DNA from: Desulforapulum autotrophicum
GTDB lineage: Bacteria > Desulfobacterota > Desulfobacteria > Desulfobacterales > Desulfolunaceae
Direction: 5' to 3'
Assembly: GCA_020723285.1 (NCBI GenBank)
Contig: DYJE01000007.1
Location: forward strand, 62,001 to 126,000
DNA: 64,000 nt
The notes under the pieces are model-generated. The model saw nothing but the letters and a program-made list of their open reading frames with translations. It was not told where the DNA came from and searched no databases. Shown here one piece after another: positions 1 through 64,000 of the stretch. Position 1 is the stretch's first letter. Each line of letters begins with the position of its first letter. A program made the translations under genes and the position numbers.

Positions 1-415
1 CCGTGACCGAGGTGATGAACCCGATCATGATGATGTTGGCCATCATCTTCCGGCCCAGTTCCTCGGCGAGGCGTGTGGCGGGTACGGCGTATTTTTCTTT
101 GATCGAATCGTCAGGCTGGACAAGATCCCGGTCGTACAGAAGCATGCCGCCGTCCTTGAGCTGGCCGATGTATTTTTCGTAACCCGACTGGGACATGGCC
201 ACAAGGACATCGGCGCTGCGAATATACGGGTAGTGGATCATGGTGTCCGAGATGATCACCTGGGCGCTGCACGCTCCGCCCCGGGATTCCGGGCCGTAGG
301 ACTGGACCAGGGTGCTTTCCCTGCCGTCACCGATGGCGGCGGCGTTGCCCAGGACTTTTCCGGCCAGGACGATGCCCTGTCCTCCGAAACCGGTGATGAT
401 GACTTCTTTTTTCAT
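1..415 (-). CDS. korC: 2-oxoacid:ferredoxin oxidoreductase gamma subunit (partial, runs off the left edge)
   Basis: The reading frame starts at ATG 415 behind the ribosome site AAAGGA and is cut by the window edge, leaving about 138 residues. The N-terminus MKKEVIITGFGGQGIVLAGK carries the GxGGQG motif of the gamma chain of 2-oxoacid:ferredoxin oxidoreductases, followed by a SYGPESRGGACSA segment typical of the family. The gamma chain forms part of the cytoplasmic enzyme that oxidatively decarboxylates 2-oxoacids to acyl-CoA while reducing ferredoxin. It belongs with korD-korA-korB to its right on the same strand, but 714 bases holding two unrelated genes and an inverted repeat separate it from korB. 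The family call is firm; 2-oxoglutarate as substrate is inferred from the subunit arrangement. Confidence 0.9.
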   Translation of the reverse strand, partial: MKKEVIITGFGGQGIVLAGKVLGNAAAIGDGRESTLVQSYGPESRGGACSAQVIISDTMIHYPYIRSADVLVAMSQSGYEKYIGQLKDGGMLLYDRDLVQPDDSIKEKYAVPATRLAEELGRKMMANIIMIGFITSVT

Positions 416-477
416 ACGTCGAATCCTTTAATCATCCTGTTTGGATCAGGAGAAGAAGGCATTTATAAGTTATGAAC

Positions 478-601
478 TATGAACATCGAACATCGAACAT
501 CCAATGGTGAATGGGTTGCAGGTTCGAGAGCGGTGAAGTTCCCGACGGCGTTGCCATTCGATGTTCGATGTTGGGTGTTCAATGTTCGATGTTCGTTTTT
601 T
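478..601. repeat. AACATCGAACATC-type inverted repeat
   Basis: The left arm (about 479-506) holds the phrase AACATCGAACATCGAACATCC and the right arm (about 555-598) its near reverse complement, built from repeated GATGTTC units. The two arms enclose about 50 bases and could fold into a long hairpin. Repeats of this wording are, as far as I recall, widespread between genes in several environmental bacteria. The right arm overlaps the 3' end of the DUF2442 gene and supplies its last codons and stop. Confidence 0.8.
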
Positions 602-839
602 TATCATTTCCGACAATCTGCCATCGGGCTTCAATGGTGTCCGCCGATAAGTCGGCTCCACAATCCCATTCAACGAAGTATCCACCATTGTGAATCTTTA
701 TGAATTCACCATGGTCTTTGAGCGGTTCAAACGCTTCATACTCCAGAAATGGGCTGACATCAAACTGTCCGATCCGTCCATCGTCCGAAACGATGGACAA
801 TATCCAATTTTCTGTCGGAATGATCTTTGTTATTCTCAT
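579..839 (-). CDS. DUF2442 domain protein
   Basis: The 86-residue protein (MRITKIIPTENWILSIVSDD...) matches the small DUF2442 family, which has no settled biochemical role; members commonly sit next to DUF4160 genes, as here. Its start codon overlaps the stop of the upstream DUF4160 gene by four bases (836-839), so the two are translationally coupled. The last residues, KKTNIEH and the stop, are encoded by the AACATCGAACATC repeat rather than by family sequence, so the natural C-terminus may have been replaced by repeat insertion. The pair resembles a small accessory, possibly toxin-antitoxin-like, cassette; that function is inference. Confidence 0.75.
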   Translation of the reverse strand: MRITKIIPTENWILSIVSDDGRIGQFDVSPFLEYEAFEPLKDHGEFIKIHNGGYFVEWDCGADLSADTIEARWQIVGNDKKTNIEH

Positions 840-1108
840 TGGTCTAATCCCCTGATTGGGAAAGGTTTTTTTCCGTCAACAGCCAGATTCCAATCCGCCA
901 TCAAATCTTCCTGATGAATTTCAATCCAGGCCACAACCAGTTTATGCTTATTGTTCGGAAGCTCACCAGCAAGGAGTGAACCTTCAGGGATTGAATACAC
1001 AGCAACAGATCCTTGATAATCAGCATGTATATGGGGTGTGTGGTGTTTATCAATATCACGATAGAACATTCTGATTAAAATTCCATAAAACATTGAGATC
1101 GTTGGCAT
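836..1108 (-). CDS. DUF4160 domain protein
   Basis: This 90-residue protein (MPTISMFYGILIRMFYRDIDKHHTPHIHADYQG...) has the DUF4160 pattern: a short N-terminal strand, then an HxPHIHA segment and a charged middle region. The start ATG at 1108 follows GGAG at proper spacing. It lies 21 bases after the korB stop on the same strand, so it would be carried on the kor transcript even though it has no evident connection to 2-oxoacid metabolism. DUF4160/DUF2442 pairs are found in many genomes as mobile-looking small gene pairs. No catalytic role can be assigned; the histidine cluster could bind metal or nucleic acid. Confidence 0.75.
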   Translation of the reverse strand: MPTISMFYGILIRMFYRDIDKHHTPHIHADYQGSVAVYSIPEGSLLAGELPNNKHKLVVAWIEIHQEDLMADWNLAVDGKKPFPIRGLDQ

Positions 1109-1129
1109 TCAGGCTCCATTTTAAAAATG

Positions 1130-1969
1130 TCAATCCAAACCGTTGATCATTTTATACTTCTCATAGAACGTCGGTTTGTCCCGGTTCACGAAAGTCCCGA
1201 GGACGATGCCGTTCTGGAAATCCAGGTCCACCGAGGCCGGGTCCGCGCCGTTTTTGATGATGCTTTTCTCCTGGTAGAGCTTCAGGGAATCCAGGGATTT
1301 CTCCTTGTTCCGCCTGCCGTAGTTGATGGGGCAGGGGGCCAGAACTTCGATGAACGAAAACCCTTTCCGTGAAAGGGCTTCGGAAATGGATTCGGTGAGG
1401 TCCCGGGTGTGGAGAATGGTCCATCTCGCCACATAGGTCGCACCTGCGGCATAGGCCAGAAGGGGCAGGTTGAACGGATCTTCCGGATTGCCCGATATGG
1501 ACGTGGTTGTTTTGGCCTTGTGGGGCGTGGTGGCCGCGGCCTGTCCGCCGGTCATGCCGTAGTTCAGGTTGTTCACGCAGATCACGGTCAAGTCCATGTT
1601 CCGCCGGGCCGCATGGATGAAGTGGTTGCCGCCGATGGCGAACAGGTCGCCGTCGCCGCTGAACACGATGACGTTCATGTCCGGTTTGGCCAGTTTAAGA
1701 CCCGTGGCAAAGGGAATGGCCCTGCCGTGTGTGGTGTGGAACGAGTCGAGTTTGATGTAGCCCGCCGCGCGGCCTGAGCACCCGATGCCGGAAACCATGG
1801 ACACGTTGTTCAGGTTTTCGCAGCTCCGTTTGATGGCGGAGAGGCAGGCGGAAAAAGCCGTTCCGATGCCGCAGCCGGGACACCAGATATGGGGAATGCG
1901 GTCCGTCCGGATCAGGTCGTCCAGGGGATGGGCGGGTGTGATGTCCGTCTGTTTCTTTTTGCCTGTCAT
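1130..1969 (-). CDS. korB: 2-oxoacid:ferredoxin oxidoreductase beta subunit
   Basis: The 279-residue beta subunit binds thiamine diphosphate and an iron-sulfur cluster. The N-terminal WCPGCGIG motif, the later GIGCSG motif and the GDGDLFAIGGNHFIHAARRN segment (ThDP/Mg site) are all visible. It works with KorA, KorC and KorD to convert a 2-oxoacid plus CoA into acyl-CoA, CO2 and reduced ferredoxin, a central step of anaerobic carbon metabolism. The start at 1969 lies four bases past the korA stop, with GGGG just upstream, consistent with coupling. Nothing appears broken. Korb-type rather than pyruvate-type is favoured by the separate, short subunits, but the substrate is inferred. Confidence 0.92.
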   Translation of the reverse strand: MTGKKKQTDITPAHPLDDLIRTDRIPHIWCPGCGIGTAFSACLSAIKRSCENLNNVSMVSGIGCSGRAAGYIKLDSFHTTHGRAIPFATGLKLAKPDMNVIVFSGDGDLFAIGGNHFIHAARRNMDLTVICVNNLNYGMTGGQAAATTPHKAKTTTSISGNPEDPFNLPLLAYAAGATYVARWTILHTRDLTESISEALSRKGFSFIEVLAPCPINYGRRNKEKSLDSLKLYQEKSIIKNGADPASVDLDFQNGIVLGTFVNRDKPTFYEKYKMINGLD

Positions 1970-1973
1970 GATG

Positions 1974-3131
1974 TCAAACCCCCTTGCCCGAAATGTCTTT
2001 GACGGCGGCGACCACGTCTTCCGGGGGAATGATGGTTCCGCCCGTATGGCCCACCAGTTTCACCGCCGTTTTTCCCGCCACATGGCGTTCCACCTCCAGA
2101 TGGATCTGGCCGAGGTTGATTTCCACGGTGACGAATCCCTTGACACGTTCCGCCAGTTCTTTCACCGCATTTCCCGGAAACGGCCATACCGTGATCAGGC
2201 GGAACAATCCGGCCCTGATACCCATGGCCCTCAGTTCTTCCACGGCCGCGTAGCTTGTTCTCGATGAAACGCCGTAGGACACGATCACGTAGTCGGCGTC
2301 GTCCAGCATGAACCGTTCGTTAAGGAGAATATGGGACAGGTTCTTGTGGATTTTGCCGGTGATCCGGTTCATCATTTCCCGCTGGGCGTCCACGGTCATC
2401 ACGGGATAGCCCCGTTCATCATGGGTGAGGCCGGTGACATGGACGTTGTAGCCGTCTCCGGCAGCGGGCATGGGAGCCACGCCGTCCTCACCGGGCTGGT
2501 AGAGCTTGAACCGGTCTTTCCGCCCTTTGGGGGCTTTGCGGTTCACGGTGACGATGGTCTTCTCGTCCGGGATGGTGACCTTTTCACTCATGTGGCCCAC
2601 GATCTCATCGGTCATAATCAGCACGGGAAGCCGGTACGTCTCGCTCAGGTTGAAGGCCGTGATGGTGAGATGAAAGATCTCCTGGGGCGAGGACGGTGCC
2701 AGGGCGATGATTTCGTAGTCCCCGTGGGAACCCCATCGGGCCTGCATCATGTCGGCCTGGGCACCCTGGGTGGGAAGGCCGGTGGACGGGCCGCCCCGCT
2801 GGACGTTCACGATGACGCAAGGGGTTTCGGTGACCAGCCCCAGGCCTAAGTTTTCCATCATCAGGCTGAAACCCGGCCCCGATGTGGCGGTCATGCTTTT
2901 GACGCCGCCCCAGGAGGCCCCAAGGACCGAGCCGATGGCGGCGATTTCATCTTCCATCTGAATGAAGACACCGCCCACGCCGGGCAGTCTTTCCGACATG
3001 TGTTCCGCCACTTCCGTGGCCGGTGTGATGGGGTATCCTCCGAAAAAACGGCACCCGGCGGCCAGGGCGCCTTCGGCGCAGGCTTCGTCGCCGGTCATGT
3101 AATGGGTGCCTGTCAGCACGGCTTTACTCAT
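1974..3131 (-). CDS. korA: 2-oxoacid:ferredoxin oxidoreductase alpha subunit
   Basis: The 385-residue alpha subunit begins MSKAVLTGTHYMTGDEACAE and contains the family's GGYPITPATEVAEHMSE segment, QMEDEIAAIGSVLGASW and the TSGPGFSLMMEN motif; these line the ThDP pyrimidine site and substrate pocket. The C-terminal third is the transketolase-like domain. The start ATG 3131 follows GAGGTAAC. The order korD-korA-korB with gaps of 42 and 4 bases indicates one transcript. The enzyme complex is cytoplasmic and passes electrons to ferredoxin. VorB-type branched-chain substrates are an alternative that sequence reading alone cannot exclude. Confidence 0.92.
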   Translation of the reverse strand: MSKAVLTGTHYMTGDEACAEGALAAGCRFFGGYPITPATEVAEHMSERLPGVGGVFIQMEDEIAAIGSVLGASWGGVKSMTATSGPGFSLMMENLGLGLVTETPCVIVNVQRGGPSTGLPTQGAQADMMQARWGSHGDYEIIALAPSSPQEIFHLTITAFNLSETYRLPVLIMTDEIVGHMSEKVTIPDEKTIVTVNRKAPKGRKDRFKLYQPGEDGVAPMPAAGDGYNVHVTGLTHDERGYPVMTVDAQREMMNRITGKIHKNLSHILLNERFMLDDADYVIVSYGVSSRTSYAAVEELRAMGIRAGLFRLITVWPFPGNAVKELAERVKGFVTVEINLGQIHLEVERHVAGKTAVKLVGHTGGTIIPPEDVVAAVKDISGKGV

Positions 3132-3173
3132 GTTACCTCGTTATCTCAAGGGTTCGATGGCGCATGAAACAAT

Positions 3174-3428
3174 TCACGCCTCCACGGAATAAATGGCGAA
3201 TTCCGGACAGATGATCTCGCAGTAATGGCAGTTCACGCAGTCCGTGGCCCCGGTGAGCATCGGGGGGTGGTAGCCTTTTTTATTAAACCGGGATGAGAAG
3301 GTGAGTATGCTCTTCGGGCAGTATTCAATACAGTACCCGCATCCCTTGCAGCGTTCTTCCAGTATATGGACAACGCCCTTTGTAACGAAAACGTCCGCCG
3401 CATCGAGCGGGACACGCCAGAAATCCAT
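3174..3428 (-). CDS. korD: 2-oxoacid:ferredoxin oxidoreductase delta subunit, 2x[4Fe-4S] ferredoxin type
   Basis: The 84-residue protein holds two cluster-binding motifs, CKGCGYCIEYCP near residue 26 and CVNCHYCEIICP near residue 64, the arrangement of a bacterial-type two-[4Fe-4S] ferredoxin subunit. It would carry electrons from the ThDP site of KorAB to soluble ferredoxin. The frame is open upstream to 3497, but the start at 3428 (MDFWRVPLDA) is chosen because GGGGAA precedes it and family members begin about there. It is the first gene of the kor operon. Upstream lies non-coding DNA back to the tRNA terminator. Confidence 0.9.
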   Translation of the reverse strand: MDFWRVPLDAADVFVTKGVVHILEERCKGCGYCIEYCPKSILTFSSRFNKKGYHPPMLTGATDCVNCHYCEIICPEFAIYSVEA

Positions 3429-3907
3429 AGTTTTTCCCCGGAATCCAGAAGGGCCTCGCATAAAAAAAACCTGCAATGAAGCCCGGTTCTGGTTCATTTT
3501 TAAATTATTCAGGCTGTAGTCAAATTGGCCGAATCATATGCAGGATTGCTGATCAGATCAAGAAAAATATCATGCGGATATACCACTTTCGGAAACAGGC
3601 CGGACAAGCGGCCCTGCTGACGGATGCGGACCCTGTCGCCATGGATGCGAGGGCTGTGCATGGATGTTTATCAGCATTTTTGGGATGTTGAACGGTTAGA
3701 CTCCACCGCATTGATCCATAATCTTGATGAAAAAGACAAAATTTCCAACCAGATCTCCAATGAAAAATTAACAGTGAAGCAGTAAGGCTATAGTGAACTG
3801 AAATTTTTTTAACGAAAAAACAGATCCAAATGAATAGAGAGCCTTGTATACCCTCAATAATCAAGAAAGGTTGGAAATAGGGTTGGAAAGAAGAAAACAG
3901 GGCATAA
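3429..3907. other. Intergenic stretch upstream of kor operon
   Basis: About 480 bases with no convincing gene. It is A+T richer than its flanks towards the tRNA. The only coding-like piece is the 41-codon frame at 3660-3785. The kor promoter must lie here, but I could not pick a clear -35/-10 pair. Confidence 0.5.
3660..3785 (+). CDS. Short hypothetical ORF or gene remnant
   Basis: A 41-codon frame (starting MDVYQHFWDVERLDSTALIH) opens with ATG after GAGGG at a plausible distance. Its residue mix is balanced and unlike the surrounding shadow frames, which is the only reason for listing it. It has no recognisable family. It could be a real small protein, the tail of a decayed gene whose front lies in another frame just upstream, or chance. 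Confidence 0.2.
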   Translation: MDVYQHFWDVERLDSTALIHNLDEKDKISNQISNEKLTVKQ

Positions 3908-3940
3908 AAAAAGGGTTAGATTTTTCAATCTAACCCTTTG
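3908..3940 (-). terminator. Rho-independent terminator of the tRNA-fMet gene
   Basis: Arms AAAGGGTTAGATT (3910-3922) and AATCTAACCCTTT (3927-3939) pair perfectly over 13 bp around a four-base loop. Read on the minus strand the hairpin is followed by a run of seven T, ten bases beyond the CCA end of the tRNA. Confidence 0.92.
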
Positions 3941-3949
3941 ATTTTATTG

Positions 3950-4026
<77 letters not shown>

Positions 4027-4040
4027 TCAAGTGTGGAGTA

Positions 4041-4069
4041 CTTATATAGGGGGGGGCTGTTTATGTCAA
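4041..4069 (-). promoter_or_regulatory. Sigma-70 promoter of tRNA-fMet
   Basis: On the minus strand TTGACA (4064-4069) and TATAAG (4041-4046) are 17 bases apart. The spacer contains an unbroken run of eight C (eight G on the plus strand), which could slip during replication and alter spacing. Confidence 0.75.
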
Positions 4070-4103
4070 GGACTTCTTTTGTTTTTTTCCCGGGCTGTGA
4101 GAT

Positions 4104-4487
4104 TCAGGCGGGAGCGGCGAAAAGGGTTAGGATTTTCGCTTTGATATCGGCCTTTTCCTGTTCGGGGCTTTTGTTGCCGGGGCAAGAGATGCGGATTTGC
4201 TTGTTCCTGTTAGTGTGTCCGGAAACAATGTCAAGACTGGATTTTGAAAGACCGAGGCTTTTGGCCAGAAAGGCGATGCAAAGTGTGTTGGCGGCATTAT
4301 CGACAGGCGGGGCGGTGAGTTTGAGCTTCAGCGCGCCGTCATGAACGCCCACCACCATGTTTTTCGAGGATTTGGGAAGAACGAATACGTGAAAAGAAAT
4401 CGAGTCTTTATCTTCCCGGATATGAAGTCCGCCTAAATTTGTCTGTAGCTGCGAACCACTGTGCTTGTTGTGTTTTGGTTCACCCAT
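4104..4487 (-). CDS. DUF167 (YggU-type) family protein
   Basis: The 127-residue protein contains the DUF167 core: FHVFVLPKSSKN, DGALKLKLTAPPVDNAAN and AKSLGLSKSSLDIVSGHTNRNK, the typical pattern of this small alpha/beta family. Family members have about 100 residues; the extra 25 at the N-terminus (charged, low complexity) suggests the true start may be further in. Function is unknown across bacteria. Its start overlaps the stop of the hldE-type kinase gene by one base, so it is the last protein gene of the hom-thrH-hldE-DUF167 series on the minus strand before the tRNA. Confidence 0.85.
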   Translation of the reverse strand: MGEPKHNKHSGSQLQTNLGGLHIREDKDSISFHVFVLPKSSKNMVVGVHDGALKLKLTAPPVDNAANTLCIAFLAKSLGLSKSSLDIVSGHTNRNKQIRISCPGNKSPEQEKADIKAKILTLFAAPA

Positions 4488-5512
4488 CAGTAAAACGTCT
4501 GTTTTTTTGAAAATAACGTGTCTTCTCCTGAGGGTGCCCCTTGACCTGAATAGGCCATGAGTTCAAGGATGATCTCATTTCCTGTCACCCCGGCTGTGCC
4601 CACCTTGTCCACCACTAACCCTGCGGCCACATTGGCCACCGTGGCCGCGTCTTTGAACGAGCCGCCCGTTGAGAGGGACAGACCGAGCACGGAAATCATG
4701 GTGTCCCTGGCCCCGGTCACGTCGAACACCTGACGTGCTTCCGATTCAATGACAAAGGGCTGGGCCGTTTTTCCGAAAATGACAAGACCGTCTTTGCCGC
4801 AGGTGACGGCCAGTCCTTCGGCCCGTGTTTTCTTTAAAAGCTCGGTACCCGCACGGAACAGCGTCATTTTATCCGAGATGCGGATACCCGTTTCCGACGC
4901 AAGTTCCCTGATATTCGGGGTGAGAATGGTGGCCCCGATGTATTTTTCGTATTGAGAACCTGTGGGGTCCAGTATGGAGATCAGGTTGCGTGTTCGTGTC
5001 AGGGTGAAGAGTTCTGTGAGGAGGGACCGGGTCAGGGTTCCTTTGCCGCGATCGGATACCACCACAAGGTCCACATCGGTCACTTTCTGCCGGATGGATT
5101 TGATCAGGGCGCTTTCCGCCGGGCTTGAAAGGGGGACAAACGTTTCGCGGTCGATCTGGAGAAGCTGCTGACAGGATGAAATGATCCGGGTTTTCCGGCT
5201 GGTTTTCCGCTTGGGATCCTGATAAACCCCTTTGGCGTCAATTCCGTATTTGTCGAAAGCATCCTGAAGTATTCCTGATCCGTATCCGTCACCGGTGATC
5301 CCCACCACAGAAACCTGGGCACCTAACATGGACAGGTTTCGGGCCACATTCCCGGCTCCGCCCAGTTCGAAGTACTCTTCGGAAACGGTCACCACCGGAA
5401 CGGGCGCTTCCCGAGACACCGATTCAACCGGACCTCTGATGAACTCATCGATGATCAGATCGCCAATAACCAGAACCCGGCGTGACTTGAATTTGGATAT
5501 ATCAATGGCCAT
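4487..5512 (-). CDS. hldE: HldE/RfaE domain I-type heptose-7-phosphate kinase (PfkB family)
   Basis: The 341-residue protein is a PfkB/ribokinase-fold kinase closest in wording to the kinase half of HldE: RVLVIGDLIIDEFIRGPVES near the start, ELGGAGNVARN, LQIDRE, and a C-terminal FDVTGARDT motif. The expected reaction is ATP-dependent phosphorylation of D-glycero-D-manno-heptose 7-phosphate at C1 for LPS core synthesis. The nucleotidyltransferase half is absent, so it would be a separate gene. Two positions are odd: the anion-hole motif GAGD reads GARD, and the SDYxKG loop reads SDRGKG. ATG 5512 is preferred over 5518 because AGGAAG is then well spaced. It follows thrH on the same strand. Confidence 0.75.
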   Translation of the reverse strand: MAIDISKFKSRRVLVIGDLIIDEFIRGPVESVSREAPVPVVTVSEEYFELGGAGNVARNLSMLGAQVSVVGITGDGYGSGILQDAFDKYGIDAKGVYQDPKRKTSRKTRIISSCQQLLQIDRETFVPLSSPAESALIKSIRQKVTDVDLVVVSDRGKGTLTRSLLTELFTLTRTRNLISILDPTGSQYEKYIGATILTPNIRELASETGIRISDKMTLFRAGTELLKKTRAEGLAVTCGKDGLVIFGKTAQPFVIESEARQVFDVTGARDTMISVLGLSLSTGGSFKDAATVANVAAGLVVDKVGTAGVTGNEIILELMAYSGQGAPSGEDTLFSKKQTFY

Positions 5513-5583
5513 GTGCATTCTTCCTGATTATTCGTGTTCAAAGGGCACCGGCATACACCGCCCACCGGTTTTAGTACTTCCCG

Positions 5584-6207
5584 TCACACCGCCTGATTCC
5601 CGTATGCCCTGAGCGCGTTTTCGATCAGTATTTTCAGCGCGTCGTAATCATGAGTCACGGGAAACTGGGGGAATTCCTCGATCACATTCCGGGGAGGGCA
5701 ATAAAGAATCCCGGTGTCCGCCTCTTTCAGCATGTTCACGTCGTTGTAAGAATCACCGAAGGCGATGACCTTGTATTTCAATCCTTTGAGGGCAAGTACC
5801 GTCTGTCGTTTCGCGTCGGGCTGCCTGAGGCTGTAACCCCGGACAAATCCCTTGTCATCGATGTCCAGGCTGTGGCAGAAAAGGGTGGGCATACCCAGTT
5901 TTTTCATGAGGGGGCCCGCAAATTGAAGAAAGGTGTCTGAAACGACGATGAGCTGGGAAACAGAACGCAGCCAGTCCATGAATTCCTTTGCACCGGGCAG
6001 GGGATCCATGGTGGCGATCACATCGGTGATGTCTTTGAGGGCCAGCCCCTTTTCGTCAAGAATCCTCAGCCTCCGCTTCATCAGAACATCGTAGTCCGGG
6101 ATGTCGCGGGTGGTCAGCTTCAATTCTTCAATGCCTGTTTTCAACGCCACGTTGATCCATATTTCGGGAACAAACACACCTTCAAGATCTGAGCAGATGA
6201 TTTCCAT
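5584..6207 (-). CDS. thrH: ThrH-type bifunctional phosphoserine phosphatase/homoserine phosphotransferase
   Basis: The 207-residue protein begins MEIICSDLEGVFVPEIWINV. The first-motif Asp pair (CSDLEG) is the HAD nucleophile in the ThrH form, motif II is VVSDT, and the C-terminal motif is FGDSYNDVNM. ThrH dephosphorylates phosphoserine and can pass the phosphate to homoserine, giving a route to threonine without a standard homoserine kinase. That fits its place 62 bases after hom on the same strand. Length matches the family (about 205). The enzyme is soluble. Confidence in ThrH rather than generic SerB rests on the EGVFVPEIW signature and the neighbour. Confidence 0.88.
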   Translation of the reverse strand: MEIICSDLEGVFVPEIWINVALKTGIEELKLTTRDIPDYDVLMKRRLRILDEKGLALKDITDVIATMDPLPGAKEFMDWLRSVSQLIVVSDTFLQFAGPLMKKLGMPTLFCHSLDIDDKGFVRGYSLRQPDAKRQTVLALKGLKYKVIAFGDSYNDVNMLKEADTGILYCPPRNVIEEFPQFPVTHDYDALKILIENALRAYGNQAV

Positions 6208-6269
6208 AGTCTTCCTATTATATATAAGCCGATTTCAAACACACAGCCTGATACGGAACATGCCCGTCA

Positions 6270-7604
6270 TCAGAACGAATTTTCAGGCCAGGATTCGATC
6301 CCGATACGGATGAGCACGGCTTTCCCGTTGGTGATGGGAAGTTTGTTGATATCCGTGATGGCCTGTTTCACATCCGCTTCCCGTGCAGGACCTGTCACGA
6401 TGACAATGGGCACATGCCGTTCGTTTTTATCCTCCGCCTGCTGAACGGACTTGATGCTTATTCCGTATGATCCGAGAATCCCTGAAATGGTTGAAAGAAC
6501 ACCGGGACGGTCAACGGCGGTAAACCTGAAATAGTAACGGGACAGAATCTCATCCATGGGAAGGACGGGAATGGTTTTGATGCTCTCGTCACAATACGAC
6601 AGCAGAGGAACACGCTGACTGGTGCACGACAGAATGTTTCTTGAAATATCGATCAGATCGCTTACCACCGCGCTGGCCGTGGGCATCATACCCGCACCTT
6701 TTCCCACAAAGAACATGTCGCCAATGGCGTCTCCATTCACGTTCACGGCATTGACCGAATCGTTCACACTGGCGAAAAGATTGTCAAAGGGAATCATGGT
6801 GGGATGGACACGGGCTTCCACGGCGTCACCCACGAATTTGCTGATGGCCAGGAGTTTCACCCTGTACCCCAAGTGCTCGGCGTGCTTGATATCCTCCGGG
6901 GTGATGTCCTTGATGCCCTCTACATAGATGTCATCCAGATTGATGGTCATGCCGTAGGCGAGTGCCGTAAGGATCGCGAGCTTATGGGCCGCATCGATTC
7001 CCTCGATGTCCAGAGTGGGATCGGCCTCGGCGTAACCTTTCTTCTGTGCGGCCTCAAGGGCCTGACTGAACACGGTCCCCTCGCTGGTGATCTTGGTGAG
7101 GATGTAATTGCATGTTCCGTTCAATATGCCTGAAACCGAATGAATGTGGTTCGCCGACAGGGATTCCTTGATGGACTTGATGATGGGAATGCATCCCGCC
7201 ACGCTGGCTTCGAACCCCACATCCACTTTGGCACGGGCTGCGGCTGAAAAAATGTCTTTTCCGGCTCCGGCCAGCAGGGCCTTGTTGGCCGTCACCACGT
7301 GCTTTCCGTTTTCGATGGCTTTCATGATGGCGGTTTTCGCGATGGTTTCCCCGCCGATGAGTTCCACCACAATGTCCACGCAAGGATCGGAAACCACCGT
7401 GTCGATATCCGTAACCAGAACGCTTTTATCAATTTTTACGCCCCTGTCCCGTTCAATGTCGAGATCGGCCACGTATTTAATGTGCAATTCAGCTCCGATC
7501 CGTGAACTGATCAGTTCCCGGCTTTCAGTGAGCAGCTTGACAACACCTGTTCCAACGGTTCCAAAACCGATAATCCCCACGTTGATCTGTCGCATATCAT
7601 CCAA
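6270..7604 (-). CDS. hom: Homoserine dehydrogenase with C-terminal ACT domain
   Basis: The 444-residue enzyme reduces aspartate semialdehyde to homoserine, the branch point to threonine and methionine. The N-terminal nucleotide-binding motif GIIGFGTVGTGV (residues 9-20), the catalytic region GILNGTCNYIL and KKGYAEADPTLDIEG (catalytic Lys/Asp segment) and a C-terminal ACT domain beginning YYFRFTAVDRPGVLS are in the standard order. The ACT domain usually mediates feedback inhibition by threonine. Start 7604 gives MDDMRQINVG; the ATG at 7595 is equally possible since neither has a strong ribosome site. It leads the minus-strand group hom-thrH-hldE and diverges from purM. Confidence 0.95.
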   Translation of the reverse strand: MDDMRQINVGIIGFGTVGTGVVKLLTESRELISSRIGAELHIKYVADLDIERDRGVKIDKSVLVTDIDTVVSDPCVDIVVELIGGETIAKTAIMKAIENGKHVVTANKALLAGAGKDIFSAAARAKVDVGFEASVAGCIPIIKSIKESLSANHIHSVSGILNGTCNYILTKITSEGTVFSQALEAAQKKGYAEADPTLDIEGIDAAHKLAILTALAYGMTINLDDIYVEGIKDITPEDIKHAEHLGYRVKLLAISKFVGDAVEARVHPTMIPFDNLFASVNDSVNAVNVNGDAIGDMFFVGKGAGMMPTASAVVSDLIDISRNILSCTSQRVPLLSYCDESIKTIPVLPMDEILSRYYFRFTAVDRPGVLSTISGILGSYGISIKSVQQAEDKNERHVPIVIVTGPAREADVKQAITDINKLPITNGKAVLIRIGIESWPENSF

Positions 7605-7641
7605 CTTTTCTGAATCATTAAGTATGTAAAAAACCTTTATC

Positions 7642-7709
7642 TACCTACAATAAGAACCTGTTTATGTCAAAAAATTTGTTTTGACATTTACCTGGAATCG
7701 GTTTAGCTT
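7642..7709. promoter_or_regulatory. Back-to-back promoters of hom and purM sharing a palindrome
   Basis: TGTCAAAA (7665-7672) and TTTTGACA (7679-7686) form a perfect inverted repeat. It contains TTGACA on both strands. On the plus strand TTGACA (7681-7686) is 17 bases from TAGCTT (7704-7709) before purM; on the minus strand TTGACA (7665-7670) is 17 bases from TAGGTA (7642-7647) before hom. The -35 boxes are thus only ten bases apart. Confidence 0.6.
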
Positions 7710-7801
7710 TTATCGTTTTTTATCATGATCGAACAGCAAGGCGGACCACTGAAAAATCGGGTGTTTCTGAGAGTCGCGCCGCCATAGAGGACAAAAAATT
7801 T

Positions 7802-8845
7802 ATGAGTAAATCGCTGACATACGCGGATGCCGGGGTTGATGTCGACAAGGGCAACAAACTGGTGGATTCCATCAAAAACATCGCCAAACAGACCAAACGT
7901 CCGGGGGTTATCGGAAGTATCGGTGGTTTCGGGGCCCTGTTTGCACCCAACCTTTCGGAAATGGAAAAACCCGTTCTTGTCAGCTCCACCGATGGCGTGG
8001 GCACCAAACTGAAAATCGCCTTCATGATGGACAAACACGACACCATCGGTATCGATCTCGTGGCCATGTGTGTCAACGATATCGCCGTGCAGGGCGCTGA
8101 ACCCCTCTTTTTCCTCGACTACATCGCCATGGGCGAACTGAAAAACGAAACGGCCACAGCCATCATTACCGGTATCGCCGAAGGCTGCAAACAGGCCCGC
8201 TGCGCACTCATCGGGGGTGAAACGGCGGAAATGCCCGATGTCTACCAGAAAGGAGAATACGATCTGGCGGGTTTTGCCGTGGGTGCCGTGGACGATCACA
8301 AAATCATCGACGGCTCTGAAATCCGCATGGGCCAGAAAATCATAGGCATTGCCTCTTCAGGTCTTCACAGCAACGGATATTCCCTGGTGCGTAAAATCTG
8401 TTTTGAAGTGCTCAAGCTGAAAATTGACAGTCATATTCCGGAGCTGGGGAAAATACTGGGCGAAGAACTGATCACACCGACAAAAATCTACTCGGACATC
8501 ATCCTCGGCATTATCAAAACCCATCCGGTCTGCGCGTTCGCCCATATTACCGGCGGCGGCATCAACGACAACATCATCCGCGTGATTCCCAAATCCTGCA
8601 AAGCAGTGATGAAAACCGGAAGCTGGGAAATTCCTCCGATCTTCACATTCCTCCAGGATGCCGGCAACATAACCGACCACGAAATGAGACGGACATTCAA
8701 CAACGGCATAGGCCTCATGGCCGTGGTGCCCGAAGACTCGGCCCAGCCTCTTCTTGAAATGATGAACGCCATGGATGAAAAGGCCTTCATCGTGGGAGAA
8801 ATCGCCGGTCGTAAAAACGACGAACCCCAGGTCGAGTGGGTCTGA
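7802..8845 (+). CDS. purM: Phosphoribosylformylglycinamidine cyclo-ligase (AIR synthetase)
   Basis: The 347-residue enzyme closes the imidazole ring in purine synthesis, using ATP to convert FGAM to AIR. The family signatures YADAGVDVDKGN, SSTDGVGTKLKIA, MCVNDIAVQGAEPLFFLDY, GGETAEMPDVY and ITGGGINDNIIRV are all intact and length is standard. The start ATG 7802 is preceded by GAGG about nine bases upstream. tsaD starts 22 bases after its stop, so the two are probably cotranscribed. The enzyme is a cytoplasmic dimer. Confidence 0.97.
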   Translation: MSKSLTYADAGVDVDKGNKLVDSIKNIAKQTKRPGVIGSIGGFGALFAPNLSEMEKPVLVSSTDGVGTKLKIAFMMDKHDTIGIDLVAMCVNDIAVQGAEPLFFLDYIAMGELKNETATAIITGIAEGCKQARCALIGGETAEMPDVYQKGEYDLAGFAVGAVDDHKIIDGSEIRMGQKIIGIASSGLHSNGYSLVRKICFEVLKLKIDSHIPELGKILGEELITPTKIYSDIILGIIKTHPVCAFAHITGGGINDNIIRVIPKSCKAVMKTGSWEIPPIFTFLQDAGNITDHEMRRTFNNGIGLMAVVPEDSAQPLLEMMNAMDEKAFIVGEIAGRKNDEPQVEWV

Positions 8846-8867
8846 TCCACCTTTTCCGGAATGCGTT

Positions 8868-9884
8868 ATGCTCGTTTTAGGTATAGAAACGTCCTGTGAC
8901 GAAACAGCCTCGGCTGTGGTTGAGGATGGCAGAAGAGTATTGTCGTCCGTGGTGGCGTCCCAGGTGGATGTCCATCATGAATACGGGGGCGTTGTTCCTG
9001 AGATAGCCGCCCGTAAACATGTCGAAGCCATTGTCCCCGTGGTGGAATCCGCCGTTGAAAAAGCCGGAATAACGTATTCCGATCTGGACGCCGTGGCTGT
9101 CACCCAGGGCCCAGGACTGGTGGGCGCGCTTCTCGTGGGATTTTCCTTTGCCAAAGCCTTCTCTTTCGGTCGCGGCCTGCCTTATGTGGGCGTCAATCAT
9201 CTGGAAGGCCATATCACTTCGGCGTTTCTTTCAGACCTTCCGCCATCGTTTCCCTGTGTGACCCTTCTCGTGTCAGGCGGCCACACCGGCATATATCATG
9301 TCACGTCGCACACAGACATGACCCTCATGGGTCAGACCCGGGACGACGCTGTGGGCGAAGCCTACGACAAGGTCAGCAAAATGCTGGACCTCGGATACCC
9401 CGGTGGCCGGGTCATTGACGATCTGGCAAAAACCGGCGATCCGTTCCGCATATCTTTTCCCAGGGCATGGGTTGACAAGCAAAGTTACGACTTCAGTCTG
9501 AGCGGCGTCAAGTCGGCGGTCAGGCGCTATATCGCGGATCATGACGATTACCTAAGCCATATCCCGGACATTGTCGCGGGATTCCAGGAATCGGTGGTGG
9601 ATGTCCTTGTCTACAAACTCATTCACGCGGCCCTTGAAACCGGATGCCGTCACATCTCCATCGTGGGCGGTGTTGCGGCCAATTCGAGACTGCGGAACGC
9701 GGCCATGGAAAAAGGTGCGAAAAAAGGCCTCACCGTCCATATTCCCCCCATGGATCTTTGCGGAGACAATGCGGCCATGATCGCCGCTGCGGGTTATCAT
9801 CGCCTGATCCGGGGTGAGAGAAACGAACTGAACGATGATGTATATTCACGGGCGAAGTCGCCAGCGGGGATGAAACACCGGTAG
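8868..9884 (+). CDS. tsaD: tRNA N6-threonylcarbamoyladenosine synthase subunit TsaD
   Basis: The 338-residue protein starts MLVLGIETSCDETASAVVED, the classical beginning of TsaD (Gcp/YgjD). The metal-binding NHLEGH motif, LVSGGHTGIYH, the GEAYDKVSKMLDLGYPGG segment and the C-terminal GDNAAMIA motif are present. TsaD transfers the threonylcarbamoyl group to A37 of tRNAs reading ANN codons, together with TsaB and TsaE, which are not in the window. The open frame reaches back to 8775 inside purM, but the start at 8868 is the conserved one. The gene is essential in most bacteria. Confidence 0.97.
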   Translation: MLVLGIETSCDETASAVVEDGRRVLSSVVASQVDVHHEYGGVVPEIAARKHVEAIVPVVESAVEKAGITYSDLDAVAVTQGPGLVGALLVGFSFAKAFSFGRGLPYVGVNHLEGHITSAFLSDLPPSFPCVTLLVSGGHTGIYHVTSHTDMTLMGQTRDDAVGEAYDKVSKMLDLGYPGGRVIDDLAKTGDPFRISFPRAWVDKQSYDFSLSGVKSAVRRYIADHDDYLSHIPDIVAGFQESVVDVLVYKLIHAALETGCRHISIVGGVAANSRLRNAAMEKGAKKGLTVHIPPMDLCGDNAAMIAAAGYHRLIRGERNELNDDVYSRAKSPAGMKHR

Positions 9885-9896
9885 CGTAACGACCAG

Positions 9897-9932
9897 GGCA
9901 TTTGTCGGGTTTTAAAAACCCGACCTGTGATG
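9897..9932. repeat. GTCGGGTT/AACCCGAC short hairpin repeat, copy 1
   Basis: GTCGGGTTTT (9904-9913) is followed almost at once by its reverse complement AAAACCCGAC (9915-9924), preceded by ATTT and followed by CTG. The same wording recurs at 30164-30386, 32092-32192 and 55575-55609. Lying between the convergent ends of tsaD and nagZ, it may also act as a two-way terminator, but there is no T run. Confidence 0.75.
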
Positions 9933-9944
9933 GGTTGTGACACA

Positions 9945-10925
9945 TCAAACGGCAAGAAACCTGCGTTTGAGATCCATGATCCGCTGATAGGATACGGCGT
10001 TGGCTTCGGGTCCGGCGTTCATGAACAGGTTGAAGGCTTTTTCAATGTCCGGTCCTTTGTGGCAGATCAGGGCGATGTCCACATCCGCTTCGATGATGCG
10101 GTTCACGGACACCTCGATGGGCGTCCGGATGGCTTTCATATCCAGATCGTCGGTCATGACAAGGCCCTGATATCCCAGTTGATCCCGAAGCAGCCCCTTG
10201 ACCACCTTCATCGAAAGGCTGGCGGGCCAGGCATCATCCAGGGCGTTGTATTGGATATGGGACATCATGATCCCTGCAACACCGAAGTCTATGGCCGCTT
10301 TAAACGGGACAAGATCATGGGCTGAAAGAGCGTCGAAACCGGTTTCAAGCACAGGCAGGTAGAGATGGGAATCCAGGGTCGTCCGGCCGATCCCAGGGAA
10401 ATGTTTGGCCACGGCCATGACGCCACGGTCCTGAAACCCGCGGATCAGCGCCCGACCCATGTCAGACACATAAGCCGGTCCGCCCCGGAACACCCGTTTG
10501 GCCATGACGCCTGAAAAGCCTTCCGGCTCCACATCAAGAACCGGCGCCATGTTCATGTTGAAACCGACACCTTTGAGTTCCCCGGCCGTGACCGCGGCGA
10601 ATCGGTCCGCATCCTCTTCGTTCGCCATTCCCGGATTGCCTTTGGGGAATTCCGTAAAATAGGGCGGCTTCAGCCGGGCAACCGTCCCCCCTTCCTGATC
10701 CACGGCGATGAACAGCGGCGGGAGACCCGATTCCTGTGCAGAGTTCTGGCACGCCCGGCACAGTTCCCGTACCTGATCCGGTGTTTCGATGTTCCTTGCA
10801 AAAAGAATAAGACCGCCGACCCGGAGATTTTCGATAAGAAACTTCAGGTCCTCGTTGAACGATACCCCGTCAAACCCCACAAGGAGCCTCTGACCCGCCA
10901 TCTGTTCAGGTGTCGTATGCGTCAT
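9945..10925 (-). CDS. nagZ: Glycoside hydrolase family 3 beta-N-acetylhexosaminidase, NagZ type
   Basis: The 326-residue enzyme would remove N-acetylglucosamine from muropeptides during cell-wall recycling. Visible GH3 motifs are IAVDQEGGTVARL, MNMAPVLDV, AVAKHFPGIGRTTLDSH and VMTDDLDM; the last holds the nucleophile Asp, and the DSH triplet the Asp/His general acid-base pair. The usual His in KHFPGHG is Ile here, which does not affect the catalytic pair. Its start overlaps the mltG stop by four bases, so both cell-wall enzymes are translated from one message. No signal peptide is seen, which fits cytoplasmic NagZ. Confidence 0.9.
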   Translation of the reverse strand: MTHTTPEQMAGQRLLVGFDGVSFNEDLKFLIENLRVGGLILFARNIETPDQVRELCRACQNSAQESGLPPLFIAVDQEGGTVARLKPPYFTEFPKGNPGMANEEDADRFAAVTAGELKGVGFNMNMAPVLDVEPEGFSGVMAKRVFRGGPAYVSDMGRALIRGFQDRGVMAVAKHFPGIGRTTLDSHLYLPVLETGFDALSAHDLVPFKAAIDFGVAGIMMSHIQYNALDDAWPASLSMKVVKGLLRDQLGYQGLVMTDDLDMKAIRTPIEVSVNRIIEADVDIALICHKGPDIEKAFNLFMNAGPEANAVSYQRIMDLKRRFLAV

Positions 10926-12010
10926 TGGACCGGTTCCGGAGCAGGTGCAGGGTTTTGGGGCTGACGCCGTCTCAGCTGAAACGTCCGGATGTTCTGAATA
11001 TGTTCTTCATAAGTGGCTGAAAACTGATGCGTTCCATCTTTTCTTGAAACAAAGAAGATGTAGTCGCTTTGAACAGGATAGAGAGCCGCTTCCAGGGATT
11101 TGAATCCGGGATTGGCAATGGGGCCGATGGGAAGGCCTTTATTCATATAGGTGTTGTAGGGCCCCGGCGTCCGCAGATGGACCCGAGTCAGGTTGCCGTC
11201 GAAATTCTCGATACCGTAAATCACCGTGGGGTCTGTTTCAAGCCGCATGTTTTTCAGAAGCCTGTTGTGAAACACTGAGGAGATCAGGGGACGTTCGCTG
11301 GCGGCTCCGGTTTCCTTTTCGATGATGGACGCCAGAGTCACCACCTGATGGCGCGTCATGCCGAGAGCTGCCGCGCGTTGATCCCATTCGGCTTTGAACA
11401 CGGTTTTAAAACGGTTTACCATGTCTTTGACAATGATGGCCGGGTCCGTGTTTTTGGGATAGAAATAGGTTTCCGGATAAAGATAGCCTTCAAAGGTCCT
11501 GGCCGGATCGGGGATGCCCATGGCGATCACGGTGAAGGTGTCCGTGGCCGCCTCCAAAAAACGGTCCTTGGAGCAGATTCCGGCATCCTCCACGGTCTGG
11601 GCCACCTGATGGATGTTGTAGCCTTCGGGAACCGTGAGTTTGTGCTGATAGACCTTTCCGTTCACCAGGGCGGAAATGATGGCAGCCGGAGTCATGGACG
11701 ATGAAAATTTGTATTCACCGGCTTTTAATTTTTTATCGTCCCCTGAAAAGGCGGCATAGATTTTAAACCGGGCCGGAGAAACGATCACCCCTTCAGACAC
11801 CAGTCTGGCTGTGGTGGCGCTGAATCCCTGCCCGTGAATAATCTCGATGATTTTTCCTGTTTTATCGTCCCCTGACGGGCTGTGGGCATAATGAAACAGG
11901 CTGAAAGCCGCAATTCCGATCACAGCCGCAACGGCCACAAGGAAAGCGCCGAGCACGATCAACGCCTTGCTTTTGAAGAATGAACGTTTGTTCTGCTTTA
12001 TTTCTCTCAT
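10922..12010 (-). CDS. mltG: Endolytic murein transglycosylase MltG (YceG family)
   Basis: The 362-residue protein has one N-terminal transmembrane helix (about residues 17-40), then a LysM-like region, and a catalytic YceG domain. The ASIIEKETG motif holds the catalytic Glu near residue 231, and the RLETDPTVIYG and NTYMNKGLPIGPI segments are family hallmarks. MltG cuts nascent glycan strands at the inner membrane and sets their length. The C-terminus ends in a short Pro/Ala-rich tail. It is upstream of and overlaps nagZ. The start at 12010 gives a normal cytoplasmic tail before the helix. Confidence 0.93.
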   Translation of the reverse strand: MREIKQNKRSFFKSKALIVLGAFLVAVAAVIGIAAFSLFHYAHSPSGDDKTGKIIEIIHGQGFSATTARLVSEGVIVSPARFKIYAAFSGDDKKLKAGEYKFSSSMTPAAIISALVNGKVYQHKLTVPEGYNIHQVAQTVEDAGICSKDRFLEAATDTFTVIAMGIPDPARTFEGYLYPETYFYPKNTDPAIIVKDMVNRFKTVFKAEWDQRAAALGMTRHQVVTLASIIEKETGAASERPLISSVFHNRLLKNMRLETDPTVIYGIENFDGNLTRVHLRTPGPYNTYMNKGLPIGPIANPGFKSLEAALYPVQSDYIFFVSRKDGTHQFSATYEEHIQNIRTFQLRRRQPQNPAPAPEPVQ

Positions 12011-12371
12011 TTCTCTACGCTTTTTCTGGTGTGAAGTTGGTATGGAAACCCAAAGCCCTTTTTTTTGCGGTCAAATATAGTCCAAGCGTTTAGAGATTGT
12101 CAAAGAGCTTTTCATTGCCTTTGCCGCATATGTGTTTATATTCCAAAAACAGCATGGGTTTGACTTGGTCATATTTATTTTTAAAGAGCCTCTATGCCTC
12201 CGGCGGCCCTGCCGGGCAATGCTGTTGGTTTAAGAGATGGGCACGGCTTCGCCTTTGCCCACGGGCTGCTTGTTTGTTGAACCCCAAACCCATTTGCCCA
12301 GATTTTTAAAATCTGGTCCCCCGGAAGGGCCGCCGGAGGCATGAAACACATTTTGGCGGGAGGAGAACTTT
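12011..12371. other. Divergent intergenic region with a repeat element
   Basis: This 361-base gap separates mltG from the radical SAM gene. Its right part is taken up by the 149-bp inverted-repeat element at 12194-12342. The left part is A+T rich with T runs near 12057-12066 and probably holds the mltG promoter; no clear gene is present. Confidence 0.6.
12194..12342. repeat. MITE-like inverted-repeat element (family A), copy 1
   Basis: The ends ATGCCTCCGGCGGCCCTGCC (from 12194) and the reverse complement at 12320-12342 match at 22 of 23 positions. Inside are GCAATGCTGTTGGTTTAAG and the block GATGGGCACGGCTTCGCC, both shared with elements near 32.2 and 50.3 kb, and a small hairpin CAGATTTTTAAAATCTG. 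There is no coding capacity. Confidence 0.85.
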
Positions 12372-13532
12372 ATGGCAAAATCATCCGGCAATTCATCTTA
12401 CTGCGGTTTTGAACAGGGTCCCATCCGGCCGCCCAGCGAGGCGGGAAGCCTCCTTCTGCGTCTCACCCGGAACTGCCCCTGGAATCACTGCACCTTCTGC
12501 CCGGTTTACAAAGGAGCGGAATTTTCACTGAGGCCCGTGGATCATATCCTCAAGGACATCGACCTTGTTTACAGTTATGTGGAAAAACTGTCGGCCATCC
12601 GGAAAAGCGGGCCGTTCACCCGTGACAGCATCGCACCGGTTCTTGATGACAGCGGGGCACATGACATGGACGCCTTTCACGCGGCCATGAATTTCATCCA
12701 GAACGGCATGGAGTCCATTTTTCTTCAGGACGCCAACAGTCTGATCATGAAACCCGATGACCTGATCACGGTACTCCGGCATATCAAAGCCTGTTTTCCC
12801 CAAGCCAAGAGAATTACGTCTTACGCACGGTCCCATACGGTTTCACGTATTTCAGATGACCATATGATGCGTATTGCCGAAGCCGGGCTTTCAAGAATCC
12901 ATATCGGCATGGAATCCGCGTCGGACAAGGTCCTTGAACGTGTTCGCAAAGGCACCACCAAGGCCATGCAGATCACGGCGGGCCTCAAAGTGAAAAAGGC
13001 AGGAATCGAACTTTCGGAATACGTGATGCCGGGTTTGGGCGGCATGGACCTTTCCCGTGAACACGCCCTTGAAACAGCGGACGCCCTGAACCAGATCGAT
13101 CCGGAATTCATCCGGCTGAGGAGTCTGGCCATCCCCGCCCATGTGCCGCTGTTCAGCGATCATGCAAACGGGACTTTCCGCAAGTGCACGGACCTTGGTG
13201 TGGCGGAGGAAATTCTGCTATTTCTTGAAACCCTTGACGGCATCACCGGTACGGTGAAAAGCGATCATGTGCTCAATCTGTTCCAGGATGTGGAGGGCAC
13301 CTATCCCCAGGATAAGGCGCGCATGACCGATATCATTCGGTCATTTTTAGCATTGCCGCAAGAAGAGAGGCTTTACGTGCAGGTGGGGCGGCGGCTGGGC
13401 ATGATCCGAAACGCGGAAGACGCGAAGGACGCACGAAGGATGGATCATATCAAAGAGACGTGCCGTGCCAACGGCATCACTCCGGCCAATGTGGACACGG
13501 TCATCGAGGACATCATGAGGCGGTTCATCTGA
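12372..13532 (+). CDS. Radical SAM protein, substrate unknown
   Basis: The 386-residue protein has the cluster motif CPWNHCTFC (CX4CX2C) near residue 36, a variant seen in COG1032-like radical SAM proteins, followed by GMESASDKVLERVRKGTT and GLGGMDLS in the barrel. The start follows GGAGGAGAA, a strong ribosome site. There is no B12 domain and no SPASM-type cysteine tail. Its last base pairs overlap the hemW start (TGATG), so the two radical SAM enzymes are translated together. The coupling suggests a role linked to heme or cofactor handling, but the reaction is not known to me. Confidence 0.85.
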   Translation: MAKSSGNSSYCGFEQGPIRPPSEAGSLLLRLTRNCPWNHCTFCPVYKGAEFSLRPVDHILKDIDLVYSYVEKLSAIRKSGPFTRDSIAPVLDDSGAHDMDAFHAAMNFIQNGMESIFLQDANSLIMKPDDLITVLRHIKACFPQAKRITSYARSHTVSRISDDHMMRIAEAGLSRIHIGMESASDKVLERVRKGTTKAMQITAGLKVKKAGIELSEYVMPGLGGMDLSREHALETADALNQIDPEFIRLRSLAIPAHVPLFSDHANGTFRKCTDLGVAEEILLFLETLDGITGTVKSDHVLNLFQDVEGTYPQDKARMTDIIRSFLALPQEERLYVQVGRRLGMIRNAEDAKDARRMDHIKETCRANGITPANVDTVIEDIMRRFI

Positions 13533-14680
13533 TGAACGGCATCTACATTCACGTTCCGTTCTGTGTGAAAAAGTGCGGTTACTGTGATTTTTATTCGGTG
13601 ACGGACCTTGGCCTTACGGATCTGTTCGTTACCGCCCTGGTTCTTGAGATCAAACGGGTTGCCCAAACCATCCCCCAGGCTGAACGTTTAACGGATTCGG
13701 TCTATCTGGGAGGAGGCACCCCGTCCCTCCTCACCATGGCCCAGCTTGAAACCCTTCTCGAAACGGTAAACATCTGCTACACCCTTGCCCCCGGCACGGA
13801 AATCACCGTTGAAATGAATCCGGGCACCGTGGCGGTCCGGAATCTTGAAACCATGAAAAGCCTGGGCGTCAACCGCCTGAGCGTCGGCGTGCAATCCTTT
13901 CAGGAAGACCACCTTCGGTTTTTAGGACGGATTCATACGGCGGGAGAAGCGGAACATGTCCTTCAATCCGCCATGGCCAAGGGCTTCGACAATGTGGGCA
14001 TAGACATCATCCATGGACTTCCGGGGCAGGACGTGAAAAATCTTGAAAAAGATCTGGAAAAAGCGCTCCGGTACGATCCTGCTCATCTGTCCTGCTACAT
14101 GCTGAGTTACGAAGAGGGCACGCCTCTTTACAGGGCCAGGCGGAAAAAGGAGTTCAAACCCTTGAGTGAAAGCAAGGGAGCCCTCCTGTTCAACCACACG
14201 ATCGATATCCTCGAAAAGGCCGGATACCACCATTATGAAATCTCCAATTTCTCACGAACCCCTGGAACCCGGTCCCGGCACAACATGAAATACTGGAATT
14301 TCGAGCCTTATCAGGGCTTCGGCCCTTCGGCCCATGCTTATGATCCCAAAGTGCCGAAGCGGTCCTGGAACGTCCGGAATCTGGAAACATACCTGAAACA
14401 CATCCAGCGCGGCGAAGCGCCCGAAGAAGGCCGCGAGAATCTGTCCCGGACCCAGCAGATCACCGAGGCGGTGTTTCTGAGTCTGCGCATGCGTGAGGGT
14501 CTTGATATTAAAAAGTTCAATGCCCGGTTCCTGGCCGACTTTAGGGCTGATTTTGAAGATCCCCTGTCACGGCTTCGTGACAGCCACCTCCTTGACTCGG
14601 ACGATAACCGTGTCTTTCTGACACGAAAAGGGCTCCTTTTTGCCGATCATGTTGCATCTGTGCTGTTAAGCGAATTTTAA
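13532..14680 (+). CDS. hemW: HemW, radical SAM heme chaperone
   Basis: The 382-residue protein begins MNGIYIHVPFCVKKCGYCDF, with the HemW cluster motif CxxxCxYC. Further family marks are VYLGGGTPSLL, ITVEMNPGTV, GVQSFQ and YEISNFSRTPG with a C-terminal winged-helix-like region. HemW resembles oxygen-independent coproporphyrinogen oxidase HemN but lacks its first cysteine context and is thought to deliver heme to membrane respiratory enzymes. The frame is open far upstream; the start at 13532 is chosen because it overlaps the preceding stop and begins at the conserved IYIHVPF. DUF362 follows about 100 bases later. Confidence 0.93.
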   Translation: MNGIYIHVPFCVKKCGYCDFYSVTDLGLTDLFVTALVLEIKRVAQTIPQAERLTDSVYLGGGTPSLLTMAQLETLLETVNICYTLAPGTEITVEMNPGTVAVRNLETMKSLGVNRLSVGVQSFQEDHLRFLGRIHTAGEAEHVLQSAMAKGFDNVGIDIIHGLPGQDVKNLEKDLEKALRYDPAHLSCYMLSYEEGTPLYRARRKKEFKPLSESKGALLFNHTIDILEKAGYHHYEISNFSRTPGTRSRHNMKYWNFEPYQGFGPSAHAYDPKVPKRSWNVRNLETYLKHIQRGEAPEEGRENLSRTQQITEAVFLSLRMREGLDIKKFNARFLADFRADFEDPLSRLRDSHLLDSDDNRVFLTRKGLLFADHVASVLLSEF

Positions 14681-14779
14681 TTCCAACTTTGCATAAGATG
14701 GTTTATGAAACATGCGTAACCGGAGTTTATCCGTTGCCATGTGCCATGAACATTCGAACACGTATGAAAGGAGATTCCC

Positions 14780-16075
14780 ATGACATCTGTCGTTGCCCTC
14801 GGGAAATATGCCCCGGACACGGACGCCCTAAAAAAAACCATCGAACTCGCAGGAGGATTCGGCCGTCTCAAATCAACGGACCGGGTCATGATCAAGCCCA
14901 ATCTGGTGGCATGGGACGATCAGTATCCCATCGCGCCTTTCGGTGTTTATACTACGACCCGGCTGGTGGAGGATCTGGTTCTCTGTCTGAAGGAGTTCGG
15001 CTGTTCGAAGATTTCCATCGGGGAAGGTTCGGTGGTCATCAAAAAAGGCATGGGTACCATGGCGGCTTACGAAGGTCTGGGGTATACCGCACTTGCAAAA
15101 AAATACGGGGTCACCCTGGTGGATCTGAACGAAAGCGAGGCGGAGGTGTTCGAATATCAGGACGGCATGGAGCTTCACATTGCCAGGGAAGCTGTGGAAC
15201 AGGACTTCTTCATCAATTTCCCCGTCCTTAAAACCCACGGGCAGACCAAAGTTTCCCTGGGGCTGAAAAATCTCAAGGGATGCCTGAAACTGAAGTCCAA
15301 ACGCCACTGCCACAACCCGGATTCCAATCTGGAATACGCTTTTTCCCATATTGCGGATTATGTGAAACCGGCACTGACCCTGGTGGACGGGATTTACGCC
15401 CTTGAAAAAGGCGCCCTTCACTTTGGAAACGCCTTCAGGAAAGACATCGTCATCGCCTCCACGGACATTCTTGCGGCAGATCTCGCCGCTGCCCGGACCA
15501 TCGGTTATTCGGGGGACGACATCGATCATATTCGGCATTACGCCGAACGTCACGGGAGATCCTGGAACCTTGGGGATTACACCTGTGTGGGCGAACCCAT
15601 CGCCGACCATGTGAAACCCCTGAAATGGGACTGGTCCTGGACACCGGAAAACACAGGCCCCGGCATTTTCTCCAAGATGGGCATTACCGGCACGGCGCTT
15701 CCCAAATACGATGAAACCCTTTGCTCCGGATGTTCTCCCATCGCCAACCTCAGCAATATCCTGGTGTTGTCCGCGTTCAAAGGCCAGCCGCTTCCCAGTG
15801 TGGAGATTCTGAACGGAAAGAAAATGCAGGCCCGGACCGGCTATGAAAAAACCGTGCTTCTGGGGAACTGCATGATCAAGGCCAACAAGGAAAACGAAAA
15901 CATCCGGGATGCGGTACCGGTGAAAGGGTGCCCACCCGCGGAAGACGATGTGGTCAAAGCTCTTCAGTCCGTGGGGCTTGATGTGAATATTCTGGCTTAT
16001 TACGGATACATGAAACAGCAGAGCGAAAAATACGACGGCAAGGAAGGGTATGACAAAGGGCTGTTCACAGCCTGA
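14780..16075 (+). CDS. DUF362 domain protein
   Basis: The 431-residue protein starts after AAAGGAG. It has the DUF362 core: VMIKPNLVAWD near residue 36, FINFPVLKTHGQTKVSLGLKNLKG near residue 150 and a long C-terminal part with scattered cysteines (LCSGCSP, GNCMIK, VKGCPP). DUF362 proteins are often found in anaerobes with iron-sulfur domains; here no classical CxxCxxCxxxC ferredoxin module is present, but the cysteines could hold a cluster. No reaction is established. The gene stands alone between hemW and mgtC. Confidence 0.85.
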   Translation: MTSVVALGKYAPDTDALKKTIELAGGFGRLKSTDRVMIKPNLVAWDDQYPIAPFGVYTTTRLVEDLVLCLKEFGCSKISIGEGSVVIKKGMGTMAAYEGLGYTALAKKYGVTLVDLNESEAEVFEYQDGMELHIAREAVEQDFFINFPVLKTHGQTKVSLGLKNLKGCLKLKSKRHCHNPDSNLEYAFSHIADYVKPALTLVDGIYALEKGALHFGNAFRKDIVIASTDILAADLAAARTIGYSGDDIDHIRHYAERHGRSWNLGDYTCVGEPIADHVKPLKWDWSWTPENTGPGIFSKMGITGTALPKYDETLCSGCSPIANLSNILVLSAFKGQPLPSVEILNGKKMQARTGYEKTVLLGNCMIKANKENENIRDAVPVKGCPPAEDDVVKALQSVGLDVNILAYYGYMKQQSEKYDGKEGYDKGLFTA

Positions 16076-16168
16076 TTCAATGAAATAGTGTGGGCTAATT
16101 TCATTTGAAACATAGGCAGCAAACGATGATTGGTTGCCGGATAAGATTCCAAGGCAGGGGGAAGGGGC

Positions 16169-16882
16169 ATGGATCTGACACTGGGCGGACATTATGTGGA
16201 ATACAGAAGCATTCTGACCCACCTTACAGGCGGTCTCATTGCAGGTGGGCTTATCGGTTTCGAGCGGAGTTTCAGGGGGCGTCCCGCCGGGTTCAGAACC
16301 CATACGCTGGTCTGTCTGGCGTCGAGCCTTCTGATGCTCGTCACCATGTACCAGTGGAAATGGCTGCCGGGCGTTCCTCTGGAAACCGTCAAGACAGATC
16401 CCACCCGCATGGCTCAGGGTATCATGACCGGTATCGGTTTTCTTGGCGCCGGGGTAATCTATAAGGAGGGATTCTCAATCCGGGGGCTGACCACCGCCGC
16501 CTCCATCTGGATCACCGCTGCCATCGGCATTCTTTTCGGAGTCGGATTTTTTTTCCCCGCCGTGGTGGCCACCATCCTCACCGTGGGGATTCTCGCGGCA
16601 TTCCGCTGGATCGAACGCAGTATTCCCACAGAAAAATACATTCATTACTCGGTTCTTTTTGACCGAGACAACCCTTTGCCGGAGACAAACCTCCGGCAGC
16701 TTCTGAAAGACCACGGTTTTTCCATTTCAACCATGAGCTACCGGATCACAGGCGACGGGAGATATATTGAGTACAAGACAGTGATGGAAACACGCCGGTA
16801 TCGAAACGCATCCAATCTTTCCGAAACGCTGAGAACCATGGATCTGGTCAAAGGGTTCAGGATTTCTCCTTCAGGTGATTGA
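16169..16882 (+). CDS. MgtC/SapB family membrane protein
   Basis: The 237-residue protein has an N-terminal MgtC domain of four or five membrane helices containing GGLIAGGLIGFERSFRGRPAGFRTHTLV and AQGIMTGIGFLGAGVIYKEG, the two diagnostic motifs, followed by a soluble C-terminal domain of about 90 residues. MgtC-type proteins are inner-membrane proteins implicated in magnesium homeostasis and, in pathogens, in inhibiting F-type ATP synthase; in free-living anaerobes their role is open. The gene ends 12 bases from the stop of a convergent unknown gene. No magnesium leader could be recognised upstream. Confidence 0.9.
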   Translation: MDLTLGGHYVEYRSILTHLTGGLIAGGLIGFERSFRGRPAGFRTHTLVCLASSLLMLVTMYQWKWLPGVPLETVKTDPTRMAQGIMTGIGFLGAGVIYKEGFSIRGLTTAASIWITAAIGILFGVGFFFPAVVATILTVGILAAFRWIERSIPTEKYIHYSVLFDRDNPLPETNLRQLLKDHGFSISTMSYRITGDGRYIEYKTVMETRRYRNASNLSETLRTMDLVKGFRISPSGD

Positions 16883-16894
16883 AAAGATGGAAGT

Positions 16895-17959
16895 TCAGCT
16901 GGCGTAAACGATGTTGACACTCAATGGGTCCATGGCGATGTTGCCGGGGACGGGCAGGATGTGCTGACCGTGAACGGTGAGCCAGCCCTGGTCGGGTTTG
17001 AGTCCGCGAAGTTTGCCGTTTTTCGGAAATGACGAGTGGGGGGTGTGGTCGTAAGTGACCTGGAACAGACAGACGCCGTCTTTTTCTTCGTAGTCCACCA
17101 GAAAATTTCTTGAAAAGCGGTCGAGGTTCATGCCGTTTTCTTCGGCGATGTCGAGCATCTCACTCAACGTGAGCCGCAGAAGAACGGTTTTGGTCAGCCC
17201 TCTTTCCGAAAACCGAAGAATGGACCGGGATTCGCTGCTGCAAACGTAGACGGTGGAGACGCAGGGAAGCCGCTTGAGATACTGGGCCGCAACGCCTGCT
17301 GCAGTGCGCCGTCCGCCGGCCATGACCGGGAGGCCGTAATATTCGAAGAATTTCTTCTGGACATCTTCGGCGTATTTGTCGCCGCGTTCGTAAAGGTCCT
17401 TGAGGATGTACCGGAGATCCCGGGCCAGTTCTTCAGCGGCGTCGGCAATGGGCCAGTCCACACGGACATGGTAATGGGATATGCCGTAACGGTCTTTGCC
17501 CTTGACCGATTCGTCCCGTTGGATCAACAGGGCGTAGTCCACGTCCAGAAGGCTGTTCATGAAATTCTTGAATTTCACGGAGTCCAGGTATCTCTGGTTC
17601 CGGTCGAAATTGTCTTTGAGGGTGAGCAGGTCCGACGCAATGAGGTTGGTTTTGGTGACTTTGTTCACGTCAAAAAAACGGATATGTTTTTTGCACGCGG
17701 CCGGAACCACATCCTCCACGAAGATCAGAAGAAAGCTGTTGACCAGATCGTATTCCATGCCCGGTATACGCGCTCTTGGTTTGAGTTCCCTGCGTTCCAC
17801 AAAGGGGAAGGGGACATCCTTCATTTTGAAGTTTTTAAGTGAGTCGATGAGGCCGTAAGAAAGAACCAGCTGATCCAGGTCATCACGAAGCAGTTCGTAA
17901 TAGGATCGCCTGAGTTTGTTGGCGCGGCTCAGTTCTTCCCTGTACCTCCAGTGCGGCAA
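16895..17959 (-). CDS. Hypothetical protein, 354 residues
   Basis: I do not recognise a family. The protein is soluble, with no signal peptide or membrane helix, and starts with TTG at 17959 (MPHWRYREELSRANKLRRSY) six bases after GGAG; no in-frame ATG is better placed. The N-terminal part is helical and charged, the middle contains a HYHVRVDWP stretch, and the C-terminal third is rich in beta-type sequence (VYVCSSES, LFQVTYDHTPHSSFPK, GWLTVHGQHILPV, NIVYAS). It is a single-gene unit between mgtC and the ribosomal rplI operon. Codon use looks native, and the long frame with many conserved-looking residues supports a real gene. Confidence 0.8.
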   Translation of the reverse strand: MPHWRYREELSRANKLRRSYYELLRDDLDQLVLSYGLIDSLKNFKMKDVPFPFVERRELKPRARIPGMEYDLVNSFLLIFVEDVVPAACKKHIRFFDVNKVTKTNLIASDLLTLKDNFDRNQRYLDSVKFKNFMNSLLDVDYALLIQRDESVKGKDRYGISHYHVRVDWPIADAAEELARDLRYILKDLYERGDKYAEDVQKKFFEYYGLPVMAGGRRTAAGVAAQYLKRLPCVSTVYVCSSESRSILRFSERGLTKTVLLRLTLSEMLDIAEENGMNLDRFSRNFLVDYEEKDGVCLFQVTYDHTPHSSFPKNGKLRGLKPDQGWLTVHGQHILPVPGNIAMDPLSVNIVYAS

Positions 17960-18165
17960 AACGGACTCCTGTAAGCATCATGGTGTTTGTTGTGTGGCAT
18001 TGCCGGAATTTTTGTGAAAACCGTAACAAATTACCATGATTCATAGGGCTGTGAAACGTTTTTTATGATAACGGATAAAAAATGTTTTGCGGGACAGGAG
18101 TTTTGGCCTGCGAGAGCGGGGAAGGGGGGGATGTGTTTTGGGACAGCTCGTCTTATGTGAAGAAT

Positions 18166-18204
18166 AAAACGAAAATACCCGACTCCCAGAAAAGGAGCCG
18201 GGTA
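18166..18204 (-). terminator. Terminator of the rpsF-rpsR-rplI operon
   Basis: TACCCGACTCC (18176-18186) pairs with GGAGCCGGGTA (18194-18204) with one G-T type mismatch around a seven-base loop. On the minus strand it is followed by TTTTCGTTTTATT. It lies 26 bases beyond the rplI stop. Confidence 0.85.
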
Positions 18205-18229
18205 ACTGTTTTTATGGCAGTTTTCGCTA

Positions 18230-18691
18230 TTATTCGCTTTTTTCGTCGCCTGAAACTTCAACAACGATTTCCGGCTCAACATCTTTGTAGAGGCGGATGG
18301 GAATTTTATAGGAGCCCACTTCCTTGATGGGGTCGGCAAGGAGAACCATGCGTTTTTCAACCATCACATTCTGGGCCTTCAACGATTCCACGATGTCGTT
18401 GATGACGATGGAGCCGTAGAGGCGGCCTTCATTGCTGACTTTGGCCGTGAGTTTGCAAACAACGCCTTCTATTTTCTTGGCCAGTTCCTGAGCCGCTTCC
18501 TGCTCTTTGATGATCTGGAGTTCGAGGCGGGCTTTCTGCTGTTCCAGCATTTTCTTGTTCTGCGGCGTTGCGAGAATGGCTTTGCCCCTGGGAAGGAGAT
18601 AGTTCCGGGCGTAGCCGTCTTTCACTGTTGCCTCGGTGCCGATGATACCGATGGTATCGATCGTTTCCGTCAATATGATTTTCGTTGCCAT
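18230..18691 (-). CDS. rplI: 50S ribosomal protein L9
   Basis: The 153-residue protein starts MATKIILTETIDTIG behind GGAGG. The L9 signature in the N-terminal domain (GYARNYLLPRGKAILAT) is followed by the long connecting helix (KKMLEQQKARLELQIIKEQEAAQELAKK) and the C-terminal RNA-binding domain. L9 binds 23S rRNA domain V and helps frame maintenance. A longer open frame reaches 19006 but lacks conservation. It closes the rpsF-rpsR-DUF2232-rplI operon and is followed by a terminator. The usual length is about 148 residues. Confidence 0.96.
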   Translation of the reverse strand: MATKIILTETIDTIGIIGTEATVKDGYARNYLLPRGKAILATPQNKKMLEQQKARLELQIIKEQEAAQELAKKIEGVVCKLTAKVSNEGRLYGSIVINDIVESLKAQNVMVEKRMVLLADPIKEVGSYKIPIRLYKDVEPEIVVEVSGDEKSE

Positions 18692-18786
18692 TTTAACCTC
18701 CGCTAAAGGATAACCCTTCAGTTTTTTCAAGTGTCTGTCAACAGGCCTGTCTGATGGGGCCGTGTTGATCGGGACACAGTCATTTG

Positions 18787-19698
18787 TTATTCGTTCGAAT
18801 CGTTCCGCATCAGTTTCGGGACTCGGACTCGAAAATCCGCCCACATGTCGAAAAGGCCCGCTCCGGTCACCAGGAGGTTGACCGGGAACTGAAAGAAAAC
18901 CAGCCAGTAAAGAAAGTATTTCAGAACGGGCGGAATGCGTGTTTTGTTGACAAAGAACGATACGATGGAAATCCCTTGTAAAAAATAGACCATCAGAACC
19001 AGGCACATCACGTTCATGCTGAACAGAAACAGCGGCCTGTGCTCGATAAGGAGACCGGCTGTTCCGAAGATCACCAGCCAGACCAGCTTTTCAGGTGCCT
19101 TCCAGCGATCCAGCCCACCGAACTGCGGGGTGGGCAGTTTGTGCTTCCGGAGCAGAGGCACGGCGAGGATCACATTGACCCAGGCGATGAACACCACCAT
19201 GGTGCCGATCATTCCCGGAAGCATCCAGGTGACCATGCGCTGGACCTCATCAGAGGTTTCCTGCACGATGCCGGATTCTGCGAGAAGGGTCATGATATCC
19301 CTGACCTGTTGAAAGGCCAGATCGTAGATCCCCGTCTGTTGAACGCCGCTGTAAAAGAACAAAGCCAGTGAGCCCGTCACCATGACAACCGAACCGGGAT
19401 ACAGGATGGTTTTCTCGATGGAAAGTCCTGCTTCGAAGCATTCCGCGATCAGGTAACCCAGAAGCATCCATCCGGTCATGATGAACAGCTCCGTTGTGAC
19501 AGTTCCGCCAAGGCCCGTCAGAATGCCTGTCATGACGGCCGGGATGATCATTCCCAGGTGCCGGCCGAGCTTGATTCTGTAGTAGAGGACGGGAAGGGGC
19601 GCCAGCCATGCGGTCACCGCACCGAGAATCAGAAGGAACGTGATGACGATTCCTGTCATGACACTTCTCGGAACGCTGTGTTGCGGCATGGCATGCAC
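18787..19698 (-). CDS. DUF2232 (YybS-type) integral membrane protein
   Basis: The 303-residue protein is almost entirely hydrophobic, with about eight predicted membrane helices (for example IVITFLLILGAVTAWLAPLPVLYY near the start) and ends in a short charged tail. It matches the DUF2232 family, whose gene is regularly inserted between rpsR and rplI in Deltaproteobacteria and Firmicutes. No activity is established; a substrate-binding membrane component similar to ECF S subunits has been considered for the superfamily. The start at 19698 is GTG; ATG 19689 or 19659 would remove a few residues and cannot be excluded because no ribosome site stands out. Confidence 0.85.
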   Translation of the reverse strand: MHAMPQHSVPRSVMTGIVITFLLILGAVTAWLAPLPVLYYRIKLGRHLGMIIPAVMTGILTGLGGTVTTELFIMTGWMLLGYLIAECFEAGLSIEKTILYPGSVVMVTGSLALFFYSGVQQTGIYDLAFQQVRDIMTLLAESGIVQETSDEVQRMVTWMLPGMIGTMVVFIAWVNVILAVPLLRKHKLPTPQFGGLDRWKAPEKLVWLVIFGTAGLLIEHRPLFLFSMNVMCLVLMVYFLQGISIVSFFVNKTRIPPVLKYFLYWLVFFQFPVNLLVTGAGLFDMWADFRVRVPKLMRNDSNE

Positions 19699-19733
19699 GT
19701 TTTTCGCTGTCTCCCTACCTGGTCTTGATCACA

Positions 19734-20015
19734 TCAGGCTTCAAAGTTGCCCACGAAAGGCAGAAGAGCGATGGTCCGCGCTCTTTTTATGGCCGTGTTC
19801 AGGCTTCTCTGGTGTTTTGCACATGTTCCGGTGATGCGTCTTGGAATGATTTTACCCCGTTCGGAGATGAAGTATTTCAGGGTGCGAACATCCTTGTAAT
19901 TGATTTCCATGGTGCTGTCCGCGCAGAATTTGCAGACCTTTCTGCGGTGGAATGTGCGTTTGACTCTGCCACGTTTGGGGCCCTGGCCTTTTCCGGCTGT
20001 CCGTGTGAATGCCAT
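19734..20015 (-). CDS. rpsR: 30S ribosomal protein S18, zinc-binding type
   Basis: The 93-residue protein carries the S18 core [18 protein letters not shown] and the [21 protein letters not shown] block. Three cysteines and the CAKH histidine are retained, so this is the C+ form that can bind zinc rather than the zinc-free paralogue. S18 pairs with S6 on the 30S platform. Its start overlaps the rpsF stop by one base. A basic N-terminal extension ([19 protein letters not shown]) is normal for the family. Confidence 0.96.
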
Positions 20016-20476
20016 TATTCTTCCTCCTCGCGACTGTCATCGGTTTCGTCGTCATAATCATCGTCATCATCGTCATCGGAAGCGAATTTCTTTTCTTCGT
20101 TCTTGGCGGCTTCCGCCCGTGACGCTTCTTCTGCGGCTTTTCTTGCCCGAGTTTCAGCAAGTTCCACCTTGATTTTTTCGGGATCAGCGTTGTCCTGAAG
20201 AATGATGGTCATGTACTTGAGGAATTTGTCATCGATGCGGCAGGTTCTTTCGATTTCGGCAACAAGTTCGCCGGTTCCGCAGTAGTCGATTCTCATGTAA
20301 TGGCCGCGGGTTTTCTTTTTAATCTCGTAGGCCAGGCGTTTGCTTCCCCAGTCGTCCATTTCGATGATGGCCCCTTTCATGGTGGCGATCAAATCGGTGA
20401 CTTTGTCGAAGCGCTGTTTGCGATCGTCTTCCGAGACATCCGGATCAACGATGAAAACTGTTTCATACCGTCTCAT
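20015..20476 (-). CDS. rpsF: 30S ribosomal protein S6 with acidic tail
   Basis: The 153-residue protein begins [19 protein letters not shown] behind GGAGGTACC. The S6 fold is complete by about residue 100 ([19 protein letters not shown] and [15 protein letters not shown]). After it comes a 40-50 residue tail that ends in a run of Asp and Glu ([20 protein letters not shown]). E. coli S6 also has C-terminal glutamates, added by RimK, so an encoded acidic tail may mimic that state; this is inference. First gene of the ribosomal operon; S6:S18 commonly autoregulate through the leader RNA. Confidence 0.96.
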
Positions 20477-20560
20477 GGTACCTCCTTATGGATGTTAAGC
20501 CCCTGATCTCAAAGTGTCAGGAGCAAGGATAAATGAGCTTTCCGCTCAAAAAAACCATTC

Positions 20561-20590
20561 TAAATATCATTGATGATCGAGGGGTGTCAA
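20561..20590 (-). promoter_or_regulatory. Promoter of the rpsF operon
   Basis: On the minus strand TTGACA (20585-20590) and TATTTA (20561-20566) are 18 bases apart, about 85 bases upstream of the rpsF start, leaving room for a leader. Confidence 0.6.
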
Positions 20591-20654
20591 GCCTTTGATA
20601 CTGATGTGATGTTTAATTCATAAGGATGGCGGTTCGGCGGAGAGATAAAATTAG

Positions 20655-20668
20655 ACTGACCAGTCAGT
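20655..20668. promoter_or_regulatory. TetR-type operator, copy 1
   Basis: ACTGACCAGTCAGT is a perfect 6+6 bp palindrome with a two-base centre. It ends exactly six bases before the -35 box of the aminotransferase operon. Identical palindromes with the same spacing occur at 38064-38077 and 38781-38794, beside a TetR-family gene at 35.6-36.2 kb. Confidence 0.8.
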
Positions 20669-20674
20669 TTATAC

Positions 20675-20704
20675 TTGACGCGCCGAATTTTCTCCACGTA
20701 TAAT
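20675..20704 (+). promoter_or_regulatory. Sigma-70 promoter of the aminotransferase/aldolase operon
   Basis: TTGACG (20675-20680) and a consensus TATAAT (20699-20704) with an 18-base spacer, about 55 bases before the start codon of the aminotransferase. Confidence 0.8.
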
Positions 20705-20759
20705 CAGTGTGCTTTCAGACAAAACGGACATTAAAAGACTCCATGCGAAAGGAGAACCC

Positions 20760-22232
20760 ATGAATAAAGCCGGTTACGCGATTAAAGAATACCATGATGT
20801 GGACGATATCTACCGTCGGCTGAACCACCTGATCCGCGAACCCATCCGGACGTTGAAACCCGCGGCCATGAAGGCATATCTTCGATATTTCGAGGAGCGC
20901 TGCACAGCGTCGAAAAAAATGATCGACGAAGCCAAAAGCGTGATTCCCGGCGGTGTCCAGCACAATCTGGCCTTTAATTATCCTTTCCCCCTGGCGTTTG
21001 AAAAAGCGGAAGGGGCGTATCTATACGACATCGACGGAAACCGGTACATCGATTTTCTTCAGGCGGGCGGCCCCACGGTCCTTGGAAGCAATCCCCCTCA
21101 AATCCGGGAAAAGATCGTGAAACTCCTTGAAACCTGCGGACCGGTCACGGGGCTGTTTCATGAATACGAACTGAAGCTGGCCAGATTCATCTGCGACCGT
21201 TTCCCCGGCGTCGACATGTTTCGGATGCTGGGCAGCGGCACCGAGGCGGACATGGCAGCCATCCGGGTGGCCAGGCTGGCCACGGGAAAGAAATTCATTA
21301 TCAAACAGGGGGGGGCCTACCACGGCTGGAGCGACCAGCTGTCCTACGGTATGCGGATTCCCGGCACCGGGTCTCTGGAATCCCACGGCATTCCCAGATC
21401 CTGCTTCAAATACACCCAGGAGGTGTATCCCAACGACATTGAGGCCCTTGAAAAGAAATTGGCTTCAAACCGCTGGCGTGGCGGCACGGCGGCGGTGATT
21501 GTCGAGCCTCTGGGGCCGGAAAGCGGCACCCGTCCCCTTTCCTACGAATACAACAGAAATGTCCGGGACCTGTGCGACCGGTACGGAGCCCTTCTGATAT
21601 TCGACGAGGTGGTCACGGCGTTCAGGCTGGGCATCGACGGCGCGCAAGGGTATTTCAACGTGGTTCCGGATTTGACGGTGTTCGGCAAGGTGGTGGCCGG
21701 CGGCTACCCTTCCGCCGGAGGTCTTGGCGGAAAAGAGAAGTACATGGCCTGTCTGGCCGGAGGTCTTGGCGGAAAATCGTCCAAAAAGGCCCATGTGGGC
21801 GGAACCATGGCGGCGAATCCTTTAAGCTCTGCCGCCGGATATTACACGGTGACGGAGATTGAGAAGACCAACGCCTGCGAAAAGGCAGGTCTGGCCGGAG
21901 ACCGACTCACCCGAGGTCTTCAGGCCATCATGGCCAAATACGGCCTGCCTTTTGTGGCTTACAACCAAGGCTCCATCTGCCATCTGGAGACTGTGGGAAC
22001 CATGCTGTTCGACATCAGCCTTAGATGGTTCTGGGAGATTCCGTCGAAACTCAAGGAGATCCACGCCCGGAAAGACATCATGACCCACATGGGGGCGGCG
22101 TACATGGCCGAAGGTCTCGTGACCCTTGCCGGAAGCCGTCTGTACACCTCGGCGGCGGATACGGATGACATCATCGACGACGCCCTCACACGGTTCGACC
22201 GGGTGTTCGCACAGATCGAAGGGGTAAGATGA
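20760..22232 (+). CDS. Class III aminotransferase, glutamate-1-semialdehyde aminomutase-like
   Basis: The 490-residue PLP enzyme starts at ATG 20760 behind AAAGGAGAA. Motifs are IPGGVQHNLAFNYPFPLAFE, LYDIDGNRYIDF, GSGTEADMAAIRVAR, FDEVVTAFRLG (PLP Asp) and FGKVVAGGYP (Schiff-base Lys). It resembles glutamate-1-semialdehyde aminomutase but is about 60 residues longer and lies in an unrelated operon, so it is probably an aminotransferase or aminomutase on another substrate. Just after the active-site Lys a 21-base sequence is repeated in frame 42 bases apart, giving GGLGGK twice. Its stop overlaps the aldolase start by four bases. Its promoter carries the TetR-type palindrome. Confidence 0.85.
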   Translation: MNKAGYAIKEYHDVDDIYRRLNHLIREPIRTLKPAAMKAYLRYFEERCTASKKMIDEAKSVIPGGVQHNLAFNYPFPLAFEKAEGAYLYDIDGNRYIDFLQAGGPTVLGSNPPQIREKIVKLLETCGPVTGLFHEYELKLARFICDRFPGVDMFRMLGSGTEADMAAIRVARLATGKKFIIKQGGAYHGWSDQLSYGMRIPGTGSLESHGIPRSCFKYTQEVYPNDIEALEKKLASNRWRGGTAAVIVEPLGPESGTRPLSYEYNRNVRDLCDRYGALLIFDEVVTAFRLGIDGAQGYFNVVPDLTVFGKVVAGGYPSAGGLGGKEKYMACLAGGLGGKSSKKAHVGGTMAANPLSSAAGYYTVTEIEKTNACEKAGLAGDRLTRGLQAIMAKYGLPFVAYNQGSICHLETVGTMLFDISLRWFWEIPSKLKEIHARKDIMTHMGAAYMAEGLVTLAGSRLYTSAADTDDIIDDALTRFDRVFAQIEGVR

Positions 22233-22912
22233 TGAGCAGGGACGCATTGTACAGACTGTCCATGGAACAGGCCAGAGAGCTGGTGGTGGAGTCCGGTCTG
22301 CGGCTGGTTCGTGAAGGGCTTGTGGCCAGAACCTGGGGAAACATCAGCGTCCGTGCCGATGAAGATTCGTTTTTCATTACGCCCAGCGGCATCGCTTATG
22401 AACGGATGCGGCCGGAACATATCGTCCGGGTGTTCATGACGGACCTCCGGCATGAGGGCGCTGTCAAGCCTTCGTCGGAAAAGGCTCTGCATCGGGCGAT
22501 CTATGAATTGAAACCCACGGCACGGGCCATTATCCATACCCATCAGACGGCGGCGTCCTCATTATCCTGTGCCGGGAAAACCCTTTTTACGGTATCCGAA
22601 GAAGAGAAAACAACACTCGGCCCCAGCGTCCGGACAGCGGCATACGCCCTTCCGGGAACAAAGAAGCTGGCCCGTTCGGCGGCTGCGGTCATCGGCGACG
22701 GCAACGCCGTTCTTCTCGCCAGTCACGGGGCAGTGTGCGTGGGCCGGGACATGGACGAGGCGTTCAGGGTATCGCAGGTTCTTGAAGACCTTTGTGAGCG
22801 GGTGGTGGCGGACGCTGCGGCACGGTTGTCCGGAAAATCTCAAACCACACGGGAATCCATATATTCCCTTTTTATTGACCAGCATACCCGGAGGCCGGCA
22901 GATGGCTGTTGA
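22229..22912 (+). CDS. Class II aldolase/adducin family protein
   Basis: The 227-residue protein has the class II (L-fuculose-1-phosphate type) aldolase fold: TWGNISVR and FFITPSGIAYE for phosphate binding, the Glu in SSEKALH, the zinc pair HTH in IIHTHQTAAS and the third His in ASHGAVCVGRD. It would cleave or form a sugar-phosphate-like aldol, producing dihydroxyacetone phosphate or a related fragment. It is coupled by a four-base overlap to the aminotransferase and overlaps the next gene by 11 bases. Substrate is unknown. Together with the FGGY kinase that shares the same operator it suggests kinase-then-aldolase chemistry. Confidence 0.85.
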   Translation: MMSRDALYRLSMEQARELVVESGLRLVREGLVARTWGNISVRADEDSFFITPSGIAYERMRPEHIVRVFMTDLRHEGAVKPSSEKALHRAIYELKPTARAIIHTHQTAASSLSCAGKTLFTVSEEEKTTLGPSVRTAAYALPGTKKLARSAAAVIGDGNAVLLASHGAVCVGRDMDEAFRVSQVLEDLCERVVADAAARLSGKSQTTRESIYSLFIDQHTRRPADGC

Positions 22913-23549
22913 TGGACAGAACACCCGTACCATGAAAACGTTTTGCGCCATGCTGATCGCGGAAGGTGTCATCCCCGGCAATGGTGAGGGTTTTAGTATG
23001 AGATATGATGACGAGCTGCTGTATCCCGTTGCCACAGACGGCGGTATCGCCATCGCCGCGTGCCCCATGGACGGTCTTGATTTTGCGATTCCGGTCTGGG
23101 TCAAGCGTCACCGTGATATTCACAGCCGTAAAAAGGGCGTGATGGTTCTGATTTTTTCAAGACTGCCCAACACCCTGGCCTGTGCCAAAGCCGGAATCAA
23201 CATTCCGCCCCTTCTGGATGATTTTGCCCAGCTTGTGGGGGTTGACGCGAAATCCCTTGAAAGGGATTCCGGAAAACCCTCGTTTGCAGGTACGGTGATC
23301 AAGGGCCTTGCACTGAGAAACGCCGTGCTGATCAAGGACGCAGGAGGGCTTTGCGCAGCCGGTGATTTTGACGATGCCCATGCCGTGGTCCAGGTTCTTG
23401 AAAAGAACTGCCGGGCCGTGGTGGACATGTTCTTTTTCGGTGGCGGCCGCCCGATCACCTGGCTCGACGCCTGGCTTATGCGTCTGGTGTACCGGTACAA
23501 GTACGCGAAAAAAAAGACTCCCGGCGAGAATTCAGGGTCCGGGCTCTGA
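22902..23549 (+). CDS. Metal-site-less paralogue of the class II aldolase
   Basis: The 215-residue protein aligns along its length with the preceding aldolase by eye: GNGEGFSMRYDDELLYPVATDGG parallels the phosphate-binding start, and DDAHAVVQVLEKNCRAVVDM parallels DEAFRVSQVLEDLCERVVAD. Every catalytic ligand is replaced: the HTH pair by PNT, the third His by an Ala-Gly segment and the Glu by Lys. It is therefore probably a non-catalytic partner or a binding protein. The start ATG 22902 lies inside the end of the aldolase gene. The call as an aldolase-fold protein is my reading and would need a structure prediction to confirm. Confidence 0.65.
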   Translation: MAVDGQNTRTMKTFCAMLIAEGVIPGNGEGFSMRYDDELLYPVATDGGIAIAACPMDGLDFAIPVWVKRHRDIHSRKKGVMVLIFSRLPNTLACAKAGINIPPLLDDFAQLVGVDAKSLERDSGKPSFAGTVIKGLALRNAVLIKDAGGLCAAGDFDDAHAVVQVLEKNCRAVVDMFFFGGGRPITWLDAWLMRLVYRYKYAKKKTPGENSGSGL

Positions 23550-23607
23550 TGTGATCAGGATCCGGGTTCGGGGCCGCATCATGATTTTTGACACTGTATC
23601 CATGTCA

Positions 23608-23934
23608 TCATCGCTGCCGGAACTCTGGGTGATAAGCCTTTTCAAGTTTCCGCCTGTTCCCTCTTGATCGGAGGACATGGGCGGCGAAGGATTTGCGCTG
23701 GGTCAGAAGGGCGAGGGTTTCCCCGATTTCCTTTGAAAGGCGGATCAGGTGCTGGTTCAGGGTCATGGGCGTCAGGTCTTCCCTGCATGCCATGTCTTTG
23801 AGAAGCTGTTCGCATTCATCGACGATTTTCATGACAGAGGCCCTGTGCGCTGGCGGACCGGTGAGGCCGGTTTTGAGCTGGCTGGCAAGGGGGGCGAGGG
23901 TGTGGGTGATGTGGTGTCTGACGGATTCGTTCAT
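23608..23934 (-). CDS. Hypothetical protein at the end of the flagellar operon
   Basis: The 108-residue, probably all-helical protein (MNESVRHHITHTLAPLASQL...) starts behind AAAAAAGGAAA, 21 bases after fliD on the same strand. In other genomes fliD is followed by fliS and fliT-type chaperones; size, helical character and position suggest a flagellar export chaperone or a flagellin-synthesis helper, but I see no specific motif. The C-terminus is basic (RSRGNRRKLEKAYHPEFRQR). It is the last gene of the flgD-to-fliD group. Confidence 0.65.
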   Translation of the reverse strand: MNESVRHHITHTLAPLASQLKTGLTGPPAHRASVMKIVDECEQLLKDMACREDLTPMTLNQHLIRLSKEIGETLALLTQRKSFAAHVLRSRGNRRKLEKAYHPEFRQR

Positions 23935-23955
23935 GGCTTTTTCCTTTTTTCACTA

Positions 23956-25359
23956 TCATGAATATGAAAGACTTGAAACGGTGCTGATCATGGATTCCAC
24001 GGCGGTCTGGAGCGATTCGAGTTCCGCAAGTTTCGACTCCAGGGCGTTGTAGTAATCCCAGAGCCGCTCTTCCCGTTTGTCAATGAGAAGCTGTTTGGCC
24101 TCGATTTCATCGTCCAGGTCGTCGATGGACTCCTGGTAAGAGTCCAGGCGGCTTTCGATGACACCGTCGGATTCGGTGTAGGCTTCCAGGTAGTCGTAAA
24201 GTTTGACGGCGAAACCTTTGTTGCCTTCCTCGTCGCTGGTGAAAAATGAGATGATGGCTTCTTCGTTGTCTTCGATGACGTCGTCAAAGGTGTCGGAATC
24301 GAAAGACAGGGTTCCGTCTTCCCCGAGTTCGATGCCCAGGGCCGACAGGTTGTTCACCGAATCGGTGACTCCGTCCACCTTGGTTTTAAGAAGGTTGATC
24401 ACCCCGTTTTTCATGAGGGTGGCGCTGTAATCGCCGAAAAGGGTTCCTGTTTCTCCACTGTCCGTATCGATGTACTGTTCTTCCCCGAACACCGAAACCA
24501 TGCTGTTGTATGCCGTGACAAAGGACTGGATGGCTTCTTCCATGCCGCTGTACTTTTTTTTCACGGTGACGGTGAGGGTGTTTTCCTCATCCGGATCCAC
24601 CAGAGTCAGGGTCACACCCTGAATCAGGTCGTCGATGGTGTTTTCGCTGCGTTCGATCTCAAGACCGTTGAAGGTGAACAGGGCTTTTTGGGCTTCCTGG
24701 GTCACGTCCATGGTCTGGCTGGTCGGATCGGAAAACAGCCGGGACAGACCGTTTTCATCGTTTGTCACGCCGTCTTCGTCTACGTCGATGGAAAACCGGA
24801 TCGATTCCCCTGTGCTGTTTGCTGTGAGGGAAAGGGCGCAGGTGGAATCCGTGAGCTGGATCACCGTGGCGGATACCCCGGAATCCGAATCGTTGATGGC
24901 CTTAGCGATGCCGTCAAGGGTGTTGTTTTCATCGTCGATGGTGATGGACGTGAGGTCGTCGTCTCCGGTTCCGATGCGGATCACCCCTTTGCCCACCTTT
25001 TCGTCGGACGCGGAAAAGCCGCTGTAACTGTTGATGATCTCCGTTTTTGCAAGCTGCTTGACCATGATGCTGTATGTTCCTGTGTTGGCGTCATCGTCGG
25101 CGCTGACCTTGAGGACGTCGGTGTCGCTGCTTGAGGCGGAATAGGAGATGAATTCCGTAGGGTCCTGCAAGGTGTCGGCGGCGGCCTGGAGCGCCGACAG
25201 AGCGGATTTGATGGAGCCGTAGGACGAGATTTTGGCTTCGTAATCGCTCTGTTTGGTCTGGAGATCATAAATCGGCTGTTTTTCCACCTCGATGGTGGCG
25301 TTGATGATGGACTCGTAATCGATGCCGGACACGAGGCCGGATGTGGCGGATATTCCCAT
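23956..25359 (-). CDS. fliD: Flagellar filament cap protein FliD
   Basis: The 467-residue protein starts MGISATSGLVSGIDYESIIN, the standard FliD N-terminus, and its N- and C-terminal ends are heptad-rich coiled coils (for example IEAKQLLIDKREERLWDYYNALESKLAELE). The middle is Asp/Ser-rich and acidic as in hook-associated proteins. FliD forms the cap at the filament tip and helps flagellin fold and insert. It is exported by the flagellar type III system, so no Sec signal is expected. Ribosome site AAGGAGG. It follows flgL after 14 bases. Confidence 0.93.
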   Translation of the reverse strand: MGISATSGLVSGIDYESIINATIEVEKQPIYDLQTKQSDYEAKISSYGSIKSALSALQAAADTLQDPTEFISYSASSSDTDVLKVSADDDANTGTYSIMVKQLAKTEIINSYSGFSASDEKVGKGVIRIGTGDDDLTSITIDDENNTLDGIAKAINDSDSGVSATVIQLTDSTCALSLTANSTGESIRFSIDVDEDGVTNDENGLSRLFSDPTSQTMDVTQEAQKALFTFNGLEIERSENTIDDLIQGVTLTLVDPDEENTLTVTVKKKYSGMEEAIQSFVTAYNSMVSVFGEEQYIDTDSGETGTLFGDYSATLMKNGVINLLKTKVDGVTDSVNNLSALGIELGEDGTLSFDSDTFDDVIEDNEEAIISFFTSDEEGNKGFAVKLYDYLEAYTESDGVIESRLDSYQESIDDLDDEIEAKQLLIDKREERLWDYYNALESKLAELESLQTAVESMISTVSSLSYS

Positions 25360-25373
25360 GGTTTCCTCCTTTT

Positions 25374-26906
25374 TTACATGTAATCGAGTATGGAAAGCGA
25401 CGTGATGTTCGAATACGCCGAAAGCGCCGCTTCGTAAGCTGTCTGGCGGGCTGAAAGCTCGGAGATGCTTTTGACCATGTCCGTGTCTTCGGTGCCGCCT
25501 TTTTCCGTTTCCAGGTTGAGAAGCAGGGTGTCGATGACGCTGTCCCGTGTTTCCAGAAGATTTTCCTTGATGCCCGAAAGGGAAATCCGGGCCGTCAGAT
25601 GATCGTACTGGGCGTTCAGGCGGGTGATGGACCGGTTGATGCCGTCTGTGTCGTCTGCGGACAGGGCGTCCCTTAAGTCGATGAGACTCTGGAACACGCC
25701 CCAGGTGACATCTCCCGAGCCGGTATAGGCCGCAGCGCCGCTGACGTCGGCGGATGGAGCGAACCCGGTGTCTGAGCCGATGCTTGTGCTGCTGTGAGAG
25801 CCCGATGCAAAGAGCAGTGAAAAATCCGTCAAAGATCCTGCGGTGTCGGCGATGGTGAAGGCCCCGGTGACTGTATCGTAAGATACCGAATAATCCACGG
25901 CCGGCTGGGCCGTGATGTCAAAGCTGACGGAAAAGGGGAGGGTCGAGGCTTCAACGGCCACGGTGAGATCGGCCACATCGTCATTGTCGAGGTCGATGAG
26001 GGCCTTACTGTCATCGCTTTCTGCCATGATGTTCGCCGAGGTGTACCCGCCGTTGCCGGTGAGGGTCCAGCCTGAGCCGTCCCAGGAAACGCCGAAGGGA
26101 CTGGTGGAAACCTGGGTGAGTGTGCAAGGGGTGGCGGTCGTGACCGTTCCCGTTCCGCCGCCGGAATGGGCGATGGACGTGATGCGGCTGGGGTGGGCCG
26201 ACGCTTCCTCCATGGCGTTTTCCATGGCCTGGGCCAGGGTCCGGGCGGTGTAGTCTCCTTCGGGAATAATGGCCGTCAGCTCGGCGGAATCGGCGTATTC
26301 CCGAAAATCCAGATGCTGGTTGGTGCTGTCCACCCGCACGGTTGTGCTGAAAAACGCCTGGTCGCCGGGAATGCTCACATCGGCGTAAAACCGGCTGCCG
26401 GTGCTGATCTGAAAGCTTTCGCTTGAGCCTTGGTAAGAAACCGACGACGGCCAGGTGTCGTTGTCGAATTGGAACGGGGCTGTGTCTGTGGCTTTTCCCG
26501 AAAACAGATACGATCCGTTTATCATGGTTCCCGACACGGTTTTGAGGTTCAGGATGATGTCGTTGATCTGCTCGGCCACCGTGGCTCTGTCCACCTCGTT
26601 CATGCTGCCGTTGACCATCTGGATGGCGGTGTCCCTTACGGTGACGAGGGTTTCCTGAACCGTCGCCAGAACCGTCTCGGTGTTGCTGAGCCAGGATGTG
26701 CCGGTGACGATATTTTTCTTGATCTGGGAGAGGGACGAGATGGACGTGTCTGTGGACAGCAGGCGGGCGTAGCCGGTGGGGTCGTCGGCGGCCCGGTTGA
26801 TTTTTTTTCCCGTGGACACGGCTTCCGAAGCTTTGGTCAGACGTTCAAGGTTGCTGTTGATCTGGTCGACTCCCGACTGGTAAAGGGTCCGTGTGGCGAT
26901 TCTCAT
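25374..26906 (-). CDS. flgL: Flagellar hook-filament junction protein FlgL
   Basis: The 510-residue protein begins MRIATRTLYQSGVDQINSNL and shows the flagellin-like N-terminal helix pair (LTKASEAVSTGKKINRAADDPTGYA) and a matching C-terminal helix (TDMVKSISELSARQTAYEAALSAYS). FlgL sits between FlgK and the filament. It is about 190 residues longer than enterobacterial FlgL (about 317); the extra part is a Ser/Thr/Asp-rich central domain around residues 180-400, probably a surface-exposed D2-like insertion. Ribosome site GGAGG. The gene lies between flgK and fliD. Confidence 0.92.
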   Translation of the reverse strand: MRIATRTLYQSGVDQINSNLERLTKASEAVSTGKKINRAADDPTGYARLLSTDTSISSLSQIKKNIVTGTSWLSNTETVLATVQETLVTVRDTAIQMVNGSMNEVDRATVAEQINDIILNLKTVSGTMINGSYLFSGKATDTAPFQFDNDTWPSSVSYQGSSESFQISTGSRFYADVSIPGDQAFFSTTVRVDSTNQHLDFREYADSAELTAIIPEGDYTARTLAQAMENAMEEASAHPSRITSIAHSGGGTGTVTTATPCTLTQVSTSPFGVSWDGSGWTLTGNGGYTSANIMAESDDSKALIDLDNDDVADLTVAVEASTLPFSVSFDITAQPAVDYSVSYDTVTGAFTIADTAGSLTDFSLLFASGSHSSTSIGSDTGFAPSADVSGAAAYTGSGDVTWGVFQSLIDLRDALSADDTDGINRSITRLNAQYDHLTARISLSGIKENLLETRDSVIDTLLLNLETEKGGTEDTDMVKSISELSARQTAYEAALSAYSNITSLSILDYM

Positions 26907-26922
26907 AACAGGTTCCTCCCTA

Positions 26923-28695
26923 TTATCTGACGGAAAGCAGCGTGTTCAGCATCTCGTCCGCGATGGACAGAAGCTTGGACGCCGCACTGTAGGCGGTCTG
27001 GTACTGGGTGAGGTTGATCACTTCCTCGTCCAGCGAGACAGCGGACACCGAGTCCCTCTGGGCCTGGATGGAACTGACCAGCTCCTGGCAGTTTTCGGTT
27101 TTTATGCCGGTGATTTTGGATTGAATGGCGATTTCCGACGTCAGGCTTTCGAACAGGGATGCGGCGGTTCCCGTGAGATTCTGGGAGGTTGTGGCTTTTC
27201 CGCGTTCAAAGGTGTAGCGCACGGACTGGATTTCTTCATCCTGAAGGGCGGCGGTCAACAGGGCGTTGGAGTTGCCGCCGGACGTGATGTCACCGGTTGC
27301 GGCATCCACCTGACCGGTCTGGAGCCGGTCGGTGTCGGACATGTCGGCATTGACGGCCATGGTTGAGGCATTGGAGCCCGTGAAGAAGGTGTTGAGGCCG
27401 AGGATGGCGGCAAGTCCGCAGTTGACGCCGTTGTCTGTGCCGATGGCGAAGCTGTGCTGTGAGGAATCGGGGGTGAGTACAAGACGGTTGTCGGCCACCG
27501 AGGCCGTGACTCCGCCGCCTGCCGCCGTCACGGCGGCGTTGATGTCCGTTGCCAGATCGGTCAGGGTGTAAGTTGTGGAGGTCGAAAGGGTGGACAGGTC
27601 CACGGCAACGTCGGTGAAGGTGGCGGGGCTTGCACTGTCGTTTTTGATCCAGAGAACGAAATCGGCGGACGTGTCGAGGCGGTCCGCATAGGTCAGGGTG
27701 GAGAAAAGACCGCTGGCAGCGGTGGCATAGCTTCCGGTCACGGGTTCTGACAGATAGCCCGTGCCCACGCCCACGGAGGTCTGTTCGTTGACCTGGTAGA
27801 TCAGCGATTCGGCCAGCCCGTCCAGCTCAGTCTGGATTTCGGGGAGATTTTCGTCGCGGATTTCCAGCCAGCCTTTGATGCGTCCGTTGGATACGCGGTC
27901 CGTGATGTCCACACTTGCGTCTGTCCCGTTCCACAAAATCCGGCCCGAAGAAAAACTGACGGTGTGGACGCTGTCTCCGGAAACCAGCGGGTAGCTCGTG
28001 GCCGTCATGACGGACACGGAGCCGTCGCTTTCTTCAAAATTCGTGATGCCCATGGATTCTGAAAGTTCATTCAAAAGGGCGCTGCGCTGGTCCCGCAGGT
28101 CGTTGGCAGATCCCCCGCCTGCTTCCATGGCCACGATGTCCGCGTTGAGCTCTGCAATCTGGGCGGCCATGGAGTTGATCTCTGAAATCGCCGTGCCGAT
28201 TTCACTGTCGAGATTCACCCGGATGTCGCTGAGATTCTGGGAGAGGGCGTTGAATTGTTCGGCCAGCTGGTTGCCGGTTTCGTAGACCACCACCCGTTCT
28301 GCGTCGCCTGCGGGGTTGTTTGAAAGGTCGCTCCAGGCGTTCCAGAATTCGGACAGAAGGGCGCTGAGCCCGTTTTCACTGTCTGAGCTGACCAGGTTTT
28401 CAATGGCGGTGAGGTAAAGTTCCTTTTCCTCGGAACAGGCCAGATCCGCTTTCTTGTTCATGAGCGACGCTTCGAGGTAGCTGTCGCTGACGCTTTTCAC
28501 CTGAGATACGCTGACCCCGTTGCCGAGAACAAGGGACCCGATTTTAACCGAAGTCCCCGAGGTCATGGCAAGGGTCTGGCGGGTGTAGCTTTCATTGTCC
28601 ACGTTGGCCACGTTCTGCCCGGTGACGCTGATGCCGTACTGCTGGGCGGAAAGGGCGAGTTTCGCGATGCTGAGGGTCGATCCGATGCCTGTCAT
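26923..28695 (-). CDS. flgK: Flagellar hook-associated protein 1 FlgK
   Basis: The 590-residue protein begins MTGIGSTLSIAKLALSAQQY, followed by GISVTGQNVANVDNESYTRQ, the rod/hook/HAP N-terminal motif. The C-terminus ends with the matching INLTQYQTAYSAASKLLSIADEMLNTLL helix. FlgK joins hook and filament and is secreted through the flagellar export system. The frame would allow a GTG one codon earlier, but ATG 28695 is better spaced from GGAGG. Length is close to the E. coli protein (547). It lies 17 bases after flgE. Confidence 0.94.
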   Translation of the reverse strand: MTGIGSTLSIAKLALSAQQYGISVTGQNVANVDNESYTRQTLAMTSGTSVKIGSLVLGNGVSVSQVKSVSDSYLEASLMNKKADLACSEEKELYLTAIENLVSSDSENGLSALLSEFWNAWSDLSNNPAGDAERVVVYETGNQLAEQFNALSQNLSDIRVNLDSEIGTAISEINSMAAQIAELNADIVAMEAGGGSANDLRDQRSALLNELSESMGITNFEESDGSVSVMTATSYPLVSGDSVHTVSFSSGRILWNGTDASVDITDRVSNGRIKGWLEIRDENLPEIQTELDGLAESLIYQVNEQTSVGVGTGYLSEPVTGSYATAASGLFSTLTYADRLDTSADFVLWIKNDSASPATFTDVAVDLSTLSTSTTYTLTDLATDINAAVTAAGGGVTASVADNRLVLTPDSSQHSFAIGTDNGVNCGLAAILGLNTFFTGSNASTMAVNADMSDTDRLQTGQVDAATGDITSGGNSNALLTAALQDEEIQSVRYTFERGKATTSQNLTGTAASLFESLTSEIAIQSKITGIKTENCQELVSSIQAQRDSVSAVSLDEEVINLTQYQTAYSAASKLLSIADEMLNTLLSVR

Positions 28696-28712
28696 CACCG
28701 CCTCCTTACAGG

Positions 28713-30113
28713 TTACCGTTTCATGTCGATGGTTTCAGAAAGCATGGCGTCCAATGTGGTGATAATCTTGGAGTTGGCCTGATACGCTCTCTGGATGGTG
28801 ATCATGTTGACGAATTCCGTGGCGATATCCACATTGGACTGTTCGTAGGAATTGGGCGAAATGCTGCCGAGGCCGCCTGTTCCGGGGACGTTGGTGATGG
28901 CCGTTCCGCTGTCACGGGTTTCCCTGAACAGGTTGCCGCCCACGCTGTACAGCCCCTGGGGGTTCAGGAAATCCGCCAGGGCCAGCTGATAAAGCGGGAT
29001 GTTTTCACCGTTGGAATAGATGCCCGTGATGACCCCGTCCGAATCCACATCAATGTCTTCGAGATCTCCGGAACCGTATCCGTCGGCGTTCTGATACGTG
29101 GTGGTGGAAGCTTTGGCGTACTGGGTCGTGGAAAGGGAACTGTTGTCCCAGACCGTTCCGTCGTACCGTGTCCCGAAATCCAGTTCAACGCCCATGTTCG
29201 ATGTGGTTCCGCCTAAAAAATTGGCGTCGAATTCAAAGTATCCGTTGACATCCACAGTTTCCGCCGTCCAGGTTCCGGTTGTGGGGTCTACGGAACTCAT
29301 GGTCATGTCGATGATGCTTCCCGAGCTTTCGGAAAATTCCAGAGTGCCCCGTGCAAGGAGACCCTGATAGGTCGTTCCGGCGAATCCCGTGCGGTTGTCT
29401 TCCGACGGGCCGCAGGTCACGATGTACTCCCAGGTGGACGAACCGGTGGTGCTTTTATCGAAGGTGACGGTGATGTCGTGCTGGCTGCCCAGGGAATCGT
29501 ACACCGAAAGGGTGGTCTGGTATTCGTAGGCGGTGGAGCTGATCTGGGGACTTGCGGTGCCGTCCCAGGCGGCGGAAAGGTCCGCAGAGTTGCTGGTGGT
29601 GTCCGAGTCCAGGTTGGTGATGATGGTGACGATGTCGCTTTCGCTGGGCGGAGACGTGAAGGAGGCCAGCTTGATGTCCGTCAGGGAACCCTGGGGTTCG
29701 CCGTTTTCATCGAGGCTCCAGCCCTGGACGATGTATCCGTCGGACGTGACGAGGTTGCCTTCCTTGTCGAACTCGAAGTTTCCGGCCCGGGTGTAGAAGA
29801 TCGAGCCGCTGTCCGGGTCCACCACCTTGAAGAATCCGTCGCCGCCGATGGCAAGATCCGTGGCGCTCCCGGTGTTTTCGAAAGATCCCTGGGTGAAGTC
29901 GAGGGCCACGGTGCTGATGGCCGCTCCCCGGCCCACCTGGTTGGATCCGGACTGGGTGGAGATGGACTGGCTCAACAGATCCTCGAAACAGTAATCGCTG
30001 CTCTTGTAGCCGATGGTGTTGGCGTTTGATATGTTGTTGCCGATGATCTGCATGGTGTTGCCTGTGGACGTGAGCCCGCTCACGCCGGTGTATAATCCGC
30101 TGCTCAGTGACAT
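28713..30113 (-). CDS. flgE: Flagellar hook protein FlgE
   Basis: The 466-residue protein starts MSLSSGLYTGVSGLTSTGNT with the rod/hook motif IGNNISNANTIGYK and ends with the partner helix NVDIATEFVNMITIQRAYQANSK. Domains in order: D0 helix, D1, a Thr/Ser-rich D2 region and the C-terminal D0. FlgE polymerises into the hook. The ribosome site is GGAGG. Upstream, a 384-base gap filled with short hairpin repeats separates it from flgD, although the two genes normally lie close together. Confidence 0.94.
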   Translation of the reverse strand: MSLSSGLYTGVSGLTSTGNTMQIIGNNISNANTIGYKSSDYCFEDLLSQSISTQSGSNQVGRGAAISTVALDFTQGSFENTGSATDLAIGGDGFFKVVDPDSGSIFYTRAGNFEFDKEGNLVTSDGYIVQGWSLDENGEPQGSLTDIKLASFTSPPSESDIVTIITNLDSDTTSNSADLSAAWDGTASPQISSTAYEYQTTLSVYDSLGSQHDITVTFDKSTTGSSTWEYIVTCGPSEDNRTGFAGTTYQGLLARGTLEFSESSGSIIDMTMSSVDPTTGTWTAETVDVNGYFEFDANFLGGTTSNMGVELDFGTRYDGTVWDNSSLSTTQYAKASTTTYQNADGYGSGDLEDIDVDSDGVITGIYSNGENIPLYQLALADFLNPQGLYSVGGNLFRETRDSGTAITNVPGTGGLGSISPNSYEQSNVDIATEFVNMITIQRAYQANSKIITTLDAMLSETIDMKR

Positions 30114-30497
30114 GGCGATGTCCTCCGTGTTTGGTTTGGGTGATCTCGATGGCTTCTTCGTCTGTAGGTCGGGCTAACGCCCGACTACAAAAACCGTCGT
30201 GTTTAATTGGACTTTGCAACGTTTGAAGAAAGCCTATAGTAGGTCGGGTTGAGGCACGAAACCCGACAAATGGCACCATCCTTTAAATTCAGCAATGGTA
30301 GCACAACCGTTCAGGCCGCCCTGTTAACATCCTCCGCATGTGTATCTTCGGAGGCCCGTCGGCTTTCGTTCCTCAAGCCGACCTACATCGATACTTCGAA
30401 TCGTGTTTTCCAATCGGCCCCGGTTATCTTTACAAAACCAAATTAATATTGTTAAGAAACAGGATTTCGGCCTGATCCCTCCGGTTTATGACAGGGA
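30114..30497. other. Repeat-filled gap between flgD and flgE
   Basis: No gene is visible in these 384 bases. They hold three copies of the short hairpin repeat (see 30164-30386) and an A+T-rich remainder. Any flgE-specific promoter would have to lie here. Confidence 0.7.
30164..30386. repeat. Cluster of three GTCGGGTT/AACCCGAC-type hairpin repeats
   Basis: Copy 2 at 30164-30188 is a near-perfect palindrome GTAG(G)TCGGGC...GCCCGACTAC. Copy 3 at 30239-30277 reads TAGGTCGGGTTGAGGCACG then AAACCCGACAAATGG. Copy 4 at 30358-30386 is in the opposite orientation (GTCGGCTTTCG...CAAGCCGACCTAC). They belong to the same family as copies near 9.9, 32.1 and 55.6 kb. Confidence 0.85.
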
Positions 30498-31193
30498 TCA
30501 GGCTACGGCTTCGGTGATTTCCACAATGGAATCAAAGGACACGGCGCTGCCTCCGATGATAAGCCGGGGAGTTCCGTCCTCATACGAAATGCCGGTGACT
30601 TCCCCGTGTTCGGAGGAGTCGATGTCCACGCTGTTTCCCGACGCGTCGGTTCCGATAAGTTTGTAATAATAAACTCCGTCAGATACGGCTTCGCCGGTGC
30701 TGTCTTTGCCGTCCCAGGCAAGAACATATGTGCCCGCTTCGGCGTTTCCGCCGTCAACCCGCGTGATTTCGTTGCCTTCGCTGTCGTACACGGCCATTTC
30801 AACCGATGCCGGTTCGGAGAGGGAATAGGTGATCTCCGTCACGTCTTCCCCGTCCACGGTGATGGAACCGGATGTTGTGGTGACGCTTTTCCCGATGTAA
30901 TCCAGCATGGTGATCTGTGTGAGGTCGCCTATGCTTGCGGACATTTCCTCCAGAAGGGTGTTGGATGCGATCTGCTGTTCCAGCATGGAAAAATCCGTAA
31001 GCTGGGACGTGAGAGCCTCGCTGTCCATAGGGCTCAAGGGGTCCTGGTTCTGCATCTGGGTCATGAGGATGGTGATGAATTCATCTTTGCTGATGCTTGC
31101 CCCGTCGTCTTCGGTGGTTTCGGATTCCGAAACCGACGAGGACGTCAGGCTGCTGAGATAGTCACTGATGGAAATCTGGCCGACCGTTGACAT
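30498..31193 (-). CDS. flgD: Flagellar hook assembly scaffold protein FlgD
   Basis: The 231-residue protein shows the FlgD N-terminal block DEFITILMTQMQNQDPLSPMDSEALTSQL and a C-terminal FlgD Ig-like/Tudor-like domain (VDGEDVTEITYSLSEPASVEMAVYDSEGNEI...YVLAWDGKDSTGEAVSDGVYYYKL). FlgD caps the growing hook and is discarded on completion. The start lies behind GGAGGTGCG. It is the first gene of the visible flagellar group on the minus strand; I could not identify a sigma-54 or sigma-28 promoter just upstream, where the IS3 remnant lies. Confidence 0.92.
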   Translation of the reverse strand: MSTVGQISISDYLSSLTSSSVSESETTEDDGASISKDEFITILMTQMQNQDPLSPMDSEALTSQLTDFSMLEQQIASNTLLEEMSASIGDLTQITMLDYIGKSVTTTSGSITVDGEDVTEITYSLSEPASVEMAVYDSEGNEITRVDGGNAEAGTYVLAWDGKDSTGEAVSDGVYYYKLIGTDASGNSVDIDSSEHGEVTGISYEDGTPRLIIGGSAVSFDSIVEITEAVA

Positions 31194-31358
31194 GGCGCAC
31201 CTCCGCTCGTTTCATGAGTTCATGATGTTTCCTGTTCGGGAAGAGGGGAGGGCGGAAAAAGGACAAAGGGAAAAATCCCTTTGGAAGAGGATAGTTACAC
31301 CGTTCCCGCTCTTCGAAAAACAGATTGACAAAGCGGGGTCAAAACGAGATAATTCATC

Positions 31359-31410
31359 CGTCTGGGGCATACATCCGGACATCTTCTGCAAGCGGTCCGG
31401 GGGGGCATCC
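31359..31410. repeat. Direct repeat flanking the IS3 remnant, left copy
   Basis: Reads TCTGGGGCATACATCCGGAC, ATCTTCT and, further on, GGGGGGCATCC. The right copy at 31809-31863 has the same order of blocks with a few substitutions (TCCGGGGCATACATGGGGAC, ACCTTCT, AGGGGGCATCC). The two are 450 bases apart in the same orientation and enclose the transposase fragment. Confidence 0.65.
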
Positions 31411-31460
31411 CTGGGCCGCTTGTTCATTTTGATCCCGATATTTTTTATAGTCCGTTTATG

Positions 31461-31676
31461 TCATGGCTTTTTCCCCCGTTTGTCTTCAAACAGTTCTTCC
31501 GCCTTTTTTTTAAGCTGGGACTTCCAGTTTTTGATCTGGTTGGGGTGGAGCCTGTAATCGTCGGCGATTTCCCTTAACGTTTTATCTCCGCTTAACGCCT
31601 CGAAAACCACCCTGGCCTTGAATTCCCCGCTATAGCGGTTTCTTCGCCTTGTATCTTCTGCACACTGGGAAAACAT
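31461..31676 (-). pseudogene. IS3-family transposase OrfA remnant
   Basis: The 71-residue frame (RRNRYSGEFKARVVFEALSG...LREIADDYRLHPNQIKNWKSQL) is the helix-turn-helix N-terminal part of an IS3/IS911-type OrfA (HTH_Tnp_1). It ends after ELFEDKRGKKP with no leucine zipper region and no orfB follows, so the element is a dead fragment. Full-length OrfA is about 90-100 residues. It sits between flgD and a repeat-rich patch, a natural landing zone for elements. Which IS it came from cannot be told without a search. Confidence 0.8.
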
Positions 31677-31808
31677 AAAACACTCCTTGCAGGATTGAAA
31701 TTAAGGATACACGGATGGGCGTCCGGTCCGCTGGATACGGTGGCCGGGTCAGGATCGTGGCGTGTCATCCCCGCAATTTTTTCCGCGAGAACAAAACGTA
31801 AGGGGAAG

Positions 31809-31863
31809 CGTCCGGGGCATACATGGGGACACCTTCTTAAAAGCCGGGTGAAAGGGGGCATCC
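31809..31863. repeat. Direct repeat flanking the IS3 remnant, right copy
   Basis: Partner of 31359-31410, same orientation. Insertion-sequence ends are normally inverted, so direct copies may mark two insertions or a recombined element. Confidence 0.65.
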
Positions 31864-32091
31864 GATCACCTGGGGCGTTCCGGTCTCAAGGATTTTTCGT
31901 TCTCCTTTATCAGCGAAGCTGAATGAACACCATGGCTTTCATCTCACGATACGGCACAACAGTCAACACCATGATGACGGGCCGTTCAAATTGCAATGAC
32001 CAGGCCATTATCTTGTGTGCCGGGCATAAAAAATCCTGCGACACCCGGAATAAGTTACCGGGTTAGCGCCGCACGTCCAGTGGCCAACTCT

Positions 32092-32372
32092 CGTAGGCCG
32101 GGTTTGAAAAACCCGACAAATGAGCCGATCCACGAATTACAGCGTCCGTCATCCAAAATGATGTTAAGCCCTGACAGGTCGGGCTCACGCCCAATGTTGT
32201 TGGTTTAAGCATGTTTGTTTCTGATGGGCACGCTGACGCTTTGCCCACAGGATTCCGGTCTGTTGCCCGTTGCTCGTAGGATGGGCAAAGGCGAAGCCGT
32301 GCCCATCTTATAAGTCAATAGTATTGGGACTCACGCCCGACTCATGATGGCTGGCGAAAGCCCGCCCTACAG
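32092..32372. repeat. Composite of hairpin repeats and family A element, copy 2
   Basis: Starts with CGTAGGCCGGGTTTGAAAAA then CCCGACAAATGAGCC (32092-32126) and a partial copy AGGTCGGGCTCACGCCC (32175-32192). From 32192 to about 32330 follows a family A element: CAATGTTGTTGGTTTAAG, GATGGGCACGCTGACGC, then in the opposite sense GTAGGATGGGCAAAGGCG and CTTATAAGTCAATAGTATTG. A degenerate hairpin copy (CGCCCGACTC...GCCCGCCCTAC) ends the block. Confidence 0.8.
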
Positions 32373-32477
32373 CATCAAGGGTAAATTAACGGGGGTAACT
32401 TAACCGATGCTCCCTGAAGCATGAACTCCGGGTTTGGAGAACGGTGTGATTGAAAAAACAGGGAAAAGATCATGAAA

Positions 32478-32512
32478 GAAAAAAATTCCCACTGTCTTGA
32501 AACACTGGGAAA
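32478..32512 (-). terminator. Terminator of htpX-terC
   Basis: On the minus strand TTCCCA pairs with TGGGAA, and inner TGT with ACA, with one mismatch, followed by seven T. It lies about 50 bases beyond the terC stop. Confidence 0.8.
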
Positions 32513-32564
32513 GATTTTCCAGGGTTTCAAGAAGATTGTTTCACGGATTCCAATAATTTATTCT

Positions 32565-33626
32565 TTAACGATGATCACCTTTGCCGGCCCAATGGGAGGC
32601 TACAATTCCGATGGTTAAAATCGCCAGTATGGCAACCAGAAGATACACGTTGAAATACTGGCCGAGAACGTGTTTCAGCCATTCGGCGGACAGCATTTTC
32701 ACTCCGACCAGCATAAGTACAAGCGCAAGGGATACCTTGAGATACCGGAATTTATCCATCATTCCTGAAAGGGCGAAGTAAAGGGAACGCAGCCCGAGGA
32801 TGGCGAAAACATTGCTGGTGAAAATCAGGAATGGATCGGCGGTGATGGCGAAGATGGCCGGTATGGAGTCCACCGCAAAAATGAGATCCGTCGTTTCAAC
32901 GATGATCAGGGCCAGTGCCAAGGGCGTAAGGAGCAGCTGGCCGGGCTTAGCGTTTTCGACCACCCTGTCCGTCAGCGCGACTCCTCCGGGTACATCCGCT
33001 TCCGCGGATTGCTTTGAACCGGCCTTCACAATGAAGTGTTCGCCATGAAACCGTTCGGTCACCGGAACAAGCCGCCTGACAAACCGGACCAGGATGTTGT
33101 TGCCCGGATTGTCGGATTCACTGGTGAGCAACAGCATTTTAATGCCGGTCACGATAAGAAACGCACCGAAAACATAAAGTATCCAATGAAATTCGGCAAT
33201 GAGTCTGGCTCCGGCGACGATCATCATGCCACGAAGAACGAGTGCTCCGATGATGCCCCAAAAAAGAACCCGATGCTGGTAGATCTTCGGAACGGAGAAA
33301 AAACCGAAGATCATGGCTATGACAAAGATGTTGTCGAGACTCAAAGATTTTTCAACCACATACCCCGTCAGGTATTTCATGGTGGCTGTCCACCCGCCAT
33401 TGACAAAACCGTCCACGGCGTCCACGGATTCTCCCAGCCCCATCCATTTGTTTTCGTATCCGAAATACACAAAGATGGAAAACAGCAGGCCAAGGGTGGC
33501 CCAGACAAGACTCCACCCAATGGCGTCTTTTACGCTCACCTCTTTGGGATGCTTGTGAAAAAAACCCAGGTCGATGATGAGCATAAGCAAAACCGAAAAA
33601 ATGAATCCCGCCCATATCCATGCCAT
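32565..33626 (-). CDS. TerC/Alx-family integral membrane protein
   Basis: The 353-residue protein has about nine membrane helices. Family motifs are visible: VEKSLSLDNIFVIAMIFGFF with the acidic membrane residues, HRVLFWGIIGALVLRG and the second half VETTDLIFAVDSIPAIFAIT plus GLRSLYFAL. TerC/Alx proteins are linked to manganese export and tellurite resistance and probably help load metal into exported proteins. A soluble loop of about 60 residues between the halves contains HFIVKAGSKQSAEA. Ribosome site GGAGG. It follows htpX after 22 bases, so membrane quality control and metal export appear cotranscribed. No yybP-type riboswitch is visible. Confidence 0.9.
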   Translation of the reverse strand: MAWIWAGFIFSVLLMLIIDLGFFHKHPKEVSVKDAIGWSLVWATLGLLFSIFVYFGYENKWMGLGESVDAVDGFVNGGWTATMKYLTGYVVEKSLSLDNIFVIAMIFGFFSVPKIYQHRVLFWGIIGALVLRGMMIVAGARLIAEFHWILYVFGAFLIVTGIKMLLLTSESDNPGNNILVRFVRRLVPVTERFHGEHFIVKAGSKQSAEADVPGGVALTDRVVENAKPGQLLLTPLALALIIVETTDLIFAVDSIPAIFAITADPFLIFTSNVFAILGLRSLYFALSGMMDKFRYLKVSLALVLMLVGVKMLSAEWLKHVLGQYFNVYLLVAILAILTIGIVASHWAGKGDHR

Positions 33627-33648
33627 GGTAACTCCTCCGTGTTAAGTG

Positions 33649-34524
33649 CTACAATCGTTTTTCAAGGGCGGCGATGCGCGTTTCAATGGGGGGATGACTG
33701 CTGAACAGCATGGATATACCCCCGCCAGCAATACCGCTTGCCGCGATATTTTTCGGAAGTTCCCCGTGCTGGATCCGGCCAAGGGTCCTCAGGGCTTCAA
33801 TCATCGGCCGTTCGTCACCCATGAGGGCTGCGGCACCGGAGTCGGCCTGGAACTCCCGTTTTCGTGAAAAATACAGCACCACGATGCTGGCGAGGATACC
33901 GAACACGATTTCAAAAAAGATGCTTGTGATCATGTATCCGATGCCGGGGCCGCCGGACTCCTCCTCGTCACTGCGCATGAAGCTGTCCACCGCATAGGCT
34001 GCGGCGCGTGAGAGGAATACAACGAAGGTGTTGACCACGCCCTGAATGAGGGTCAATGTGACCATGTCCCCGTTGGCGATATGGGCCACTTCATGGGCCA
34101 ATACGGCTTCCACCTGTCTCCGGTTCATGGTTTGCAGCAAGCCTGTGGATACGGCCACCAGTGAGTTTGACCGGCTTGGGCCAGTGGCAAAAGCATTGGG
34201 CGCACCTTCATAGACCGCCACTTCAGGCATGGGCAAACGGGCTTTGGATGCCAGGTCGGCCACCGTGTCCAGCAGCCAGGCTTCATCCGCGTTCGCGGGG
34301 CGCGTAATGACCTGGGCACCTGTGCTCCATTTGGCCAGGGTTTTCGACATAAAAAGTGAAATGAACGCACCACCAAATCCGATGAGGGCTGCAAAGGCCA
34401 GCAGCGTTCCCATGTTCAGACCGTTCTGGGTGATAAACCGGTCGACGCCAAGAACACGGGCGCTTACCGATAAGACAAGGACAATGGCTAAGTTGGTAAT
34501 CAAAAATAACGCGATTCGTTTCAT
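33649..34524 (-). CDS. htpX: Membrane zinc metalloprotease HtpX
   Basis: The 291-residue M48 protease has two N-terminal membrane helices, the zinc motif HEVAH in [18 protein letters not shown], two further helices, and the third ligand Glu in [28 protein letters not shown] before the active site is typical. HtpX degrades damaged inner-membrane proteins. The start follows AGGAGGATC. It is transcribed away from an NhaR-type regulator 110 bases upstream, which may therefore control it; that link is inference. Confidence 0.95.
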
Positions 34525-34633
34525 TGGGATCCTCCTGTTGTGTTTTTTATTGAAAAAATAATCGTCCTCCTATACTTTCGTCAAATAGATAATATGGCAT
34601 CAATAGTTCGATATAATCGAAGGGATTCAGGCT

Positions 34634-35548
34634 ATGGAATGGGTCAATTACCAGCATTTGCTTTATTTCTATACGGTTGCAAAGGAAGGAAGCCTTTCCA
34701 AAGCAAGTATGAATCTCCGGCTTGCCCAATCCACCCTCAGCAAACAGATCCACCAGCTCGAACATGTTCTCGGTCATCATCTTTTCTCAAAATCGGGACG
34801 GCGCCTTGTGCTGACCGACAGTGGCCGGATCGCTTTTCGGTATGCGGAAGAGATTTTCGGTCTGGGCATGGAAATGATGGACACGTTCAAGGATCGGCCC
34901 ATCGGAAAACCGATACGGATCACGGTGGGGATTGCGGATGTGGTTCCGAAGCTTGTCGCGGAGCGAGTTCTCATGCCTCTGCTTGAGACACCCAGGGTTT
35001 ACCGCCTTATATGCAAAGAGGGAAAACCGGAACAACTGCTGGTGTCGCTGGCTATGCACGAGCTGGACGTGGTGCTGATGGACGCGCCGTCCAGTACCAA
35101 TGCGAAGGTCAGGGTGTTCAGCCATCTTCTTGGCGAATCTCCGGTCTCTTTTTTTGGGAGCCCTGAATTGGTGGCCAGGTATCGTCAGGACTTTCCAAAG
35201 TCCCTTGCACAGGCCCCGATGCTTCTGCCCACGAACAACACCGTGCTGCGTAGGTCCCTTGAGCAATGGTTCGACCAGCAGGGTATCCGGCCCGATGTGG
35301 TCTGTGAATTCGAAGACAGCGCTCTGCTCAAAGCGTTCGGGCGAAGGGGCGTGGGCCTGTTTCCCGCTGCAACAGCTATTGCAGATGACGTGATCTCCCA
35401 GTACAACGTGGAGTCTGCAGGTGAAGCCACCGGTGTTTTCGAGCATCTTTATGCCGTGACAGTGGACCGGAAGATACAAAATCCGGCTGTTGTGGCTATG
35501 CGTGAAACCGCTCAGAAAATGACCGGCCGGACAAGGGCCGGGGAATGA
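34634..35548 (+). CDS. nhaR: LysR-family regulator, NhaR type
   Basis: The 304-residue protein has an N-terminal winged helix (NYQHLLYFYTVAKEGSLSKASMNLRLAQSTLSKQI) and an effector domain with ITVGIADVVPKLVAERVL and FEDSALLKAFGRRGVGLF, wording close to NhaR, the sodium-responsive activator of nhaA. No sodium/proton antiporter gene is near. The divergent partners are htpX and terC, so it may respond to membrane or ion stress and control those genes. Ribosome site AAGGG, somewhat weak. Confidence is high for LysR, moderate for NhaR. Confidence 0.85.
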   Translation: MEWVNYQHLLYFYTVAKEGSLSKASMNLRLAQSTLSKQIHQLEHVLGHHLFSKSGRRLVLTDSGRIAFRYAEEIFGLGMEMMDTFKDRPIGKPIRITVGIADVVPKLVAERVLMPLLETPRVYRLICKEGKPEQLLVSLAMHELDVVLMDAPSSTNAKVRVFSHLLGESPVSFFGSPELVARYRQDFPKSLAQAPMLLPTNNTVLRRSLEQWFDQQGIRPDVVCEFEDSALLKAFGRRGVGLFPAATAIADDVISQYNVESAGEATGVFEHLYAVTVDRKIQNPAVVAMRETAQKMTGRTRAGE

Positions 35549-35598
35549 GCAACGAGGGGTTTTGCTAAAATACCTGATGGGTTATGGTGTTGTTTTTA

Positions 35599-36222
35599 TC
35601 AACCGTTCACCATGCCCGTGGCGAGAATGGTGAAAACGGTGTCGATGATGTCATCGGCGGCCTGGTCATCCGGTGAACCTGTGGGGCTGTCCAGGCGGTC
35701 GTTGCACAGGGCGTCCACGATGCCCACCAGGGCCAGGGCGGAAAGGTCACGGTTCAGGGGTTTCAGGTAGCCTCGTTCCTGGCCGGTGGCCAGGGTTTCC
35801 TTGATGAAGCCGATGAATTTTTTCCGAACGTTTTTGATTTCCGTGAGGGCGTCGTTGTCGATGCCGCTGGAGAGTTCGTTCACGTAGATCCGTGTGACTT
35901 CGCTGTGCTGGAGATACAGACGGATGGTGCAGGATAAAAGCAGTCTGAAATGCTCGATGAACGGCAGTTCCGATTCCAGTTCACGGCTGATGTTGGCCAT
36001 GATTTCTTCCATGCCCTCGGTGACCGTCGCGGCGAACAGCTTGGATTTGCTGGCGTAATTGTAATAGAGGGTGCCTTTGGCCACCTGGGCGGAAAGGGCG
36101 ATCTCGTCCATGGTGGTCTGATGGTAACCTTTTTCGGAAAAGATTTTTTTGGCCGCTTCGAGGATGCTTTGCTGCTTGGTCATATGTTCGAGCCTGGTTT
36201 TGTTGATCAGCCTGATTACCAT
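35599..36222 (-). CDS. TetR-family transcriptional regulator
   Basis: The 207-residue protein has an N-terminal TetR helix-turn-helix (AAKKIFSEKGYHQTTMDEIALSAQVAKGTLYYNYASKSKLF, residues about 23-63) and an all-helical ligand domain. The start at 36222 follows AGGGG; ATG 36183 (MTKQQSIL) is an alternative. It lies beside the FGGY kinase on the same strand. Three copies of the palindrome ACTGAC-N2-GTCAGT, of typical TetR-operator size, lie at 20655, 38064 and 38781, and none stands before tetR itself. It is the best candidate for binding them, without autoregulation. The ligand is unknown but may be the hydrophobic compound carried by the nearby FadL-type channel. Confidence 0.88.
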   Translation of the reverse strand: MVIRLINKTRLEHMTKQQSILEAAKKIFSEKGYHQTTMDEIALSAQVAKGTLYYNYASKSKLFAATVTEGMEEIMANISRELESELPFIEHFRLLLSCTIRLYLQHSEVTRIYVNELSSGIDNDALTEIKNVRKKFIGFIKETLATGQERGYLKPLNRDLSALALVGIVDALCNDRLDSPTGSPDDQAADDIIDTVFTILATGMVNG

Positions 36223-36389
36223 GGAACCCCTGTCCGTCTGTTGTGATGAGTATAATCTCCGATGACCGACCTTTGCCGAATCTAAGACCGCATGATGAAG
36301 TCTTTGATTGAAGGCGGTTTCATCCGGATTTTTTTTTAAATTCCATATCTACAACAGAGGGTTGCTTAAAATCAACCACCTTTAACACA

Positions 36390-37991
36390 TCACGGACGCT
36401 CCGGTTCATTGAGTGCCCGGAAAAGATGCCGGTTGGCCTTGTAAAGACCGGTGAACACCCGGAAATTGCGCTCGTACACCTTTCGTGTTCCCGGTCTTGG
36501 CTGATAGGTTTCCCCCATGGGAATCATGGGCTTGGCGTCCTCGAAACGGTTGAGGAGTCCAAGGCCCACGGCGCAGACCACGGCGGCTCCGGCTGTTCCG
36601 ATATCCTGGGGGTACTTGACGGTCCTGACAGTTCGTCCCAGGACATCGGCCATGACCTGACACCACACACTGGACCGCGCGCCGCCGCCCACGAAACAGA
36701 CGCTGTCGTTCCGGGGAATTTTCTTTTCCATGGCTTCGAGGATCCATCGTTTGTGGTAGGCCACACCCTCCACCACGGCCCTGACCATCTGCCGTTTTCC
36801 CGTGGTCATGCCGAGGTTGAAGAACATGCCCCGTGCGTGGGTGTCTTCCCGGGGTGCCCGGTTGCCGTGGAGCCAGGGCGTGAAGATCAGGTTGCCCGCG
36901 CCGGGACCGGTTTCTTCAACGGCCTGGTTGAGCAGGGCGTACAACCCGTCCAGCTGTTCCGGCAGGTCTTTCCGGTCTTTCAGGTAGACCCCGATTTCAT
37001 CCAGGGCCAGGTGGTCGCGGACCCACTGGAGGCAGGCCCCGGATGTTTCCTGTTCACCGATGTAGTTGTACCGTCCGGGAATGGCCCCGAAGATGGAGGC
37101 CATGAAATTGCCGATATCGAGAAGCCGTCTGTCCACGTTGGAGGAGACCCAGCCCGAGGTTCCCACGTACACATGGGTGTCGAACGGTGCAAGGCATCCT
37201 GAACCGATGGCGGCCATGGACACGTCGCCCCCGCCGCCGAAAACCGGAAGCCCGGAAACAAGGCCCAGATCCCTGGCCGCCGTTTCCGTGAGATGACCCA
37301 CCACGTCCGTGGCGCTGACCACGTTTGGGAGGTGGGCCGTATCCACGCCGAACATCCGGCAGAGCCCTTTATGCCATCCTTCCTTGCCGGGCCGGGTGTC
37401 GTAGATAAAGGTGACGTGGGCCGAATCCCGGGTCATGCCGCAGACACCGGTGCACCGGAGAATCAGGTAGTCTTTCACGTCCATCCAGGTATGGAGTCGG
37501 CTGAACACCTCCGGTTCGTTTTCACGGACCCAGTGGTATTTCCATAAAGGGTCCTTGGGCGTTGCGGCCACTCCTCCGGTGATATATAAGGTTTTCAGAG
37601 CTTTCACGGCGTTCATGCCGCTGATGCGAAAAAGGCCGTGGCCCAGGTTTTCTTTCATCTGTTTTACGGCACGGCCGTCCATGTAAACCATGGGATTTCG
37701 CAGGGAGTGTCCGCGTTCATCCACAAATACCGAACCCTGCATCTGGCAGCAGAAAGAAATCCCGTGGATGTCGGAAGGACGGACCGACGCGGCGGTCAGG
37801 GTCTTTCGTGTGGTTTCGCAAAGGGCCTTCCACCAGTCCTCGACCCGTTGTTCCGCACCTCCGTTTTCGGTCATGAACAGGGGATACTGGGCCATGGCTG
37901 ACGAAACAAGGGAAAGACCCCCGTCAATCCGGTAAAGACAGGTTTTACAGCCGGTGGTGCCCAGATCGTAGGTGATAACCAGGGTGGACAT
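36390..37991 (-). CDS. FGGY-family carbohydrate kinase (xylulokinase-like)
   Basis: The 533-residue kinase starts MSTLVITYDLGTTGCKTCLY, the FGGY phosphate-1 motif, behind GAGG. The second half contains GGGGDVSMAAIGSG, YVGTSGWVSS and the FGGY signature FVGGGARSSVWCQVMADVLG. It phosphorylates a sugar or polyol; closeness to XylB is by wording only. The frame is open to 38063, but the -10 box (38029-38034) lies inside that extension, which rules out the upstream starts. Its promoter carries the TetR-type palindrome six bases upstream of -35. No isomerase gene is present nearby, so this is not an ordinary xylose operon. Confidence 0.88.
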   Translation of the reverse strand: MSTLVITYDLGTTGCKTCLYRIDGGLSLVSSAMAQYPLFMTENGGAEQRVEDWWKALCETTRKTLTAASVRPSDIHGISFCCQMQGSVFVDERGHSLRNPMVYMDGRAVKQMKENLGHGLFRISGMNAVKALKTLYITGGVAATPKDPLWKYHWVRENEPEVFSRLHTWMDVKDYLILRCTGVCGMTRDSAHVTFIYDTRPGKEGWHKGLCRMFGVDTAHLPNVVSATDVVGHLTETAARDLGLVSGLPVFGGGGDVSMAAIGSGCLAPFDTHVYVGTSGWVSSNVDRRLLDIGNFMASIFGAIPGRYNYIGEQETSGACLQWVRDHLALDEIGVYLKDRKDLPEQLDGLYALLNQAVEETGPGAGNLIFTPWLHGNRAPREDTHARGMFFNLGMTTGKRQMVRAVVEGVAYHKRWILEAMEKKIPRNDSVCFVGGGARSSVWCQVMADVLGRTVRTVKYPQDIGTAGAAVVCAVGLGLLNRFEDAKPMIPMGETYQPRPGTRKVYERNFRVFTGLYKANRHLFRALNEPERP

Positions 37992-38028
37992 GGATGCCTC
38001 GTTTGGGTGAAGGTTTTTGATTGACATC

Positions 38029-38088
38029 ACTATAGGAAAGCGCCTAAGGTGTGTCAAGTTCAAACTGACTGGTCAGTACAAATATAAC
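38029..38088. promoter_or_regulatory. Divergent promoters of FGGY kinase and HAD gene with TetR-type operator, copy 2
   Basis: On the minus strand TTGACA (38052-38057) and TATAGT (38029-38034), spacer 17, drive the kinase; the palindrome ACTGACTGGTCAGT (38064-38077) lies six bases upstream. On the plus strand TATAAC (38083-38088) with TTCAAA (38059-38064) as a weak -35 would drive the HAD gene, and there the palindrome lies between the two boxes, where binding should block transcription. Confidence 0.75.
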
Positions 38089-38102
38089 AGGGAGTTGTCA
38101 CG

Positions 38103-38771
38103 GTGGAGAAACGAGCGGCTTTTTTTGATTTTGACCGGACCTTGATCACCGGAGACAGCCAGAGCCTCGAATTACGTCACATCCTTAAAACCGGAGTCCC
38201 GTCACGGATGTTTTATCCCCGGCTTCTGCTGGCCGCCGCCGCGGATGTGCTGTACCATGTGGGCCTTGTGTCACCCCGCATCCACAACCTTGCGTATCTC
38301 AGGACTTACCGCCATGTGGCACTGAAGGACATCGAGGCCAGGGGACGGGAACTTTTCGAAAACGTCATTTGCCGCGCATTCATTCCCGGAACCATGAACC
38401 TCCTTGAGCGCCATGTCCGCGATGGGACACTGATCGTTATTGTCTCCGCCACCACCTGCCAGATCCTTGAACCGGCGGTCCGGGCCGTTCAGCCTGATTT
38501 TGCTCTGTGCACCGGTCTTGCGGTGGATAACTGTGGCCGGTGCACGGGGTATCCCCAGGGAGACATCTGCATCGGAGAGGAGAAGGCGAAACAGGTGAAA
38601 GCCCTTGCCCTGGAACAGGACATCGACCTATCTTCATCCTTTGCCTACTCCGACCATCATGCGGATCTTCCCCTTCTGGAAGCTGTGGGATTTCCGGCGG
38701 CGGTCAACCCTACACCGCGGCTTTTGAAACTGGCCAAGTCCCGTCAATGGCCGGTGCATCGCTTTTTCTGA
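38103..38771 (+). CDS. HAD-superfamily IB phosphatase
   Basis: The 222-residue protein starts with GTG at 38103 behind AGGGAG. HAD motif I is AAFFDFDRTLITGDS, motif II is IVIVSATTCQI, and the last motif is AYSDHHADLPLLEAVG. It belongs to the IB group that includes SerB-like and lysophospholipid phosphatases, with a helical cap of about 100 residues containing hydrophobic stretches (RLLLAAAADVLYHVGLV). It probably removes phosphate from a small or amphipathic substrate. It is transcribed divergently from the kinase across the shared palindrome and ends ten bases before the operator of the FadL-type gene. Confidence 0.85.
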   Translation: MEKRAAFFDFDRTLITGDSQSLELRHILKTGVPSRMFYPRLLLAAAADVLYHVGLVSPRIHNLAYLRTYRHVALKDIEARGRELFENVICRAFIPGTMNLLERHVRDGTLIVIVSATTCQILEPAVRAVQPDFALCTGLAVDNCGRCTGYPQGDICIGEEKAKQVKALALEQDIDLSSSFAYSDHHADLPLLEAVGFPAAVNPTPRLLKLAKSRQWPVHRFF

Positions 38772-38780
38772 TGGGATTAT

Positions 38781-38830
38781 ACTGACCAGTCAGTTTATGC
38801 TTGACAAGGTCGCGGAACTTTGAATAAGGT
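38781..38830 (+). promoter_or_regulatory. Promoter of the FadL-type gene with TetR-type operator, copy 3
   Basis: ACTGACCAGTCAGT (38781-38794), six bases, then consensus TTGACA (38801-38806). The -10 is weak (TAAGGT at 38825-38830 with an 18-base spacer). The operator and spacer wording (TTTATRCTTGAC) is nearly identical to copy 1. Confidence 0.7.
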
Positions 38831-38909
38831 TCAGTACATACCGTTTATCATCTTGCAGTCACAAACCATAACACAACAAAATGACATGCCGTTGACAAGG
38901 GAGGCTATT

Positions 38910-40211
38910 ATGCGAATCCGAAGGTTGTTTGCCGCAGTGGTTTTTTTCATCCTGGGAACAGGCGATCTTTACGCCAACATCGACAACCTGTCCAACATGA
39001 GCGCCGAATGGATCAGGACAGGAAACAGGAACGCCGCCACCGACGCTGCGGACATCGTGGTTTACAATCCCGGAGCCGTCAGCCTTCTGCCCGACGGGTT
39101 CCAGGTGAACATCGGCAACCAGACCATGATCCGCAAACCCAAACACAGCTACGATCTGGGCATGGGCGCTGAAAGCCACGAGCAGGACGGCACGGACTGG
39201 CTGCTTCCCAACGTCTACATCACCTACAACAAGGACAACTGGGCGCTGTTCGGCGGTTATTACATCCCCGGCGGAGGCGCTGTGGTGGATTATCCCGACG
39301 GGTCCATCACCACAGATATGATCGGGATGTCCACGCTCATCGCCGTTGACCCAATCAATGGTGTCTTTGATGCCTATACAGCGGAGAGCATCAAGGCGGA
39401 ATCGATCTACAACACCCTCACAGTGGGCGGCGCTTACACCCTGAACGACAAGGTCTCCGTGGCCCTGGGTTTGCGCTATATCATGGTCAGAAACAACATC
39501 AAGGCCGGGATTACGGGTTTGAACGATCTGGGCGGTGGAACGTATTATCCCACGGAACTCGATGTGGATGTGGATGAAGAGGACGAGGGCCTGGGCTTTA
39601 TCGCCGGGGTCAACGTAAACCTCACTCCGACGGTTAACCTGGGTCTTCAGTACCAGTCCAAAGTGGGCCTTGACCTTGAAACCCAGGTGAATAAGGACGA
39701 TCTCGGTCAATTTACCAACGGAGAGAAAAACGCCAGGGATTTCCCCGGCATGTTGGGCCTTGGCCTTGGCTTTGATCTGTCGGACAAGCTGTACACCGAA
39801 GTCAACGCCAGTTACTGGTTCCAGAAGGATTGTGACTGGGGCAAGGATGACGCAGGCCGTAACATCGCGGACCTCGCAGGTGATGCCATGTCCGCCGGGA
39901 TCACCGCGTCATACAGGGTTCTTCCCAATCTTCTCGTCAGTGCCGGAACAACGTACACCTATTTTGACTGGAAAGATGCGGATGGATATTATCAGGCGAA
40001 TTTAGGGTCCTACGAAGTGCTTTACACGGACAACTGGCATCTCGGCTGCGGGGTCGCCTACACCCTGATGGACCGCGTGGTGATGAACGTGAGTCTGGCC
40101 AAAACTTTCTGGGACGACAAGGATCTCACGAATTCCCAGATTCCGGGAGCGACCATCAAAACCAGCAACGACACCACCGTGTTCGCCCTGGGTTTCAACA
40201 TCGGTTTTTAA
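38910..40211 (+). CDS. FadL/OmpP1-type outer-membrane transporter
   Basis: The 433-residue protein starts at ATG 38910 behind GGGAGG, giving the signal peptide MRIRRLFAAVVFFILGTGDLYA. The mature part begins NIDNLSNMSAEWIRTGNRNA, like the FadL hatch region, and contains ADIVVYNPGAVSLL, the OmpP1/FadL hallmark NPA-like motif. The remainder alternates hydrophobic beta strands and ends in phenylalanine (ALGFNIGF), the outer-membrane barrel signature. FadL-type channels pass long-chain fatty acids, aromatics and other hydrophobic compounds. It is under the TetR-type palindrome. A secreted partner gene follows after 21 bases. Confidence 0.88.
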   Translation: MRIRRLFAAVVFFILGTGDLYANIDNLSNMSAEWIRTGNRNAATDAADIVVYNPGAVSLLPDGFQVNIGNQTMIRKPKHSYDLGMGAESHEQDGTDWLLPNVYITYNKDNWALFGGYYIPGGGAVVDYPDGSITTDMIGMSTLIAVDPINGVFDAYTAESIKAESIYNTLTVGGAYTLNDKVSVALGLRYIMVRNNIKAGITGLNDLGGGTYYPTELDVDVDEEDEGLGFIAGVNVNLTPTVNLGLQYQSKVGLDLETQVNKDDLGQFTNGEKNARDFPGMLGLGLGFDLSDKLYTEVNASYWFQKDCDWGKDDAGRNIADLAGDAMSAGITASYRVLPNLLVSAGTTYTYFDWKDADGYYQANLGSYEVLYTDNWHLGCGVAYTLMDRVVMNVSLAKTFWDDKDLTNSQIPGATIKTSNDTTVFALGFNIGF

Positions 40212-40232
40212 CGCGATGACAGGAATGCCACG

Positions 40233-40952
40233 ATGAATCTCAAACCATGGATTCGAACAGCTTTGGCCGGGTTGCTGCTGATGGCGGTTTGCAGTCCGGT
40301 CATGGCTGAGGATGCTGTACCGGATACTGCTGAAAAAATCCGCTGGATCGAGACCCGGCTTTCCGAAGCCGGGCGTCCGGCCAAAGTATGGCAGTACGGC
40401 TGGACCGCCGCTTTCGGCAGCATGACCGCTTTATACACCGCCGACGCCCGGTCCAGAGACGGCAAGGACGAGAAGGAGGAACGCCATGACGCTGTGGTGA
40501 ACGCCGCCTCGTCCTTTCTCGGTGTCTGTGGGATGATCATGGACCCCATGGACACCTGGAAAGCGGCCGACCGTCTGAAAAATCTGCCTGAAAGCAACGA
40601 GACCGAACGCCAGATCAAACTGAAAGACGCCGAAGACCTGCTCCGCAATGCCGCCGAACGCGAAGTCCGGGGCCGCTCTTGGCAAACCCACGCCCTGGCC
40701 GGTCTGGTGAACCTTGCCGCAGGCATCGCCGTGGCCACCGACAACCGCCGTTACGGCGACGGTTTCGCCATGTTCGCAGGTGGCATGCTTGTTTCGGAAA
40801 TCCAGATCTTCACCACACCCCAGAAAGCCCGGAAAGCCTGGGACGAATACCGTCAAGGGACAGCTCCCGCAGCCGGAGAATCACAGGGCAAGGCCGCCCG
40901 TCTTGCTGTCACGCCCTTTTCACGGGGTATAGCTGTGAGCGGTTGTTTCTGA
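40233..40952 (+). CDS. Secreted hypothetical protein downstream of FadL-type gene
   Basis: The 239-residue protein has a clear signal peptide (MNLKPWIRTALAGLLLMAVCSPVMAED). The mature protein is Ala-rich and helical with two hydrophobic stretches (WTAAFGSMTALYTA and AGLVNLAAGIAVATD), so it may be anchored in or lie against a membrane. I do not recognise the family. Its position 21 bases after the FadL-type gene implies cotranscription and a role in the same uptake process, perhaps as a periplasmic acceptor or accessory; that is inference. The only cysteines are one near the signal peptide, one in LGVCGMI and one next to last. Confidence 0.75.
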   Translation: MNLKPWIRTALAGLLLMAVCSPVMAEDAVPDTAEKIRWIETRLSEAGRPAKVWQYGWTAAFGSMTALYTADARSRDGKDEKEERHDAVVNAASSFLGVCGMIMDPMDTWKAADRLKNLPESNETERQIKLKDAEDLLRNAAEREVRGRSWQTHALAGLVNLAAGIAVATDNRRYGDGFAMFAGGMLVSEIQIFTTPQKARKAWDEYRQGTAPAAGESQGKAARLAVTPFSRGIAVSGCF

Positions 40953-40997
40953 CAAGAATATGCACCGATAATATTTATCCAGGGCAGCTCATTTTTG

Positions 40998-41050
40998 TTG
41001 ATTATAATCAATACATGTGGTTGAAATAAAAATATGTTGATTATAAATAA
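40998..41050. promoter_or_regulatory. AT-rich palindromic repeats upstream of the DUF4143 ATPase
   Basis: TTGATTATAATCAA (40998-41011) is a perfect 14-bp palindrome and contains TATAAT. A second, half-matching copy TTGATTATAAATAA starts at 41037. They lie 18-70 bases upstream of the ATPase start and may be an operator or an upstream-activating site. Confidence 0.45.
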
Positions 41051-41067
41051 AAGAAAATGGTGGTGTC

Positions 41068-42273
41068 ATGAATATACCGGAGTATATAGAACGGCCCTTG
41101 TATATGGATCGGGTCATGCAGTATGTCCGCAAAGACATCATCAAGGTTTTCGTCGGGCAGAGAAGGGTGGGGAAAAGCTATCTGTTGTTTCAAATGATGG
41201 ACCGGATTTCGGCTTTGGACCCTGACGGGGACCTGATCTATATCAACAAGGAGCTTTACGAGTTTTCAGAGATCCGGACCGCCGGTGACCTGATGGATTA
41301 TATAGCAGCCCGGAGAAGGACAGGGCACACCCTTTCGCTTTTTATCGACGAGTTGCAGGATATCGACGGGTTCGAAACCGCTTTGCGCAGTCTTCAGGCC
41401 GAAGGAAATGCGGATATCTACGTCACCGGCAGCAATGCGAAAATGCTTTCCGGGGAGCTTGCGACGTACCTGTCCGGGCGGTATGTGGAGATCAAGGTTT
41501 ACGGACTGACCTATAATGAATTTTTGACTTTCCACGGTGCAAAACCGGGCCATTCAAGCCTGGAAAACTACCTGAAATTCGGCGGACTTCCCTACCTGAA
41601 ACATCTTCCGATGGATGAAACGGTGGTGTTCGATTACCTGAGAAATGTGGTCGACGCGATTCTTCTCAAGGATATCGTTTCGAGATACGACATCCGTAAT
41701 GTGTCATTCCTGCAACGGCTGACACGGTTTCTTGCAGATAACGTGGGCAGTCTGGTCACGGCCCGGAAGATCAGCGAGTACCTCAAGTCACAGAAGATAA
41801 CCCTTTCCCACAACATGGTGATCAACTACCTGATCTATCTGTCAAATGCCTTGCTCGTCCTTCCTGCGAGACGCTTTGATATCGTGGGGAAAAAAGTATT
41901 CGAGATCGGGGAAAAATACTATTTCGAAGATCTTGGCATCCGCCACGCGCTGATCGGATACCGTTCCACTGACATCAACAAGATCCTTGAAAACGTGGTG
42001 TTCATGCACCTGAAGGCTGCGGGCTGGGATGTCACGGTGGGTCAGCTCGGCGGAAAGGAAGTGGATTTCGTTTGCGAAAAAGGAGGGGAACGTCTTTATA
42101 TTCAGGTGGCGTATCTTATCCCCGACGAAACGGTCAGGAACAGGGAGTTCGGCAATCTTCTGGCGATTCCTGACAATTTCCCCAAGAAGGTGGTTTCCAT
42201 GGATGCGGTGGCCGGTGGGACGCACCTCGGTATCGAACATGTTTCACTGGCGAATTTTTTGGGTTCGATCTGA
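41068..42273 (+). CDS. AAA-14/DUF4143 family ATPase
   Basis: The 401-residue protein has an N-terminal P-loop VFVGQRRVGKSYLLFQMM (Walker A, residues about 27-44), Walker B LSLFIDELQDID and a sensor GSNAKMLSGELATYLSGRY, then a C-terminal DUF4143 domain with VGQLGGKEVDFVCEK, a nuclease-like segment found in these proteins. Such ATPases are common, patchily distributed genes, often mobile and thought to be linked to restriction or defence; their activity is not defined. The upstream region is much richer in A+T than the neighbours, which hints at acquisition. It is a single gene. Confidence 0.88.
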   Translation: MNIPEYIERPLYMDRVMQYVRKDIIKVFVGQRRVGKSYLLFQMMDRISALDPDGDLIYINKELYEFSEIRTAGDLMDYIAARRRTGHTLSLFIDELQDIDGFETALRSLQAEGNADIYVTGSNAKMLSGELATYLSGRYVEIKVYGLTYNEFLTFHGAKPGHSSLENYLKFGGLPYLKHLPMDETVVFDYLRNVVDAILLKDIVSRYDIRNVSFLQRLTRFLADNVGSLVTARKISEYLKSQKITLSHNMVINYLIYLSNALLVLPARRFDIVGKKVFEIGEKYYFEDLGIRHALIGYRSTDINKILENVVFMHLKAAGWDVTVGQLGGKEVDFVCEKGGERLYIQVAYLIPDETVRNREFGNLLAIPDNFPKKVVSMDAVAGGTHLGIEHVSLANFLGSI

Positions 42274-42347
42274 ATGCTCCGGGATCGGAAGAAGACATTC
42301 AGCGATCGTTGGGAAACGAAAAAAACGTCATGCAAGGGTATAGGCTT

Positions 42348-42379
42348 ATGGGCCTACCCTCGTTTGAAGGGAGGCCCAT
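42348..42379. terminator. Strong hairpin between convergent ATPase and nitroreductase genes
   Basis: ATGGGCCT-A-CCCT (42348-42360) pairs with AGGGAGGCCCAT (42368-42379), 12 bp with one bulged A and a seven-base loop. Neither strand has a good T run, so it may end transcription weakly or be a stray repeat. Confidence 0.5.
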
Positions 42380-42476
42380 AATCGACTGTAAAAGCAATGT
42401 GATCTGATTCAGATTTTTGAGATTGGAAACGGCATCAACCGGCTCCGGGACTATGTCTTATGATATGGATGGGGTA

Positions 42477-43016
42477 TCAGGACGGCCGGATTTTGCCGTA
42501 TATTCCGTCGTGGATTTTGTTGAAGTTCAAGGTGTCACGGGTGTGGCCCGGCAGACTTTCCGCCGGATAACCCACGGCGATGATGCAGGCCACTTCAAGG
42601 TGTGATGGAATCCGGAGGAGTTCCGCCACGCGCTCTGACGCCGATTGCCCTTCCTTGTAATCCCTTTTTCTGACCTGGATCCAGCAGGTTTTAAGGGCCA
42701 TGCTTTCAGCGGCGAGCTGGATGTACGTTGCGGCGATGGAGGTGTCTTCCACCCAGACGTCGCAGACCTTGGGATCGGCCACAACGACGATGCCTAAGGG
42801 GGCGTTCTTGAGAAAGGTCGCGCCGTGGGGTTTGCAGGCGGCCAGCTGCTCAAGCATGGCCTTATCCTGGACCAGGATGAATTCCCAGGGGTTGTAGCCC
42901 CTGGACGAAGGGCTTCTCAAAGCTGCTTCCATCAGGATGTCGATTTTGTCGGGTTCCACGGGTTTGGACAGGAATTGTCGGATGCTGCGTCTCGCTTTGA
43001 TCATCGAAAAGAACAT
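42477..43016 (-). CDS. Nitroreductase-family FMN oxidoreductase
   Basis: The 179-residue protein shows the family FMN-binding start IKARRSIRQFLSKPVEPD, ALRSPSSRGYNPWEFILV and a C-terminal ACIIAVGYPAE segment. These enzymes reduce nitro groups, quinones or flavins with NAD(P)H; the small size (about 180 residues) matches the single-domain type common in anaerobes. The start follows AAGGTGAT. It is a single gene between the ATPase and rpsA. Substrate cannot be told. Confidence 0.9.
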   Translation of the reverse strand: MFFSMIKARRSIRQFLSKPVEPDKIDILMEAALRSPSSRGYNPWEFILVQDKAMLEQLAACKPHGATFLKNAPLGIVVVADPKVCDVWVEDTSIAATYIQLAAESMALKTCWIQVRKRDYKEGQSASERVAELLRIPSHLEVACIIAVGYPAESLPGHTRDTLNFNKIHDGIYGKIRPS

Positions 43017-43274
43017 GGTATCACCTTAAATCTTTGGGTTAAATCAAAAAAAGGCTTCAGGCTCGCGTCTGGTTCGACGACCCGGATGGCGGGGGCAGGG
43101 AGGGTATGCACATCAGCCTGGCCGACACCGGGTATTAAACAGGATGGGGCAGAGAACCCATCGAGATGCATTTTTTTATGAGAGCATCCCTGAGCGGCGG
43201 ATGCCTTCAAGGGTTTCAAGGATGCTTTTTATTTCCCGCAACGTTATGTTTCTTAAGTATCTTGTATATCTATA

Positions 43275-43307
43275 GAGGAAAAGACCGGATTCGCAAGGGG
43301 AATCCGG
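43275..43307 (-). terminator. rpsA terminator
   Basis: CCGGATT (43285-43291) pairs with AATCCGG (43301-43307), nine-base loop; on the minus strand it is followed by TCTTTTCCTCT. It lies 30 bases beyond the rpsA stop. Confidence 0.8.
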
Positions 43308-43336
43308 CCAATACTTTACGGAGTGAACGACGCCGG

Positions 43337-44788
43337 TTATTTTTTATTCATGGCTTTCTGAAGCAGTTCGCCCATGGTCCCCATCTGTTTCGTGTCCGGG
43401 GCGGTGAACTGTTTCCAGTCTTCCTGGGTTTCGGTGTTCAACAAGGCCAGGCTGATCCGCCGTTTTTCAAGGTCGATGCTTTCAACGGTGATCTGGATGG
43501 AATCGCCGGGTTTCAGTTTGTCAAATGAACCACTGTCCTGGGCCTGACTGATTTTCGACTTGGGAAGAAGGCCGGTGATGCCCGGTTCAAGACGGATGAA
43601 CATCCCGAAGGATTCCCGTTTTTCGAGGGTTCCCGTGACAGCTTTGCCGGCAGGGTAGCGGTTTCCGATGCCGCTCCAGGGATCACCCTGGGCATCCTTG
43701 ATGGAAAGGGAGATCCGTTTTTTATGGGTGTCCATGTCTTTGATCATCACCTGGACGCTGTCACCTAAGGCCACGGCGTCTTCGGGCTTGATGACCCTCC
43801 GGGTGTAGCTCATTTCGCTGACGTGGACGAGACCTTCGGTGCCGGGGGCGATTTCCACAAAGGCTCCGAAGGGCGCGAACCGCACCACGGTGCCCGTGAC
43901 CTGCTCTCCGGTGTGGAAACGTTCACCGGCGAGTGTCCAGGGATCCGCCGCGGTCTGTTTCATGGAAAGGGAGATTTTCGGGGCCTTGCCGCCTTCGGTT
44001 TCTTTGACGGATAAGACTTTTACCTTGACCTTGTCGCCGGGCTGAACCGCTTCCTCGGGTTTCTCCACCCGGGTCCAGGACAGTTCGGACACATGGACCA
44101 TGCCTTCCACACCTTTGATCAGTTCGGCGAAAGCACCGTAAGGCATGAGCTTGGTGATGGTGGCGTCCAGAATGTCGCCGTCTTTTAAGTTTTTGAAGAA
44201 TTCCTTCTTGTTCTTTTCGATGTCGATCTGGAGGTATTCCCGCCGTGAAACCACGATGTTCCGGCCCTTGTCCTCGTATCGGGTGATAAAGAACTGAAAC
44301 GTTTCACCCAGGAATTTTTCAGGTTTGTCCACAAAGCTCACGTCGATCTGGCTGACGGGGCAGAAGGCCCGTTTGCCGGCGATATCGATATGGAAGCCGC
44401 CTTTGATCACGTCCTTGACCTTGCCTTCCACCGGGGTCCTGGACGCATGGGCGTCCTTCAGTACATGATCTTCGCTGGAGCCGGAGATGGACCGTTTGAG
44501 GATCACTTCGCTTTCCGTCACCTTCACCACATAGAGTTCGAGAACATCGCCCACGTTGTACCGGAATTCCCCGTTTTCATCGAGAAGATCGTTCTTTTCC
44601 ACAACACCGTCACTCTTGGTGCCTGTGTCCACATACACGCTTGTCCCGCCCACAGAGATGATTTTTCCTTCGATGCGGTCACCCTGGCGGATGTCCTGAT
44701 CGGCGGATGAGCTGTACTGTTCGAAAAGTTCGGCAAAGCTTTCTTCTTTGGTTTCCTGGGGTTCGGGATGGTTCTGGTCTAAAGACAT
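43337..44788 (-). CDS. rpsA: 30S ribosomal protein S1
   Basis: The 483-residue protein has five S1 RNA-binding repeats, at about residues 36-100, 118-185, 202-272, 289-360 and 373-445, with typical wording such as GVEGMVHVSELSWTR and GTEGLVHVSEMSYTRRV. E. coli S1 has six; five- or shorter forms occur in other phyla. S1 recruits mRNA to the 30S subunit. The N-terminal 30 residues are acidic (HPEPQETKEESFAELFEQY). The start follows CCGGAG. It is monocistronic with its own promoter, a leader hairpin and a terminator. A second S1-domain protein elsewhere could be the main S1, so the exact role is slightly uncertain. Confidence 0.9.
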   Translation of the reverse strand: MSLDQNHPEPQETKEESFAELFEQYSSSADQDIRQGDRIEGKIISVGGTSVYVDTGTKSDGVVEKNDLLDENGEFRYNVGDVLELYVVKVTESEVILKRSISGSSEDHVLKDAHASRTPVEGKVKDVIKGGFHIDIAGKRAFCPVSQIDVSFVDKPEKFLGETFQFFITRYEDKGRNIVVSRREYLQIDIEKNKKEFFKNLKDGDILDATITKLMPYGAFAELIKGVEGMVHVSELSWTRVEKPEEAVQPGDKVKVKVLSVKETEGGKAPKISLSMKQTAADPWTLAGERFHTGEQVTGTVVRFAPFGAFVEIAPGTEGLVHVSEMSYTRRVIKPEDAVALGDSVQVMIKDMDTHKKRISLSIKDAQGDPWSGIGNRYPAGKAVTGTLEKRESFGMFIRLEPGITGLLPKSKISQAQDSGSFDKLKPGDSIQITVESIDLEKRRISLALLNTETQEDWKQFTAPDTKQMGTMGELLQKAMNKK

Positions 44789-45176
44789 GGTTCAGCTCCG
44801 GGCCTTGACGTCAGGCCTTTTTACGTTGACGATATGTTTCTGGCGATTCGAAAGATGTGTCCGGCACAGTCATTTCCAAGGGTTTTGTCATCCACGGGGC
44901 GTGGCGTCCCGTGGCCGTATGTGTTTTACATATCCCATTACCAGCACGGACCTTCTATTGCAAGGAAAGTTTTCATGCCAAGAACCAATTGTTTGACAGA
45001 TATGATGGATCTCGTGTAATAAACTTTTTTTTAAAGACATACGTTTTGCATATGGTTTTCGGGATCATATATGATTCTCGGCTCATTTCGCCTCAAACCC
45101 GGAAACGGCGGCCCTTTGCGGATACTGCGGGGTCTTTTTGTTTTTATTGGGAATTTTGTGTGGTCAAGGAAGGTTT
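44789..45176. other. Divergent intergenic region between rpsA and a membrane-protein gene
   Basis: 388 bases without a gene. The left half carries the rpsA leader hairpin and promoter; the right half is A+T rich and presumably holds the promoter of the gene at 45177, though no strong boxes stand out. Confidence 0.6.
44892..44963 (-). promoter_or_regulatory. rpsA promoter and leader hairpin
   Basis: On the minus strand TTGCAA (44958-44963) and TAATGG (44935-44940) are 17 bases apart. Downstream, within the leader, CCACGGG (44892-44898) and CCCGTGG (44908-44914) form a perfect 7-bp stem with a nine-base loop. S1 represses its own translation in E. coli through structured leader RNA, and this hairpin could serve the same end. 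Confidence 0.55.
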
Positions 45177-45938
45177 ATGAAGGAAAACACAGATAAAAGA
45201 CGCGTCGGGATCGCCTCTCTTCTGGAGAAGACCGAAATCAAGGAATATTTCGACACGTTGTTCATTCTTGTATTAGGCATCGAGTTTGTCGTGTTCGTGG
45301 CTCATTTCATCGGGTCCATCGGGCCTGACAAAGGGGCGTTCCCCTGGAAACAGTACTTTTTCGTCTCGTTCATCGCCCCCATCGTCCTGGTGTTTCTGGT
45401 GGGGCTGGTGATCATCGGTTTCAATTTCTATTTGTTCGGCAACGACGACATCACCGAATCCACGGAACTGCCGGAAGTGGCGGCCCAGGGAAAAGGCCTC
45501 AGGTATTCGGCGAAGAATTTCATTTTGTTCATGAACCAGGTTCCTGTTCTGGCCGGTCTTTTTGTCATCGGCCTCGCTTCCGTGATCCTCTTCAAGCTGG
45601 ATGTGATCCTGAAAGTCATCGGCCATGTGGGCGAAAGGACCGCCTTTTACCTGTTCATCATGCTCTGCGCTGTGGTGGGCGGAGCGGTATTGTTTCTTTT
45701 ATTCTGGCTGTTCTGGAAATACAGGCTTCACAAGCTTGAGATCGAACGCCGCTGGGCGTTCAAAAACCGGGTCATGGAAAAATCGGGCCTGATCATCCTT
45801 GAAAACAACACGGTTCTGAACGAACAGGGTCAGGTGCTGACCCAGGGTGAAGTGAAAGCCCAGCTTGAGGACAAAAGCGAGCCGGAAAGTGAAGAGGCCC
45901 AGCTTCCGTTGATTCAGGGAAATTTCATGGTGAAATAG
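45177..45938 (+). CDS. Hypothetical four-helix membrane protein
   Basis: The 253-residue protein starts at ATG 45177 behind AAGGAAGG. Four membrane helices are visible: TLFILVLGIEFVVFVAHFIG, YFFVSFIAPIVLVFLVGLVI, VPVLAGLFVIGLASVILFKL and AFYLFIMLCAVVGGAVLFLL. The cytoplasmic C-terminal tail of about 65 residues is charged and contains IILENNTVLNEQGQVL. I do not recognise a family. It stands alone between rpsA and a Nudix gene. Codon use looks native. Confidence 0.75.
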   Translation: MKENTDKRRVGIASLLEKTEIKEYFDTLFILVLGIEFVVFVAHFIGSIGPDKGAFPWKQYFFVSFIAPIVLVFLVGLVIIGFNFYLFGNDDITESTELPEVAAQGKGLRYSAKNFILFMNQVPVLAGLFVIGLASVILFKLDVILKVIGHVGERTAFYLFIMLCAVVGGAVLFLLFWLFWKYRLHKLEIERRWAFKNRVMEKSGLIILENNTVLNEQGQVLTQGEVKAQLEDKSEPESEEAQLPLIQGNFMVK

Positions 45939-45964
45939 TCCGTGAGTGTCTGGCCCGGTTTTTT

Positions 45965-46408
45965 TCAGCCTTCGAAAGGCGGGAAAATGCTGTTTTTCGA
46001 TTCGCCGCCGATATACCTGAAATAATCATCCACAATCCGGCCATGATCGAACACCAGGGGAGAGGGCAGGGTGTCTTTCAGGAACACACCGGCGTTTTTC
46101 GCGTCGTCCGCCGCGTTCAGCGTTCCTTGGGCTGTGGCGATGAACACCGTGGACGCGTTGTGCTGACGCGGGTCCCTTGACGGGTCCGAGTAACTGTGGA
46201 ACTGCTCTGTGAGGCGGACATCAAGGGATGTTTCCTCTTTCGCCTCCCGCACCGCCGCATGCTCCAGGCTTTCCCCATAATCCACGAATCCTCCGGGCAG
46301 GGCCCAGCCGTGGGGTGGGTTTTTCCGTTCAATAAGAACGATTCCCCCATTGATTTCTATGATGATGTCCACGGTGACGCCGGGATTGCGGTGTGAGGAA
46401 CTGGGCAT
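45965..46408 (-). CDS. Nudix hydrolase
   Basis: The 147-residue protein contains an intact Nudix box, from [15 protein letters not shown] to REAKEETS, around residues 40-62, with all acidic metal ligands present. Such enzymes cleave nucleoside diphosphates linked to another group; the beginning [30 protein letters not shown] is like ADP-ribose pyrophosphatases and oxidised-nucleotide hydrolases. Substrate is not predictable. It is convergent with the membrane protein gene and divergent from rsmG. Confidence 0.9.
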
Positions 46409-46473
46409 GGTTTTCGCCTTTCAATCGGAGTGCATGAATGATTAAGGTTGCCAAAATTTTATAATAAACCATT

Positions 46474-46513
46474 TTGCCTCCGGCGGCCAGCTTTTGAAAA
46501 GCTGGGCAAGCAG
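46474..46513. repeat. Partial family A element with perfect hairpin
   Basis: TTGCCTCCGGCGGCC is the outer end of the family A element; it is followed by CCAGCTTTTGAAAAGCTGG (46487-46505), a perfect palindrome. It lies just before rsmG, and the first codons of the longest possible rsmG frame fall in it. Confidence 0.65.
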
Positions 46514-46586
46514 GTTGGCAATGAATATGGGCGAGAAGGGTAAAGCGGGCGAGAACGTGAAGAAAAAGGAAAACAGTAACGGAAGC

Positions 46587-47282
46587 ATGGCTCTGGGATC
46601 GGAAGCGTGGAATGGTCTTGTGCGGAAGAGTCTGGCCGCGCTGGGGGTCGGGGTTTCGGAAGCCATGCTCCTTCAGATGGCGAAGCACGTCAAAGACATG
46701 CTGTTCTGGAACAAGACCAGCAATCTTACCTCCATCACCGACCCTCATGATGTGGCGGTGAAACATGTGGTGGATTCCGGTTCGGCGGCCGTTCTGTTCG
46801 AAGGCGGCGAGCGGGTGATCGACCTGGGCACAGGGGGCGGCTTTCCCGGCATCCCGCTCAAAATCCTCGTTCCGTCCCTTGACCTGACCTTGGTGGATGC
46901 CTCGCGGAAAAAAGTGAATTTTCTCAAACAGGTGATCCGGGAGCTTTCGCTTGAAAACATCAGGGCCGTGGAAGGCCGGGGCGAGGAACTGTGCGTGGCC
47001 GACGGGCATCAGGGGCAGTATGACGCGGTGATCAGCCGGGCTTTTTCCGGCCTCGACCTCATGATCCCCATGGCCCTTCCTTTTTTAAAAGAAGGTGGAC
47101 GGATCATCGCCATGAAAGGCCGGGATATTGAGCACGAGACAGACCTGTTCAAGAATCTTTCGTCAAAAACCCCGGACGGCGAGGCGGTGAAGGCCGCGGA
47201 CCTTGAACTTGATGTCCGCCCGTACACCCTGCCGGACACGGATTTCGACCGGGCGTTCATGATCGTCCGGCGGAAAAAATAA
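46587..47282 (+). CDS. rsmG: 16S rRNA (guanine-N7)-methyltransferase RsmG
   Basis: The 231-residue enzyme methylates G527 of 16S rRNA. FWNKTSNLTSITDPHDVAVKHVVDS matches the family's N-terminal block, and VIDLGTGGGFPGIPLKIL is the SAM-binding motif, followed by AVISRAFSGL. The frame is open to 46494, giving a Lys/Glu-rich extension encoded partly by a repeat; start 46587 (MALGSEAW) is chosen because family members begin about 25 residues before the WNK motif, but 46521 is also possible. In many bacteria rsmG lies by mnmG or par genes; here it precedes ileS. Confidence 0.88.
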   Translation: MALGSEAWNGLVRKSLAALGVGVSEAMLLQMAKHVKDMLFWNKTSNLTSITDPHDVAVKHVVDSGSAAVLFEGGERVIDLGTGGGFPGIPLKILVPSLDLTLVDASRKKVNFLKQVIRELSLENIRAVEGRGEELCVADGHQGQYDAVISRAFSGLDLMIPMALPFLKEGGRIIAMKGRDIEHETDLFKNLSSKTPDGEAVKAADLELDVRPYTLPDTDFDRAFMIVRRKK

Positions 47283-47419
47283 TCGTTTTAAGCGTTGACA
47301 CATGTCTTGCATCTGGCATAAATTTGGGTGCTTTATGACTTGGAAACGCACACTATCCACGGTTTTCGGCGAATTTTATGATACGGAACCGATAATACAA
47401 AAGACAATCCGGAGGCATC

Positions 47420-50227
47420 ATGGATTACAAACATACGCTCAACCTTCCCGAAACGTCCTTCGCCATGAAGGCCAACCTCCCCACACGGGAACCCCAGCAG
47501 CTGAAAGCCTGGGACGAGAGCGGACTTTACGGTAAAATCAGGCAGTCGTCCGAAGGGCGGAAAAAATTCATCCTTCACGACGGGCCTCCCTACGCCAACG
47601 GAAACCTCCATATCGGCCACGCCCTGAACAAGATTCTCAAAGACATCATCATAAGATCACGCCAGATGGCGGGTTTCGACGTGCCTTACGTTCCGGGCTG
47701 GGACTGCCACGGCCTTCCCATCGAGCACAACGTGGACAAAACTTTGGGCGAAAAGAAAAAGCAGATGACCCAGAGCGAAATCCGTAAAAAATGCCGGGAA
47801 TACGCCGAAAACTTCGTGAACATCCAGCGGGAGGAATTCAAGCGTTTCGGTGTCATCGGCGAATGGGACAACCCTTACCTTACCATGGCCTACGACTTTG
47901 AAGCCCGCATTGCCAAGGAATGCGGGGAGTTTGCCGTGAACGGGGACATGTACATCGGCAAAAAGCCCATCCACTGGTGCTGCAGCTGCCAGACGGCTCT
48001 CGCAGAAGCTGAAATCGAATACAAAGACAACACCTCGCCGTCCATCTATGTGAAATTCAGGCTGAACGGTGAACCGGCTGAGCTTTCACCGGCCCTTGCC
48101 GGCAAGGATGTGTCTGTCGTGATCTGGACCACCACGCCCTGGACACTCCCCGCCAACCTGGGGATTTGCCTGAACCCCGAATTCATTTACGCCGCCGTGG
48201 ATGTGGGTGCCGACGGCGTTTACATCCTGGCCAAGGATCTTGTGGAATCCGTGATGAAGAAATTCGGCATCGAAAATTATTCCATAATCGCCGAAATGGC
48301 GGCGGGTGAACTTGAAAACAGGCGCTGCAAACATCCGTTTTACGACCGGGATTCCCTGGTGATTCTGGGAGACCACGTAACCATCGAAACCGGGACGGGC
48401 TGTGTCCACACCGCGCCGGGCCATGGTTCCGACGACTACATCATCGGCCTGAAATACGGCCTTGAACCCTATTCGCCCGTGGGTGACGGTGGCTGTTTCG
48501 TGGACGACCTGGAACGTTTCGGCGGCCAGTTCATCCTGAAGGCCAACAAAGAGATCGCGGCCCATATGGAAGAGAACGGATCCCTGGTGAAACAGGAGAA
48601 CATCAGTCATTCCTATCCCCACTGCTGGCGCTGCAAGAAACCGGTGATCTTCAGGGCCACGCCCCAGTGGTTCATCAGCATGGACAAGACCGGGCTTCGG
48701 GAGAAGTCGTTGAAAGAAATCGACAACGTGGCATGGATTCCCTCCTGGGGCCGGGAACGGATCTACGGCATGATCGAAAACCGTCCGGACTGGTGCGTGT
48801 CGCGCCAGCGTTCATGGGGTGTTCCCATCCCCGTGTTCTACTGCGAGTCCTGCGGCGAGGTCCATGTGACCAACGAATCCGTGGACAAGATCTTCAATCT
48901 GTTCAAGGAACACGGCGCAGACATCTGGTTCGACTGGGCGGCCAAAGACCTGCTTCCTGAAAACGCGGTGTGCGCATCCTGCGGTAAAAACACCTTTAAA
49001 AAAGACGCCAACATCCTCGATGTCTGGTTCGATTCAGGCGTCACCCACGCGGCGGTGCTCTGCCAGCGGCCCTACCTGGAACGCCCGGCGGATCTGTATC
49101 TGGAAGGCAGCGACCAGCACCGGGGATGGTTCCACAGCTCCCTTCTGACCGCGGTGGGAAAAACAGGCAAAGCGCCTTACAAGGCCGTCCTCACCCACGG
49201 GTTCGTGGTGGACGCCAAAGGCCACAAGATGTCCAAATCCGAAGGAAACGTCATCGCCCCGAAAAAGGTCATCGACCAGTACGGCGCGGAAATTCTCCGG
49301 CTCTGGGTGGCCTCTTCCGATTACCGGGACGATATCCGCATTTCCGACAACATCCTGTCCCAGCTCAGCGACGCCTACCGCCGCATAAGGAACACCTGCC
49401 GGTATATGCTGGGGAACCTCAGCGATTTCAGTCCGGCCACGGACAGGGTCTCTTACACCGACCTGTCGGATATTGACAAGTTCACGCTGCACAAGCTGGG
49501 ACTCCTGGTGGAAAAGGCGGTGAAAGCTTACGACAATTACGAATTCCACACCATCTATCACGCTTTGTACAACTTCTGTTCCATCGACCTGAGTTCATTC
49601 TATCTGGACATCGCCAAGGATCCCCTTTATGTCCTTCCGCCCAAGTCTCTGAAACGGCGGGGTATCCAGACGGTGATGTACATCCTGACCGACGCCATCG
49701 CCCGGGTCATGGCCCCCATGCTGCCCTTCACCGCCGACGAGGTCTGGCAGCACATGCCCGCATATCCCGGCAAAGAGGCGAGCATCCATATGGCGGCTCA
49801 GGTGGTTCCTGTACCCGAATGGAAAAATGAAACCCTGGCCGAGGTCTGGGACGCCATTCTGGCCGTCCGGGGCGAGGTGACCAAGGCTCTGGAACTGGCC
49901 CGTGTGAAGAAACTCATCGGCCATCCCCTGGATGCCTCGGTGGCCATTTGCGCCACAGGCAGGAACCTTGAAATCCTCACGGCTTACAAAGACATCCTCA
50001 AGGATATTTTTATTGTGTCTTCGGCTGCCCTTGTTTCATCAAAGGACGATGACGCCTATGTGAGCCCGGTGATCGAAGACCTTTCAATCGTCATCGGCAA
50101 GGCTCCGGGTGAAAAATGCCAGAGATGCTGGACTTACGACGTGACCACAGGGGCGAATTCCGTGTTTGAAAACGCCTGTGAGCGCTGCTGCAAGGCTCTT
50201 GAAGAAATAAAAAAGAAAGATTGCTAA
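47420..50227 (+). CDS. ileS: Isoleucyl-tRNA synthetase
   Basis: The 935-residue class I synthetase has the HIGH motif (NLHIGHAL, residues 64-67), the editing domain with [11 protein letters not shown], the KMSKS motif in [10 protein letters not shown] near residue 603, and a C-terminal zinc ribbon (EKCQRCWTY...CERCCKAL). It charges tRNA-Ile and edits valine. The zinc-ribbon form of this length is the usual bacterial type sensitive to mupirocin; that is a family property. The start follows CCGGAGG. No leader regulation such as a T-box is visible. lspA follows after a repeat-filled gap. Confidence 0.97.
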
Positions 50228-50262
50228 AACGCCGAATCACATTTCGGCCGTCGAAAATGTTT

Positions 50263-50432
50263 TGGCCCCGGCAGGGCCAATGTTGTTGGTTTAAGCATGT
50301 TTGTTTCTGATGGGCACGCTGACGCTTTGCCCATCCTACAGGAATCCGGCATGTTAACCGTAGGATGGGCAAAGGCGAAGCCGTGCCCATCTCTTAAGCC
50401 AACAGCATTGCCCGGAAGGGTCCCCGGAGGCA
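50263..50432. repeat. Family A inverted-repeat element, copy 3
   Basis: Nearly the whole gap between ileS and lspA is this element. The left arm reads GGCAGGGCCAATGTTGTTGG, then GATGGGCACGCTGACGC and TTTGCCCATCCTAC; the right arm repeats these in reverse complement (GTAGGATGGGCAAAGGCG, GCCAACAGCATTGCCCGG, CCCCGGAGGCA). It has no coding capacity and could form a very long hairpin in RNA. Confidence 0.85.
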
Positions 50433-50500
50433 TTGAGATTGTTTGAATAAATACAACCCATAAAAAGCCCATCGGGTTTTTCAAAACATACAGGAGTTCA

Positions 50501-51001
50501 ATGACAAAGGCCAAAATCCTCCGCCTGCTGATCATTTCAGGCATCACCGTCATACTCGACCAGCTCACCAAGATCCTGGTGGTGGCCAGTCTGGAATTCG
50601 GAAGGGACATTCCCGTGATTCCGGGCTTTTTCAACCTGACCCACGTGCTGAACCCCGGCGGAGCCTTCGGGCTGTTCGCCCAGCACAGCGGCTTTGTCCG
50701 GGTGCTGTTCTTTCTTGTGTTTTCCCTGGTGGCGGTGGGGTTCATCCTTTACATCTACGCCGGGATTCCAGAAACCCATAAGGTGCTGGGCGGAGGACTT
50801 TGCCTGATATTCGGCGGTGCCGTCGGGAACCTCATCGACCGGGTCCGCATGGGCAAGGTGGTTGACTTTCTGGATGTTTACGTGGGAAACTGGCACTGGC
50901 CCGCGTTCAATGTGGCGGACAGCGCCATCTGCATTGGTGTGGGTGTGTTTGTGTACCACATTCTGTTCAATAAAATGCCCGAACAGGGGAAGATTTTTTA
51001 A
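50501..51001 (+). CDS. lspA: Lipoprotein signal peptidase (signal peptidase II)
   Basis: The 166-residue inner-membrane aspartic protease has four membrane helices. The catalytic region GGAVGNLIDRVRMGKVVDFLDV and FNVADSAICIG provides the two Asp residues. It cleaves the signal peptide of diacylated prolipoproteins. The start follows CAGGAG. It is followed by lgt, which acts in the step just before it, so the two form a lipoprotein-maturation unit with holA and pyk downstream. Confidence 0.96.
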   Translation: MTKAKILRLLIISGITVILDQLTKILVVASLEFGRDIPVIPGFFNLTHVLNPGGAFGLFAQHSGFVRVLFFLVFSLVAVGFILYIYAGIPETHKVLGGGLCLIFGGAVGNLIDRVRMGKVVDFLDVYVGNWHWPAFNVADSAICIGVGVFVYHILFNKMPEQGKIF

Positions 51002-51066
51002 TATCCCCAATGGATTGATCGGGCGGTTTGCTGTTTGACCCGAGACACGAAGCATGAGGAAAATCT

Positions 51067-51834
51067 ATGTATCCCGTATTGCTGGAAATCAAGCATTTTG
51101 TCATTCACACCTACGGTTTTTTTATTGCCCTTGGATTTCTCGCGGCCATCTTCATATCAAAACGGGAGGCCCGGATTGCCGGTGAAGATCCCGAAAAGGT
51201 GGCGGACCTGATTTTCTGGATTCTCGTGGCCGCCATCGTGGGTTCACGGGTTTTTTACGTCATCGTGTACTGGCGGGATTTTTACCCCAACAAACTTCTG
51301 GATGCTTTCAAACTCTGGGAAGGCGGACTCGTCTTTTACGGCGGTTTCATCGGCGCGGTGGGGGTCGCTTACGCCTATGTCCGCAAGTTTAAACTGAATT
51401 TCTGGAAAACGGCGGACATTCTGGCTCCGGCCATTCCCTTCGGCCATTTTCTGGGTCGTCTGGGGTGTTTTTCCGCCGGATGCTGCCACGGGAAAGCCTG
51501 CACGCTGCCCTGGGCTGTCACATTCACCAATCAGGACTCTCTGGCCCCCCTCAATATTCCCCTCCATCCGACACAGCTTTACGAATCGTTTACCAATCTG
51601 CTGATTTTTATTTTTATCCTGAATTACAAACGGTTCAAGAAATTCGATGGCCAGGTGTTTCTCACCTATGTGGTGATTTACGCGGTGGCACGGGCGATTC
51701 TTGAAACATTCCGGGGAGACTATCGCGGAGCAGACATTTTCGGGCTGCTGTCCGTATCCCAGAGCGTGGCCCTGGTTCTTGGCGTGTCGGCCGTCGTTCT
51801 GATGGTCAAGCTCATATCCCGGAAAAAGGATTGA
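51067..51834 (+). CDS. lgt: Prolipoprotein diacylglyceryl transferase
   Basis: The 255-residue membrane enzyme transfers diacylglycerol from phosphatidylglycerol to the lipobox cysteine. The signature GHFLGRLGCFSAGCCHGKAC and the early KHFVIHTYGFFIALGFL and GGLVFYGGFIGAV blocks are intact, with about seven membrane helices. The start follows GAGG. Gene order lspA-lgt is functional pairing. A very long open frame on the opposite strand here is a coding shadow. Confidence 0.96.
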   Translation: MYPVLLEIKHFVIHTYGFFIALGFLAAIFISKREARIAGEDPEKVADLIFWILVAAIVGSRVFYVIVYWRDFYPNKLLDAFKLWEGGLVFYGGFIGAVGVAYAYVRKFKLNFWKTADILAPAIPFGHFLGRLGCFSAGCCHGKACTLPWAVTFTNQDSLAPLNIPLHPTQLYESFTNLLIFIFILNYKRFKKFDGQVFLTYVVIYAVARAILETFRGDYRGADIFGLLSVSQSVALVLGVSAVVLMVKLISRKKD

Positions 51835-51900
51835 GGGTTCGGAATGAAATGACGGGTGGAGAAACCATAACCCCGTCACCCATGGAACCGGGCGGGGAAA

Positions 51901-53370
51901 ATGGCTGAAATCCACTACAGAGAACTGGAAAAACATCTGGCCCAGGCAAAAAACGGGTTGGCCCAGGTCTGCCTGATCTATGGCGAGGAATACCTGTACA
52001 AGACGGCGTTCAGCACGGTTCTCGACACCCTGGTTCCCAAAGCCCAGAGAAGTTTCGGTTACGAGGCGGCGGACGAAGACCAGGAAAGCATGCCGGACAT
52101 CATCGAACGGCTGAACACCTTTTCCATGATGTCCGGTGCCAAAGTGGTGGGGCTTCTCGATTCCCGGATTTTTTACGGCAGACAGGACCAGGACGCGGCG
52201 TTCAAAAAGATCCGGACGGCCTGGGATAAAGGCGACAAAAAAAAAGCCGCGGTCATGATGGGGTCCCTGTTGTCCCAGGCGCAGCTGGAGCCTGCTGACG
52301 CATTGTCCGAAAAGGGCCGGGAAGACCTGAAATACGACGAGTCTTTCGACGATAACGGGGCTTTTCTCTCGGACGTGATCGCCTTCATCAACGAAAGCGG
52401 CATCAGCCTCAAGAAAACCGAAGATCCGCTGAAACTCCTCAAAGAGGCCATCGACAAAGGGTTTCCCGACAACCACCATCTGATCATCACCACGGATATC
52501 GTGGACAAGCGGAAAAGCCTGTACACCGCCATCAAGGACAACGGCCTTGTGGTGGACTGTTCCGTACCCAAAGGGGACCGGAAGGCGGACAAGGACAGCC
52601 AGGAACAGGTGCTGAAGGACGCCATGGCGGCGGTGCTCAGGAAAACGGGAAAAACCGTGGAGCCCTCGGCTTATGCCACCCTGGTTGAAATGACCGGATT
52701 CGACATCCGGACGTTTACGGGAAACCTGGAAAAACTTGCGGCCTTTGTGGGCGAACGCCGGAACATCACCGCCGCAGACGCCCGCCAGCTCCTCCAGCGC
52801 AGCAAGCAGGACCCGATTTACGAGCTGTCCGGGGCCATTGCCGAGCGGGATCTTTCCAAAGCCCTGTTTTTCACGTCGAACCTGCTTGCAAACGGGGCTT
52901 TTCCTCTCCAGATCACCGCCACCATCGCGAATCAGCTCCGGCGTCTTCTGGTGGCCAAGGATTTCGTGCTGTCCCTGCCCCAGGGGAAGTGGAGAAACGG
53001 CATGGATTTCAACAGCTTCAAAAATTCCATCATGCCGAATATCAAAGAATACGACCTGAAAAATCAGAAGGCCGTGGAGGCCCGTGAAGCCCGTCTGGCA
53101 AAGGCTATGGATCAGACGGATGACACGCGGAAGGATACGAAGAAAGAAAAGAAAGTCAAAGCCGAAACAGACCTGATCCTGGCCAAAAATCCCAACAATC
53201 CTTATCCTGTGTATCTTCTTGTCGTGAATTCGGGAAGATACACACTGCCCGATCTGTACAACGCCGTGGAAATGACCTGCAAAGCCGATATCCGGCTGAA
53301 AAGCACCGGCGAACCACCCAAACTCGTTCTTGAAGATCTGATTCTTCACATCTGCCGAACCCCGGCCTAA
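51901..53370 (+). CDS. holA: DNA polymerase III delta subunit, enlarged
   Basis: The 489-residue protein has the HolA pattern: VCLIYGEEYLYKTAF at the start, TTDIVDKRKSLYTAIKDNGLVVDC, FDIRTFTGNLEKLAAFVGER, and DPIYELSGAIAERDLSKALFFTSNLLANG near the C-terminal domain. Delta opens the sliding clamp as part of the clamp loader. It is about 150 residues longer than E. coli HolA (343): charged insertions stand around residues 105-185 and 360-425, the latter Lys/Asp-rich. The start follows GGGG. Neighbours lgt and pyk give no functional hint. Confidence 0.88.
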   Translation: MAEIHYRELEKHLAQAKNGLAQVCLIYGEEYLYKTAFSTVLDTLVPKAQRSFGYEAADEDQESMPDIIERLNTFSMMSGAKVVGLLDSRIFYGRQDQDAAFKKIRTAWDKGDKKKAAVMMGSLLSQAQLEPADALSEKGREDLKYDESFDDNGAFLSDVIAFINESGISLKKTEDPLKLLKEAIDKGFPDNHHLIITTDIVDKRKSLYTAIKDNGLVVDCSVPKGDRKADKDSQEQVLKDAMAAVLRKTGKTVEPSAYATLVEMTGFDIRTFTGNLEKLAAFVGERRNITAADARQLLQRSKQDPIYELSGAIAERDLSKALFFTSNLLANGAFPLQITATIANQLRRLLVAKDFVLSLPQGKWRNGMDFNSFKNSIMPNIKEYDLKNQKAVEAREARLAKAMDQTDDTRKDTKKEKKVKAETDLILAKNPNNPYPVYLLVVNSGRYTLPDLYNAVEMTCKADIRLKSTGEPPKLVLEDLILHICRTPA

Positions 53371-53389
53371 ATCAAGGAGTATGAAAACC

Positions 53390-54820
53390 ATGAAAAACAC
53401 GGAACTGAGTCCTCCGAAAACGAAAATCGTCTGCACCATCGGCCCGTCCTGCGACAGCGCCGACAAGATCAGAACCCTCATCGAAAAAGGAATGAACGTG
53501 GCCCGGCTGAATTTTTCCCACGGAAGCCACGAGGAGCACCTCGAAAAAATCAGGACCATCCGTCAGGTGGCGGAAGACATGGGACGCTCCATCGCCATTC
53601 TCCAGGATCTGTGCGGTCCGAAAATCAGGGTGGGCAAGGTTCTGGACCCCGGTATTCAGCTCAAGGCGGGAGAACGGCTGATCCTGACCAGCGACGACAT
53701 GATGGGTGAAGGGAACCGGGTTTCGGTGTCCTACAAACCCCTTCCTTCGGAAGTGAAGGTGGGCGACATCATCCTTCTGGCCGACGGTATGATGGAACTG
53801 GTGGTTACGGCGACCAGCGCCACCGACATCGAATGCGACGTGATCATCGGCGGGACTCTCACATCGAACAAGGGCATCAACCTGCCCAGCGGAACCATCA
53901 AGGCCCCGTCCCTCACGGAAAAAGACCGGGCAGACCTGGCTTTCGGCATCGGACAGGATGTGGATTACATCGCTCTGTCTTTTGTGCGTTCGGAAGAGGA
54001 CGTGAAGGAACTGAAAACCATTATCCGCAAGTCCGGGAAAGCCATTCCCGTGGTGGCGAAAATCGAGAAGCACGAGGCCATCAAAAACATCGACGCCATT
54101 CTCGCCGCCACCGATGCGGTGATGGTGGCCCGAGGGGATCTTGGGGTTGAGATTCCCCTTGAAAAAGTGCCCGAACTCCAGAAAATGATCGTGCGGAAAT
54201 CCAATGAAAAAGGAAAGCCGGTGATCGTGGCCACCCAGATGTTGAGGTCCATGGTGGATTCGCCACGGCCCACCCGCGCCGAAGCCAACGACGTGGCCAA
54301 TGCGGTTCTGGACGGAGCCGACGCCGTGATGCTGTCCGAGGAAACCGCCAGCGGCCGCTACCCGTTTGCGGCGGTGGAATACATGGTCAAAATCATTCAG
54401 AACGCCGAAGTGGAATACCCGCACCCCCGGCACCTGAAACTCAGGAATACCGACAGCTCGGTGTCTCAGTCCGTGGCCTACGCCTCCTGCGTGCTGGCGG
54501 AACACCTTAACGCTTCGGCCATCGTGGCCTCCACCAAATCCGGGTTCACGGCCAAACAGATTTCACGGTTCAGGCCCAGCTCCCTTATTGTGGCTTTGTC
54601 GCCGGACAAAGGGGCGTTACGTGAACTCGCCCTTTACTGGGGCTGCTACCCCGGCCTTGTGGACGTCCCGAAAAACACCGACGACATGATCGAAAAAGTG
54701 GCCGATTCCGCCGTTGAAACCGGCTGGGTGAAAAAAGGCGATCTTATCGTCATCACCGCCGGTCATCCGGTGTGGGTGGAAGGAACGACGAACATGATGA
54801 AGGTGAAGCGGCTTCAGTGA
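53390..54820 (+). CDS. pyk: Pyruvate kinase
   Basis: The 476-residue enzyme starts MKNTELSPPKTKIVCTIGPS. The core motifs ARLNFSHGSHEEH, LQDLCGPKIRVG, VDYIALSFVRS, KIEKHEAIKNIDAI, MVARGDLGVEIPLEKVP and KPVIVATQMLRSM are intact, as is the allosteric C-terminal domain. It converts PEP and ADP to pyruvate and ATP. ATG 53381 is possible, but AAGGAG is only one base away from it; 53390 has good spacing. It ends the lspA-lgt-holA-pyk row. Confidence 0.95.
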   Translation: MKNTELSPPKTKIVCTIGPSCDSADKIRTLIEKGMNVARLNFSHGSHEEHLEKIRTIRQVAEDMGRSIAILQDLCGPKIRVGKVLDPGIQLKAGERLILTSDDMMGEGNRVSVSYKPLPSEVKVGDIILLADGMMELVVTATSATDIECDVIIGGTLTSNKGINLPSGTIKAPSLTEKDRADLAFGIGQDVDYIALSFVRSEEDVKELKTIIRKSGKAIPVVAKIEKHEAIKNIDAILAATDAVMVARGDLGVEIPLEKVPELQKMIVRKSNEKGKPVIVATQMLRSMVDSPRPTRAEANDVANAVLDGADAVMLSEETASGRYPFAAVEYMVKIIQNAEVEYPHPRHLKLRNTDSSVSQSVAYASCVLAEHLNASAIVASTKSGFTAKQISRFRPSSLIVALSPDKGALRELALYWGCYPGLVDVPKNTDDMIEKVADSAVETGWVKKGDLIVITAGHPVWVEGTTNMMKVKRLQ

Positions 54821-54828
54821 ACAAGATC

Positions 54829-54858
54829 TTGACCCATGACCTGTTTAAGGACTATATT
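54829..54858 (+). promoter_or_regulatory. Promoter of the toxin-antitoxin pair
   Basis: TTGACC (54829-54834) and TATATT (54853-54858) with an 18-base spacer, starting only nine bases beyond the pyk stop. Confidence 0.6.
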
Positions 54859-54895
54859 CAGTCATCGTTTGCACATATATTATGGAGATGTTGAC

Positions 54896-55174
54896 ATGAA
54901 ACTGTCGAGCCAGGTCAAACCGATCAGCTACCTGAAAGCCCATGCGGCTGAAATCATCAGCCGCTTATCCGACCATGAGGAGGTGCTTGTCATCACCCGG
55001 AACGGAGAAGCCAAAGCGGTGATTCAGGGGATTGAGCATTTTGAAAAAACCCAGGAGACCCTTGTGTTGCTCAAAATGCTTGCCCTTGGAAACAGCCAGA
55101 TTGAATCGGGCAAGGTGCAACCAGTCGGCGACGTCATCCGTAAACTTCGGGACAGCAAGGTCTCTCCTTCATGA
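54896..55174 (+). CDS. Phd/YefM-family antitoxin
   Basis: The 92-residue protein begins MKLSSQVKPISYLKAHAAEI and contains the Phd/YefM pattern SRLSDHEEVLVITRNGEAKAVIQGIEHFEK, a DNA-binding N-terminal domain followed by a toxin-neutralising tail. The start at 54896 has GGAG about ten bases upstream; the open frame upstream is not conserved. It overlaps the toxin gene by four bases. Antitoxins of this type bind their own promoter together with the toxin. Confidence 0.92.
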   Translation: MKLSSQVKPISYLKAHAAEIISRLSDHEEVLVITRNGEAKAVIQGIEHFEKTQETLVLLKMLALGNSQIESGKVQPVGDVIRKLRDSKVSPS

Positions 55175-55497
55175 CGTGGTCTGTTTTCTTGACAGACGAT
55201 GCCGCCCGTGACCTTTCGGATATTTACGCGAATATTGCCCGCCATGATTCACCGGGAAAAGCGGACCATGTTCTTCAGAACATTGAAAAAATTTTGGACA
55301 GCCTTTCTGAATCCCCTGAACGGGGAGCCTTTCCAAAAGAACTTCTGGGTCTTGGCATCAGGGATTTTCGAGAGCTGTTTTTCAAGCCATACCGGATGAT
55401 TTACCGGATTATCGAAAAGCATGTTTACGTCCTTGTCATCGCCGACGGCAGGCGGGACATGGCCACCCTTCTCGAAAGACGGCTTCTTCAGGGGTGA
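55171..55497 (+). CDS. RelE/ParE-family toxin
   Basis: The 108-residue protein (MTWSVFLTDDAARDLSDIYA...) has the RelE/ParE fold: DAARDLSDIYANI, KILDSLSESPERGAFPKEL, RELFFKPYRMIYRI and VLVIADGRRDMATLLERRL. The C-terminal RRD/ERR stretch is ParE-like, so either ribosome-dependent mRNA cleavage or gyrase inhibition is possible. It is coupled to the antitoxin by an ATGA overlap. Confidence 0.92.
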   Translation: MTWSVFLTDDAARDLSDIYANIARHDSPGKADHVLQNIEKILDSLSESPERGAFPKELLGLGIRDFRELFFKPYRMIYRIIEKHVYVLVIADGRRDMATLLERRLLQG

Positions 55498-55805
55498 GGG
55501 AGGTAGATGGGGTCCACAGTCGATGTTATCAGCGGGTGGACAAACCATGAATGTGGGTAAAACGGCAATGTTATCGTAGGTCGGGTTCTGCAAACCCGAC
55601 AAATAGGCCCGATCCATAAAATAATCGGACAGCCGTTTCAGAGCGATGTTCACATTGTGGTGAGGGCCTAATGTCAGATGGAGATGGAGTACGCCGAGTG
55701 AAAAGGATGGAGCCCGTTGTCGGCTTTCGTGCCTCAATCGCGACCCGCGAGAGTTTGTTTTTAGTTTACAGATCGTCTTTTCAAACAGAATAAAGGACCA
55801 TGTTC
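55498..55805. other. Intergenic gap with hairpin repeats
   Basis: 308 bases without a gene. A clear hairpin repeat lies at 55575-55609 (CGTAGGTCGGGTTCTGC then AAACCCGACAAATAGG) and a degenerate copy at about 55716-55745. The right end is A+T rich and should hold the promoter of the ParB-like gene. Confidence 0.7.
55575..55609. repeat. GTCGGGTT/AACCCGAC hairpin repeat
   Basis: GGTCGGGTT and AACCCGAC pair around CTGCA, with the family's leading CGTA and trailing AAATAGGCC. Confidence 0.8.
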
Positions 55806-56540
55806 ATGGAAGTCACGGAAATCGACATTGCCGACATCCGCATCGAGCGGCCATTTTCCATTTTTTTCCCCATCAACGACGACACCCTGAGCGCCATCAG
55901 GATCGACATGAAGACCAACGGGTTCGACGCCGGGTTTCCCCTCATTGTCTGGAAGGAACAGAAAATTCTGGTGGACGGCCACACGCGGTATATTTCGGCC
56001 AGGGACATGGGGGTCACGCGGGTGCCGGTGCTGTTTAAGGAATTTGAAAACGAGGACGACGCCGTGCTTTACGCCTTCCACATCCAGCGGAACCGGCGGA
56101 ACCTGACCGACGACAACATCCTGCGCTGCCTTGAGGTTCTGGACAAGATCAGCGCCAAAAAACCTGCGGATTCTCCGAAGCCCCGAGCGGAAAAGAAAGA
56201 GTCCGTGGAGCGCATGGCCAGGGAACTGGGCACCAGCAAAAGCAAAATCGAAAAAGCCCGGAAGATCATCGAGGAAGGTTCCGAGGAAATCCGGGAGGCG
56301 GTGGAAAGCGGCAGGAAAACCATCAACAAGGCGTACAACGACATCAAAACCCAGCAAAGGGACAGCGGGGAATTGAAGGGGGCCACCACAACCGGTCTTG
56401 CCTCGGACGCCCGTTACAACAAGACCCTCAAAGCCCTTCACAGCGAGATCCTTTTTTTAAGGGACGAGGGCTGGACCCAGATTCCAAGGGACCGGGTCCT
56501 TTCGGACCTGGAAGACCTCATCGCCCGGATTGACGGATAA
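55806..56540 (+). CDS. ParB N-terminal domain protein (orphan)
   Basis: The 244-residue protein starts at ATG 55806, eight bases after AAAGGA. Residues about 5-95 form a ParB/Srx-like domain with LVDGHTRYISARDMG (the GxxR nucleotide-binding box in the GHTR form) and FHIQRNRRNLTDDN. Residues about 130-185 form a helix-turn-helix-like segment (LGTSKSKIEKARKII, SGRKTINKAYNDI). The C-terminal 50 residues are novel. There is no parA or dimerisation domain, so it is not the chromosome-partition ParB; phage- and plasmid-type proteins look like this. It precedes hrpB after 16 bases. Confidence 0.82.
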   Translation: MEVTEIDIADIRIERPFSIFFPINDDTLSAIRIDMKTNGFDAGFPLIVWKEQKILVDGHTRYISARDMGVTRVPVLFKEFENEDDAVLYAFHIQRNRRNLTDDNILRCLEVLDKISAKKPADSPKPRAEKKESVERMARELGTSKSKIEKARKIIEEGSEEIREAVESGRKTINKAYNDIKTQQRDSGELKGATTTGLASDARYNKTLKALHSEILFLRDEGWTQIPRDRVLSDLEDLIARIDG

Positions 56541-56556
56541 CGAAGGCGGAACCGCC

Positions 56557-59139
56557 ATGGAAAACCCCGACGATTCCACCAGGCATCTGCCCATTTTCGA
56601 GCATATCCCCGCCGTGCGCAAAGCCCTTGAAGAAAAGGGGCGCGCCGTGGTGGCGGCGGCCCCCGGTGCGGGGAAAACAACCGGAATTCCCCTTGCCCTT
56701 CTCGATGAACCTTTCCTTAAAGACAAGAAAATCCTGATGCTGGAGCCCCGGCGTCTGGCCACACGGATGGCGGCGGCGCGTATGGCCGAGCTTCTGGGCG
56801 AACCCTTGGGGAAAACTGTGGGATATCAGATCCGGAACGAGCGGGTCGCCGGACCCGGCTGCCGGATCATGGTGATGACTGAAGGGATCCTCACCCGGAA
56901 AATCCAGAACGATCCCGAACTCGACGGTGTGGGGCTGGTGATTTTCGACGAGTTTCACGAACGGAACATCCAGACCGATCTGGGGCTGGCGCTGTGTCTG
57001 GATATTGCCGGATCCCTCAGGCCCGATCTTAAAATCCTGGTGATGTCCGCCACCGTGGACACGGACAGCGTGGCCGGTCTTCTGGGTCAGGCCCCGGTGA
57101 TATGCTCTGAAGGGGTCTGTTATCCCGTTGAAACCATTTACAGAAAATGGAAGGCCCCGGAACGGTCTTCCGCCGTGAACGTCAAGGACTGTGCGGCCCA
57201 GGTGGTAAAGGCCCTTGAACATCACGACGGCGACATTCTCGTGTTCCTTCCCGGAGCCGGAGAGATCCGGGCGCTTAACGACCTTCTGTCAGGCATGGTC
57301 AACGGGGCTTTTGTCCGTGTGCATCCCCTTTACGGCAATCTGGATAAAAAAGAACAGGACGCGGCGGTCCGGCCTTCGGAAACGGGATTCCGCAAAGTCG
57401 TTCTGGCCACGTCCATTGCCGAAACCTCCCTCACCATAGAGGGGGTCACGGTGGTGATCGATTCGGGTTTCATGCGTGTTCCACGGTATTATTCCGGCTC
57501 TTCCATGGGGCGCCTCGAAACATGGCCTGTTTCACGGGCGTCGGCAGACCAGAGACGGGGACGGGCGGGACGGCTGGCACCGGGCGTCTGTTACCGGATG
57601 TGGGCCGAGGAGGACAACGCCCTTCATCCCGAGTTCAACACCCCGGAAATCCTTCAGGCTGATTTGACGGGACTGGTTCTTGAACTGGCGCTCTGGGGCG
57701 TTCGCGAACCCGACACTCTTTCATGGCTCGACAGCCCACCCTATGGGCCGTATGTCCAGGCGCAGGACCATTTAAAAAAAATCGGGGCGGTGGACGGTGG
57801 AGGCCGGATCACCGCCCACGGAAAGTCGCTTTCTGCGCTGGGACTTCATCCCCGGTGGGGGCATATGCTGGTGTCAGCGAAGAAAATGGGCATGGGTTCT
57901 CTCGCCTGCCATCTTGCGTCGTTGATCGGGGAAAGAGATTTCATACTTTCAAGTGACCGTGAGCGTCCTTCGGATGTCCGTTTGCGACTCGCTGTGCTGC
58001 GGGGTGCGAAAAACGGGGAAATCACCGGAGATGAAGAGACAAGAGGCCTTGCCGTCAACCGGGGAACGGTCACGCAGGTTCTTCGGAATGCCGAAAAACT
58101 TGAAAGGGATTTGGGCATCACGCCGTCGACCATAGAGCCGGAAAACGCCGGAAGACTTCTGGCCTGGGCTTATCCCGAGCGCATCGCCATGGCGGTGAAA
58201 GGGGCTCACGGCGTGTTCAAGATGGCGTCCGGTTCGGCGGTTTATGTTTCGGAATCTGATCCGCTTTCCTTGGAATCCATGATCATCTGCGTCGATCTCG
58301 ACGGACGGCGGACACGGGCGAAAGTTTTTCTGGCAGCCCCATATTCCATGGAACTTATAGAAGACGATTTCAGCCACGCCATCACGCGAAGTCAGGTTCT
58401 GGAGTGGGACAGCGGCTCCCGTTCCGTGTTGTCGGTGATCCGGCAGTCTTACGAAAATCTGGTGCTCCGGTCCGAGATTTCGGATCACGCCGACCCCCAG
58501 GCGGTCAGGGTGCTGATGATGGACAGGATTCGAAAGGAAGGACTTGACGTTCTTCCCTGGACGCCGTCTCTTCTGGATTTGAGAGCAAGGGCCTTGTTTG
58601 TCCGGCATGCCTCTGCTTCGGAGGACTTTCCCGATCTCGGCGAGCAGGCCCTTGAGTCAAGTCTGGAACGCTGGCTGGAACCCTTCCTCGACGGCGTCCG
58701 GTCGTTCAATCAGCTGAAGAAAATCGATCTCACCTCGGCCGTCATGAACCTTCTGTCGTGGGACGCCCGGAAAAAACTGGACGAACTGGCCCCCACCCAT
58801 CTTACGGTCCCCAGCGGTTCCCGCATTCCCCTGGATTACCGGGTGGTGGACAATAAACTTCACACCTCGCCGGTTCTGAATGTGCGGCTTCAGGAAATGT
58901 TCGGATGCCTCGAAACGCCGAGGGTCGCAGGCGGACGTGTGCCGGTGACGGTCCAGCTTCTGTCTCCGGCGGGACGGGTGATGCAGGTGACGAAGGATCT
59001 TGCGAGTTTCTGGAAAAACACCTATGAACAGGTTAAAAAGGATCTCAAAGGGAGGTATCCGAAACATTACTGGCCCGATGATCCTTACAGCGCCACAGCC
59101 ACCAGCAGGACAAAGAAACATATGGACAAAAAACCATGA
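56557..59139 (+). CDS. hrpB: ATP-dependent helicase HrpB
   Basis: The 860-residue DEAH-type helicase has Walker A AAAPGAGKTTGIPL, a DEFH box (FDEFHERN), the SAT motif MSATVDTDS, and motif VI region SADQRRGRAGRLAPGVCYR, followed by the helicase-associated and HrpB C-terminal domains. The DEFH box is typical for the HrpB branch. HrpB is an RNA helicase-like protein of unclear role in bacteria. The frame opens with TTG at 56530, but ATG 56557 (MENPDDST) is more likely. It overlaps the EEP gene by four bases. Confidence 0.93.
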   Translation: MENPDDSTRHLPIFEHIPAVRKALEEKGRAVVAAAPGAGKTTGIPLALLDEPFLKDKKILMLEPRRLATRMAAARMAELLGEPLGKTVGYQIRNERVAGPGCRIMVMTEGILTRKIQNDPELDGVGLVIFDEFHERNIQTDLGLALCLDIAGSLRPDLKILVMSATVDTDSVAGLLGQAPVICSEGVCYPVETIYRKWKAPERSSAVNVKDCAAQVVKALEHHDGDILVFLPGAGEIRALNDLLSGMVNGAFVRVHPLYGNLDKKEQDAAVRPSETGFRKVVLATSIAETSLTIEGVTVVIDSGFMRVPRYYSGSSMGRLETWPVSRASADQRRGRAGRLAPGVCYRMWAEEDNALHPEFNTPEILQADLTGLVLELALWGVREPDTLSWLDSPPYGPYVQAQDHLKKIGAVDGGGRITAHGKSLSALGLHPRWGHMLVSAKKMGMGSLACHLASLIGERDFILSSDRERPSDVRLRLAVLRGAKNGEITGDEETRGLAVNRGTVTQVLRNAEKLERDLGITPSTIEPENAGRLLAWAYPERIAMAVKGAHGVFKMASGSAVYVSESDPLSLESMIICVDLDGRRTRAKVFLAAPYSMELIEDDFSHAITRSQVLEWDSGSRSVLSVIRQSYENLVLRSEISDHADPQAVRVLMMDRIRKEGLDVLPWTPSLLDLRARALFVRHASASEDFPDLGEQALESSLERWLEPFLDGVRSFNQLKKIDLTSAVMNLLSWDARKKLDELAPTHLTVPSGSRIPLDYRVVDNKLHTSPVLNVRLQEMFGCLETPRVAGGRVPVTVQLLSPAGRVMQVTKDLASFWKNTYEQVKKDLKGRYPKHYWPDDPYSATATSRTKKHMDKKP

Positions 59140-59900
59140 CAACGCCTTTCACGTTTACCGTCATGACAGTGAATCTCCGGTTCGGCCTGGCCGAGGACGG
59201 GGCCAACGCCTGGGACAGGAGGAAAACAGCCTATCCCTCTCTTTTTGCGGACCATGCTCCGGATTTGGTCGGGGTTCAGGAAGCCAATGATTTTCAGACA
59301 GAGTATCTGGCCGGCATTTTAGGCGGCTACGGGCATATCGGAGACCGGGTGGAATCGGAAGATCCGCCGCCTCCGGGCTGGCAGGACAACATTATTTTTT
59401 TCAGGAAATCCTGGATGTTGAGGACGTTCAAACATTTTTACCTGAGCGACACCCCCGAGGTCCCGAGCCAGTTTCCTGAAAGCCGCTGGCCCCGGCAGTG
59501 CACCATCGGGCATTTCGAAAACAGCGGCCGGTCACTGATCCACGTCAACACCCATTTTGATTTTGCGGAGTCGGTTCAGGAACGGAGCGCGGGTGTGTTA
59601 ATCGATCTTCTTGCCGGCTTTCCTTCAGGGCTTCCCACCCTCATCACCGGAGATTTCAACACGAGCCCCGGCACCCGGACGTATGAGACGTTCATGGAAG
59701 AAGGGTTCATCGACCCTTTCGCGAACCGCCACACATCCACCTTCCACGGGTTTACGGGCAAAGACCTGGGAGGCCACATCGACTGGATTCTCTACCGGGG
59801 TGGCATGAAAAACACGGGCTGCCGGATCGTTCACGCCTCGTACAACGGCATTTATCCTTCCGATCATTACCCCGTGACCGCAGTGTTCGAGATGGAATGA
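59136..59900 (+). CDS. Endonuclease/exonuclease/phosphatase (EEP) family protein
   Basis: The 254-residue protein shows the EEP fold in order: VMTVNLRFG, LVGVQEANDFQ (catalytic Glu), IHVNTHFDF, TLITGDFNTSPG (Asp/Asn) and IDWILYRG ... YPSDHYPVTAVF (terminal SDHxPV). All catalytic residues are present. No signal peptide is seen. Members cleave phosphodiesters of nucleic acids, lipids or inositol phosphates. Translational coupling to hrpB suggests an RNA or nucleic acid substrate, which is inference. Confidence 0.9.
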   Translation: MTTPFTFTVMTVNLRFGLAEDGANAWDRRKTAYPSLFADHAPDLVGVQEANDFQTEYLAGILGGYGHIGDRVESEDPPPPGWQDNIIFFRKSWMLRTFKHFYLSDTPEVPSQFPESRWPRQCTIGHFENSGRSLIHVNTHFDFAESVQERSAGVLIDLLAGFPSGLPTLITGDFNTSPGTRTYETFMEEGFIDPFANRHTSTFHGFTGKDLGGHIDWILYRGGMKNTGCRIVHASYNGIYPSDHYPVTAVFEME

Positions 59901-59906
59901 ACACGT

Positions 59907-60254
59907 CTATGAATCAGGCGGGACTGCACCGGGGCGGTTCGGCCTTGTTTTTTTCTCTTCGATATGGAAATGATCGTTCAACCTCATGGTTCTAAGAAGT
60001 TTGTACACGTCATGGGGTGTGTTGACGATCTTCAGCTTGCCCCCCACCTTCCCAACCGAATTGTATGCGGCAATGATCACGCTGATTCCCGAGGAATCCA
60101 CCATTTCCACATCCTCAAAATCAATGACAAGTTCAGTCATTTCGTTATGGACCAGGGCGATCAGTTCCGTTTTGAATTCGCCGCATGTGCTGGCGACGAT
60201 ATCCTTTTCCGGTTTGATGGTGACGCTGTTTTTTTCAAAAAAAACAAGACTCAT
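59907..60254 (-). CDS. STAS-domain anti-sigma-factor antagonist-like protein
   Basis: The 115-residue protein starts at ATG 60254 (MSLVFFEKNSVTIKPEKDIV). The STAS core ELVIDFEDVEMVDSSGISVIIAAYN contains the phosphorylatable serine pair, as in SpoIIAA-type antagonists. The last 15 residues are a Pro-rich tail. It lies downstream of a response regulator on the same strand across a strong hairpin, and next to a chemoreceptor, which suggests a partner-switch signalling module. No anti-sigma kinase is visible here. A GTG at 60290 within the hairpin is a less likely start. Confidence 0.88.
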   Translation of the reverse strand: MSLVFFEKNSVTIKPEKDIVASTCGEFKTELIALVHNEMTELVIDFEDVEMVDSSGISVIIAAYNSVGKVGGKLKIVNTPHDVYKLLRTMRLNDHFHIEEKKTRPNRPGAVPPDS

Positions 60255-60276
60255 GGCCCGACTCTTTTCCGTGTCC

Positions 60277-60300
60277 GGAAGGCCTCTCACGAGGCCTTCC
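60277..60300 (-). promoter_or_regulatory. Perfect hairpin between response regulator and STAS gene
   Basis: GGAAGGCCTC (60277-60286) and GAGGCCTTCC (60291-60300) pair perfectly around TCAC. No T run follows on the minus strand, so it is more likely a processing or stability element or attenuator than a full terminator. Confidence 0.6.
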
Positions 60301-60315
60301 AGGCGCGATCAGGGG

Positions 60316-60879
60316 TTAAATGACATTTCCGATCATCTGGCCGATCAGCATGGATTCCATGGGCGACCCTGCATAAGTCATGAATTTTCCATGGCAGTCG
60401 CAGCAGATGTGTTCCGTGAACTGATCAAACCGGAGTTCATGGCTGATTTCATCATGACCACACAGGCCACAGACGTGATGGCATTCTTTCAAGGATTTTT
60501 CGGCGACCTTCACAAAAATTTTGTCGTGGTGGATCGTCGTTGCCATGATCTGGTGTTCCAGTTCGTCATTGTCCCAGGGTTTCATCATGACCCGGTCGAT
60601 GTGGTGATCGTCCGTCATGTCTCGTGGTGTATAGCCTGTCAGCATGATCCGCAGGCTGCGCTGGGAAATGGTTTTCGCCCTGGAAAGAAAATCGGATCCA
60701 TGGATGAGCGGCATGCGCTGGTCCGATATGATGATGTGGGGTTTGATTTTTTTTAATGAATTGAGGGCGTTCACAGGGGAATGAAACGGAACGAAATGAT
60801 AGCGGCTGTTTCTGAACAGACGACCCAGGGAACTCAGAACATGTTCTTCGTCATCCACGGCCATAATAATGGTCTGCAT
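60316..60879 (-). CDS. Response regulator with cysteine/histidine-rich C-terminal domain
   Basis: The 187-residue protein starts behind AAGGAGG. The receiver domain (residues 1-120) has the acidic DDEE pocket, the phospho-acceptor Asp in IIISDQRMP, the Thr in IMLTGYT and the Lys in MMKPWDN. The C-terminal 60 residues contain ECHHVCGLCGHDE and HICCDCHGKFM, enough Cys and His for a zinc-ribbon-like or heme/metal-binding fold. No DNA-binding, GGDEF or HD-GYP output domain is present. The downstream STAS gene probably belongs to the same signalling unit. The sensor kinase is not in the window. Confidence 0.88.
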   Translation of the reverse strand: MQTIIMAVDDEEHVLSSLGRLFRNSRYHFVPFHSPVNALNSLKKIKPHIIISDQRMPLIHGSDFLSRAKTISQRSLRIMLTGYTPRDMTDDHHIDRVMMKPWDNDELEHQIMATTIHHDKIFVKVAEKSLKECHHVCGLCGHDEISHELRFDQFTEHICCDCHGKFMTYAGSPMESMLIGQMIGNVI

Positions 60880-61032
60880 TTAACCTCCTTGCTAAAGGGT
60901 TTATGGATACGAAGGCATCGCATCAACACGCATTACAACAAAGGAAAACGCACGTCCGGCCAAAGATGACTGCCTCATAAATACATATCGGCACAGTTTC
61001 GGTGAAATGAAGGGAAATATAATCAGAAAACA

Positions 61033-61078
61033 TTGATTTTCCCGATTCCAGATCGATGACCCGGAACGGGAGAATCAA
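61033..61078 (-). terminator. Possible terminator of the chemoreceptor gene
   Basis: A long imperfect inverted repeat (TTGATTTTCCCGATTCC against GGAACGGGAGAATCAA) with a 13-base loop lies just beyond the chemoreceptor stop. On the minus strand it is followed by TGTTTTCTG only, so termination is plausible rather than clear. Confidence 0.5.
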
Positions 61079-61098
61079 CACCACCAGGAAAATCGGAG

Positions 61099-63069
61099 TT
61101 ATATTTTAAAGGTTTTGACCACCATTCTCAGAGTTCCGGCGATTTCGGAAAAATCCACCGAGCTGTTTGAAACATCCTTGCTTCTTTCAGCCATGTCCTG
61201 GGTTTCCTGTGCCATTTCATCCATGAGATTCGTGATTCCCGACGACAAGTCGCTGGCTTCGGCGGATTTCAGCGATGTTTCATGGATGCCTTTGGCCACC
61301 TCCGCCACGTTGGATGCGATTTCACGCGTGGTTGCGGACTGCTCCTCAACCGCTGCGGCTATGCCGGTCACGATGGCGTTGACATTTTCGATGACTTTTG
61401 AAATTTCACGGATTTCACCGGAGGCCTGGGACGTGGCGTTCTGAATACCCGTGATCTTCTGGGTGATTTCCCCGGTGGCTTCCGCTGTCTGCCTCGCGAG
61501 CTCCTTGATTTCGTTGGCCACCACCGCAAACCCTTTGCCGGCTTCTCCGGCCCTGGCAGCTTCGATGGTGGCGTTCAAGGCCAGAAGATTGGTCTGTTCG
61601 GAAATCTCGGCAATGACATCGGTGACTTTGCCGATGTCCAGAGCCGAAGCCTCAAGAATCGACACAATGCCGGTGACTTTTTCGGCCTTGGTTTCCGCCT
61701 CGTCGGATATGGTTCTGGCTTTGCCCGCATTGTTTGCGATTTCCAGAATCGTGGCGTTCATTTCTTCGGCCGCTGCGGAGATCATGGCGGTATTCGCGGC
61801 AGACTGCTCCATGGCGGCGGCCACGGCCTGAAGATTGACGTTCATGCTTCCGGCGCTTTCCGTGGTTTTCTCAGCCGTTTCACTCATCACACCCGATTTT
61901 GAGGTCATGGTTTCGGAGATGGCGGCCAGATTTCCGGCGGATCTGGCAAGACCGTCCGATTTATCCGCCATGTCGGAAATGAGGGCATGCAGCTTTTCGA
62001 CAAAAACATTGAACAGGTTCCCGAGGTCCCCCACTTCATCATTGGAAAGATTCCGGATTCGTTGGGTCAGATCAGCCTCACCGGTGGCGATGTCCTTCAT
62101 CCGCTCGTTGAGTTTCCGGATGGGACGCATGACGATCCGTTCGGTCTGGGTCCGGATGATAATCCATAATGCCATGAGAATGATAAAGCTGTAGAGACTC
62201 ATGGTGTTTCTGATTGTTGAAGCGGTTTCAAAGACCTCGGCCGTTGGCGCGCTGATGACCGAGATCCAGCCTTTTTCTTTGTCTTCCTTGAAAACGTAAA
62301 TTTTTTCAACGCCTTTGAACGTGTGGAACAGGTGGCCGTTTCTTTTGTCCATGATGGCTTTGATGGTGGGGAAGGTTTTTGCGTTGACTTTGAACAACTG
62401 GCTTTTGTCCGGATAGGCGATGTTTTCACCGTGTTTGTTCAGAGCGAAGGCATATCCGCTTTTTCCAACAGTCACAGGGTCCGTTATTTTTTCGGAAACA
62501 GCTTTGAGCCGGACGGAGCACCCGATGACCCCCACGATGCCGTTATCCTGTCTTACCGGACTGGCCACCACGAAGATGGCTTCTCCTGTGGCTTTGCTGA
62601 TGATTTCATCGGACAGGACCTGTTTGCCGGAAGCCATCAGCTCTTTAAAATACGGTCGGTCCGCGATGCTGACTTTTCCGATTGAGTTTTCAGTGGTGGC
62701 TGAAACAAGGAGGCCCGAGGTGTCGGTGATGAAAATGTTGTCATAACCTGGGAACTGCTCCTGCAGAATTTTGAGCCGCCTCGTGGCTTCTTCGGCTTTG
62801 CCTTCACCGCCCACTATGGCTTCCCGGACGAAGTTGTTCTGACTCCAGGCCAGGTTAAGACGTTTGTTGACAGCCACGAATTCCGATATGGCTGTGGACG
62901 TCGATGTGGTGACCGCTTCAAGCTGGGATATGGAAAGGGTTATTATGTGGTCCTTGATTTTGTAGTAGGACGTAATCACGACGATCAACATTCCCGCAAG
63001 AACAGTCAGCAGCAGGGGAAGCAGCAGTTTTCGTTTGAGGCCGATTCTGAACGAGTTTTTTTCTTTCAT
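61099..63069 (-). CDS. Methyl-accepting chemotaxis protein with dCache sensor
   Basis: The 656-residue receptor starts at ATG 63069 ([14 protein letters not shown]) behind GGGAG. Order of domains: membrane helix (about 15-37), periplasmic dCache domain (about 40-310, with [19 protein letters not shown] and [20 protein letters not shown]), second helix ([12 protein letters not shown]), HAMP ([20 protein letters not shown]) and the cytoplasmic signalling domain with the tip [33 protein letters not shown]. dCache domains bind small organic ligands. It probably controls the flagellar motor together with che genes elsewhere. Confidence 0.93.
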
Positions 63070-63387
63070 TTTTTTCTCCCAAATGAGTTCAATTTCTGGA
63101 TAACCGTGTCTTAGGGTGTTCTGGGCTGAACCCTGCATCAGGGTTTCGGTCACGCAGGCGATGGATTACGAAGATCATCATGCGGCAGTGCATCCGGTGG
63201 GCCCTGGGATGTTTCATGCATCCATCGGATAAAGCTCACCAAACTTGAACGAAAAATGAGGACCGGGCCGGATTCATACATTTCTAACATTTCTGTCACG
63301 GCCTTCTAACAGTGAGCCTGTAGATTTCCGGTTAAAGATAATGACCTCAGCGATTAAGAAGGATGACCCTTCAAGGAGATGCACGAT
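63070..63387. other. Divergent gap between chemoreceptor and PHP gene
   Basis: 318 bases without a gene. A small perfect hairpin AACCCTG-CAT-CAGGGTT lies at 63129-63145. No clear sigma-28 promoter for the receptor is visible, and no strong boxes before the PHP gene. Confidence 0.55.
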
Positions 63388-64000
63388 ATGATCAAAATGG
63401 ACCTTCACGTTCATTCCAGTTTTTCGAAACGCCCGTCCCAGTGGATTCTACAGAAAATCAACTGCCCGGAAAGCTTTACCCGGCCCATGCAGGTGTACCG
63501 CATCGCCATGGGCAAGGGCATGACTCATGTGACGCTCACGGATCACAACACCATCCACGGTGCCCTGTCCATCGCCCATCTGCCCGGAACGTTCATCAGT
63601 GAGGAGATCACCACGTATTTTCCGGAAGACGGGTGCAAGGTCCATGTCCTGGCCTACCGCATCAGCGAATCCCAGCATGAGGACATCCAGAAAGTAAGGC
63701 CGAACATCTACGAACTGGCAGCGTATCTCAATCTTGAAAACATCTTTCACGCCGTGGCCCATCCCCTTTATGCTGTGAACGACCGGCTCACCTTGAACCA
63801 TGTGGAAAAGATGATGCTGATCTTCAGGAATTTCGAGATCAACGGATCACGGAACGCCCTTCAGAACGGTATCCTTGAAAAATCCCTGACGGCAGTGACC
63901 GAGGCGGACATCCTGAAACTGGCTGAAAAGCACCGCATCGATCCCTTGTTCCCGGACATCTGGAATAAAAACCTGATCGGGGGCTCGGACGACCACAGCG
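63388..64000 (+). CDS. PHP-domain metal-dependent phosphoesterase (partial, runs off the right edge)
   Basis: The frame opens with ATG 63388 behind AAGGAG and is still open at the window edge, about 204 residues. The metal-binding pattern of PHP domains is complete as far as seen: MDLHVHSSFSKRPSQW (HxH), VTLTDHNTIHG, ISEEITTYF (Glu), KVHVLAYR, FHAVAHPLYA and GGSDDHS at the edge. PHP proteins hydrolyse phosphoesters using two or three metal ions. The missing C-terminal part could carry another domain; in related bacteria such PHP genes lie beside glycosyltransferases, which cannot be checked here. Confidence 0.88.
   Translation, partial: MIKMDLHVHSSFSKRPSQWILQKINCPESFTRPMQVYRIAMGKGMTHVTLTDHNTIHGALSIAHLPGTFISEEITTYFPEDGCKVHVLAYRISESQHEDIQKVRPNIYELAAYLNLENIFHAVAHPLYAVNDRLTLNHVEKMMLIFRNFEINGSRNALQNGILEKSLTAVTEADILKLAEKHRIDPLFPDIWNKNLIGGSDDHS

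Follow-up and report, generated by a model that had tools for sequence, protein, structure and literature searches.

Two overlapping genes in the window, the whole 64,000-nucleotide stretch of DNA that was analysed, encode a class II aldolase subunit (A) and an aldolase-fold partner (P) that has no metal site. Judging from the comparison of sequences, A and P are likely to assemble as an obligate heteromer whose active sites lie at the A:P faces, which would have arisen by complementary loss after duplication. The initial annotation had described an active and an inactive copy and had suggested an obligate heteromer or a ligand-binding role. The heteromer is favored by linkage, by fusion of the two genes in Bacillota, and by complementary degeneration; the complex itself would follow from these comparisons. 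The simple division into active and inactive copies, like the ligand-binding role, is not favored. P retains the trans elements of FucA-type enzymes almost unvaried and is thus better called the second half of an active site. It is probably not a spare copy.

The open frames and their 11-base overlap were borne out. The ATG of P lies at 22902, the TGA of A ends at 22912, and a GGAGG at 22890-22894, inside the end of A, is the likely ribosome-binding site of P. A matches Pfam Aldolase_II with an E-value of 6.9e-47 (160.1 bits; cut-off 22.2), and its PDB matches are FucA-type (best 5.3e-24). That P is an aldolase homologue was confirmed by Pfam Aldolase_II (1.4e-5, 25.5 bits; cut-off 22.2) and by a BLASTP alignment with A (E=3e-7), in which the aligned stretch is just 35 residues. 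The sequence of P gave a single, insignificant match in the PDB (E 0.13). A predicted structure unlike an aldolase had been named as the result that would speak against the initial reading; the model of P is aldolase-like, with a Foldseek match of 1.3e-10 to the aldolase fold and a Z of 19.4 against the FucA-type structure 2opi_A (rmsd 3.5 Å, 188 residues aligned). Residues 105-113 of this model, the trans loop, are of low confidence. The features of the region are collected in Table 1.

Table 1. Positions in the window of the A/P pair, its active-site elements, and the neighboring genes.
Feature	Position	Strand	Basis or remark
A, class II aldolase subunit	22229..22912	+	metal site intact, trans residues missing
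P, aldolase-fold partner without metal site	22902..23549	+	
A Glu84 (= FucA Glu73)	22478..22480	+	alignment with relatives
A His103-Thr-His105 (= FucA His92, His94)	22535..22543	+	alignment with relatives
A His166 (= FucA His155)	22724..22726	+	alignment with relatives
P Phe85-Ser86-Arg87, columns of the HTH metal ligands	23154..23162	+	alignment with relatives
P trans element 1, PPLLDDFAQ, residues 102-110	23205..23231	+	first Asp = FucA Tyr113' column
P trans element 2, helix M193-Y201 at the C-terminus	23478..23504	+	Tyr201 = FucA Tyr209 column
Class III aminotransferase (glutamate-1-semialdehyde-aminomutase-like)	20709..22232	+	Pfam Aminotran_3 5.4e-50
TetR regulator	35599..36222	-	Pfam TetR_N 6.4e-17
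FGGY carbohydrate kinase	36390..38063	-	Pfam FGGY_N 1e-40, FGGY_C 1.4e-32
HAD-IB hydrolase	38103..38771	+	Pfam HAD 2.1e-31

In the accessible part of the published account, the active site of E. coli FucA sits between adjacent subunits; Tyr113', Met114', Val202', and Phe206' are marked there as coming from the neighboring subunit, and Asn29, Thr43, Gly44, Ser71, Ser72, Glu73, and Phe131 are not so marked. A and P share the fold of FucA (class II, PF00596), and the His ligands, Glu73, and phosphate-binding residues of FucA have aligned counterparts in A. FucA itself is homotetrameric and has Tyr113', whereas here the cis half (metal, phosphate, and Glu) and the trans half (the neighbor's loop and C-terminal helix) are found in two proteins, and P has Asp-Asp where FucA has Tyr113'-Met114'. 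Tyr209 of FucA presumably acts in trans as well.

We compared three sets of sequences, namely split A/P pairs (10), fused genes (42), and single aldolases (10), with columns numbered as in FucA. The fused set was drawn from 64 fused-gene loci (65 genes), a choice that limits its size and avoids truncated copies. Loci L016, L019-L023, and L039, which repeat the genomes of L013, L010-L012, L160, L015, and L014, were left out of the column counts. The other 23 fused genes and six found later served as a held-out set (n=29) that was excluded from the choice of columns.

The residues that the initial annotation had read in A (HTH, SHG, and Glu) are present: A carries the three His ligands of a class II aldolase (HTH at 103-105, and H166) and the catalytic Glu E84 in a PSSE motif. 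In alignments with relatives, these columns of P hold F85, R87, A147, and W66. The readings first given for P were PNT, Ala-Gly, and Lys. Of these, Ala-Gly stands, the SHG column being D146-A147-G148, but PNT was three residues out of register with the HTH columns (the true residues are F85-S86-R87) and Lys was two residues out of register with the Glu column (the true residue is W66). The claim that P lacks every metal ligand is true of the window's P (0/3) but not of the family, in which the first His is often kept. This equivalent of FucA H92 is retained in 7/10 split and 35/42 fused copies of P, the second His in 2/42 fused P, and Glu73 in 25/42 fused P. Column 43 of the window's P is Thr, FucA's own residue there. 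The complete loss of metal ligands in this one copy is what a decaying pseudogene might also present, a reading to which we assign a practically negligible probability. Against it, the frame of P is open, and its dN/dS by NG86 among three Desulfoluna copies (0.21-0.27) is like that of A (0.22-0.25); YN00 gives 0.10 for P in one of the three Desulfoluna pairs. Relatives of P also occur in MAGs and genomes named Desulfobacterota, Myxococcota, Spirochaetota, and Bacillota.

A keeps the cis residues N29, S71, S72, E73, and all three His unvaried, and in P most of them are gone. Columns 29, 43, 44, 71, 72, 73, 92, 94, and 155 are constant in 10/10 split A and at least 41/42 fused A, and the residue of the single form at columns 29, 71, 73, 94, and 155 is kept in 0/10 split P. 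The trans residues follow the opposite pattern. Asp113 and Asp114, together with the Gln of trans element 1, are found in 10/10 split and 42/42 fused P, and so is the Tyr of the Tyr209 column. In the held-out fusions, found with profiles built on the first set and related to it, the Asp-Asp and Gln occur in 29/29 P halves and the Tyr in 28/29, and Glu73, His92, His94, and His155 occur in 29/29 A halves. Tyr209 is present in 0/10 split A, and a similar Tyr in 0/42 tails of the fused A half, for which the uncut tails were read; the held-out A halves have Tyr at column 209 in 0/29, the gap there being partly due to the domain cut point. At columns 113-114 the window's A reads Glu-Glu, which might substitute for Asp, and at 209 it reads His. 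In the ten single aldolases, cis and trans sets both stand in one chain.

These columns also bear on the reading in which A works as a normal homomeric aldolase, and P as a neo-functionalized enzyme that catalyzes its own reaction and is tied to A through a common pathway. The conserved polar residues of P (LDD, Gln, Tyr) would suit an enzyme, and Glu at column 113 in 4/10 A would suit a self-sufficient homomer. We consider this very improbable, as loop 109-117, whose variability ranks at the 1st percentile in P as in fused P, is among the most variable stretches of A (95th percentile) and fused A (99th), and the tails of the fused A half contain no Tyr209-like residue. Moreover, three short fusions have lost much of the N-terminal half of P, which would hardly suit an independent enzyme; they retain DD.AQ and the terminal VYK.KYSK.

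One published trans position is contrary to the shared-site model. Column 202 (Val202') holds the His of the single form in 9/10 split A and Arg in 10/10 split P. The Phe206' column varies among sequences and gives no test of trans retention. Split A still has Met201 (7/10), His202 (9/10), and Tyr205 (9/10), so its C-terminal helix is not wholly decayed. Column 202 would be less awkward if P were a structural or allosteric prozyme that binds and stabilizes or activates A and contributes no active-site residues. In the accessible part of one account, the AdoMetDC of trypanosomatids is activated by a dead paralogue in this manner (PMC3663545), and the linkage, fusion, and co-grouping data given below also fit a prozyme. 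We nevertheless regard it as unlikely: columns kept by P and not by A belong for the most part to the two trans elements of FucA-type enzymes, and these are the elements that A has lost.

The initial annotation had proposed a search for P on its own in other genomes. In 73/75 loci with P, A accompanies it, fused in 64 and directly upstream in nine; the remaining two P loci start 2 and 55 bases from the contig start. This count includes the repeat-genome loci. The fusions occur in Bacillota. In a tree with every second fused locus (21 of 42), P and fused P form one group (100/100), as do A and fused A (92/96). For a naturally fused A-P protein from a relative, the predicted fold has a pLDDT of 92.2 and a pTM of 0.91. 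The listed matches from a fold search with this model cover the A half (residues 1-200), and the search is therefore no test of the P half. A protein without a metal site that is conserved and under purifying selection could also be a separate ligand-binding or sensor protein, independent of A. That P is fused to A or directly downstream of it, except at contig ends, makes such independence highly improbable, as does the variation of its former cis columns alongside trans elements that do not vary.

A split active site of this kind probably came about as follows. The ancestor would be a FucA-type homotetramer in which each active site combines the cis half of one subunit with the trans half of its neighbor. 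After duplication, A would have retained the cis half while its trans half decayed, and P the reverse. In a mixed ring, presumably of alternating 2:2 order, the faces between A-cis and P-trans would be complete and the only active ones, and those between P-cis and A-trans would be dead on both sides. Asp113 and Asp114 of P would replace Tyr113'-Met114', and its C-terminal Tyr would replace Tyr209. The two genes would later have fused in Bacillota.

The nearest precedent for A/P is the deoxyhypusine synthase of trypanosomatids. According to the accessible parts of two accounts (PMC3663545, PMC7581365), the dead paralogue DHSp completes a site shared with DHSc, so that each tetramer has two live sites and two dead ones. 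P, as proposed here, would likewise be a catalytically dead paralogue completing a shared active site; it is without the catalytic residues, and half-retention is complementary apart from column 202. The precedent differs in its unrelated fold, its eukaryotic hosts, and its experimental demonstration, whereas the A/P case is built on comparison. Fused or truncated forms are not mentioned in those parts of the accounts, and A/P has both. L-Ribulose-5-phosphate 4-epimerase (AraD) is of the same superfamily and has an inter-subunit active site, but with one kind of subunit; Asp120 and Tyr229 are catalytic (PMC5434028, in the part available). Asp120 is not the equivalent of the Asp in P because it aligns with FucA 117, which is Gln in P. 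Adducin alpha and beta are described in the accessible text as non-catalytic class II aldolase paralogues that form heterotetramers (PMC12599920). Both partners there are dead, with the His triad lost, and bind the cytoskeleton, whereas A retains the full metal site with all three His. Our literature search, which left subscription journals mostly uncovered, found no heteromeric or pseudoenzyme class II aldolase, so that a published case is possible.

The single aldolases fall into two sets, S1 (six, Desulfobacterota) and S3 (four, Bacteroidota), and have no P. They are presumed to be homomers resembling the state before the split. The same aminotransferase lies beside or near the aldolase in 6/6 S1 and 1/4 S3 loci within the stretch examined; of the three S3 loci in which none is visible, two start less than 0.5 kb from the contig start and L094 does not. 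We think it reasonably likely that all stages of active-site sharing are alive around one recurrent cassette, namely homomer, obligate heteromer, fusion, and reduced fusion with a residue-lending domain. If this is true, forms presumed to represent the states before and after the split, after fusion, and after reduction are all open to experiment, and the debated idea that obligate heteromers arise through complementary loss after duplication can be tested in E. coli with small proteins. The pair would be a heteromeric class II aldolase with half an active site per subunit. It would also be a warning for annotation: A, taken alone, passes for a complete aldolase, P passes for a dead copy, and neither reading would be correct.

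The class III aminotransferase gene overlaps A by four bases at its 3' end, and its start is likely the ATG at 20760. Its best NCBIfam match, PRK00062 (3.1e-85), is under the cut-off of that family. Copies near the aldolase genes of relatives are mostly 61-82% identical to it. Whether the pair always occurs with this aminotransferase had been raised at the outset. It is the usual partner but not a constant one, as none was seen in 15/75 P loci within the stretch examined. No paper was found that joins the terms of the cassette (class II aldolase, FGGY, class III aminotransferase). Pfam searches of 20 larger open frames outside the trio recognized no pathway gene beyond TetR, the kinase, and HAD, and tblastn of the window with three MFS transporters of the cassette gave no match at 1e-3.

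The FGGY kinase lies 13 kb from the pair. It is 48-69% identical to nine cassette kinases and 32% to that of L090, which suggests that it is likely the ortholog of the cassette's kinase. The TetR regulator is likely orthologous to the regulator near the cassette in relatives, with 47-65% identity to five of their copies and 24-32%, over short stretches, to four others. The aldolase substrate is probably a sugar phosphate. The kinase would produce this sugar phosphate, the aldolase would cleave it, and the aminotransferase would act before or after; the linked aminotransferase and kinase genes suggest a catabolic route, perhaps one whose substrate is an amino sugar or amino polyol. The HAD-IB hydrolase, of uncertain membership in the cassette, is a recurrent neighbor of the kinase and is 33-43% identical to the neighbors in three relatives.

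The aminotransferase, the class II aldolase with an intact metal site (A) and its aldolase-like paralogue (P) are encoded by three consecutive plus-strand genes that overlap by 4 and 11 bases (see table); the coordinates confirm the 11-base overlap of the A and P genes given in the initial annotation. The model of P, based on seven homologues, has a mean pLDDT of 74 and a pTM of 0.69. It is weak beyond residue 203 and at residues 105–113, part of the trans loop (trans, or primed, denotes active-site residues from the adjacent subunit; cis, those of a subunit itself). The model matches FucA-type aldolases (Foldseek 1.3e-10; Z 19.4, rmsd 3.5 Å, 188 residues), and the predicted fold is aldolase-like, an outcome that does not refute the initial annotation.

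Coordinates of the three window genes and of the short A–P fusions
Feature	Location	Strand	Remarks
Class III aminotransferase	20709-22232	+	First of three-gene run
A, class II aldolase	22229-22912	+	Pfam Aldolase_II 160 bits
P, aldolase-like protein	22902-23549	+	Pfam Aldolase_II 25.5 bits, family cut-off 22.2
Short A–P fusion, Clostridia	L171:4142-5116		P half without much of N-terminal part
Short A–P fusion, Clostridia	L172:1380-2384		P half without much of N-terminal part
Short A–P fusion, Clostridia	L173:6907-7917		P half without much of N-terminal part

Alignment with relatives places the HTH columns of A at F85-S86-R87 of the window P, the catalytic Glu column at W66 and the third His-Gly at A147-G148. 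Of the residues first read at these sites, Ala-Gly stands; PNT lies three positions off, and Lys two. The claim that P is without every metal ligand is correct for the window copy and does not extend to the family, in which the first His (H92; columns are numbered as in E. coli FucA) is often retained: in 7/10 P proteins encoded by a separate gene (split) and 35/42 P halves of single A–P genes (fused). The second His is retained in 0/10 and 2/42, and the third in 0/10 and 0/42, respectively.

We take the His ligands of FucA to be numbered 92, 94 and 155, and Tyr209 presumably has a trans role. PDB titles list Tyr113 and Tyr209 as mutated together. According to the available part of one source, the active sites of the FucA tetramer lie in clefts between adjacent subunits, with Glu73 unprimed and Tyr113′ from the neighbor, and Asn29, Thr43, Gly44, Ser71, and Ser72 bind the phosphate (PMC11841055). 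A docking study, in the portion available, gives Ser71, Ser72, Glu73, Asn29, and Phe131 as unprimed and Tyr113′, Met114′, Val202′, and Phe206′ as primed (PMC11274987).

We aligned 121 domains: single aldolases of groups S1 (6, Desulfobacterota), S3 (4, Bacteroidota) and S2 (5), 10 split A, 10 split P, 42 A halves and 42 P halves of fused proteins, FucA and AraD. S1, S3, and split A show no variation at the cis columns, which are conserved in at least 41/42 fused A halves and have mostly disappeared from P. At the trans columns (Asp-Asp 113–114, Gln117, Tyr209), S1, S3, and P do not vary, and A has lost the residues. The ten S1 and S3 proteins share 90 invariant columns. With the threshold set at 90%, 37 of these are retained by A alone in the split pairs, 16 by P alone, 13 by both proteins and 24 by neither; the corresponding numbers for the fusions are 30, 11, 5, and 44. 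A strict rule covering split and fused proteins gives 18 A-only, 6 P-only (L112, D113, D114, Q117, I193, Y209) and 4 shared columns, with 62 in none of these classes. In the split pairs, each of the ten cis positions examined (29, 43, 44, 71, 72, 73, 92, 94, 131, 155) is A-only. Of the trans sites given in the literature, 113 and 114 are P-only in these pairs; 202 is A-only, against the model, and 206 is too variable to be classed.

In an alternating A/P ring, every face formed by the cis side of A and the trans side of P would be complete, and every face formed by the cis side of P and the trans side of A would be dead on both sides. Judged from the alignment, the residue pattern is close to this expectation, column 202 excepted, and we infer a 2:2 alternating order. 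An Asp of P would replace Tyr113′ as the trans acid or base. The confidence of the model of the fused Paenibacillus protein (pLDDT 92.2, pTM 0.91) speaks for a definite predicted packing of the halves. A retains the residues aligned with the FucA phosphate site, which makes a sugar phosphate the probable substrate.

The complementary loss recurs in 29 previously unused fused genes scored for the same columns. Their A halves have Glu73, His92, His94, and His155 in 29/29 and Ser72 in 27/29; their P halves have Asp113, Asp114, and Gln117 in 29/29 and Tyr209 in 28/29, the single miss being a residue beyond the end of its locus. In nine-residue windows, the variability of loop 109–117 is at the 1st percentile in P and fused P, at the 95th in A and at the 99th in fused A. 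In all 42 uncut fused proteins, the tail of the A half lacks a Tyr in a context like that of Y209. Three short fusions of 325–337 residues have a P part of approximately 125–130 residues, from which most of the former phosphate/Glu-site part is gone, and retain DD.AQ and, at the end, VYK.KYSK. The L172 and L173 fusions precede the aminotransferase gene rather than following it. Among three Desulfoluna species, dN/dS (NG86) is 0.21–0.27 for P and 0.22–0.25 for A; YN00 returned a value for one P pair of the three.

A tree built from 79 domains unites P with fused P (100/100) and A with fused A (92/96, just under the 95 mark). These groups, with S1 and S3, exclude S2, FucA, and AraD (87/92). P groups weakly with S1/S3 (81/84), and its exact place is unsure because the P branches are long. 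Like sub-groups recur within the A and P groups: one of the window, L013 and L017, one of six further relatives from the window's order, and one of the fusions. A single duplication of an S-like ancestor together with a single fusion event would explain this most simply.

Searches starting from P matched 5/8 genomes of the window's family (its own included), 6/194 of its order and, with a profile, 97/291 of its class. Nine places in the class search had E below 1e-40, five P genes and four single aldolases; the remaining matches were at 1e-26 or weaker and include A genes adjoining P, the others presumably being aldolases of other kinds. The three genes also stand side by side in three Desulfoluna species, which belong to the window's family. 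A and P are joined in a single protein of approximately 400 residues in Bacillota (Clostridia, Paenibacillus, Evansella, Sedimentibacter); it mostly adjoins the same aminotransferase. A one-genome-per-species scan yielded 242 loci. The 79 distinct ones retained carry no information on how common the forms are, because they were found by P's own motifs. Profile scoring finds a P domain in 75 of the 79: it is fused to A in 64, immediately follows A in 9, and lies at the extreme start of a contig in 2. The constant company of this aminotransferase, considered at the outset, is seen in part: an enzyme at least 50% identical lies within the retrieved stretch of 60/75 P loci, and none in that of the rest. 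In L047, two aminotransferase–fusion copies with equal scores (5679-8480 and 13915-16462) lie approximately 8 kb apart on one MAG contig, either a tandem duplication or an assembly artefact.

Searches centered on the aminotransferase are freer of P-motif bias. In the window's class it was found at E below 1e-120 in 22/389 genomes, 19 at ≥63% identity and 3 at 46–47%. The neighborhoods of the 19 alone were counted: six have a split pair, six S1 (with both residue sets), five the more distant S2, behind another gene, and two no aldolase in the retrieved stretch (L151 ends with the aminotransferase gene; L154 extends approximately 2 kb past it). In Sedimentibacter's class, 9/341 genomes carry a total of 10 copies with E below 1e-150. 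Sedimentibacter itself has the fusion (L086); at the nine other places it adjoins the aminotransferase in six and is absent from three, namely L167, which stops 100 bases further along, L170, one of two copies in a genome where the fusion accompanies the other one, and L174, only 54% identical. The starting genome was the only match in the classes of Maribellus (1/345) and Paenibacillus (1/348). No A-type protein without P was found in the aminotransferase-centered places. The aminotransferase accompanies 6/6 S1 and 1/4 S3 (L090); two S3 loci without a visible one begin within 0.5 kb of the contig start, and L094 does not. The S2 aldolases of L155–L159 (motif PAL(F/Y)DEVA; aminotransferase 62–63% identical to the window's) retain Asp at column 113 and not Tyr209. 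In L157 and L159, the two examined, an FGGY kinase lies between aminotransferase and S2, and a TetR gene follows.

The closest known mechanism is that of trypanosomatid deoxyhypusine synthase, in which, in the parts of the sources available, a dead paralogue completes the site (PMC3663545, PMC7581365). Adducin, in the part available, has dead aldolase domains in a heterotetramer (PMC12599920). No published heteromeric class II aldolase emerged from the literature searched, whose coverage was partial.

Clustering places an FGGY-family kinase in 32/79 loci and a TetR regulator in at least 18/79, a lower bound from one TetR cluster only. Fuculose and rhamnulose are broken down by such a combination of FGGY kinase and class II aldolase. 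As a guess, the aminotransferase may take the isomerase's place, converting an amino sugar or amino polyol to a ketose. In the window, TetR and FGGY kinase genes lie 13 kb downstream of the pair (35599-38063). Together with a HAD-IB hydrolase gene (all three within 35599-38771), they resemble genes near the Desulfoluna aldolase cassette, and the cassette seems to be split in this genome. An MFS transporter, present in three loci examined, has no match within the window. A 354-residue open frame (16895-17959, minus strand), with no Pfam match at 1e-3, sits between an MgtC-family gene and frames at 18–20.5 kb resembling ribosomal protein genes.
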